A stretch of 34,150 bases of DNA from Clostridia bacterium (GTDB lineage: Bacteria; Bacillota; Clostridia; Lachnospirales; Lachnospiraceae): positions 1 to 34,150 of the forward strand of contig JAQXQS010000141.1 of assembly GCA_029101305.1 (NCBI GenBank), written 5' to 3'. Under the pieces are notes generated by a model. The model searched no databases. It was not told where the DNA came from and was given only the letters and a program-made list of their open reading frames with translations. Of the stretch, positions 1-34,150 are shown piece after piece. Both the position numbers and the translations under genes were made by a program. Within the stretch, counting starts at the first letter, position 1. Each line of letters begins with the position of its first letter.

Positions 1-131
1 AAGTGTGTAAGTTGTGTTTAAAAGCCCTGGACGGCTGAATTCGATGGAGCGCCGTGTGCGGTGAAAGTCGCATGCACGGTGTGGAGCGGGGGAAAATCCG
101 GAGATAACTTCAAAGGATTACCTATCGCTAT
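1..131 (+). mobile_element. 3' end of a group II intron (domains V and VI)
   Basis: A domain V-like hairpin lies at about 50-90: an AGC triad, then two arms around the central GTGAAAGTCGC segment typical of bacterial group II introns. A domain VI-like stem follows (AATCC at about 94-98 paired with GGATT at about 115-119), with an A just 3' of it that could be the branch point. The intron then ends in CTATCGCTAT near position 131. The 5' part of the intron and its reverse transcriptase gene lie outside the window, so class and activity cannot be judged. The exact 3' splice site is inferred from the usual AY terminus. Confidence 0.75.
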
Positions 132-189
132 CTGGCGCAAAATCTCAGGGCATGAAACACTTAATGTCTTCTATGTGAAAAGATTTTAA
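132..189 (+). pseudogene. C-terminal tail of an intron-interrupted gene (partial)
   Basis: Directly after the inferred intron end one frame stays open for 18 codons: WRKISGHETLNVFYVKRF, then TAA. The GHETLNV segment is loosely like the end of tyrosine recombinases (GH....T...Y), but this is too short for a firm call. Since the intron abuts it, the upstream exon would lie beyond the left edge. It could equally be non-coding flank. TnpV-like genes often sit near recombinase genes in Clostridial transposons, which fits but does not prove the reading. Confidence 0.3.
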
Positions 190-252
190 AGGAAAAACGC
201 ACATCCTACGCAGATAACATGACAATTTCATGAAAAGCGAAAGGAAATCATT

Positions 253-732
253 ATGAAAATCGAATACACAAAAGTGGGAGACTATTATTTACCGAATCTT
301 TACTATCCGGAGGAAACTAGACCGATTGGATTCTGGGGAATGCTTCGGAAGGAATATCTGAAAGAACATAAGCCTGGAACTTATACATATCTTCTTCTAA
401 CCGCCAGACTGGACAGCTATCTGGTAGATCTGAATGAACAGGCACAGGAATGCTTTGAGCTGATTGAAGCTCAAATGCAAAGTACGGAGGGAGTTACCGA
501 GGAACTGAGGAGACAGAATCCTATGGAATGGGTACGCCACTGCAACAATATCCGCAACCGGGCTGCTGAAATCATCGAACTGGTTTGGATGCCCGAATCT
601 GAACTGTACAAGGGAGAGAATTCATCTGGTAGCCATGCTTGCAACGGATGCAGAAATGAAAAAGAATCTTTACAAGGTATGCAGATTCCTCGCAAGAGAA
701 GAAATCGCATATCGGTATTCAATCATGTATGA
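253..732 (+). pseudogene. tnpV: TnpV-like transposon protein with disrupted 3' end
   Basis: The first 115 or so residues match the TnpV family carried by Clostridial Tn4451-type and related elements: a start MKIEYTKVGDYYLPNL, the RPIGFWGMLRKEYLKEHKP block, then GVTEELRRQNPMEWV and the AAEII helix. TnpV proteins usually stop soon after this helix. Here the frame runs on for about 40 residues of Ser/Asn/Arg-rich sequence unlike the family, which suggests a frameshift or recombination junction near 580-620. The ribosome binding site is GAAAGGAAA just upstream of the ATG. The biochemical role of TnpV is not well defined; it serves here as a marker of transposon remnants. Confidence 0.6.
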
Positions 733-799
733 AATGATTCGGAAAATGTTTTCGCCGGATGATACCTATCCACCGGAAGCATGTAAAGGAGTATATTGA
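635..799 (+). CDS. possible small ORF overlapping the tnpV 3' end
   Basis: In another frame an ATG at 635 opens 54 codons ending TGA at 797-799. The product is lysine- and arginine-rich with helical character (MLATDAEMKKNLYKVCRFLA, then a Tyr/Met-rich helix containing RKMFSPDD). Its amino acid composition is more protein-like than the overlapping tnpV extension, so this may be the true frame of a gene fused to the tnpV remnant. There is no clear ribosome binding site and I do not recognise the family. Confidence 0.25.
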   Translation: MLATDAEMKKNLYKVCRFLAREEIAYRYSIMYEMIRKMFSPDDTYPPEACKGVY

Positions 800-859
800 C
801 CCGTTTACGGGTGAGCCAGTAATCAAAAGCAACAAGAAAAAGTAAGTCCAAGGGACTTT

Positions 860-990
860 GCAAGTAACTGATGTTGCGGCTGGCGAGCCTTTCGATGAGT
901 CTTTAGACTCCAGCGCCGGAAACGAACCCTTATAGGGCGGAGAACAAACCACCGGCTTAGCCGGTGGTTATGATTATATATTTTTTTATT
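860..990 (+). mobile_element. hairpin-rich IS200/IS605-like right-end remnant
   Basis: No gene covers 800-1138. This part holds a run of stem-loops: GAGTC-TTTA-GACTC inside a larger GGCG/CGCC stem, a CCC/GGG hairpin in CCCTTATAGGG, and a strong terminal hairpin AACCACCGGC (947-956), loop TTA, GCCGGTGGTT (960-969), followed by an AT-rich tract with seven T. The order of structured RNA then terminal hairpin resembles the right end and omega-RNA region of TnpB-carrying elements. No tnpA or tnpB coding sequence is present, so this would be an orphan end. It could also serve as a simple terminator for the upstream remnants. Confidence 0.4.
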
Positions 991-1053
991 GCTTTTGGGA
1001 AAATCAGTCTATATAATTAATTTATCAGACTATTATAACGAAATGGTAAACGA

Positions 1054-1059
1054 TATAAT
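1054..1059 (+). promoter_or_regulatory. candidate -10 box of the mcrB operon
   Basis: A perfect TATAAT lies 80 bases before the mcrB start, but the -35 region 17 bases upstream (TATTAT) is poor, so an activator or another element may be needed. A partial palindrome AGTCT...AGACT (about 1005-1030) sits just upstream and could be an operator. The mcrB ribosome binding site is AAAGAGGAC before 1139. Confidence 0.4.
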
Positions 1060-1138
1060 CTGTGTGAAAATATAGTGTATAGAAAGTATCTGGAAAAATG
1101 CACAGATAAATAATACATAGAAAAAAGAGGACAATGAA

Positions 1139-3127
1139 ATGTACAGAGCAAACAGTTACCTCCCCTTGCTGGAATATGTAAATGGTGGCCAGGACCGGGC
1201 TACATTAATGGAAGACAAGGAGTTTGAAAAAAAGCTTAATAGTGCTTTTTTTAGAATTGTTGACGATATCAGAGATGAGTTTCCGGGGTTGGTTTATAAC
1301 AACCATAATGGATATAAGATAAATAAAGAAAACTTTGATCTCTGTTTGAAAGACGAAAACTATAAAAAGGATCCGAAAAGTATCTACCTTTATTTTGAAA
1401 AAGAACCAGGTATGGAAAGTGCCTGTATTTATGTATGCCTGAGTATTAATCCTACAGTTCTTGCACAGAAAGAAGAGTGCGATAAGTATTACAGGTTCCT
1501 GGATTGTGGAATTGACAGGGATTACTTGCGATATGTGATGCATTATAATATGGGACATAGAAAATGGAACGTTAAAAGATATCATGAAATAAATACAGAG
1601 GACATCACAGATAAAGAGCAGGCATACCAGTGGCTTGAAAGAGAAGGCCAGAATTGTAATATTGAATTATGTTATCTTGTAGTATTTGATAAGAAAAAAA
1701 AAGAAGAGGAAATTTCAAATGAAGTAAGAAAAGCTGTGAAAATGCTGCTTCCATATTATGAGTATGTACTTGGAATCAAAAGTCTGGAAGAGACGAGAGA
1801 GATAATTGCGATTAATGATGTGGAAGATAGTTTTTTTACTGAATCAGAGAATGTTCCGGAAAAAGAAATGGTTCCAGAAGGGGAAGAAAAGACTCTTGAA
1901 GAAGAGAACAATCTGAAGGAAAAAACCATTTCAAAATCAGAAGATCTGGAATCAGAAAATCCAGAATCAAAGGATTCCGAATCGGAAAAGCGATCATCCA
2001 GAGAAAGCCAGTTTGACCATAACCTTATTTTATACGGCCCGCCAGGAACTGGAAAAACCTATAAAACAGTCACTTATGCAGTTGCAATCTGCAATGGCGA
2101 GGATGTAAAAAAACTGGAAACCTATGGGTATGAGAATATTAAAAGTCGATATGACAGCTTGAAAAAAGAGAACAGAATCTGCTTTACAACCTTCCATCAG
2201 TCCTACAACTATGAAGATTTTGTAGAGGGAATCCGTCCGGTGCTGGATGAAGATCAGGCATCGGGAAAGAAGGATGACGATTCGGTTGCAGGGAATAGCT
2301 CCAGTCAGATTAAATATAAGATGGAAAAAGGCATTTTCCGTAAATTCTGTGAAGAATATGCCGCAAAACACAGAGAGAAAAATTTTGTTTTCATCATAGA
2401 TGAGCTGAACCGGGGGAATGTTTCCCAGATTTTTGGTGAGCTGATGACATTGATCGAGACCAGTAAAAGAGATACAGCCTCTGTGGTTCTTCCAGGTTCA
2501 AGAGTGGAATTTTCTGTTCCTTCCAACGTATATATTATCGGCACCATGAACACTGCAGACCGTTCCCTGGCGGCGCTTGACGCGGCATTCCGCAGACGTT
2601 TTTCTTTTAAAGAGATTATGCCAAGGCCGGAAACCTTACGGGAAATGAAAGCAGATAAGGTGGAATATGAAGATGAAAATGGGCAGACTGGTGTGATTGA
2701 TATAGTAGAAATGCTGAAGCTGATAAATAGGAGAATCGAATTTTTGTACGACAGGGATCACACTATCGGACACGCTTATTTCAATGAAATGTGTGGTGAA
2801 AAAGCCACAATGGAGAATCTGGAAAAAGCATTCCGAAATAAGATATTCCCTCTTTTGCAGGAGTATTTCTTTGACGATTATGCCAAAATACATATGATTC
2901 TTGGGGATAATGGCAAGCCTTCCAAGTATCAGTTTGTACAGAAAAAATATCTGAAAAAGAGTGGTACACCACAGGCAGATGAATATGAAAATCCATTCCT
3001 TGATGACTATGACAGATCTGGCTACACAGAAGATATTTATGAGCTTCCAGAAGTTTATTATGAGATAAACTGGGAAGCGTTTGGAAATCCAATTAGTTAT
3101 CGGCATATTTATGAAAAATATATTTAA
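1139..3127 (+). CDS. mcrB: McrB-type AAA+ GTPase of a modification-dependent restriction system
   Basis: McrB is the motor subunit of the McrBC type IV restriction enzyme; it binds modified DNA and uses GTP to translocate and activate the McrC nuclease. Residues 1 to about 220 look like the MrcB N-terminal DNA-recognition domain (DUF3578-like). A long Glu/Ser/Lys-rich linker follows at about 235-290. The AAA+ core has Walker A GPPGTGKT at 300-307, Walker B FIIDELNRG with Asp421, and the McrB signature MNTADRSL beginning at 470, which includes the guanine-specificity Asn/Asp, then AFRRRF. Length of 662 aa exceeds E. coli McrB, mainly through the N-terminal domain and linker. The ATG follows AAAGAGGAC. 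mcrC overlaps or directly abuts the 3' end, so they are translationally coupled. The modification recognised cannot be predicted. Confidence 0.93.
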   Translation: MYRANSYLPLLEYVNGGQDRATLMEDKEFEKKLNSAFFRIVDDIRDEFPGLVYNNHNGYKINKENFDLCLKDENYKKDPKSIYLYFEKEPGMESACIYVCLSINPTVLAQKEECDKYYRFLDCGIDRDYLRYVMHYNMGHRKWNVKRYHEINTEDITDKEQAYQWLEREGQNCNIELCYLVVFDKKKKEEEISNEVRKAVKMLLPYYEYVLGIKSLEETREIIAINDVEDSFFTESENVPEKEMVPEGEEKTLEEENNLKEKTISKSEDLESENPESKDSESEKRSSRESQFDHNLILYGPPGTGKTYKTVTYAVAICNGEDVKKLETYGYENIKSRYDSLKKENRICFTTFHQSYNYEDFVEGIRPVLDEDQASGKKDDDSVAGNSSSQIKYKMEKGIFRKFCEEYAAKHREKNFVFIIDELNRGNVSQIFGELMTLIETSKRDTASVVLPGSRVEFSVPSNVYIIGTMNTADRSLAALDAAFRRRFSFKEIMPRPETLREMKADKVEYEDENGQTGVIDIVEMLKLINRRIEFLYDRDHTIGHAYFNEMCGEKATMENLEKAFRNKIFPLLQEYFFDDYAKIHMILGDNGKPSKYQFVQKKYLKKSGTPQADEYENPFLDDYDRSGYTEDIYELPEVYYEINWEAFGNPISYRHIYEKYI

Positions 3128-3146
3128 CAAATCAGAAAGCATAGTT

Positions 3147-4460
3147 ATGGAAAAATTACTTGAAATAAGAGAGTATGATAAGATCACCTGTTCCGAAAGA
3201 TACCGGAATTCCGCTGCTTATAAATTTCTGGAACCAGAAGTTTATCAGGAATTATATGATTATGTAGAAAAAGTAACCAGAAACCAGAAAAAAGAGAAAT
3301 CTCCTTTTATGCTGATACACTGGGAAGCTGGTGTGGGGGAAGTAATAGAAGCCAGGAATTTTGTTGGTCTGGTTCAACTGGAAAGTGGAATGAAGATTCA
3401 GATTGTGCCCAAAATGGAATTGGCTCTAGAGGAAAATAAAAGCAGAAAAGTTCTTCTGAACATGCTTAAAGAGATGAAGGATTTCTCTGGCTGGAATCTG
3501 CCGGAAGCCAGAGTAATAAGCGGTTCAACCAATCTTTATGACATTTTTATAGATATGTACATCAGGGAAGCGAAGACGCTGGTGAAGAGGGGGATCCGTT
3601 CGGATTATGTTGAAAAAGAAGGAAATCTGACCAGTTACAAGGGAAAATTGCTTGTTGCAAGACAGATCCGGGAAAATATGGTCCATCAGGAACGGTTCTA
3701 TGTGCGTTACCAGGAATATAGCCAGAACAGAGCGGAAAACCGTATTATAAAAACCACATTAATGAAGCTGAAAAAAGCAACTTCCAATGGAAAACAAACG
3801 CAGGAAATCAAAAAGCTTTTGTCAGCTTTTGAGGAGATTTCGGTATCTTCTGATATCAAAAATGACTTTGCGAAAGTGAGGACAGACCGGAATTCCAAAG
3901 AATATGAACAGATCCTGAAATGGTCAAGAGTGTTTCTGGAAAATGAAAGCTTTGGCTGCTTTGCGGGAGAAGAAAAGGCGAGATCCCTGCTTTTTCCAAT
4001 GGAAGAACTGTATGAAAATTATGTTGCCTGCAGACTGAAAAAGCATCCGGAAAATACCTGGAAAGTGTCTGTTCAGGATGGAGGACATACCCTGTTTGAT
4101 ACACCTAAAATGTTTAAAATACGTCCGGATATTGTGCTCCGGAAAGATGGAAGATGTGTAATCCTGGACACGAAATGGAAATTGCTAGAGGGAAGCAGAT
4201 GGAATAATTACGGAATAAAAAGTGCAGATATGTACCAGATGTATGCCTATTCCAAACGCTATAAGGCACAGGATATCTGGCTGCTTTATCCACAGACAGA
4301 GTGGATGCGGAACCAGGAACCGGTACTGTATGATTCTGGAGAAAACGACGCAGGTTTTCCTACAAGAATCCATATATTCGGCGTGGATGTAACAGATATC
4401 AATGCCAGCCTGGCACGATTATTAGAAAAACTGGAAGTGGATGCTGGAAATGGCATATGA
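3147..4460 (+). CDS. mcrC: McrC-type nuclease subunit
   Basis: McrC supplies the endonuclease of McrBC and stimulates McrB GTP hydrolysis. The N-terminal part (REYDKITCSERY) matches the start of McrC proteins. The C-terminal third carries a PD-(D/E)xK nuclease core: Asp328 in IRPDIVL, then ILDTKWK with Asp341 and Lys343. I chose ATG 3147 because AGAAAG lies about 8 bases upstream and the product begins like known McrC proteins. ATG 3111, which overlaps mcrB by 17 bases, and TTG 3081 are also open. The product is 437 aa. The catalytic residues are intact, so the enzyme is expected to be active. Confidence 0.9.
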   Translation: MEKLLEIREYDKITCSERYRNSAAYKFLEPEVYQELYDYVEKVTRNQKKEKSPFMLIHWEAGVGEVIEARNFVGLVQLESGMKIQIVPKMELALEENKSRKVLLNMLKEMKDFSGWNLPEARVISGSTNLYDIFIDMYIREAKTLVKRGIRSDYVEKEGNLTSYKGKLLVARQIRENMVHQERFYVRYQEYSQNRAENRIIKTTLMKLKKATSNGKQTQEIKKLLSAFEEISVSSDIKNDFAKVRTDRNSKEYEQILKWSRVFLENESFGCFAGEEKARSLLFPMEELYENYVACRLKKHPENTWKVSVQDGGHTLFDTPKMFKIRPDIVLRKDGRCVILDTKWKLLEGSRWNNYGIKSADMYQMYAYSKRYKAQDIWLLYPQTEWMRNQEPVLYDSGENDAGFPTRIHIFGVDVTDINASLARLLEKLEVDAGNGI

Positions 4461-4500
4461 AAACAGAAAAAAATCAATAGAAAGAGAAGTAACCTAAAAA

Positions 4501-5721
4501 GTGCTGCCAGAAGAAAATAATACAGAAAATAGAAACACAAAAGATCGCAACACAGAAGATAATAACACAGAAAACAATAACAGGCAGGGAGCAAAAAGCA
4601 GCTCGTATATCGCTATATCAGAGAAGCTAAAAAGCTTCCGTCCAGGAGCAATAAAAACAGTAAAGCATTATCCAACAGGAATCCGGGAACTGGATAAAAA
4701 ACTGGGCGGCGGTCTGTATCCTGGGCTGATTTTTCTTGGTGCCCGGCCTGGTATGGGAAAAAGTACTCTTGCGCTTCAGATCGCTTCTGAGGTGGCAGCA
4801 GGAGGCACATCTGTGCTGTTTTATTCCCTGGAAATGCCTTCAATCCGAATAGAGTCCAAGATACTGAACCGGGCTGTCCATATGAAAGAACCAGATCTGG
4901 AAATCACATCAGACTGGCTCCTTCGGGCAGAGAATAAGGATAAGGAAGAAGAATGGGAATTTGTGGAAGAAGTGCAGGAAGAAGTTGGTCCCAGATATAA
5001 AAAATTATATGTAAAAGAACGGGAAAAGATTATTTTTTCAGCAGAAGATATCATTAAAGATGTGGAGAAATTTATAGATGAAACGAATGAAAAACCAGTG
5101 GTCTTTATAGATTATCTTCAGATTCTGTCAGCATGCAGCTCATCAAGAAACATGACAGAGAAGCAGAAAAATGATGAAAATATAAATGTTCTCAGCAGCC
5201 TTTCCAATAAGCATGATCTGGTTGTTTTTGTGATCAGTTCCTTAAACAGAGAAGCGTATAAAAATGCCCAGAAGCCCATGCAGATGGATTCCTTTAAGGA
5301 GACTGGAGGCATCGAATATTCTGCCAGTGTGATCCTGGGATTGCAGCTGAGAAATGTTCAGCTGGCAGGAATTGACCATGAAGGAGAAATGTCAAAGGCA
5401 GCAAGAAAACTGGAACTGGTTTTTCTGAAACAGCGCTATGGGGTAACTGGAAGCGGTGCAAATGTGTCTCTGGATTTTTATCCGGCATGGGATCTTTACA
5501 AAGAGTGCGATGCAGATAAGAGTTCAGATGATAGTGGGATTGATACAAAGCAGTCTGTTTCCGGGGAAGGGAAGCGCTTTATTAAAGCTGCAGAAATGCC
5601 GTTGGAAATGCCGTTAGAGGTGCGCGAAAAAACAGAAACAGGACAGAACGAATTCGTTCCGGAAGACGAATACAGTAGGGGCTTGTTTGAGAAATTTTTA
5701 AGTATGCCGGATGAAGAATAG
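4501..5721 (+). CDS. stand-alone DnaB-type RecA-fold ATPase/helicase domain protein
   Basis: The protein matches the C-terminal motor domain of the replicative helicase DnaB and lacks the DnaB N-terminal domain. Walker A is GARPGMGKST at 80-89, Walker B is VFIDYLQIL with Asp204, followed by the sensor-like VISSLNRE and an arginine-finger region LKQRYGVTG, equivalent to KHRNGPTG in DnaB. Residues 5-28 are an Asn/Thr/Glu repeat and the last 70 residues are acidic and low in complexity. The start is GTG 4501, since a stop codon lies two codons upstream and no other early start exists; the ribosome binding site (AAGAGAAG) is weak. It begins 40 bases after mcrC and probably shares its transcript. 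It could load or remodel DNA for the restriction complex, or be a replication helicase of the host element. Confidence 0.8.
   Translation: MLPEENNTENRNTKDRNTEDNNTENNNRQGAKSSSYIAISEKLKSFRPGAIKTVKHYPTGIRELDKKLGGGLYPGLIFLGARPGMGKSTLALQIASEVAAGGTSVLFYSLEMPSIRIESKILNRAVHMKEPDLEITSDWLLRAENKDKEEEWEFVEEVQEEVGPRYKKLYVKEREKIIFSAEDIIKDVEKFIDETNEKPVVFIDYLQILSACSSSRNMTEKQKNDENINVLSSLSNKHDLVVFVISSLNREAYKNAQKPMQMDSFKETGGIEYSASVILGLQLRNVQLAGIDHEGEMSKAARKLELVFLKQRYGVTGSGANVSLDFYPAWDLYKECDADKSSDDSGIDTKQSVSGEGKRFIKAAEMPLEMPLEVREKTETGQNEFVPEDEYSRGLFEKFLSMPDEE
4519..4578 (+). repeat. 15-bp coding tandem repeat (Asn-Thr-Glu-rich pentapeptide)
   Basis: Four consecutive five-codon units at the N-terminus of the DnaB-like protein encode NTENR, NTKDR, NTEDN and NTENN. 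The pattern is AACACAGAA plus two variable codons. Such units can change copy number by slippage and give a flexible polar leader ahead of the ATPase domain. Confidence 0.8.
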
Positions 5722-5735
5722 AAGGAGTAACTATT

Positions 5736-6707
5736 ATGTGGCTGCCTGCAAATACATACATTAATATATGCAAACTGGCACAGGAAATATTTAAAAATCA
5801 TTATAAAACAGGGTGCAGAAATACCATAGAGGTTGGAAGCCGCAACCGGCCGATGACCTGTACCTATCTTCTGGATATGCCGGAATCTGTAGCGCAAAAA
5901 GGCTTTACTTTTTATGACAGTGTGGTTCATGATGCCATTTATACACTGCAAAGATATGGGAAAGAACGGATCACGCTTACGGATATCCTGCGGATCATGG
6001 CATATGATGATAAACTGCGCCTTTTTTATCAGAAAGATACCCCGCAAAAAAGAGAACTGCGCCTGCGGGAAGCAGTGGAGAAGCTGATGAGTACAGGAAT
6101 TGCCATTGATTTCAGGGAAGAAGTGAAAAAAAGAAACCTTGTTGATTCAGAGGGGAAACTTATTTCCGGAATCCTGGCAGATAAAATGGTGCCTCTTGAA
6201 GCCGATGAAGATGGAAAAACATTCTGGTTTATTGAGGGGAAAAAGCTTCCGGTTTTTCAATATGCAGAGTACATAAAGCAGATTATCTGTGTGCCTGGGA
6301 CATTGATGACACCTGAAAAATATCCCTTTTCCAATACAGATGAAGTGATCCTTCTGAAACGGATCCTGATACAACGGCTGGAGATTATGGCTAACGAAAA
6401 GAATCATCTGAAGAGCCAGAAAATCCGGTATTATGGGGAAGGAAAAGAGGATGGAATCTTACCTTTGATCGGAATTAAAAAAGAAAATTTTGCCCAGGAA
6501 GAGGTGCATCAAAGAAAAACTTCCCGGGTCAGATATGAGAGCAGGGGATGGAAAAATAAGGTGCATGACCTCGATAAAAAAGTACAGATCATACTGGAAG
6601 CCTACAAAAAATGCGGCTATATCGAGGACTATGTACCTTTGAGAAATGGCCCGAGAGAACTGGTAAGAGGAGTTGAAATCCTCGGAGAAATACACCGGGC
6701 AAATTAA
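5736..6707 (+). CDS. replication-initiator-like winged-helix protein, fourth gene of the mcrBC operon
   Basis: No function can be assigned with certainty. The block at about 55-115 (GFTFYDSVVHDAIYTLQRYG, then ITLTDILRIM, then REAVEKLMSTGIAIDF) resembles the paired winged-helix layout of replication-initiator-like proteins of Clostridial plasmids and integrative elements. The later block with NTDEVILLKRILIQRLEIM and a basic region near 240-275 fits the same family from memory. The 323-aa product has no signal peptide or membrane segment. GAAGGAG overlaps the stop of the helicase gene and lies nine bases from the ATG, so coupling is clear. With the DnaB-like neighbour it forms an initiator plus helicase pair, which may be the replication module of a mobile element or an accessory of the McrBC system. 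Confidence 0.55.
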   Translation: MWLPANTYINICKLAQEIFKNHYKTGCRNTIEVGSRNRPMTCTYLLDMPESVAQKGFTFYDSVVHDAIYTLQRYGKERITLTDILRIMAYDDKLRLFYQKDTPQKRELRLREAVEKLMSTGIAIDFREEVKKRNLVDSEGKLISGILADKMVPLEADEDGKTFWFIEGKKLPVFQYAEYIKQIICVPGTLMTPEKYPFSNTDEVILLKRILIQRLEIMANEKNHLKSQKIRYYGEGKEDGILPLIGIKKENFAQEEVHQRKTSRVRYESRGWKNKVHDLDKKVQIILEAYKKCGYIEDYVPLRNGPRELVRGVEILGEIHRAN

Positions 6708-6779
6708 TTAACATCCAATGTTAAACATTTTGCAGATTGCATTAAATAACTCAGTACAGCTATTAAAATTAAAACACAT
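6708..6779 (-). CDS. possible 23-aa Cys-rich peptide
   Basis: On the minus strand an ATG at 6779 opens 23 codons beginning MCFNFNSCTELFNAICKMF and ending in Cys, with cysteines at 2, 8, 16 and 23. AAGGAGGTCC lies eight bases upstream, a near-perfect ribosome binding site, and a promoter-like pair sits further upstream (6827-6855). The stop codon abuts the end of the convergent initiator-like gene. No family is recognised. It may be a secreted or regulatory peptide, or a chance ORF behind a strong site. Confidence 0.4.
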   Translation of the reverse strand: MCFNFNSCTELFNAICKMFNIGC

Positions 6780-6785
6780 AGTTTG

Positions 6786-6864
6786 GACCTCCTTATTGTT
6801 TTATGTATCAGCTGATTACAAATAAGATTGTAATATATTTGTAACAATTAAACAATAGGAGGTC
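6786..6864. repeat. inverted repeat in the convergent intergenic region
   Basis: GACCTCCTTATTGTTT at 6786-6801 is matched by AAACAATAGGAGGTC at 6850-6864 in reverse complement, with one base inserted, around a 48-base AT-rich centre. Each arm places an AGGAGG-type site pointing outward. No T-run follows, so it is not a plain terminator. It sits at the junction between the accessory operon and the chromosomal dehydrogenase genes. Confidence 0.65.
6827..6855 (-). promoter_or_regulatory. candidate promoter for the small peptide
   Basis: Read on the minus strand there is TTGTTT (6855-6850), a 17-base spacer, then TACAAT (6832-6827). Transcription would begin near 6820, about 40 bases before the peptide ATG. 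The -35 box lies inside one arm of the inverted repeat at 6786-6864. Confidence 0.4.
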
Positions 6865-6931
6865 ACTGGGAGCTCTTCCAGATTCTGGAAATAGTGATTG
6901 TTCACTCTGTGCCGGTAACTGGAATGGGCGG

Positions 6932-8311
6932 TTATTTCAAAAATAAATGGATCAGTTTATCATAAATTCTTCGATAAGGCTGGTACCTCATAGGCAGGTC
7001 AATCCAGGTCTTCTTATCTACAATACTCTTATAATGGGAAAAAGTTTCAAACCCTTTTTCACCATGATAACTTCCCATACCACTTTCTCCAAATCCGCCA
7101 AATGGCATTTCGCTGGTGGCCAGGTGAATGATCACATCGTTGATGCATCCACCGCCAAAACCACATTCTGAGGTAACTTTTTCACAGACAGACTTGTTCT
7201 GCGAAAAAAGATAAAGTGCCAGAGGATGGGCCATGGAATTGACCTTGTGAATCACATCGTCTATAGAGTCAAACGTAAGTACCGGGAGAACCGGTCCGAA
7301 AATTTCTTCCTGCATTACTGCATCGTCAAAAGTCACCTGATCCATAACAGTAGGTTCAATCTGTAAGGTCGTGGGATTTAGATTGCCGCCGCAGATAACT
7401 TTGGCTGGATCAATCAGTCCCTGAATGCGGTTAAAATGCTTTTCATTGATGATTTTTCCATAATTTTTATTATCAAGGGGAGACTTTCCAAACTGTTTCC
7501 GAATCTGTTTCTGAATCTGCTTCAGAAGCTCTTCCTTCACATTCTTGTGGCAGTAAATGTAGTCTGGTGCTACGCAGGTCTGACCACAGTTCAGGTATTT
7601 TCCGAAAACGATACGCTTGGCAGCAAGCTTGACATTTGCCGACTGATCCACAATACAAGGGCTTTTTCCGCCAAGCTCCAGGGTGACTGGTGTCAGATGT
7701 TCGCTTGCGTGACGCATAACTTCTTTTCCTACAGCCTGGCTGCCGGTGAAAAAGATATAGTCGAAGTGTTCCTGGAGAAGACAGGAATTTTCCTCACGAC
7801 CGCCCATGACGACAGCAACATATTCCTCGGGGAAGCATTCCCGTACGATCTCGCAGATGATCTGGCTGGTGGCAGGTGAATATGCGCTGGGTTTCAGGAC
7901 AGCAGTATTTCCGGCGGTGATGGCATCTACCAGTGGCTCAAAAGTGAGAAGAAATGGATAGTTCCAGGGGCTCATGATCAGGGTAACGCCGTAAGGAGAT
8001 GGTTTCATGTAGCTTCTGGAATGGAACTGGGCAAGTGGTGTGTGCACGGTCTTTTCCCTGGAAAGGGAACGGATGTTTTTCAGCATGTAAGTGATTTCGC
8101 TGAGGACAAGACCGGATTCACACATATAACTTTCGAAGCTGCTTTTTCCAAGGTCTGTATGCAGGGCGGCGTTGATCTGCTCCTGATGGGACTGGATGGA
8201 GGTTTGCAGTTTTTTTATGGCATTGATGCGAAAATCAATGTCTAAGGTAGCACCTGTGTAAAAATAGGTTCGTTGTCTGCGGATGATTTCCTGGATTGCT
8301 TCCTGGGTCAT
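6932..8311 (-). CDS. aldehyde dehydrogenase, class 3-like
   Basis: NAD(P)-dependent oxidation of an aldehyde to the acid. The 459-aa length, the C-terminal hydrophobic tail and the sequence fit the class 3/AlkH-like group that acts on medium- or long-chain aldehydes. The catalytic Glu212 lies in TLELGGKSP and the nucleophile Cys246 in NCGQTCVAPDY; MSPWNYPF and EEIFGPVLPV are also present. The start is placed at 8311 (MTQEAIQEI) after GAAAGGAC. A longer frame to 8386 only translates repeat B and is rejected. The gene follows the iron alcohol dehydrogenase on the same strand, so they probably form an alcohol-aldehyde-acid pair. Substrate is unknown. Confidence 0.92.
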   Translation of the reverse strand: MTQEAIQEIIRRQRTYFYTGATLDIDFRINAIKKLQTSIQSHQEQINAALHTDLGKSSFESYMCESGLVLSEITYMLKNIRSLSREKTVHTPLAQFHSRSYMKPSPYGVTLIMSPWNYPFLLTFEPLVDAITAGNTAVLKPSAYSPATSQIICEIVRECFPEEYVAVVMGGREENSCLLQEHFDYIFFTGSQAVGKEVMRHASEHLTPVTLELGGKSPCIVDQSANVKLAAKRIVFGKYLNCGQTCVAPDYIYCHKNVKEELLKQIQKQIRKQFGKSPLDNKNYGKIINEKHFNRIQGLIDPAKVICGGNLNPTTLQIEPTVMDQVTFDDAVMQEEIFGPVLPVLTFDSIDDVIHKVNSMAHPLALYLFSQNKSVCEKVTSECGFGGGCINDVIIHLATSEMPFGGFGESGMGSYHGEKGFETFSHYKSIVDKKTWIDLPMRYQPYRRIYDKLIHLFLK

Positions 8312-8341
8312 AAGAAAGTCCTTTCTGATTGTGTGGTGGTT

Positions 8342-8423
8342 GATTGTGGGAGCGCCAAGGGCGGGGCACAATCGACTTTCATTCATGGTTGTGTCTGCGT
8401 AAGCAGACCTGTCCTTTTAATTA
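8342..8423. repeat. hairpin repeat family B, copy 1
   Basis: The 82-base segment holds two stems: GATTGTG...CACAATC and GTCTGC-GTAA-GCAGAC with a tight tetraloop. It differs at about 13 positions from 26939-27020. Its end overlaps the stop codon of the alcohol dehydrogenase gene, so it lies in the adh-aldh intergenic region of the mRNA. Confidence 0.8.
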
Positions 8424-9619
8424 GGCATCAGCATATAGTAGAATTTTTCAAGCTCCTTCGCATCCATCAGGACAGGAACCGGATACAGTGGATTGGCTTC
8501 TTTGTCTGCATAATGGGATAGCTTCGGAATATCTTCTTCCTGGATTTCCGGGATGGTGTCGCCGATCCCGAAGCGGGCCTTCATGTCTTTGATAGCCTGG
8601 ATAAAGCTTTGGGCAGCTTCTTTTACCGGTGTTTCTTTGGTAGCAACGCCTGCTGCAACGGCAAGGGCTGCCAGCTTTTTATAAATGGTTTCTCCGTAAG
8701 CTTCCAAAACATAGGGAAGCAATATGGCATTTGCAAGTCCGTGAGGTACATTATACTGTCCGCCAAGGGAATGGGCAACTGCGTGTACATAGCCGACATA
8801 GGATTTGGTAAAGGCACATCCGGCAAAATAGGAGGCACGGAGCATATTCCGGCGGGCTTCTTTGTTAGAACCGTCTGTATATGCGGTGTCCAGATTTTCG
8901 AAAATCAGTTTGACCGCATCAAGAGCGTTCTTTCGGGTGCCTGGTGTGGTGGAATTTCCGATATAAGCCTCTACGGCATGGGTCAGTGCGTCCATACCTG
9001 TGGTGGCCGTGATAAATGGGGGAAGACTTAAGGTCACTTTGGGATCCAGAACTGCATAGCGCGGAATCAATGGGAAATCATTGATAGCGTATTTATGCCT
9101 CGTATCGGCGTCCACAATAACAGCTGCCAGTGTGGTTTCACTTCCGGTTCCTGCTGTAGTGGGAACCGCAATAAGAAGGGGGAGCTTTTTGTGAACTTTC
9201 AGAATCCCTTTCATTTTTGCCAGAGACTGGCGTGGTTTGGCAACTCTGGCGCCTACGGCTTTGGCACAGTCCATACTGGAACCGCCTCCGAAGCCAATGA
9301 TAGCACTGCAGTTATTTGTGTGGTAAAGTTCCAGTGCCTCTGCTACATTCTCTGTGGTAGGATTAGCCACTGTTTTGTCATAAAGGATATAAGAAATGCC
9401 ATTGTCTGTCAACGCTTTTTCCAGGCGCTGGGTAAGGCCAAGCTTATGGATACCGGCGTCGGTGATGATCAAAATATTCTCACATTTCTTCTTTTTCAGA
9501 ATGTCTGGAACTGCCTTCAGGCTGCCAATGATTTCCGGATTTCGGTAGGGCAGGAAAGGAAGGGCAAATTTAAATACATTCTGGAAAATTCTGCAGTAAA
9601 TTTTCTTTAATGGATTCAT
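8417..9619 (-). CDS. iron-containing alcohol dehydrogenase
   Basis: Group III metal-dependent alcohol dehydrogenase that interconverts an alcohol and aldehyde with NAD(P)H. The cofactor motif GGGSSMDCAKA, then TTAGTGSE, the DALTHAVEAY block and the iron-binding HAVAHSLGGQYNVPHGLANA segment are all present. The product is 400 aa, typical of the family. The start is set at ATG 9619 (MNPLKKIYCRIF), preceded by AAAGTGAG; the upstream extension to 9679 reads into repeat C and is unlikely. It is the first gene of a two-gene minus-strand unit with the aldehyde dehydrogenase. Possible physiological substrates are short diols or fermentative alcohols, which the sequence does not settle. Confidence 0.92.
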   Translation of the reverse strand: MNPLKKIYCRIFQNVFKFALPFLPYRNPEIIGSLKAVPDILKKKKCENILIITDAGIHKLGLTQRLEKALTDNGISYILYDKTVANPTTENVAEALELYHTNNCSAIIGFGGGSSMDCAKAVGARVAKPRQSLAKMKGILKVHKKLPLLIAVPTTAGTGSETTLAAVIVDADTRHKYAINDFPLIPRYAVLDPKVTLSLPPFITATTGMDALTHAVEAYIGNSTTPGTRKNALDAVKLIFENLDTAYTDGSNKEARRNMLRASYFAGCAFTKSYVGYVHAVAHSLGGQYNVPHGLANAILLPYVLEAYGETIYKKLAALAVAAGVATKETPVKEAAQSFIQAIKDMKARFGIGDTIPEIQEEDIPKLSHYADKEANPLYPVPVLMDAKELEKFYYMLMPN

Positions 9620-9638
9620 AAATAGTTTCTCACTTTCT

Positions 9639-9731
9639 AGAGCGTGTTTGAAAAAGGTTTTCTGCAAGATGTGCGTCACAATTTGTGGGAGATTTTGTCT
9701 GATTGCGGGAATGATTTTTTTTCCACGCTCT
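9639..9731. repeat. interspersed repeat family C, copy 1 (MITE-like)
   Basis: The element is bounded by an eight-base inverted repeat, AGAGCGTG (9639-9646) and CACGCTCT (9724-9731). Inside are GTTTGAAAA, TTTTCTGCAA, a CACAA/TTGTG stem and GGGAATGATTTT. The same landmarks in the same order occur at 20517-20598. It lies between the divergent alcohol dehydrogenase and GTPase genes. Confidence 0.7.
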
Positions 9732-9852
9732 GGGACTGTAAATTATTGTACAAATTTTATCACATATGAAATTATAACATGGAATCAAATATTGTAAAGG
9801 TAAAATATTTTTAATATCAAGATATTATGAGGCCAGGGGAAAAAGCAGATAC

Positions 9853-9881
9853 TCGACTGATTTGGATTCTTGTGTTATACT
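9853..9881 (+). promoter_or_regulatory. promoter of the TetM-like GTPase gene
   Basis: TCGACT (9853-9858), a 17-base spacer and TATACT (9876-9881) give a fair sigma-A promoter. The transcript would have a leader of about 60 bases. Between repeat C copy 1 and this promoter the sequence is AT-rich with no other feature seen. Confidence 0.6.
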
Positions 9882-9947
9882 AAAAAAAATATTCCTGCGC
9901 ATGTTTTAAACAGGCTTTGGAGTGTGTTTCAAATGAGGAGGCATTTT

Positions 9948-12737
9948 ATGAGTGAACAGTCAGAGGAGAAAAAGGGAAAGAAAAATATCTGTATGGGGCT
10001 GCTGGCTCATGTAGATGCAGGAAAAACTACATTGTCAGAAGCTCTTTTATATTTAAGCGGGAAAATCCGCAAGCTGGGAAGGGTGGATCACAAGGATGCA
10101 TATCTGGATACTTCTCCTTTGGAAAGGGAGCGGGGAATCACCATTTTTTCCAAGCAGGCAGTGCTGGAATTTCCAGAGACCAGAGTGAACATTCTGGATA
10201 CGCCTGGGCATGTGGATTTTTCTGCTGAGATGGAACGTACCTTGCAGGTACTGGATTATGCAGTTTTGCTGATTAACGGAGCGGATGGTGTACAGGGACA
10301 TACTGTGACTTTGTGGAAGCTGTTGGAGCGTTATGAGATTCCTACATTTATTTTTGTGAATAAAATGGATCAGGATGGAACTGATCACGATGCACTTCTG
10401 AAAGAACTGAAAAAGCGGCTGAACGAGAATTGTACGGATTTTTCAGAAGTAGGAAAGACAGTAGAATTTCTGGAAAGCATTGCCATGTGCGATGAGGCAC
10501 TTTTGGAAAAATATCTGGAAACAGGGGAAGTGTCAGCGGAAGAAATTACGGAGTTGATTGCCGGACGAGAGATTTTTCCATGCTATTTTGGTTCTGCCTT
10601 GAAAATGGAGGGCGTAGAAAATCTGATAAGGGGGCTGGATACTTATACCAGACGTCCCATGTATCCGGAAACTTTCGGTGCAAAGGTTTACAAGATTGCC
10701 AGAGATGATCAGGGAAGCCGCCTTACCTATATGAAAATTACAGGGGGAACCTTGAAGGTAAAAGATCTTCTTACGACCAGCAAAGGAAATGTGGCAGCAG
10801 GAGATGAAATCTGGGAGGAAAAAGCAGACCAGATCAGGATTTACTCTGGAGCAAAGTTTGAGCTGGCAAAGGAGGCACCGGCAGGGACTGTCTGTGCAGT
10901 GACCGGTCTTAGCCATACTTTTCCAGGACAGGGACTTGGCGTGACCGAGAACTCCAATATGCCGGTGCTGGAGCCGGTGTTGAATTACCAGATCATATTG
11001 CCTGAGGGATGCGATGTACACCAGATGCTGAAAAAGCTGAAAGAGCTGGAGGAGGAAGATCCGCAGCTTCACATTGTCTGGGATGAGCAGCTTGGGGAGA
11101 TCCATGCCATGCTTATGGGAGATGTACAGATCGAGATCCTGAAGCGACTGATCTGGGAACGTTTTCATGTGGCGGTGGATTTTGGTGCGGGAAACATTGT
11201 ATATAAGGAAACAATTGCATCACCAGTGGAAGGTGTGGGACATTTTGAGCCCTTGCGTCATTATGCAGAGGTGCATCTTCTTCTGGAACCGGGAGAGCCT
11301 AGAAGTGGACTGCAGTTTTTTACAGCCTGCAGCGAAGATGTGCTGGACCGGAACTGGCAGCGTCTGATCCTTACCCATCTGGAGGAAAAAGAGCACAAGG
11401 GAGTGCTGACCGGTGCTCCGGTTACGGATATGCAGATCACCTTATTAACTGGACGGGCACATCTGAAGCATACAGAAGGCGGAGATTTCCGCCAGGCTAC
11501 TTACCGCGCAGTGCGTCAGGGGCTGAAAAAGGCAAAAAGTATTCTTCTGGAGCCGTATTATGAATTCCGGCTTGAGGTCCCTGTGGACACGGTAGGTCGT
11601 GCCATGACCGACATTCAGAAAATGCAGGGAAGCCTTTTGCCTATGGAAACAGAAGATACCACTGCGATCCTGAAAGGGAAAGCCCCTGTTTCGGCTATGC
11701 GGGATTACCAGAAAGAAGTGATTTCCTATACAAGAGGAATGGGCAGGCTGTTTTGCAGTCTGAAAGGTTATGAGCCTTGCAGAAACCAGGATGAGATCGT
11801 AGAAGCGATGGGGTATGATTCTGAGCGCGATCTGGAGAATCCTACCGGTTCTGTGTTCTGTGCCCATGGGGCTGGCTTTGTAGTGCCCTGGTACCAGGTG
11901 GAAGAGTATATGCATCTGGAAACAGGAATTATGACAGAATTTGATGATGCTCTAAGTGAAGAGGAAGGAAATTCAGCGGGAAATGATGTGCAGAGACAGA
12001 AGGGTGATGGAACAGACCGGATGGCAGCTGGTAAAGGAAGAAGTAGTTACCAGCCTCCGGAATCTGCCTACCGTGACAGCTACGAGGATGACAAGGAGCT
12101 TCAGGCGATTTTTGAACGTACCTTCGGCCCGGTAAAAAGAGACCGGATGTCTTCCTATAAGAAAGTGGTGAGTGCACCGTCTTATTCTGGCAGCGGTTCA
12201 TCCAGAAAAAAGGATCAGGAAGAATATCTTCTTGTGGACGGATATAACATCATTTTTGCATGGCCGGAACTGAAAGAACTTGCGGATGCAGATGTCCGTG
12301 CAGCACAGACGAAGCTGATGGATATTCTCAGTAACTATCAGGGATATAAGAAATGCACGCTGATTCTGGTATTTGACGCATATAAGGTTGAAGGGCATCA
12401 GGAAGAGGTGTTTGCTTATCATAATATTCATGTGGTTTATACCAAAGAAGCGGAAACGGCAGATCAGTATATTGAGAAAACAGTTCACAAAATCGGCCGG
12501 CAGCATCAGGTGACCGTTGCAACTTCAGATGGTCTGGAGCAGATCATCATTATGGGACAGGGGGCAAACCGTATTTCTGCAAGGGGACTGAAAGAAGAAA
12601 TCGAAGAGACCGGAAAGCAGCTCCGCCAGGAATGGCACCAGCGCCGTCAGTCCAGCCATACCTATCTGTTTGACCATGCAGATGAGAAGACCGCAAAGCT
12701 GATGGAAGATGTCCGTCTTGGCAAAAAGAAATTGTAA
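9948..12737 (+). CDS. TetM/EF-G-like translational GTPase fused to a YacP/Rae1-type NYN nuclease domain
   Basis: The 929-aa protein joins two modules. Residues 13 to about 640 follow the Tet(M)/EF-G layout: G1 AHVDAGKT at 20-27, RGITI, DTPGH, NKMD, then domains II-V. From about residue 755 the sequence matches the YacP/Rae1 family: VDGYNII with Asp764, LVFDAYK, the ETADQYIE block and VATSDGLEQ, so the four expected acidic positions are present. Rae1 of Bacillus cleaves mRNA in the ribosomal A site. I infer a ribosome-acting GTPase that brings a nuclease to the A site. Start ATG 9948 has GAGGAGG at ideal spacing; 9870 is open but lies before the promoter's likely start site. Tetracycline resistance is not implied by this fold alone. 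Confidence 0.88.
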   Translation: MSEQSEEKKGKKNICMGLLAHVDAGKTTLSEALLYLSGKIRKLGRVDHKDAYLDTSPLERERGITIFSKQAVLEFPETRVNILDTPGHVDFSAEMERTLQVLDYAVLLINGADGVQGHTVTLWKLLERYEIPTFIFVNKMDQDGTDHDALLKELKKRLNENCTDFSEVGKTVEFLESIAMCDEALLEKYLETGEVSAEEITELIAGREIFPCYFGSALKMEGVENLIRGLDTYTRRPMYPETFGAKVYKIARDDQGSRLTYMKITGGTLKVKDLLTTSKGNVAAGDEIWEEKADQIRIYSGAKFELAKEAPAGTVCAVTGLSHTFPGQGLGVTENSNMPVLEPVLNYQIILPEGCDVHQMLKKLKELEEEDPQLHIVWDEQLGEIHAMLMGDVQIEILKRLIWERFHVAVDFGAGNIVYKETIASPVEGVGHFEPLRHYAEVHLLLEPGEPRSGLQFFTACSEDVLDRNWQRLILTHLEEKEHKGVLTGAPVTDMQITLLTGRAHLKHTEGGDFRQATYRAVRQGLKKAKSILLEPYYEFRLEVPVDTVGRAMTDIQKMQGSLLPMETEDTTAILKGKAPVSAMRDYQKEVISYTRGMGRLFCSLKGYEPCRNQDEIVEAMGYDSERDLENPTGSVFCAHGAGFVVPWYQVEEYMHLETGIMTEFDDALSEEEGNSAGNDVQRQKGDGTDRMAAGKGRSSYQPPESAYRDSYEDDKELQAIFERTFGPVKRDRMSSYKKVVSAPSYSGSGSSRKKDQEEYLLVDGYNIIFAWPELKELADADVRAAQTKLMDILSNYQGYKKCTLILVFDAYKVEGHQEEVFAYHNIHVVYTKEAETADQYIEKTVHKIGRQHQVTVATSDGLEQIIIMGQGANRISARGLKEEIEETGKQLRQEWHQRRQSSHTYLFDHADEKTAKLMEDVRLGKKKL

Positions 12738-12808
12738 TTTTTCACAAAAAATGATGAAGATACATTTGGCTATTTCTGACAAAAATAATTGATAATCAAA
12801 CTTTCTTT

Positions 12809-12837
12809 TTGAAATAATCTGAAAAATATGATATTAT
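12809..12837 (+). promoter_or_regulatory. promoter of the CarD-family gene
   Basis: TTGAAA (12809-12814), a 17-base spacer and TATTAT (12832-12837) form a good promoter in the gap after the GTPase gene. Transcription would start near 12844, only a few bases before the terminator-like hairpin. Confidence 0.6.
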
Positions 12838-12849
12838 TTAACTAATATG

Positions 12850-12897
12850 AAACTCCTTGACCGTGACTGATTGAGATAGGCAAGGAGTTTTCTATTT
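12850..12897 (+). terminator. terminator-like hairpin in the CarD leader
   Basis: AAACTCCTTG (12850-12859) pairs with CAAGGAGTTT (12881-12890) around a 21-base loop, followed by TTCTATTT. It may end the GTPase transcript, and because it also lies just downstream of the CarD promoter it may act as an attenuator or a protective 5' hairpin. Confidence 0.65.
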
Positions 12898-12932
12898 GGT
12901 TATTATGTATGGTAGAAAGGATGTGAATCAGA

Positions 12933-13436
12933 TTGTTTGCAACAGGAGAATATGTGATTTATGGAAGTGCAGGAATCTGCCAGGTGGTAGATGTAACGAC
13001 AATGGAGATGGATGGTGTCCCTAAAGACCGTCTGTACTATGTGCTTCGCCCGGAAAATGGCAATGGAGGCACGATTTTTACACCGGTAGATCATACCAAG
13101 GTAGTGCTTCGCAGAATGATGACGAAAGAAGAAGTGGAAGATCTTCTGGGGGATATGCCGAAGCTGGAAACGCTTCAGATCTCCAATGAAAAATTAAGGG
13201 AGAATGCGTACCGGGAATGTATGAAAAGCTGTGACAGCCGTGAACTGGTTCGGATGATCAAGACCATATACCTGCGGAAAAAAGAACGTATCTCTTGTGG
13301 AAAAAAAGCAACAGCCACAGATGAGCGCTATCTGAAACTGGCAGAAGACAGTCTTTATTCTGAATTTTCCCATCTTCTTGGAATCCCCAAAAATGAAATG
13401 GTAGACTATATCCAAAAGAAAATAGAAAGTGAATAA
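12933..13436 (+). CDS. CarD-family RNA polymerase-binding regulator
   Basis: CarD/CdnL proteins bind the RNA polymerase beta subunit through an N-terminal Tudor-like domain and stabilise open promoter complexes. Residues 1-60 show that domain (FATGEYVIYGSAGICQV, then RLYYVLRPENGN and TIFTPVDHTKV). The helical C-terminal part (75-165) carries the LRENAYRECMKS and LYSEFSHLLGIP segments typical of the DNA-binding half. The start is TTG 12933 after AGAAAGG; an ATG at 12921 is followed at once by TGA. Length 167 aa is normal. It is followed by a GreA gene after 170 bases, so two polymerase-binding factors are adjacent. Confidence 0.88.
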   Translation: MFATGEYVIYGSAGICQVVDVTTMEMDGVPKDRLYYVLRPENGNGGTIFTPVDHTKVVLRRMMTKEEVEDLLGDMPKLETLQISNEKLRENAYRECMKSCDSRELVRMIKTIYLRKKERISCGKKATATDERYLKLAEDSLYSEFSHLLGIPKNEMVDYIQKKIESE

Positions 13437-13607
13437 AAAAGGACAGCCAGCTGCAATTTGACAAAAAGTACATCATCTGATAAGGTAATGGACAAAGAGA
13501 ATGCTGTTCACAGTAAAACGGCAAAGAACTGTTGACCAGCGTGCAGATTACAGGAATGACATCTGGGGCACGCATTAGGGCGGCAGTGATAAAGGAGATG
13601 TGCAGAA

Positions 13608-14108
13608 ATGAGAGAGAAGCTCACACAGAAAGATGTGGAGAAAATCGAGCAGGAAATTGAACACCGCAAGCTGGTTATCCGTAAAGAAGCTATTGAAGCG
13701 GTAAAAGAAGCCCGTGCCCAGGGAGATTTAAGCGAGAATTTTGAATATTACGCTGCCAAGCGTCATAAGAACCAGAATGAGAGCCGTATCCGTTACCTGG
13801 AGAATATGCTGAAGACGGCTACCATTGTTTCTGATAAATCAGGAAATGACGAGGTAGGAATGGATGATATTGTAGAAGTGTATTTTGAGGAAGATGATGA
13901 AATCGAGAAATATAAGCTGGTTACATCCATTCGTGGAAATTCCATGGAAAACCGGATCAGTATTGATTCCCCAATTGGTATGGCATTAAAAGGCCACAAG
14001 GTTGGCGACCGGGTGGAAGTTAAGGTCAATGACAATTACAGCTATTTTCTTGAAATCCGTTCCATTGACAAGACACATTCCGAGGAGGAAGAAATCAGAG
14101 GATTTTAA
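13608..14108 (+). CDS. greA: GreA-family transcription elongation factor
   Basis: GreA inserts its coiled coil into the secondary channel of RNA polymerase and triggers cleavage of backtracked RNA. Residues 1-75 form the coiled coil with acidic tip residues Asp40 and Glu43 in GDLSENFEYYAAK. The C-terminal FKBP-like domain (about 85-160) includes SPIGMALKGHKVGDRVEV. The 166-aa length is slightly above the usual 158. AAGGAGATG precedes the ATG. The polar GreA positions are kept, so this is a real cleavage factor, although a second greA may exist elsewhere and this could be a paralogue. A long terminator lies downstream. Confidence 0.92.
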   Translation: MREKLTQKDVEKIEQEIEHRKLVIRKEAIEAVKEARAQGDLSENFEYYAAKRHKNQNESRIRYLENMLKTATIVSDKSGNDEVGMDDIVEVYFEEDDEIEKYKLVTSIRGNSMENRISIDSPIGMALKGHKVGDRVEVKVNDNYSYFLEIRSIDKTHSEEEEIRGF

Positions 14109-14127
14109 TTTTGCAGAAAGCCCGAGA

Positions 14128-14205
14128 TTTGCGGCGCGAAATCATGTGAATGCATGATTTTTTGTGCATCGCAAAGGGGTTACTGTGCACGGAGTGAACA
14201 GTAAC
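14128..14205. repeat. double-hairpin intergenic element
   Basis: TTTGCG...CGCAAA (14128-14175) encloses GCGC/GTGC and AAATCATG/CATGATTT stems. A second hairpin, GTTACTGT...ACAGTAAC (14179-14205), follows directly. The layout recalls the A and B elements elsewhere in the window, but the sequence differs. Confidence 0.6.
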
Positions 14206-14218
14206 TATTGGCATATAG

Positions 14219-14282
14219 ATTCCCCATGAATCATGTTAAGAGATTTAACAATTATTTTAACATGGTTTGTGGGGATTTTTTT
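14219..14282 (+). terminator. rho-independent terminator after greA
   Basis: A long stem combines CCCCA/TGGGG outside and CATGTTAA (14232-14239) with TTAACATG (14257-14264) inside, followed by seven T at 14276-14282. Confidence 0.8.
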
Positions 14283-14331
14283 ACATAATAATTCCGAAGA
14301 AACCCAGCAAAATCAATTATCAAACAAAAAT

Positions 14332-14436
14332 TTTACATTTCTAACCGTCCGATTTTACATTTCTCTCATAAAGAAAAATTCCCATTTGTAAAGTATTTTA
14401 CATAGATTTAACATTACCCTCACCTGAAACTTTACA
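14332..14436 (+). promoter_or_regulatory. array of Pho-box-like hexamers before the Na/Pi transporter
   Basis: TTTACA occurs at 14332, 14354, 14397 and 14431, and TTAACA at 14408. The spacings (22, 43, 11 and 23) are close to multiples of 11, as in PhoP/PhoB direct-repeat boxes of the TT(A/T/C)ACA type. A TATATT at 14446-14451 could be the -10. The PhoB/PhoR-like genes lie downstream of the transporter, so phosphate-starvation control is likely. Confidence 0.65.
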
Positions 14437-14524
14437 TAGCTCACTTATATTGAATTCATAACCAAAAGACAAAAGAACCCAATGAAATAAACAAAAAAGA
14501 GGATAAAAAAGGAGAGGAAACGAA

Positions 14525-16294
14525 ATGGATTTTTTTAGTATTCTGACAATGGTCGGAGGATTGGCAATGTTCCTGTATGGACTGCAGGTCATGGGTGACG
14601 GTCTGGAAAAATTATCTGGCGGTAAACTGGAAAAGATTCTGGAAAATCTTTCATCCAACCGTGTGAAAGCGGTTCTGGTTGGCGCAGCAGTTACTGCCAT
14701 CATCCAGTCATCATCAGCAACCACTGTTATGGTAGTTGGTTTTGTAAACTCAGGTATTATGCACTTATCCCAGGCTGTTGGATTTATTATGGGAGCAAAC
14801 ATCGGTACTACTATTACTGCATGGATTCTCAGTCTGGCTGGAATTGAGAGTTCCAATTTCTTTGTAAGACTTTTAAATCCAAGTTCATTTTCCCCAATTC
14901 TGGCACTTATAGGTGTGATTTTTATTGTCTTCCTTCATGATGAAAAGAAGAAAGATATCGGAAATATTCTGGTCGGATTTGCAGTATTGATGTTCGGAAT
15001 GAACACCATGAGTGGCGCTGTGAAGCCTCTCGCTCAGGTTCCGGAATTTACGAACATTCTGTTGAAATTCTCCAATCCTGTTTTGGGTGTGCTGGCAGGT
15101 GCACTGCTGACTGCAATTATCCAGTCTTCTTCAGCATCTGTTGGTATTCTTCAGGCGCTTTGCGTAACAGGAGCTGTTCGTTATGGTACCGCGCTTCCGA
15201 TTATTATGGGACAGAACATCGGAACCTGTATCACAGCCATGCTTTCTTCCATCGGTGCAACGAAAAATGCAAAACGTGCTGCAATCGTTCATCTGTACTT
15301 TAATATTGTAGGAACTGTTGCATTTATGATTGTATTTTATGTGCTTAACGGATTTTTACATTTCTCATTTATTAATGAAGTGGCAGGACCTGCCGGAATC
15401 GCAGTGATCCACAGTGCATTTAACATCATTGCAACTGTAGTACTTCTCCCATTTGGAGATTTACTTGTAAAAATGGCATGTGCAACTGTCCGTGATACAA
15501 AAGAGGAAAAAGCGATTTCTGCAGAAGATCAGGAATTTATGATTCTGGAATCCCGTTTCCTTAGCAACCCTGGTATTGCTATTGAACAGAGCAAAACTGC
15601 CGCGAAAAAAATGGCTGAACAGTCAAGAAATGCTTTGAACCTTTCTTTCGGACTTCTTGATAAATTCGATGAAGAAACAGCTTTCCGTGTAGAGAAAATC
15701 GAAGCCAAGGTTGACCGTTACGAGGATGAACTTGGAACTTATCTGATTAAATTAAATCAGAAAGATCTTTCTCTGGAAGACAGCCACAGTCTGTCTATTA
15801 TGCTTCATTGTATTGGAGATTTCGAGCGTATTTCCGACCATGCTCTTAGCATTATGAAATCTGCAAAGGAAATTGCAGAGAAAAATACCAGCTTTTCCGA
15901 TAAAGCGGTGCAGGAACTTCATGTTATGGAAAAAGCTGTGGCAGATATTGTTGATAAAGCCTACAATGTTTTTGCAAATCAGGATTTAAGGCAGGCAGAA
16001 GAAATTGAGCCATTGGAAGAAGTGATCGATGAGCTTAGCCATGAACTGAAAAGGCGCCATGTAAATCGTCTTCGTGCAGGAGAATGTACCATTGAAATGG
16101 GATTTGTCCTTTCGGATATTACAACCAGCCTGGAGAGAATTGCAGACCACTGTTCCAACATTGGTGTCTGTGTTACCCAGGTGCGGGAAGATCTTTACGA
16201 TACCCACAGCCATCTTGATACTGTGAAAAACGCTCCGGGAGAACATTTTCACCATGAAATTGAGGTTGCCCGTGTGAACTATATGCTTCCGTAA
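14525..16294 (+). CDS. Na+/phosphate cotransporter with PhoU-like C-terminal domain
   Basis: Inner-membrane sodium-dependent phosphate symporter of the NptA/YjbB type. Two inverted transport repeats carry the signature QSSSATT (61-67) and QSSSASV (200-206) next to multiple hydrophobic segments, covering about residues 1-320. Residues 350-560 are helical and charged with PhoU-like features (DDFERISDHALSI-like FERISDHALSIMKSA and LERIADHCSNIG). The 589-aa length is usual. The ribosome binding site is AAAGGAGAGG. The upstream hexamer array and the downstream phoB/phoR-like pair support a Pho-regulon role in phosphate uptake or homeostasis. Confidence 0.93.
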   Translation: MDFFSILTMVGGLAMFLYGLQVMGDGLEKLSGGKLEKILENLSSNRVKAVLVGAAVTAIIQSSSATTVMVVGFVNSGIMHLSQAVGFIMGANIGTTITAWILSLAGIESSNFFVRLLNPSSFSPILALIGVIFIVFLHDEKKKDIGNILVGFAVLMFGMNTMSGAVKPLAQVPEFTNILLKFSNPVLGVLAGALLTAIIQSSSASVGILQALCVTGAVRYGTALPIIMGQNIGTCITAMLSSIGATKNAKRAAIVHLYFNIVGTVAFMIVFYVLNGFLHFSFINEVAGPAGIAVIHSAFNIIATVVLLPFGDLLVKMACATVRDTKEEKAISAEDQEFMILESRFLSNPGIAIEQSKTAAKKMAEQSRNALNLSFGLLDKFDEETAFRVEKIEAKVDRYEDELGTYLIKLNQKDLSLEDSHSLSIMLHCIGDFERISDHALSIMKSAKEIAEKNTSFSDKAVQELHVMEKAVADIVDKAYNVFANQDLRQAEEIEPLEEVIDELSHELKRRHVNRLRAGECTIEMGFVLSDITTSLERIADHCSNIGVCVTQVREDLYDTHSHLDTVKNAPGEHFHHEIEVARVNYMLP

Positions 16295-16308
16295 CCGGAA
16301 GGACAAAC

Positions 16309-16368
16309 GTTGCCAGCTGCTGTTTATTGGGGAAGATCCTGTAAATGGCAGCTGGTAACCTGATTTTT
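16309..16368 (+). terminator. terminator between the Na/Pi transporter and the two-component genes
   Basis: GTTGCCAGCTGC (16309-16320) pairs with GGCAGCTGGTAAC (16347-16359), with five T at 16364-16368. It should separate the transporter transcript from the regulator genes or allow partial readthrough. Confidence 0.7.
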
Positions 16369-16490
16369 ACCATGACTTTACCTGCATGTACTTGTACAAG
16401 ATTAAAAAAAAACGTATACTGAAAAATAATATAGGAAAGCGGATGCCAGATACTGGCACGGGAATACTCATGGGAGGAGAGAACTGGAAA

Positions 16491-17177
16491 ATGATTTTTT
16501 GTGTTGAAGATGATAACAATATTCGTGATCTGTTAGTATATACATTGGAGACGACCGGATTTCATGCAAGAGGACTGGTAGACTCCCAGGAATTATGGAA
16601 AGCTCTTGCGGAAGAGGAACCGGAGCTGATCCTTCTGGATATTATGCTTCCAGGTGAGGATGGCTATTCCATTCTGGATAAGCTGAAGAAATCTAGTGGA
16701 ACCAGAGACATTCCGATTATTATGGTAACAGCTAAGGAAGCTGAATTTGACAAGGTACGTGCCCTGGAATCAGGGGCAGATGACTATATTACCAAACCCT
16801 TTGGAATGATGGAATTTATTGCCAGAGTGAAAGCAGTCCTTCGCCGCAGCAGCCGTCATGGAGATGACAGGGAGCTTCGCTGTGAGGAACTGAGCATTTT
16901 TCCGGGACGTCATCAGGTCTACTGTGGTGACCAGCAGGTGGAACTTACCCGGAAGGAGTTTGAGCTTCTTCTTTACCTGATGGAAAACAGGGGAATCGTT
17001 ATGACCAGGGACCAGATCCTGTGCCATATATGGGGCTATGATTTTGACGGCGAGACCAGAACTGTGGATGTGCATGTGCGAACCCTCCGTCAGAAGCTGG
17101 GGGATACTGGCAGACTGGTAGAAACTGTCCGTGGTGTAGGTTATAGAATGGCAGACAAGGGAGGCAGTCAGGGATGA
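16491..17177 (+). CDS. OmpR/PhoB-family response regulator
   Basis: Two-domain regulator of 228 aa. The receiver domain has the acidic pair Asp7/Asp8, phospho-acceptor Asp50 in LLDIMLPGEDGY and Lys in DDYITKPF. The C-terminal winged helix includes LTRKEFELLLYLMEN and TRTVDVHVRTLRQKLG. The start is ATG 16491, eleven bases after GGGAGGAG; longer frames from 16386 lack homology. The gene overlaps the sensor kinase by four bases. It is close to PhoB/PhoP in type, and the neighbouring phosphate transporter supports that. Direct targets other than the hexamer array before the transporter cannot be seen. Confidence 0.9.
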   Translation: MIFCVEDDNNIRDLLVYTLETTGFHARGLVDSQELWKALAEEEPELILLDIMLPGEDGYSILDKLKKSSGTRDIPIIMVTAKEAEFDKVRALESGADDYITKPFGMMEFIARVKAVLRRSSRHGDDRELRCEELSIFPGRHQVYCGDQQVELTRKEFELLLYLMENRGIVMTRDQILCHIWGYDFDGETRTVDVHVRTLRQKLGDTGRLVETVRGVGYRMADKGGSQG

Positions 17178-18508
17178 AAAAGAAAATCCTAAGTCATACC
17201 AGTATCATGATCATTCTCACCGTTATCCTCACCTTTATAGCTGCCAGCTTCGTAATGTATGACAAGTTTGACAGCGCCATGAAAAAAAGTGTCCGTGATG
17301 AAGCTGAATATGTAAAAGTGGGAATGGAAGAAGCGGGAGAGGGCTATTTGAATGAAAATGTAGGGAAAGCAACCGGAACCCGTATTACTCTTACAGATGA
17401 AGTGGGAAATGTTCTTTATGACAATGAAGCAGATGCGGCAAAGCTTCCTAACCATAGCGACCGTCCGGAATTTGTAAAAGCCATGGAAGACGGACAGGGA
17501 GAAGTTGTCCGCTATTCAGAGACACTGGCCAAGCAGACATTTTATTATGCAGTAAAGCTGTCAGATGGGAAAATTCTTCGTCTGGCAAAAACTACGGACA
17601 GTGTGTTCCATACCCTGCTAAGCAGCTTTGTCTGGCTGGGGCTTTTGATGATACTGATCATTCTGGTGGAAATCGTGCTGGTACAAAAGCAGACACAGAA
17701 TCTGATAGAGCCGGTGAACAATCTGGATCTGGAGCACCCTCTGGATAACGTATGCTATGAAGAACTTCGGCCTCTGCTTATGCGGGTTGATCAGCAGAAT
17801 AAGCAGATTGCAAGCCAGCTGGAGGAATTGAAGAAAACAGAGGCTGTACGAAGGGAATTTTCCGCAAATGTGTCCCATGAGCTGAAAACTCCGTTGATGT
17901 CCATTTCTGGTTATGCAGAGTTGATGATGAATGGAATGGTGCGCCCGGAGAATATAGCAGATTTTTCCGGACGTATTTATAAAGAAGCGAACCGATTGGG
18001 AAATCTGGTGGCAGATATCATCCAGCTGTCCCGTCTGGATGAACAGCAGGATCAGGTGGTTTCCATGGAAAATGTGGATCTGGATGAACTGGCAGAGGAT
18101 GTGGTAAACAATCTTAGGGATCATGCCAAAAAGAAGGATATTTCCATAGAATATCATGGTGTGCCGGTTACCATCCAGGGCGTACGTCACGTTCTCTACG
18201 AGATGCTGTACAATATAGCGGACAATGCGGTGCGGTATACCAATCAGGGGGGACACATTCATATCTATGTGGGAAAAAAAGGTGGAAGGCCTTTCTACCG
18301 TGTGGAGGATGACGGAATCGGAATTCCGAAAGAGGAACAGAAGAGAATATTTGAAAGATTTTACCGGGGAGATAAAAGTCATTCCCGGCAGACCGGAGGA
18401 ACCGGTCTGGGTCTGTCTATCGTAAAGCATGGCGCAACACTGCATCATGCACAGATCAATGTAGACAGTGACCTTGGAAAAGGTACAAAAATGGAGCTGC
18501 TTTTTTAA
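17174..18508 (+). CDS. membrane sensor histidine kinase, PhoR-like
   Basis: The 444-aa kinase has a membrane segment at about 9-29, an extracellular sensor region to about 145, a second segment at about 147-169, then a short linker and a HisKA domain with His235 in SHELKTPL. The ATPase domain shows the N box NIADNAVRY, DDGIGIP, the F box and GTGLGLSIVKH. PhoR proteins usually carry a PAS domain before HisKA; here the linker is short, so it is the more compact version. ATGA overlap with the regulator gene means translational coupling. The stop codon lies inside a palindromic terminator. Confidence 0.9.
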   Translation: MKKKILSHTSIMIILTVILTFIAASFVMYDKFDSAMKKSVRDEAEYVKVGMEEAGEGYLNENVGKATGTRITLTDEVGNVLYDNEADAAKLPNHSDRPEFVKAMEDGQGEVVRYSETLAKQTFYYAVKLSDGKILRLAKTTDSVFHTLLSSFVWLGLLMILIILVEIVLVQKQTQNLIEPVNNLDLEHPLDNVCYEELRPLLMRVDQQNKQIASQLEELKKTEAVRREFSANVSHELKTPLMSISGYAELMMNGMVRPENIADFSGRIYKEANRLGNLVADIIQLSRLDEQQDQVVSMENVDLDELAEDVVNNLRDHAKKKDISIEYHGVPVTIQGVRHVLYEMLYNIADNAVRYTNQGGHIHIYVGKKGGRPFYRVEDDGIGIPKEEQKRIFERFYRGDKSHSRQTGGTGLGLSIVKHGATLHHAQINVDSDLGKGTKMELLF

Positions 18509-18524
18509 GCGGCTCCTTTTGTAC
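18483..18524. terminator. bidirectional terminator between the kinase gene and nagB
   Basis: GGAGCTGCTT (18493-18502) pairs with AAGCGGCTCC (18507-18516), and flanking GTACAAAA/TTTTGTAC extends the symmetry. T-runs occur on both sides when each strand is read, so it serves the kinase gene (plus) and the convergent nagB (minus). It includes the kinase stop codon. Confidence 0.8.
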
Positions 18525-18540
18525 GCTTTAAATAAACATT

Positions 18541-19269
18541 TTAAACTTCACTCAGGGCATCCTCATCAGCCACAATGATTGCATTGGGATGGAACTGAAG
18601 GATGGAAGCCGGACACTTAGGCGTAACAGGTCCTTTGATGGCAGCAGCGAGAGCTTTTGCTTTATTTTTGCTATTGGCAACAAGAAGGATTGTCTTCGCA
18701 CTCATAATGTTGCCAATTCCCATGGAGTATGCTTTACGCGGGACGTCAGCCTCGCTTGCAAAAAATCTTTTATTGGCCTGGATGGTAGCTTCCGTAAGGT
18801 CTACACAATGTGTACCAGCTTCAAAGTGATCATCAGGTTCGTTGAATCCGATGTGACCATTTGGTCCGATTCCGAGAAGCTGAAGATCTACAGTACCGAT
18901 ATTCTGAAGCAGGGTATTGTATGCTTCACAGCAGGCTGTTGCGTCAGAATTGGTGCCATCTGGAACAAAGGTATTCTCAATGGAAATGTTTACTCTGCTG
19001 AACAGATTTTTATTCATGAAGTAGCGATAACTCTGATCATTATTGCCATCCAGTCCCACATACTCATCCAGGTTTACGGATTTTACATGGGAAAAATCAA
19101 GAATTCCTTCTTCATACATTTGAACCAGCTGATCATAGGTACCAACTGGGGAAGAACCGGTAGCAAGTCCGAGGATGCAGTCTGGTTTCGATAAAATAAC
19201 GCCGGCGATGATCGTTGCGGCAGTACGGCTCAGCTCATCGTAATTTTTTACTTTTATAATTTTCATCAT
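18541..19269 (-). CDS. nagB: glucosamine-6-phosphate deaminase
   Basis: Converts glucosamine-6-phosphate to fructose-6-phosphate and ammonia, so amino sugars enter glycolysis. The 242-aa product matches the short Gram-positive NagB form: LGLATGSSPVGTYDQL near the start, VNLDEYVGL with the active-site acid, and GIGPNGHIGFNEP. The start is one of two adjacent ATG codons (19269 or 19266), with AAGGAGATC upstream. It is monocistronic and divergent from the nucleotidyltransferase gene. No nagA lies nearby. Confidence 0.95.
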   Translation of the reverse strand: MMKIIKVKNYDELSRTAATIIAGVILSKPDCILGLATGSSPVGTYDQLVQMYEEGILDFSHVKSVNLDEYVGLDGNNDQSYRYFMNKNLFSRVNISIENTFVPDGTNSDATACCEAYNTLLQNIGTVDLQLLGIGPNGHIGFNEPDDHFEAGTHCVDLTEATIQANKRFFASEADVPRKAYSMGIGNIMSAKTILLVANSKNKAKALAAAIKGPVTPKCPASILQFHPNAIIVADEDALSEV

Positions 19270-19375
19270 TCAGATCTCCTTTTGCCTTTTATTTTCAAGA
19301 CACTATCAGTATATCGTAAATTGAAGGGAAACGCTATAAATATTTCTGCTGTTTTTTGGATTCATATGTTTAAAA

Positions 19376-19404
19376 TTGACAAGAATGGAATAGTCTGTTA
19401 CGAT
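19376..19404 (+). promoter_or_regulatory. promoter of the nucleotidyltransferase gene
   Basis: A consensus TTGACA (19376-19381), a 17-base spacer and TACGAT (19399-19404). This is the strongest promoter match I found in the window. The start codon lies about 70 bases downstream. Confidence 0.7.
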
Positions 19405-19472
19405 AAATCATATGCAGTTTGGTAATATCTGTTAAAAAATTTAATATACAGAAACCAGGAGGTAAAAGTGAT

Positions 19473-20396
19473 ATGAAAAAGCCAGCATTAGTAGTAATGG
19501 CAGCCGGAATGGGAAGCAGATACGGCGGTCTGAAACAGATCGATCCTGTTGACAAAGATGGAGATATTATTATCGATTTTTCCATCTATGACGCTGTTCA
19601 GGCGGGATTTGAGAAAATCATATTTATTATAAAGAAAGAAAACGAAGCTGATTTCCGTGCAGCTATCGGTGATAAAGTGAGCAGACATGCGGAAGTTGTA
19701 TTTGTGTTCCAGGATCTTTATAATCTGCCAGAAGGCTTTAAAGTTCCCGAAGGCCGTGTAAAACCATGGGGAACTGGCCATGCGATCATGAGCTGCATAG
19801 ACGTGCTTGACGGACCTTTCGCAGTGATCAATGCAGACGATTATTATGGCCGCCACGCATTTAAGATGGCATATGATTTCCTTACCCAGAACCAGGAGAA
19901 AGATGGTATCTACCAGTATATGATGGTAGGATACAAGCTGGAGAATACTCTGACGGATAATGGGCATGTATCCAGAGGCGTTTGTGTGACAGATGAAGAA
20001 GGATATCTGAAGGACATTAACGAGCGGACCCATATTGAGAAGAGAAACGGCGGCGCAGCCTATACAGAGGATGACGGTGCTACCTGGAACGAGCTTCCGG
20101 TGGATGCTACAGTATCAATGAACATGTGGGGATTTTCTGCAAGCATCCTGAAGGAGCTAAAAGACAGATTCCCTGTATTTTTGAAAGAAAACATTGAAAA
20201 AAATCCTTTGAAATGTGAATATTTTCTTCCCTTCGTTGTGGACGAACTTCTCTGTGAGAAGAAGGCAACCGTCAAAGTGCTGAAATCTATGGATAAATGG
20301 TACGGTGTTACCTATAAAGAGGATAAGCCGGTTGTTGCTGCTGCTGTCCAGAAGATGAAAGATGATGGTCTTTATCCACAGAAGCTGTGGGATTAA
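19473..20396 (+). CDS. sugar-phosphate nucleotidyltransferase family protein
   Basis: The N-terminal MAAGMGSRYGGLKQI has the G-x-G-x-R...K signature of NTP-sugar transferases, which couple an NTP to a sugar-1-phosphate with release of pyrophosphate. FAVINADDYYG holds the metal-binding Asp pair and WGTGHAIMSC the base-contacting loop. The product is 307 aa. The start is ATG 19473 after CCAGGAGGT; a longer frame to 19419 overlaps the ribosome binding site. galE is the next gene, so a UTP-dependent reaction on glucose- or galactose-1-phosphate is plausible, but the substrate is not proven. A promoter for galE lies between the two genes, so they may be separate units. Confidence 0.85.
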   Translation: MKKPALVVMAAGMGSRYGGLKQIDPVDKDGDIIIDFSIYDAVQAGFEKIIFIIKKENEADFRAAIGDKVSRHAEVVFVFQDLYNLPEGFKVPEGRVKPWGTGHAIMSCIDVLDGPFAVINADDYYGRHAFKMAYDFLTQNQEKDGIYQYMMVGYKLENTLTDNGHVSRGVCVTDEEGYLKDINERTHIEKRNGGAAYTEDDGATWNELPVDATVSMNMWGFSASILKELKDRFPVFLKENIEKNPLKCEYFLPFVVDELLCEKKATVKVLKSMDKWYGVTYKEDKPVVAAAVQKMKDDGLYPQKLWD

Positions 20397-20473
20397 TAAG
20401 AAAAATTATGAAATGTGACCAATAAGTTCACAGGTAACATTAATAATGATTCAATAGTGAAAGTTGAAATCTA

Positions 20474-20502
20474 TTGTAGAAAAATATAAATAGTGTTATG
20501 CT
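20474..20502 (+). promoter_or_regulatory. promoter of galE
   Basis: TTGTAG (20474-20479), a 17-base spacer and TATGCT (20497-20502). The transcript would start near 20509, so repeat C copy 2 lies wholly within the galE leader. Confidence 0.55.
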
Positions 20503-20516
20503 AGGTATAGTACTGG

Positions 20517-20598
20517 ATTATGTTTGAAAATGTTTTCTGCAAAATCTCCCACAATGTGGGACGGGTAGATTGCAGGAATGATTTTGAGGACACGGTCT
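20517..20598. repeat. interspersed repeat family C, copy 2, in the galE leader
   Basis: It shares ordered landmarks with 9639-9731: GTTTGAAAA, TTTTCTGCAA, a CCCACA/TGTGGG stem, GATTGC(A/G)GGAATGATTTT and CACG(G/C)TCTGG. The terminal inverted repeat is degraded here. It separates the promoter from the galE start by about 120 bases of untranslated leader. Confidence 0.7.
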
Positions 20599-20629
20599 GG
20601 AGCAGGTGTAAAAAGAGGAGGAAAATATT

Positions 20630-21646
20630 ATGGCAATTTTAGTAACAGGTGGTGCAGGATATATTGGAAGCCACACAGTTGTAGAACTTCAGAATTCCGG
20701 TTACGACGTGGTAGTTCTGGATAATCTGTCCAATTCCAGTGAGAAGGCACTTGACAGAGTTTCCAAGATCACAGGGAAACCGGTGAAATTCTATAAAGCA
20801 GATATCCTTGACAGAGAAGCACTTAATGAGATTTTTGATAAAGAAGATATTGATTCCTGTATCCATTTCGCCGGACTGAAAGCAGTAGGCGAATCTGTAG
20901 TGAAGCCGTGGGAATATTATGAGAATAATATTGCAGGAACCCTGACTCTTGTAGATGTTATGAGAAAGCATAATGTAAAGAATATTATTTTCTCTTCTTC
21001 TGCAACTGTATACGGAGATCCGGCACAGATTCCGATCACAGAGGAATGCCCGAAGGGACAGTGCACCAATCCATATGGATGGACCAAATCCATGCTGGAG
21101 CAGGTTCTTACAGATATCCAGAAAGCAGATCCAGAGTGGAATGTAATGCTTCTTCGTTACTTTAACCCGATTGGTGCCCATAAGAGCGGAACGATCGGTG
21201 AGAATCCAAATGGTATCCCGAATAACCTTATGCCATATATCACACAGGTTGCTGTTGGTAAGCTGAAAGAGCTTGGTGTATTCGGTAATGACTATGACAC
21301 CCCGGACGGAACTGGTGTGAGAGATTATATCCATGTAGTTGATCTTGCAAAGGGTCATGTAAAAGCTCTGAAGAAGATTGAAGAGAATCCAGGACTTGCG
21401 ATTTATAACCTTGGTACTGGTAAAGGTTACAGCGTTCTTGACATTGTGAAGAATTTTGAAGCTGCAACTGGAGTGAAGATTCCATATGCGATCAAACCGC
21501 GTCGTGCAGGAGATATTGCAACCTGCTACTGTGATGCTTCCAAAGCAGCTAAGGAGCTGGGCTGGACTGCAGAAAATGGTATCCGTGAGATGTGCGAGGA
21601 TTCCTGGAGATGGCAGAGCAATAATCCAAATGGATATGAAGATTAA
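20630..21646 (+). CDS. galE: UDP-glucose 4-epimerase
   Basis: Interconverts UDP-glucose and UDP-galactose in the Leloir pathway through a transient 4-keto sugar with bound NAD. The Rossmann motif [10 protein letters not shown] is at 7-16, the catalytic SSSATVYG serine block near 123-130 and Tyr149-x-x-x-Lys153 in [10 protein letters not shown] follow. The 338-aa length is canonical. AGAGGAGGAAA precedes the ATG. The preceding nucleotidyltransferase and the following sugar-phosphatase-like gene fit a hexose-phosphate/UDP-sugar group, although no galK or galT is in the window. Confidence 0.96.
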
Positions 21647-21683
21647 TATTGGATAGGAAGAATAATATAAAGGAATAATACAT

Positions 21684-22292
21684 ATGATTCAGAATCTGAT
21701 TTTTGATGTGGGAGATGTATTACTGGAATACCGCTGGTTTGAGATGCTGACAAAGGATTACGGACTGTCAGAAGCGGAGGCCCGGCGGATTGGCGGGGAA
21801 ATGTTTGACAATGAAATCTGGGTGCAGGGAATGGATGGTGGAAGAATTAGTCTTGCAGAAGCCATCTCCCGATATGAGAAGAAGTATCCAGAGGATGTAG
21901 AAGTTATGAGCTGGTTCCTTGGCAATGGAGAGCAGATGGCGGTGAAACGTCCGGAAATCTGGGAAAAGATCGCAATGCTAAAAGAAAAAGGATACAGAAT
22001 ATATATCCTGTCTAATTATTCTGAGGAATTATTCCATATGCATACCAATGGAGCTGCATTTCTTGATCTGTTAGATGGAGGCATAGTTTCTTATCAGGTG
22101 CATGCATTGAAACCGGACCGCGAGATTTATGAAATCCTGCTTGTCAGATATGATCTGGTGGCAGACCAGTGTCTGTTTTTCGATGACCGTGCTGATAATG
22201 TGGAAGGTGCCCGGAAAGTGGGAATCCATGCGATACAGGTTACATCAAGACAGATGTTGAATGAAACTTTAGATAAAATGCTTGCAGAATAG
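21684..22292 (+). CDS. HAD-family phosphatase, YihX-like
   Basis: A 202-aa HAD hydrolase with nucleophile Asp8 in FDVGDVL, where the usual second Asp is Gly, as in the YihX/glucose-1-phosphate phosphatase group (FDLGNV). Later motifs are ILSNYS, KPDREIYE and FFDDRADNVEGA. Overall spacing follows YihX from E. coli, which hydrolyses alpha-D-glucose-1-phosphate. The neighbours galE and a nucleotidyltransferase agree with a hexose-1-phosphate substrate, but this remains inference. AAAGGAAT is the ribosome binding site. A terminator follows within about ten bases. Confidence 0.8.
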   Translation: MIQNLIFDVGDVLLEYRWFEMLTKDYGLSEAEARRIGGEMFDNEIWVQGMDGGRISLAEAISRYEKKYPEDVEVMSWFLGNGEQMAVKRPEIWEKIAMLKEKGYRIYILSNYSEELFHMHTNGAAFLDLLDGGIVSYQVHALKPDREIYEILLVRYDLVADQCLFFDDRADNVEGARKVGIHAIQVTSRQMLNETLDKMLAE

Positions 22293-22297
22293 AATGA

Positions 22298-22322
22298 GTC
22301 GTCCCTCCGGGGGCGGCTTTTT
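22298..22322 (+). terminator. terminator after the HAD gene
   Basis: GTCGTCCC and GGGGGCGGC form a short GC-rich stem with two G-U pairs and a tight loop, followed by TTTTT. It closes the galE-HAD unit. Confidence 0.7.
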
Positions 22323-22401
22323 CCAATCAATTATACATGCCTTGCTTTTCGCATATAAGAATGTTAGAATGGCAGTATCCTGAAGAAAGGCAGGTGAATG
22401 T

Positions 22402-23319
22402 ATGGAAAAAGTAATCATTATCGGTGCCGGACCAGCGGGGATTTCAGCGGCTTTGTATGCAGCGCGCGCAAACATGGATCCACTGGTGATCAATAACGGC
22501 ATCGGAGCTTTGGAAAAAGCAGAGAAAATAGAGAATTATTATGGTATGGAACATCCGGTTTCCGGGAAAGAATTATTTGAGCGGGGAATTGCCCAGGCGA
22601 AGGCTCTTGGAGTTCGGATCCTGGAAGCCCAGGTCCTTGGAGTCGGAGGCTTTGACACCTTTCAGGTGAAAACCACGGTAGGTAACTTTGACACCATCAG
22701 TGTGATCCTGGCAACAGGAAGTAAGAGGAAAACTCCTGCAATCCCGGGGATCAAGGAATTCGAAGGAAGAGGAGTAAGCTACTGCGCTGTTTGTGATGCA
22801 TTCTTTTACAGAGGCAAGGATGTGGCAGTACTTGGAAATAGTGATTTTGCCCTCCATGAAGCGGAAGAACTGGCACCTATGGCAGGTTCTGTGACCATCT
22901 ATACAGATGGAAAGGAGCCGGAGTTTTCCAAAGAAGCTTCTTTTACAGTCAATACGATGCGAATCCAGTCCGTAGAAGGTGATGAGAAGGTAACAGGGCT
23001 GCGTTTGGCATACGAGCCGGAAAAAGAACCAGATCTGGCTGCCAGCTCAGAGGATTTGTCACAAGAGGCATTTGCCAGGGCAGATGGAATTTTCGTAGCA
23101 CTGGGAACGGCTGGAAGTGCGGAAATGGCAAGACAGATGGGTGCTTCTCTTACCGAAAAAGGGAATATCAAAGTAAACGAAAAAATGGAGAGTACCATTC
23201 CAGGGCTTTTTGCAGCCGGTGACTGTACAGGAGGACTTCTGCAGGTTTCAAAGGCTGTTTACGATGGAGCCCAGGCCGGAATCAGTGCCAGCCAGTATGT
23301 AAGAAAAAAGCAGAGATAA
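22402..23319 (+). CDS. thioredoxin-reductase-like flavoprotein with a degenerate NADPH site
   Basis: The FAD motif GAGPAG is at 8-13 and the redox pair Cys128/Cys131 lies in YCAVCDAFF, as in thioredoxin reductases. A thioredoxin gene follows 90 bases later, which supports that role. The NADPH-binding region is unusual: GNSDFA at 145-150 replaces GGGDSA, and TIYTDGKEPEF stands where HRRxxxR would be. This pattern is reported for ferredoxin-dependent or other pyridine-nucleotide-independent reductases of Clostridia (FFTR type). The closing GLFAAGDCTGG FAD motif is intact. 305 aa is normal. I infer reduction by ferredoxin or an unknown donor rather than NADPH. Confidence 0.85.
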   Translation: MEKVIIIGAGPAGISAALYAARANMDPLVINNGIGALEKAEKIENYYGMEHPVSGKELFERGIAQAKALGVRILEAQVLGVGGFDTFQVKTTVGNFDTISVILATGSKRKTPAIPGIKEFEGRGVSYCAVCDAFFYRGKDVAVLGNSDFALHEAEELAPMAGSVTIYTDGKEPEFSKEASFTVNTMRIQSVEGDEKVTGLRLAYEPEKEPDLAASSEDLSQEAFARADGIFVALGTAGSAEMARQMGASLTEKGNIKVNEKMESTIPGLFAAGDCTGGLLQVSKAVYDGAQAGISASQYVRKKQR

Positions 23320-23409
23320 TCCAGAAGGCAGTGATTTATGTAGTAAATCGGAGGATTTAAAATCATTGAACTGAATATCAGTTATCAAAATAGAAAGGAT
23401 GATAAATTT

Positions 23410-23712
23410 ATGGCAAAAGTAATTACAACACAGAATTTTGAAGAAGAAGTATTAAAATCCCAGAAGCCGTTTCTCCTTGATTTCTGGGCAACCTGGTGCG
23501 GTCCGTGCATGCGTCAGGGACCAATCGTGGAAGAACTGGCAGAGGAAGGCTATGCAGTAGGAAAGCTGGATGTGGATCAGAATATGGAGATTGCGCAGCA
23601 GTTCCGCGTTATGAGCATTCCTACTCTGATCATTTTTAAGGACGGGGCAGAGGCACATCGTCTGGTTGGCCTGACAGACAAAGAAGATTTAAAGAAGCTT
23701 CTGGATGAGTAA
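23410..23712 (+). CDS. trxA: thioredoxin
   Basis: Small cytosolic dithiol carrier of 100 aa. The active site WCGPC has Cys30 and Cys33, and the cis-proline lies in SIPTL. AGAAAGGATGAT precedes the ATG. It is almost certainly the partner of the preceding reductase-like flavoprotein. The next gene starts six bases after its stop, so it may be cotranscribed with the radical SAM gene. Confidence 0.94.
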   Translation: MAKVITTQNFEEEVLKSQKPFLLDFWATWCGPCMRQGPIVEELAEEGYAVGKLDVDQNMEIAQQFRVMSIPTLIIFKDGAEAHRLVGLTDKEDLKKLLDE

Positions 23713-23717
23713 GACAG

Positions 23718-25385
23718 ATGAAGATATTACTTGCAGCTTGCAATGCAAAATATATACACTCCAATCTGGCTGTCTTTAACCTGAAAGCATATGCAAGAGA
23801 ATATGACAGTCATATTATCCTTAGGGAATATACTATTAACCAGCAAAAGGATGATATTCTGAAGGATATTTACCGCAGTCATCCAGATGTGGTATGTGTA
23901 TCCTGTTATATCTGGAATATTACCTTTGTAAGGGAGCTGATGCAGGATCTGAGAAAGATCCTGCCAGAGGTTCCATTCTGGGCCGGAGGCCCGGAAGTAT
24001 CCTATGATGCAGAGGAATTCCTGAAAAAGAACCCGGCATTTGCTGGCGTTATGGTTGGGGAAGGGGAAGAGACATTCCTGGAGCTTGTGAAGCATTATGT
24101 AGATGGAACGGTTTCCCTGGAAGAGACCACAGGTCTTGTGTACCATAAACCGGACGGTACTGTCATAAATAACGGATGGCGCCAGACCATGGATCTGAGT
24201 AAGGTTCCATTTGTTTACGAAGACCTGAAAGATTTTGAAAACCGTATCATATATTACGAAAGCAGCCGTGGCTGTCCTTTTTCCTGCAGCTACTGTCTGT
24301 CCTCGGTGGATAAGAAGCTTCGTTTCCGGGCTCTTGAACTGGTCAAAAAAGAATTGCAGTTTTTCCTGGATCATAAGGTACCCCAGGTGAAATTTGTGGA
24401 CAGAACCTTTAACTGCAGGCATGATCATGCAATGACAATCTGGCAGTATATCAAGGAACATGATAACGGAATTACCAATTTTCACTTTGAGATCTCAGCA
24501 GACCTTCTGAGAGAGAATGAACTGGAGCTTATGAGCACCATGCGCCCAGGATTGATTCAGCTGGAAATCGGCGTACAGTCTACAAATCCGGACACCATTC
24601 GTGCCATCCATAGAACGATGAATTTCGGGAAACTGGCAGAGATCGTAGACCGGATCCATAGTTTCCAGAATATCCACCAGCATCTGGATCTGATCGCAGG
24701 TCTTCCATATGAAGATTATGACAGCTTCCACCGATCTTTTAATGAGGTATACGCACTGCGTCCCCAGCAGCTTCAGCTTGGCTTTCTGAAGGTTCTGAAA
24801 GGCTCCCATATGCAAGAAATGACGAAAGCGTATGGAATCGTACATAAAGAACTGGAGCCATATGAAGTATTAGGAACCAGATGGCTGCTTTATGAGGATA
24901 TTTTGCGGCTGAAAATGGTGGAAAGTATGGTGGAAGTGTATTATAATAGTGGACAGTTCCAGAACACCCTGTTATGTGTGGAGCCGATGTTTGGGGATGC
25001 TTTCACGTTATATGAGAAACTGGGACAGTTTTATGAGAAAAAAGGGTATTCCGAGATTTCTCATTCCAGAATGCGTCGTTATGAGATCCTTCTGGAGTTC
25101 GTGAAGGAAGAACTGAGAAATGCCAACACGGGCAGAGTAACGTGGGAAAAGGTGGCAGACAGTATAATCTACGATTTGTATCTGCGTGAGAACCTGAAAA
25201 GCCATCCATCTTTTGAATATGACCAGAAGCCATATGAGAAGGCAATCTGGGAGTACAGACGTCAGGAAAAAATACCGAAGACAGCTCATATTGAGGTGTT
25301 CCGCGATGGAAGAATACTGTTGTTTGATTATGAGAACCGGGACCCACTGCTTCACAATGCGGCAGTGAAGGAAATCCGGATATAA
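23718..25385 (+). CDS. B12-binding-domain radical SAM protein (DUF4080 type)
   Basis: Residues 1-130 resemble a cobalamin-binding Rossmann domain (LLAACNAKYIHSNLAVF, VVCVSCYIWN, WAGGPEVSYDAEE). The radical SAM core has Cys186, Cys190 and Cys193 in CPFSCSYC, which bind a 4Fe-4S cluster and S-adenosylmethionine. The C-terminal third matches the DUF4080 tail. The 555-aa length is usual for this group. The substrate is unknown; such proteins are common in anaerobic Clostridia. ACAGATG overlaps the thioredoxin stop region, and a tiny membrane protein gene lies 16 bases downstream. Confidence 0.88.
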   Translation: MKILLAACNAKYIHSNLAVFNLKAYAREYDSHIILREYTINQQKDDILKDIYRSHPDVVCVSCYIWNITFVRELMQDLRKILPEVPFWAGGPEVSYDAEEFLKKNPAFAGVMVGEGEETFLELVKHYVDGTVSLEETTGLVYHKPDGTVINNGWRQTMDLSKVPFVYEDLKDFENRIIYYESSRGCPFSCSYCLSSVDKKLRFRALELVKKELQFFLDHKVPQVKFVDRTFNCRHDHAMTIWQYIKEHDNGITNFHFEISADLLRENELELMSTMRPGLIQLEIGVQSTNPDTIRAIHRTMNFGKLAEIVDRIHSFQNIHQHLDLIAGLPYEDYDSFHRSFNEVYALRPQQLQLGFLKVLKGSHMQEMTKAYGIVHKELEPYEVLGTRWLLYEDILRLKMVESMVEVYYNSGQFQNTLLCVEPMFGDAFTLYEKLGQFYEKKGYSEISHSRMRRYEILLEFVKEELRNANTGRVTWEKVADSIIYDLYLRENLKSHPSFEYDQKPYEKAIWEYRRQEKIPKTAHIEVFRDGRILLFDYENRDPLLHNAAVKEIRI

Positions 25386-25401
25386 AGAGAGGTTTTATAT
25401 T

Positions 25402-25506
25402 ATGGGAATGTTTGATCCAAAGAAAAGAAAACTTGTGACTGCGATCATTGCTGTGATTCTTGTTCTGGCAATGGTGGTACCTACTGTTATTTCGCTGCTT
25501 CTGTAA
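25402..25506 (+). CDS. 34-aa single-pass membrane peptide
   Basis: ATG 25402 opens 34 codons starting MGMFDPKKRKLVTAIIAVIL and ending in LLL, then TAA. A basic head of about nine residues is followed by one transmembrane helix (about 11-33). AAGAGAGG sits about ten bases upstream, and the ORF fits tightly between two coding genes (16 bases before, 11 after). The form resembles the short basic-head membrane peptides of Firmicutes such as Prli42, but I cannot show homology. It is likely a genuine but easily missed gene. Confidence 0.65.
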   Translation: MGMFDPKKRKLVTAIIAVILVLAMVVPTVISLLL

Positions 25507-25517
25507 GGAACATAAAG

Positions 25518-26180
25518 ATGAGACTTGGAAAAGAGGCAATGGAAGCCCTGCAGGCAGAAATCTGCGGGCTTCTTGCGCCTGGAAATGAACTGGTTGTGGC
25601 AGGTGCTGTTGCCCTTAAGGGAACAGCACGGATCGCAAAAGAAAAGTATGATATTTTAAGAGAACATTTCTCAGAGAGCTTTCTGCGGGAAGCCAGGAAT
25701 CTGGAAGTACTTTATGGAATTTCTGCGCTGGACCAGGTGAAGGGGCAGCCATTTGAAGAAGGTACTGTCTGGAAAGCTGCAAGGGCAGCCGGTGCCACTG
25801 CAATGTATGCCATGGGAGATGGGGGATTTTTAAGTGCCCTTTGGAAAATGGCAGAAGCCTCCCAGGTTGGCCTGGAAATGGAGTTTACCAAGGTTCCCAT
25901 ACGGCAGGAGACCATTGAAATCTGTGAGATCTTTGATCTTAATCCCTATAAGCTGGATGCGGGCGGCGCGGTTCTCATCGGTATTCCGGCTGGTGAGGCA
26001 CTGGTGCAGGAATTGCGAAGAGAAGGAATCATGGCAGCAGTGATCGGTCAGACGAACCCAGGAAATGACAGAATGCTTTATTACAATGGAAATGGCAGAT
26101 ACCTGGAGCGTCCAGGAAAGGATGAGCTTTATAAGGTTCTGCCTATGCAGGCTGGAAGAATACAAAACAGGAGAACATAA
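25518..26180 (+). CDS. AIR synthase-related (PurM C-terminal-like) protein
   Basis: A 220-aa protein with the look of the PurM/HypE C-terminal domain: GDGGFLSALWKMAEASQVG, then TIEICEIFDLNPYKLDAGGA and LIGIPAGEALVQELR, where the Gly-rich and DP-Y-L segments match. The N-terminal ATP-grasping half of PurM is absent or reduced. The function is not established for this stand-alone group; it may bind a nucleotide or a metal-cofactor intermediate. AAGGAACATAAAG precedes the ATG. It is followed six bases later by trmL, with both in one operon. Confidence 0.7.
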   Translation: MRLGKEAMEALQAEICGLLAPGNELVVAGAVALKGTARIAKEKYDILREHFSESFLREARNLEVLYGISALDQVKGQPFEEGTVWKAARAAGATAMYAMGDGGFLSALWKMAEASQVGLEMEFTKVPIRQETIEICEIFDLNPYKLDAGGAVLIGIPAGEALVQELRREGIMAAVIGQTNPGNDRMLYYNGNGRYLERPGKDELYKVLPMQAGRIQNRRT

Positions 26181-26186
26181 AAGTAA

Positions 26187-26687
26187 ATGGGAACATTAAA
26201 CATTGTACTTCATGAGCCGGAGATTCCGGCAAATACAGGAAATATCGGACGTACCTGTGTTGCCACAGGCACCAGGCTTCATCTGATCGAGCCTCTTGGC
26301 TTTTCTTTAAGTGAGAAAGCCTTGAAGCGTGCCGGAATGGATTACTGTAAAGATCTGGATGTGACTACCTATCTGGATTATGAGGACTTCCTTGAGCGGA
26401 ATCCAGGGGCCAAGATCTATTATGCGACAACAAAGGCGCCGCAGACATACGCAGATGTAAAATACGAGGATGATTGCTTCATCATGTTTGGAAAAGAGAG
26501 TGCCGGTATTCCAGAGGAAATATTAAGGGATAACCAGGAAACCTGTGTCCGGATTCCTATGTTCGGGGAGACCAGATCCTTGAACCTGAGTAATTCTGTG
26601 GCGATTATCCTTTATGAAGCTTTCCGTCAGCATGATTTTGCACACCTGAAGCTGGAAGGGCATCTGCGTAAATATGACTGGAAATAA
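26187..26687 (+). CDS. trmL: tRNA (cytidine(34)-2'-O)-methyltransferase
   Basis: SPOUT-family methyltransferase that methylates the wobble ribose of tRNA-Leu isoacceptors. The N-terminal LNIVLHEPEIPANTGNIGRT, MFGKESAGIPEEIL and IPMFGETRSLNLSNSVAI form the trefoil-knot SAM site with the usual order. The 166-aa length is standard. The start ATG 26187 follows AGGAGAACAT in the end of the upstream gene. It ends the plus-strand run; a long bidirectional terminator is next. Confidence 0.95.
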   Translation: MGTLNIVLHEPEIPANTGNIGRTCVATGTRLHLIEPLGFSLSEKALKRAGMDYCKDLDVTTYLDYEDFLERNPGAKIYYATTKAPQTYADVKYEDDCFIMFGKESAGIPEEILRDNQETCVRIPMFGETRSLNLSNSVAIILYEAFRQHDFAHLKLEGHLRKYDWK

Positions 26688-26750
26688 AATATTGATAATC
26701 ATCAAAGACTGGCAAGCATAAAGATCGTAATTAAGAATATCTGTAACATT

Positions 26751-26815
26751 AAAAGACCTGCGCATAATAGAAACTTTCTTCTTAGAAGATTTCTGCTATG
26801 CGGCAGGTCTTATTT
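26751..26815. terminator. bidirectional terminator after trmL
   Basis: AAGACCTGC and GCAGGTCTT close an extended stem that also pairs GCATA/TATGC and TAGAAA/TTTCT. T-runs occur on both sides when each strand is read, so it can serve trmL and the convergent kinase gene. The rest of 26688-27061 is repeat DNA. Confidence 0.8.
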
Positions 26816-26817
26816 GC

Positions 26818-26892
26818 TATGAAAGTCCTGTGCGGCAGCCATGAATCCAGCATGCTTGCATGTTGGATTCATGGATATCGCACAGGCTAGAC
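26818..26892. repeat. hairpin repeat family A, copy 1
   Basis: The 75-base element begins TATGAAAGTCC. CCTGTGCG (26827-26834) pairs with CGCACAGG (26879-26886), and inside CCATGAATCCA (26839-26849) pairs with TGGATTCATGG (26864-26874). It differs at only two positions from 31681-31755, and those two bases pair with each other. Confidence 0.9.
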
Positions 26893-26935
26893 TGTATGAG
26901 TAAGTAGGGCGATAGCCCGGATTACGAATACAGTC
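26890..26935. repeat. linker hairpin between repeats A and B
   Basis: GACTGTAT (26890-26897) pairs with ATACAGTC (26928-26935), and GGGC-GATA-GCCC lies at the centre. It joins repeats A and B into a 200-base composite. No such linker is seen at the isolated A or B copies. Confidence 0.6.
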
Positions 26936-26938
26936 GGT

Positions 26939-27020
26939 GATTGCGGGAGCGCCAAGGGCGCGGAGCAATCAACTTTCATTTATGGTGATGTCTGCGACAG
27001 CAGACATGTCCGTTTAGTTA
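26939..27020. repeat. hairpin repeat family B, copy 2
   Basis: Same order and length as 8342-8423: GATTGC...GCAATC, ACTTTCAT, then GTCTGC-GACA-GCAGAC. A T-A pair of copy 1 is a C-G pair here, keeping the first stem. Confidence 0.8.
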
Positions 27021-27061
27021 CGAATTATGTACAAGCCAGGTAAAAAAGCAGAAAGTCTTTT

Positions 27062-28525
27062 TCAAATACGTTCTAGTTTCCCTGCTTTTTTTAAAGTAAA
27101 AATAAATTCTGTCCCAACACCTTCCGTGCTGATCACATTAATATTCTGATCGTGGGCGTTGATGATCTCTTTCACAATGGAAAGCCCAAGCCCGGTACCT
27201 TTCCGGTCTTTTCCGCGGGAAGGATCTGTTTTGTAAAAACGGTCCCATACCTTGGAAAGGCTTTCTTTGGGGATTCCGATTCCGTGATCTTTTACAGAAA
27301 CGAACACTTTTCCATTCTTTACGGATGTTTCAATATTGATGGAAGAATTATCGTTACTGAATTTGATTGCATTGTCCAATAAATTGTATAGTACCTGCTG
27401 AATCTGTTCCATATCTGCTTCCACGTAAAGCTCTTTTCCAAAAAGAAGAAGCTCCAGATCGATATTTTTCTTAGAGCAGGTACCTTCGAAAGTATTCGCA
27501 GTATTTTTGATCACATCATTAATATCAAAACGGCGGATGTTCATCATCCGTTTCTTTTCATCCAGATCATTGAGAACCAGAAGACTGCGTGTCAGCTTCT
27601 CAAGACGGTCTGCTTCATGGGAAATAATATTCAGGTATTTATCCTGCATTTCCGGTGGAATGGTGCCATCCAGGATTGCCTCCACATAACCCTTGATGGA
27701 GGTAAGGGGAGAGCGGAAATCATGGGACACGTTGGCAATAAAGGTGCGCTGGTATTCCCCGTTCTGGTTGATCTTATCTGCCATATAATTCAAAGTGTTG
27801 GCAAGATAACCCATTTCATCCTCGGATTTTACCGGAATACGGTAAGTCAGATCTCCGTTGGCATATTCAGATGCCCCTTTGATGATCTGCTGCAGGGGAA
27901 GATGAATCCATAACTGATAGCATATGATAAGCAGCCCACACAGCAGGTATACCACAAGGAAAACCATCTGAAGGATTCCAAGAAGTCCGCTTCGTTTCTG
28001 ATAAAGCTGCTGCATATCATAATGAAAAGTGACATAACCAATGGCTGCACTGGAAGATTCCACTGGAACAGCTATGTTTAAGTGAAGACCGGAAAAATAA
28101 CCATAAAAGCTGCTGATGATATACTGGCGGTTTTTCCAAAGCTCTGGGTCAAATCCTGAAATCTGATATTCCGTATAGGCCTTAGCAGCACCATCTGTAA
28201 CCGGTTGGGCTGAGAAAGAATCGGTAATGTCAGAGGATTGAACCAGGATATTGGAATTTTTATCCAGAACCAGGATGTCTATCCCTTCACCTGAAGCAAG
28301 AAGATCCGTGATCTTTTGCAGTCCTTTTATGTCCCTGTCTGTTATCTGCTGTATGGTGGTTTCTTCAGAAGCAAATTTTTCTGCGCTTTCATATAATCTG
28401 CTTCCTACTTCGTCTTCCAGATAATTTTCCACAGAGTGGGAGCCGCCGGCTGTAGCAAAGAGAAAGCTGAGGATTCCGATGAGAATATAACAGCCGATCA
28501 GTTTACTGTGAACTGTTTTTCTCAT
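27062..28525 (-). CDS. HAMP-containing sensor histidine kinase
   Basis: The 487-aa kinase has a membrane segment at about 9-27, an extracellular sensor domain, a second segment at about 183-205, a HAMP linker (ASEYANGDLTYRIPV region) and HisKA with His268 in VSHDFRSPL. The ATPase part includes NLLDNAIKFS, DHGIGIP and GTGLGLSIVKE. The four-base overlap with the regulator gene (28522-28525) gives translational coupling. It is a different type from the kinase at 17174-18508, because it has a true HAMP domain and a larger sensor. The stimulus is unknown. Repeats A and B fill the space after its stop. Confidence 0.9.
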   Translation of the reverse strand: MRKTVHSKLIGCYILIGILSFLFATAGGSHSVENYLEDEVGSRLYESAEKFASEETTIQQITDRDIKGLQKITDLLASGEGIDILVLDKNSNILVQSSDITDSFSAQPVTDGAAKAYTEYQISGFDPELWKNRQYIISSFYGYFSGLHLNIAVPVESSSAAIGYVTFHYDMQQLYQKRSGLLGILQMVFLVVYLLCGLLIICYQLWIHLPLQQIIKGASEYANGDLTYRIPVKSEDEMGYLANTLNYMADKINQNGEYQRTFIANVSHDFRSPLTSIKGYVEAILDGTIPPEMQDKYLNIISHEADRLEKLTRSLLVLNDLDEKKRMMNIRRFDINDVIKNTANTFEGTCSKKNIDLELLLFGKELYVEADMEQIQQVLYNLLDNAIKFSNDNSSINIETSVKNGKVFVSVKDHGIGIPKESLSKVWDRFYKTDPSRGKDRKGTGLGLSIVKEIINAHDQNINVISTEGVGTEFIFTLKKAGKLERI

Positions 28526-29223
28526 TCGCTTTTTACCTCAAATTTGTAACCGATTCCCCAGACGGTAGAAATGGACCAGCTTGGATGATCCTTGATCTTT
28601 TCACGGAGACGTTTGATGTGGACGTCTACGGTTCTGGTATCACCAATGTACTCATATCCCCAGATATGATCCAGAAGCTGCTCCCTGGTAAATACCTGGT
28701 TTGGGGAAGAGGCAAGGAAATAAAGCAGTTCCAGTTCCTTAGGCGGCATGTCTACCTGTTTTCCCATATAAGTAACCGAATAATTGGTAAGATTTACGGT
28801 AAGATCCGGGTATGTGGCACATTTCTCATCGTTTACAACGGCAGTCTGTTTCGGCTTAAAACGGCGGAGTACTGCGCGTACACGGGCAACAAGTTCTTTG
28901 GAGTCAAAAGGCTTGATAATATAATCATCTGCCCCAAGCTCCAGGCCAAGAACCTTGTCGAAGGTTTCTCCCTTGGCAGAGAGCATGATGATGGGCACAT
29001 CGGAAGTATGGCGGATCTCCCGGCATACCTGATAACCGTCTATGCCTGGAAGCATCAGATCCAGAAGAATCAGGTTCGGACGGAAGGTCTGGAACTCCTT
29101 CAGTGCCAGTTCACCGTCGTTCACGATCCGGGTTTCAAAACACTCTTTTGTAAGATACAGAGAAATCAGCTCTGCAATATTATTGTCATCATCTACAATC
29201 AGGATTTTCTGTTTAGCGACCAT
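28522..29223 (-). CDS. OmpR-family response regulator
   Basis: A 233-aa regulator: receiver domain with Asp11-13 cluster, phospho-acceptor Asp55 in LLDLMLPGIDGY and DDYIIKPFDSKE, then the winged helix with MPPKELELLYFLASSPNQVF and TRTVDVHIKRLREKI. AAGGAG lies six bases before the ATG. It is 46 bases downstream of mutS2 on the same strand with no terminator between, so readthrough is likely. It is the partner of the adjacent kinase. Confidence 0.92.
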   Translation of the reverse strand: MVAKQKILIVDDDNNIAELISLYLTKECFETRIVNDGELALKEFQTFRPNLILLDLMLPGIDGYQVCREIRHTSDVPIIMLSAKGETFDKVLGLELGADDYIIKPFDSKELVARVRAVLRRFKPKQTAVVNDEKCATYPDLTVNLTNYSVTYMGKQVDMPPKELELLYFLASSPNQVFTREQLLDHIWGYEYIGDTRTVDVHIKRLREKIKDHPSWSISTVWGIGYKFEVKSE

Positions 29224-29269
29224 AGTTTCTCCTTCATAACAAAGATATCATTTAATTTGCTCTGGACAA

Positions 29270-31651
29270 TTATTTCTTAAATTCTACAATGGTAACGCCG
29301 GCATCACCCTCGCCAAATTCAGCAAGGTGGAAATCTGCCACATGCTTCTGGCGGCGGAGATAGTTATGCACACCTTTGCGGAGTGCGCCTGTTCCTTTTC
29401 CATGGACGATACGCACGCTTCTTAAGTGAGCCAGATAAGCGTCGTCCAGGTATTTATCCAGCTCTGCAACTGCCTCATCCACAGTTTTTCCAAGAAGATT
29501 GATCTCAGTGGAAACGCTGGAAGATTTGGACATGCGGATCTTGCCTGCCCCGGTGCGGGAAAGTCCCGGTGACTTGATCACTGGCTCGTCGATCAGCTCA
29601 AGATCGGAAATATGGACCTTGGAGCGGATAATTCCCATCTGGACAAAAAGGAAGCCCTTGGAATCCGGATGGCTGCTGACAGTTCCCTTCAGATTCATGC
29701 TCAGCACCTGGACGGCATCGCCAAGAGAAAGATCTTTGGCTGTCAGCTCTTTCTTTGGTTTCTTTACAGGTGTGTTCATAGACATACCTTTTTCTGCCTT
29801 GTTCATACGGTTTCTGAGATTCTGGCGTTCTTTTTCTATGGCAGCAGTATCCACATGGTCCTTCTGGAATTTGTGGAACATTTTCATGGTCCGGTCTGCA
29901 TATTCCTTTGTATCCGCAAGGATTTTGCGGGCCTCTTCATTGGCTTCGCGGAGAATCCGCTCTTTGCGCTCATCCAGTTTCTCCTGCTTGGATTCCAGCT
30001 CCTGTTTCAGAGTGGCGATTTCGGCTTTGTAGCGCTCGACCTCCTGCCGTTCATTTTCGATGATTACACGGCTGTTTTCCAAAGAGGCAAGTACGTCCTC
30101 AAAGGATTCGTCCTTCTGGCTGATCTGCTCTTTGGCACGTTCGATGATAAAATCAGGAAGGCCAAGCTTGGAGGAGATGGCAAATGCGTTACTTTTTCCC
30201 GGAACACCGATCAGCAGGCGGTAAGTAGGACGCAGGGTCTCCACATTGAATTCACAGCAGGCATTTTCCACACCATCGGTAGAGAGGGCGTAAACCTTCA
30301 GCTCACTGTAGTGGGTAGTTGCCATGGTACGAATTCCCTGTTCATGCAGGAAGGATAAAATGGAGATGGCAAGTGCAGCACCTTCGGTGGGGTCCGTACC
30401 TGCTCCCAGCTCATCGAAAAGTACCAGGGAGTCCTGGTCTGCTTTCTTAAGGAAAGATACCACATTGGTCATATGGGAGGAAAAGGTACTTAAGGACTGC
30501 TCAATACTCTGTTCGTCACCGATATCGGCATAAATCTCATGAAAAACGGAAAGCTCAGAGCGGTCCAGTGCAGGAATATGAAGTCCTGCCTGTCCCATCA
30601 GGGTGAGAAGTCCTACTGTTTTCAGGGAAACGGTTTTACCACCTGTGTTAGGTCCTGTGACAACCAGAAGATCGAAATCTTCTCCCAGACGGATATCGAT
30701 TGGAACAGCCTTTTTTCTGGAAATCAGTGGATGCCGTGCCTGTTTCAGGTGAATGCGCTTCTCTGTATTAAAAATTGGTTCTGTAGCGTTCATATCCAGG
30801 GCAAGAGAAGCTCTTGCAAAAATGAAATCCAGCTGGATCATAATGTCAAGGTCTGCACGGATGGCATCGACATTCTGGGCGGTCTGCTCGCTTAAGGTGG
30901 CGAGAACTGCCTCGATCTCTTTCTGTTCCTGCAGCTCAAGCTCGCGGATATCGTTATTCAGCTTCACGATGGCGAGAGGTTCGATAAATAAGGTGGAACC
31001 TGTGGAGGACTGGTCATGGATCATACCAGGAACCTGTCCTTTGTATTCTGCTTTGACCGGGATACAGTAGCGTCCGTTACGCATGGTGATAACGGAATCC
31101 TGCAGATAATTGCGGGCGCTTCCGTTTACCAGGGAAGCCAGCTGTGTGTGTATGCGGTCATTGGCAACCTTCATACTGCGGCGTACATGCATAAGCCCGG
31201 CACTGGCATCGTCGCTGATCTCATCCTGGGAAAGAATACAGCGGCGGATCTCGGAAGAGAGAAGAGTCAGCGGCTCCAGACTCTCAAACATGCCATCCAG
31301 GGAATCTTCCCGTGCATCGCCACGCTCATTCCGGGAGTATGCTTTTACCCGGTTGGTATTTTCCAGAAGTCCGGCAATGGCAAGAAGCTCGGAAATTCCC
31401 AGGGAGCTCCCGATCTCCAGACGCTTCAGGGAGCCGCGCACATCCTTTACACTTCCAAAAGAGATGTTCCCCTTCTGGAAAAGCCGGGTGAGGGCATCCT
31501 TTGTCTGGGTCTGCATATGGCGGATCTCATAAATATCTTCCGATGGCAGAAGGTGCCTGCACAGGTCTTTTCCCATCTGGGAAGAGGCTTTTTCTGTCAG
31601 CTGGTCGATAATTTTATAATATTCAAGTGATTTTAAAGCTTTCTGATTCAT
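29270..31651 (-). CDS. mutS2: MutS2 family ATPase/endonuclease
   Basis: MutS2 acts on branched DNA in recombination and, in Bacillus, also on collided ribosomes. The order is N-terminal core and lever domains, the ABC-type ATPase (Walker A GPNTGGKT at 333-340; LFDELGAGTDP Walker B; TTHY), a coiled coil at about 515-630, and a C-terminal Smr nuclease domain with VRIVHGKGTGALRKGVH. The 793-aa length is usual. I set the start at ATG 31651 (MNQKALKSLEYYK), with AGGAGA five bases upstream; the longer frame to 31705 runs into repeat A and is rejected. It lacks the mismatch-recognition domain of MutS, as expected. Confidence 0.96.
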   Translation of the reverse strand: MNQKALKSLEYYKIIDQLTEKASSQMGKDLCRHLLPSEDIYEIRHMQTQTKDALTRLFQKGNISFGSVKDVRGSLKRLEIGSSLGISELLAIAGLLENTNRVKAYSRNERGDAREDSLDGMFESLEPLTLLSSEIRRCILSQDEISDDASAGLMHVRRSMKVANDRIHTQLASLVNGSARNYLQDSVITMRNGRYCIPVKAEYKGQVPGMIHDQSSTGSTLFIEPLAIVKLNNDIRELELQEQKEIEAVLATLSEQTAQNVDAIRADLDIMIQLDFIFARASLALDMNATEPIFNTEKRIHLKQARHPLISRKKAVPIDIRLGEDFDLLVVTGPNTGGKTVSLKTVGLLTLMGQAGLHIPALDRSELSVFHEIYADIGDEQSIEQSLSTFSSHMTNVVSFLKKADQDSLVLFDELGAGTDPTEGAALAISILSFLHEQGIRTMATTHYSELKVYALSTDGVENACCEFNVETLRPTYRLLIGVPGKSNAFAISSKLGLPDFIIERAKEQISQKDESFEDVLASLENSRVIIENERQEVERYKAEIATLKQELESKQEKLDERKERILREANEEARKILADTKEYADRTMKMFHKFQKDHVDTAAIEKERQNLRNRMNKAEKGMSMNTPVKKPKKELTAKDLSLGDAVQVLSMNLKGTVSSHPDSKGFLFVQMGIIRSKVHISDLELIDEPVIKSPGLSRTGAGKIRMSKSSSVSTEINLLGKTVDEAVAELDKYLDDAYLAHLRSVRIVHGKGTGALRKGVHNYLRRQKHVADFHLAEFGEGDAGVTIVEFKK

Positions 31652-31680
31652 AATGTCTCCTGAACTATTTCGTAATTTAT

Positions 31681-31755
31681 TATGAAAGTCCTGTGCGGCA
31701 GCCATAAATCCAGCATGCTTGCATGTTGGATTTATGGATATCGCACAGGCTAGAC
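31681..31755. repeat. hairpin repeat family A, copy 2
   Basis: Same 75-base element as 26818-26892, with A and T at the two covarying positions (CCATAAATCC and GGATTTATGG). It is flanked by GTAATTTA... and ...TAAATTAC, an outer inverted sequence. It lies about 30 bases before the mutS2 start, likely in its promoter or leader region. Confidence 0.9.
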
Positions 31756-31876
31756 AACATAATTTGTTAAATTACAAATCTGTAAACAATATTTACTGCA
31801 CTCCTTATTGTACATGATTTACAGGAACTTGAAAAGGAAAAAGTGGGGCAATATTCATAAAATGTTCATAAATATT

Positions 31877-31885
31877 TGCTATGAT
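31877..31885 (+). promoter_or_regulatory. extended -10 promoter of the yhaM-like gene
   Basis: TGCTATGAT matches an extended -10 (TGnTATGAT). The -35 region is AT-rich without a clear hexamer. The start codon lies 63 bases downstream. Confidence 0.5.
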
Positions 31886-31947
31886 GTAAAAAATTTGGAT
31901 TCTTTAAGCAAACAAGTTACATCCATTTTTAGAAAGGGAAGGAATAT

Positions 31948-32895
31948 ATGCGTTTTTTAAACGAGTTACACGAAGGTGACCGTATCAGCGGCATTTATTT
32001 GTGCAAGCAGAAGCAGCCGGCTGTGACGAAGAACGGAAAGCCTTATGAAAATATTATTCTCCAGGATAAGACTGGAGTGATGGACGGCAAGATCTGGGAT
32101 CCCAATTCCCTTGGAATCGATGATTTTGACGCACTGGATTATATTGAAGTCATGGGAGATGTGACCAGCTTCGCAGGAGCCATGCAGCTGAATATCAAGC
32201 GTGTGCGCAAAGCGGGAGAGGGTGAGTACAATCCGGCAGATTATCTTCCGGTAAGTGAGAATAGCACAGATGATATGTATACCCAGCTTGTAGCTATGAT
32301 CGGTACGGTTAAGAACACTTATCTGAACACACTTCTGAAGAAATTATTTGTAGAGGATAAGGAGTTTCTGAAAGCCTTTGAAGAGCATTCCGCAGCGAAG
32401 ACGGTACATCACGGATTCGTCGGAGGGCTGATGGAACATACTTTAAGTGTTACAAAGCTCTGCGATTATATGGCTGGCGCTTATCCGGTGATCAAGCGTG
32501 ACATGCTGATCACAGCAGCGCTTCTCCATGATGTGGGCAAGACGAGAGAGCTTTCCTCTTTCCCATTGAATGATTATACAGATGAGGGGCAGCTTCTGGG
32601 ACACATTGTGATCGGTGCGCAGATGATCCATGATCTGGCGAAGGAGATCCCGGATTTCCCACAGGATCTGGAGAACCAGCTGGTACATTGTATTCTGGCG
32701 CATCACGGCGAGTTGGAATATGGTTCTCCGAAGAAGCCGGCCATGGTAGAGGCAGTTGCCCTGAATCTGGCAGATAATACAGATGCCCGTATGGAGACTC
32801 TTACAGAGATTTTCGCAGCTGATAAGAGTAAGAAAGACTGGCTTGGATTTAACAGATTGTTTGAATCAAACTTAAGAAAGACAGGAGAATGGTAA
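31948..32895 (+). CDS. yhaM: 3'-5' exoribonuclease YhaM
   Basis: YhaM degrades RNA and DNA from the 3' end. Residues 1-90 form an OB-fold nucleic-acid-binding domain (GKPYENIILQDKTGVMDGKIW). The HD domain begins near 150 (VHHGFVGGLMEHT) and has the metal-binding HD at 194-195 in LLHDVGK, then ILAHHGELEYGSP. The 315-aa length equals Bacillus YhaM. GGGAAGG precedes the ATG. The rRNA methyltransferase gene starts five bases after its stop, so the two are coupled. Confidence 0.93.
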   Translation: MRFLNELHEGDRISGIYLCKQKQPAVTKNGKPYENIILQDKTGVMDGKIWDPNSLGIDDFDALDYIEVMGDVTSFAGAMQLNIKRVRKAGEGEYNPADYLPVSENSTDDMYTQLVAMIGTVKNTYLNTLLKKLFVEDKEFLKAFEEHSAAKTVHHGFVGGLMEHTLSVTKLCDYMAGAYPVIKRDMLITAALLHDVGKTRELSSFPLNDYTDEGQLLGHIVIGAQMIHDLAKEIPDFPQDLENQLVHCILAHHGELEYGSPKKPAMVEAVALNLADNTDARMETLTEIFAADKSKKDWLGFNRLFESNLRKTGEW

Positions 32896-32900
32896 TCTTT

Positions 32901-34150
32901 ATGGAATATCGTAAGAATGATATTGTTACGTTAGAGATTGAAGATTGCGGAATTGACGGTGAAGGTATCGGAAAGGCTGATGGCTTCACCGTTTTTGTCA
33001 AAGATGCTGTGATCGGAGACACAGTTCGCGCAAAGATCATGAAAGCGAAGAAAAATTACGGTTATGGAAGACTGGAGGAGATCATAACTCCATCTCCTGA
33101 CCGTGTACAGCCAAGGTGCCAGTTTGCAAGACAATGTGGTGGCTGTCAGCTGCAGGCTCTTTCTTATGAGAAGCAGCTGGAATTTAAAACTGCCAAGGTA
33201 CGGGGACATCTGGAGCGGATCGGCGGATTTACCAATCTTCCCATGGAAGAAATCCTGGGAATGGAGCAGCCATTTCATTACAGAAATAAGGCGCAGTTTC
33301 CTGTTGGCAGATCAAAGGATGGCAGGATCATTACCGGATTTTATGCTGGCCGCACGCATAGTATCATCGAGAATCGTGACTGCGCGCTTGGAGTCGCACA
33401 GAACAAAGAGGTTCTGGATCGTGTGATCGCCCATATGGAGAAGTATCATATCCAGCCTTATGACGAAAACACGGGCAAAGGACTGGTGCGTCATGTACTG
33501 ATCCGTTACGGTTTTTTTACCGATGAGATGATGGTCTGTCTGATCATCAATGGGGAGAAAATTCCGGGCGAAGAAGCTCTTGTGAGATCTCTTCGGGAGA
33601 TTCCCCAGACAGTCAGCGTAATGGTAAATATAAATAAGAAACGGAATAATGTGATCCTTGGGGAAAAGGTACGTCTGCTCTGGGGACAGCCTTATATTAC
33701 AGATAAGATCGGGGAGATTTCCTATCAGATCTCACCATTGTCCTTTTTCCAGGTGAATCCATACCAGACAGGGCGGCTTTATGCAAAGGCTCTGGAATAT
33801 GCAGGACTCTCCGGGGATGAGACTGTATGGGATCTGTATTGTGGAATTGGAACCATTTCCCTGTTCCTGGCGCAGAAAGCGAAGATGGTCAGAGGCGTGG
33901 AAATCATTCCGGCAGCTATTGAGAATGCCAGAGAGAACGCACGGCTGAACGGGTTTGACAATACAGAATTTTTCGTCGGAAAAGCGGAAGAAGTACTCCC
34001 AGAGCAGTATGCCCGCACTGGGGAGCGTGCAGAGGTGATCGTAGTAGATCCGCCGCGAAAGGGTTGTGATGAGACTCTGTTGGCTACGATTATTGAAATG
34101 CAGCCGGAGCGTGTGGTCTATGTAAGCTGTGACAGTGCCACACTGGCCAG
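32901..34150 (+). CDS. rlmD: 23S rRNA (uracil-5-)-methyltransferase, RlmD/RlmCD-like (partial)
   Basis: The gene is cut by the window edge after 416 codons, with no stop seen. The N-terminal TRAM domain spans about 1-60. Cys73, Cys79, Cys82 and Cys161 fit the 4Fe-4S site of the RumA/RlmD group. The SAM motif DLYCGIG is at 311-317, VVDPPRKG begins near Asp383, and the catalytic Cys410 lies in YVSCDSATLA. It methylates uracil in 23S rRNA; in Firmicutes one enzyme (RlmCD) often does both U747 and U1939. The start ATG 32901 follows AGGAGAATGG in the end of yhaM. Only the last few dozen residues are missing. Confidence 0.93.
   Translation, partial: MEYRKNDIVTLEIEDCGIDGEGIGKADGFTVFVKDAVIGDTVRAKIMKAKKNYGYGRLEEIITPSPDRVQPRCQFARQCGGCQLQALSYEKQLEFKTAKVRGHLERIGGFTNLPMEEILGMEQPFHYRNKAQFPVGRSKDGRIITGFYAGRTHSIIENRDCALGVAQNKEVLDRVIAHMEKYHIQPYDENTGKGLVRHVLIRYGFFTDEMMVCLIINGEKIPGEEALVRSLREIPQTVSVMVNINKKRNNVILGEKVRLLWGQPYITDKIGEISYQISPLSFFQVNPYQTGRLYAKALEYAGLSGDETVWDLYCGIGTISLFLAQKAKMVRGVEIIPAAIENARENARLNGFDNTEFFVGKAEEVLPEQYARTGERAEVIVVDPPRKGCDETLLATIIEMQPERVVYVSCDSATLA

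Follow-up and report, generated by a model that had tools for sequence, protein, structure and literature searches.

Four neighbouring genes of a Blautia genome raise the question of whether an McrBC restriction system has acquired two replication-like partners, or whether two separate units have come to stand side by side. The window analysed here is an entire contig of this genome (label G000), 34,150 bases long. Positions 1139 to 6707 hold four intact genes on the same strand: mcrB, mcrC, a DnaB-type ATPase gene downstream of mcrC, here named P4, and the gene after it, P5 (Table 1). The gaps between them measure 22, 40 and 14 bases. Coordinates, strand and gaps all confirm the tight, one-direction arrangement described in the original prediction.

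An AGGAG-type site ahead of P5 was recognised by eye, and no terminator-like site was found on the same strand in the gaps between the four genes. Taken with the tight same-strand packing, this fits an operon. Co-transcription of mcrBC with P4-P5 is possible, and a local functional link thus stays conceivable. Base composition proved of no use as a discriminator: the G+C fractions of the four genes (0.377, 0.405, 0.421 and 0.417) and those of ten flanking genes (0.416-0.493) separate none of the readings considered below.

Table 1. Coordinates of features in the window and of helicase/P5 fusion clusters in other genomes
Feature	Position	Strand	Basis and remarks
Group II intron, 3' part, at the contig's left end	47..131	+	Rfam RF00029, 61.2 bits, E 1.6e-10
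tnpV, transposon-encoded protein	253..732	+	Pfam TnpV 1.1e-37
IS200/IS605-type relic with terminal hairpin	784..975	+	77.9% identity to an IS200/IS605 tnpA-annotated stretch, Vescimonas NZ_AP023416.1
mcrB	1139..3127	+	AAA+ motor part from about residue 293; N-terminal region without family match; Pfam AAA_5, NCBIfam McrB, motifs
mcrC, nuclease subunit	3150..4460	+	Pfam McrBC; RPDIVL...DTKWK
P4, DnaB C-terminal type ATPase	4501..5721	+	GTG start; Pfam DnaB_C; without DnaB N-terminal domain, without primase part
P5, plasmid-initiator-type protein, uncatalogued family	5736..6707	+	Family from relatives and their gene context
Helicase/P5 fusion clusters	L017:4434-10974, L018:4753-10961, L050:4749-10938		

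McrB and McrC

The McrB sequence matches Pfam AAA_5 (E-value = 2.2e-14) and the NCBIfam McrB model PRK11331 (5.6e-40), the latter with 137 bits, under the model's cut-off of 637 bits. It carries the motifs GPPGTGKT, IIDELNR and NTADRS, the last of which we take to be the McrB-type AAA+ signature. The gene adjoining mcrB downstream encodes a McrC protein (Pfam McrBC, 1.6e-91) with a nuclease motif of the PD-(D/E)xK type. The gene order is that of known type IV McrBC systems, and the AAA+ protein with its NTADRS-type signature next to the McrC nuclease motif suggests, at the sequence level, that the pair belongs to them. An alternative TTG start of mcrC at position 3081 would overlap mcrB; the ATG start is preferred because alignments of nearer relatives mostly begin at its residues 1-6.

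The N-terminal region of the window McrB differs from McrBC type IV in corresponding to no family of the libraries, and an AlphaFold2 model of residues 1-287 (mean pLDDT 45.6) was too poor for a fold search. The same genome contains a second mcrBC (L034:1-2732, G000:C28), followed by other genes, whose McrC is 46% identical to the window McrC. Its McrB bears about 150 residues inserted within the AAA domain, an insert that the window McrB lacks; at this site the McrB alignment has a comparable gap for most near relatives.

The DnaB-type ATPase

P4 matches Pfam DnaB_C (4.5e-30) over residues 58-327, a RecA-like domain with intact Walker A and B motifs. No model of the DnaB N-terminal domain matched P4, and no primase domain was detected in it. 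The protein thus corresponds to a DnaB motor deprived of its N-terminal half, as originally described, and differs from the DnaB-type replicative helicases, with which it shares the RecA-like C-terminal domain, by the absence of the N-terminal domain and linker. The Asn-rich start of P4 is encoded by five copies of a 15-base repeat (75% matches, window 4508-4582).

The closest resemblances of P4 are to long plasmid or plasmid-like DnaB_C proteins, at about 30-39% identity and 113-155 bits; the best named relatives are a protein of an Anaerotruncus plasmid (39%, 155 bits) and that of pSMQ308 (35%, 144 bits). The host DnaB reaches 26% identity and 65.9 bits, so that P4 stands nearer to the plasmid type than to the host enzyme. 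A tree of the helicase domains has long branches and is used here only to place the host DnaB far from P4. P4 matches were obtained in 121 plasmid records, six of which were inspected. Viral contigs contain 105 P4 relatives; the best 80 of these 105 have 22-31% identity, and tblastn detected no mcrB, mcrC or P5 with these 80.

In small Gram-positive plasmids such as pSMQ308 (NC_005322.1), it is the DnaB_C part of the long proteins that aligns with P4, with 32-39% identity, and these long proteins come with an initiator and sometimes with ParA. The window differs from them in that the primase part is absent and that P5 has no convincing match to their Rep_3-type initiators.

P5 and its family

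No entry of Pfam, NCBIfam, PADLOC or PHROGs corresponds to P5 at E-values up to 1. A profile built from 13 relatives, from which P5 itself, its Blautia luti homologue, the second copy of genome G712 and a split copy of G310 were excluded, gives P5 150.5 bits, the best of 2000 shuffled sequences scoring 14.2; since the relatives came from P5-seeded searches, this score shows that the family is real, not that it was discovered independently. With the own genome counted, P5 relatives occur in 3/61 near genomes, 3/64 of the genus, 5/397 of the family, 4/392 of the order and 4/208 of the class, in overlapping samples of one genome per species. One of them, in G889, was detected by the profile only (E-value = 2.6e-7), with no pairwise match. 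Scans of genome contigs returned no relative in a first round and B. luti alone in a second; tblastn searches of plasmids and phages with P5 gave no match, and viral contigs held no P5.

No membership in the Rep_3 family could be established: there is no Pfam match to the Rep_3 models, the hhalign comparison is unconvincing (probability 2.7%, E-value = 0.017), and a single P5 relative shows a sub-threshold Rep3_C match (E-value = 0.03). Searches of PDB sequences with two P5 profiles gave a best E-value of 0.07 (A3) and nothing up to E = 10 (A8). The AlphaFold2 model of P5, computed from two sequences, has a mean pLDDT of 41.6, too poor for a fold search. An NCBIfam mutacin match (6e-6) in 1/10 P5 relatives was taken as chance.

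Gene context of the P5 relatives

Sixteen P5 loci outside the window were available: one each in G016 (B. luti), G292, G023, G370, G100, G654, G920, G889, the fecal scaffold MT839351.1 and the Anaerotruncus plasmid NZ_CP094683.1, and two each in G310, G712 (near-identical contigs) and G885. A six-frame profile scan of 15 of them, the sixteenth (L049) being read as a copy of L048, placed a P4-like domain in the same stretch for 10/16 loci, near or adjoining the P5-like gene in nine: G016, G292, the first G310 copy, G712 twice, G885 twice, G920, MT839351.1 and NZ_CP094683.1.

For several of these relatives, located on plasmids or plasmid-like contigs, the neighbours include a ParA- or ParB-like gene. 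The G712 row runs ParA, P5-like, P4-like, TOPRIM protein. The unverified 4.7-kb scaffold MT839351.1 carries a ParB-like gene (24.4 bits, just below the cut-off of 26.3), a P5-like gene and a gene for a protein of 642 aa whose last part is a P4-like DnaB_C domain. On NZ_CP094683.1, a 637-aa DnaB_C protein beside ParA lies 11.5 kb away from the P5-like gene. In the two G885 loci and in G920, the gene after the P5-like one encodes a long protein that contains a P4-like domain, and a ParA-like gene was recognised by eye in two of these three stretches. By eye, the long proteins with P4-like domains read as primase-helicases. The order P4-P5 is shared by the window and B. luti, the other adjacent pairs having P5-P4.

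The occurrence of relatives beside a partition gene and a replicative helicase points to a family of plasmid initiators, although the six-frame scan gave no P4-like domain for six of the loci, namely G023, G889, the second copy of G310 and three helicase fusions (G370, G100 and G654). The proposal that P5 resembles replication initiators of mobile elements thereby finds support in the genes that surround its relatives rather than in homology to an established Rep family, and P5 is best described as initiator-type by context.

Distribution of mcrBC and of the P4-P5 pair

The original prediction had treated P4 and P5 as an added part of the McrBC system. None of the 16 P5 loci outside the window has mcrB or mcrC in the surrounding stretch, and none of 26 further mcrC loci, including the second mcrBC of the same genome, has P4 or P5 beside it. 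These 26 comprise the own second copy, nine loci from the family search, two from a PF10117 search, six loci of the genus, two on Priestia plasmids and six on contigs of the viral collection; flanks taken from whole genomes extend up to 1.5 kb on each side, the G088 locus ends within mcrC, G272 contributes a fragment of that gene, and L183, which looks nearly identical to L181, extends about 0.7 kb downstream. When the window McrB and McrC were compared by tblastn with 24 loci that contain relatives of P5 or P4, or their flanks (315,688 bases in all), no match appeared at E = 0.01, in a test that can miss a remote mcrC, as L031 and L032 were detected through their mcrB only.

The search for PF10117 covered nine of the 12 G genomes with a P5-type gene (all but G885, G920 and G889). 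The family occurs twice in G000, once in G292, at about 56-58 kb from the P5-P4 pair, and once in G100, on another contig, and it was found in none of the six other P5-bearing genomes, B. luti included. McrC matches were also obtained in 158 plasmid records, with neighbours inspected in two, and in five phage records. A literature search (titles and abstract openings) returned no paper on a combination of McrBC with P4/P5-type genes.

A genuine defence system of four genes, with P5 and P4 directing McrBC to replicating foreign DNA, could draw on the operon-like packing and the intactness of the genes, and is very unlikely given that no second example appeared at either set of loci, that the same genome keeps another mcrBC without P4/P5, and that the established form of McrBC consists of two genes only. 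Being a single example with packing as its sole argument, the extended system is disfavoured. A more specific version, in which a Clostridial plasmid initiator and helicase were recruited as McrBC subunits and steer restriction to the origins or forks of related incoming plasmids, would likewise have a very slim chance of being correct. The neighbourhood check named beforehand in the original prediction thus went against the added-part claim: at the loci examined, the last two genes are indeed found mostly without mcrBC. Of its two alternatives, action at replicating foreign DNA is not borne out, while the other, McrBC riding on the replication module of a mobile element, is the better half.

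The locus is probably an ordinary two-gene McrBC adjoining a plasmid-type replication pair, initiator plus helicase, that lost its plasmid. McrB, through its AAA+ ring and N-terminal sensor, would detect modified DNA, which McrC would cut without help from P4 or P5. P5 would bind an origin and bring in the P4 ring helicase, while priming would fall to the host or a lost primase. The two pairs may be co-transcribed and yet would have no joint function. The operon-like row could then mislead: a restriction system and a plasmid-type pair stand 40 bases apart, in a combination seen in none of the relatives examined.

Signs of constraint on the pair

B. luti keeps the P4-P5 pair with a P4 that lost about its first 74 residues. 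Between the window and B. luti, the differences per codon positions 1/2/3 are 0.35/0.20/0.51 for P4 (from residue 75) and 0.36/0.29/0.59 for P5. The excess at third positions in these raw per-codon counts, which are not dN/dS values, and the intactness of the genes suggest that P4 and P5 are maintained. The maintained look of the pair, like its operon-like packing, counts against the passenger account given above.

The 5' part of the B. luti P4 is replaced by unrelated DNA (L005:11450-11953), and the contig stops 0.3 kb ahead of P4. The DNA upstream of the truncated gene gave no plasmid match.

P4-P5 might instead be a domesticated pair with its own function, for example interference with incoming plasmids that use a related replication origin, McrBC being its neighbour in a defence island. 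The third-position excess agrees with this, as does the presence of P5+P4 pairs without plasmid genes in the surrounding stretch in four genomes (the window, B. luti, G292 and G310), although the recurrence of such pairs fits a kept function as well as debris. Also in its favour, the G292 pair (L015:837-11530) lies downstream of pieces that read by eye as the type I restriction genes hsdM/S/R, and P5-type domains are fused elsewhere to RecQ-like helicases beside ClpP-like and VirD4-like genes. The pair is rare and patchy, however (3/64 genus and 5/397 family genomes, own included), its P4 is 5'-truncated in B. luti, and the second P5 copy of G310, about 10 kb from the P4 of the first, is split into two frames. 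On balance we regard domestication as rather unlikely, and the loss of a plasmid around the pair as the better account.

Flanking sequences

The left flank contains a group II intron end, tnpV and an IS relic (Table 1). Positions 43-137 around the intron end are 90.5% identical to copies in Enterococcus plasmids, and the hairpin of the IS relic, CCACCGGCTTAGCCGGTGG, was read by eye. Together with the plasmid context of the P5 family, these remnants support a mobile-element reading of the pair, and the P4-P5 block most likely represents what is left of a mobile element, or else the cargo end of one that integrated. Against this reading, the window contig has no tyrosine integrase; in other genomes the nearest one on the same contig lies about 88 kb (G292), 75 kb (G310) and 49 kb (G016) from the pair. 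By eye, the window ORFs include neither a partition gene nor a serine recombinase, and no iteron-like or origin-like repeats were found in 1-7100 or 1-7200. The contig is cut at the left, and the remainder of any element lies hidden beyond that end.

On the right, a convergent gene reads by eye as an aldehyde dehydrogenase, with relatives (E-values up to 1e-100) in 41/64 Blautia genomes, own included. The flank past this gene varies from genome to genome and defines no insertion edge. Nested imperfect palindromes seen by eye at 6788-6870, in the interval that separates this gene from P5, could serve as a terminator or as a binding site; the repeat search did not report them.

A joint between mcrC and P4 created by assembly or binning would fit a 226-contig assembly in which the window is a whole contig with a repeat-type intron at its left end. 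The junction is interior to the contig, with 40 bases between intact genes, and the repeat search gave no repeat at the joint, which makes such an artefact extremely improbable.

Comparison with other elements

SCC-type cassettes, in the parts of PMC7581432 that describe them, are likewise integrated elements with replication genes and their own helicase/primase operon. Their helicases are given there as Cch, MCM-like and Cch2, P4 being instead of the DnaB type, and none of the window ORFs reads by eye as a Ccr-type recombinase. The CoCoNuT branch of McrBC, as presented in the main text of PMC11090510, resembles the locus in linking McrBC to an extra helicase, there a UPF1-like SF1 enzyme; the words "DnaB" and "replication" occur 0 times in that main text of the McrBC census.

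P5 domains fused to helicases

Apart from the question of McrBC, the P5 family is worth keeping, its window member matching no Pfam, NCBIfam, PADLOC or PHROG family while its relatives extend across Clostridial plasmids. In 3/16 loci (G370, G100 and G654) the P5-like domain forms one protein with a helicase that looks like RecQ, and Pfam DEAD and Helicase_C were found in 3/9 P5-type members. The phrog_33220 matches (3e-36), seen in 3/9 P5-type relatives and 0/8 non-fusion members, probably come from these helicase fusions. A literature search returned no paper on such a fusion beside ClpP-like and VirD4-like genes, and this is possibly an undescribed conserved cluster, also worth keeping. In three Lachnospiraceae genera the RecQ-type helicase/P5-like fusion stands beside a ClpP-like protease, a VirD4/TraG-like ATPase and small genes; Pfam confirms ClpP in L050 and VirD4/TraG in L017 and L050, the others being read by eye.
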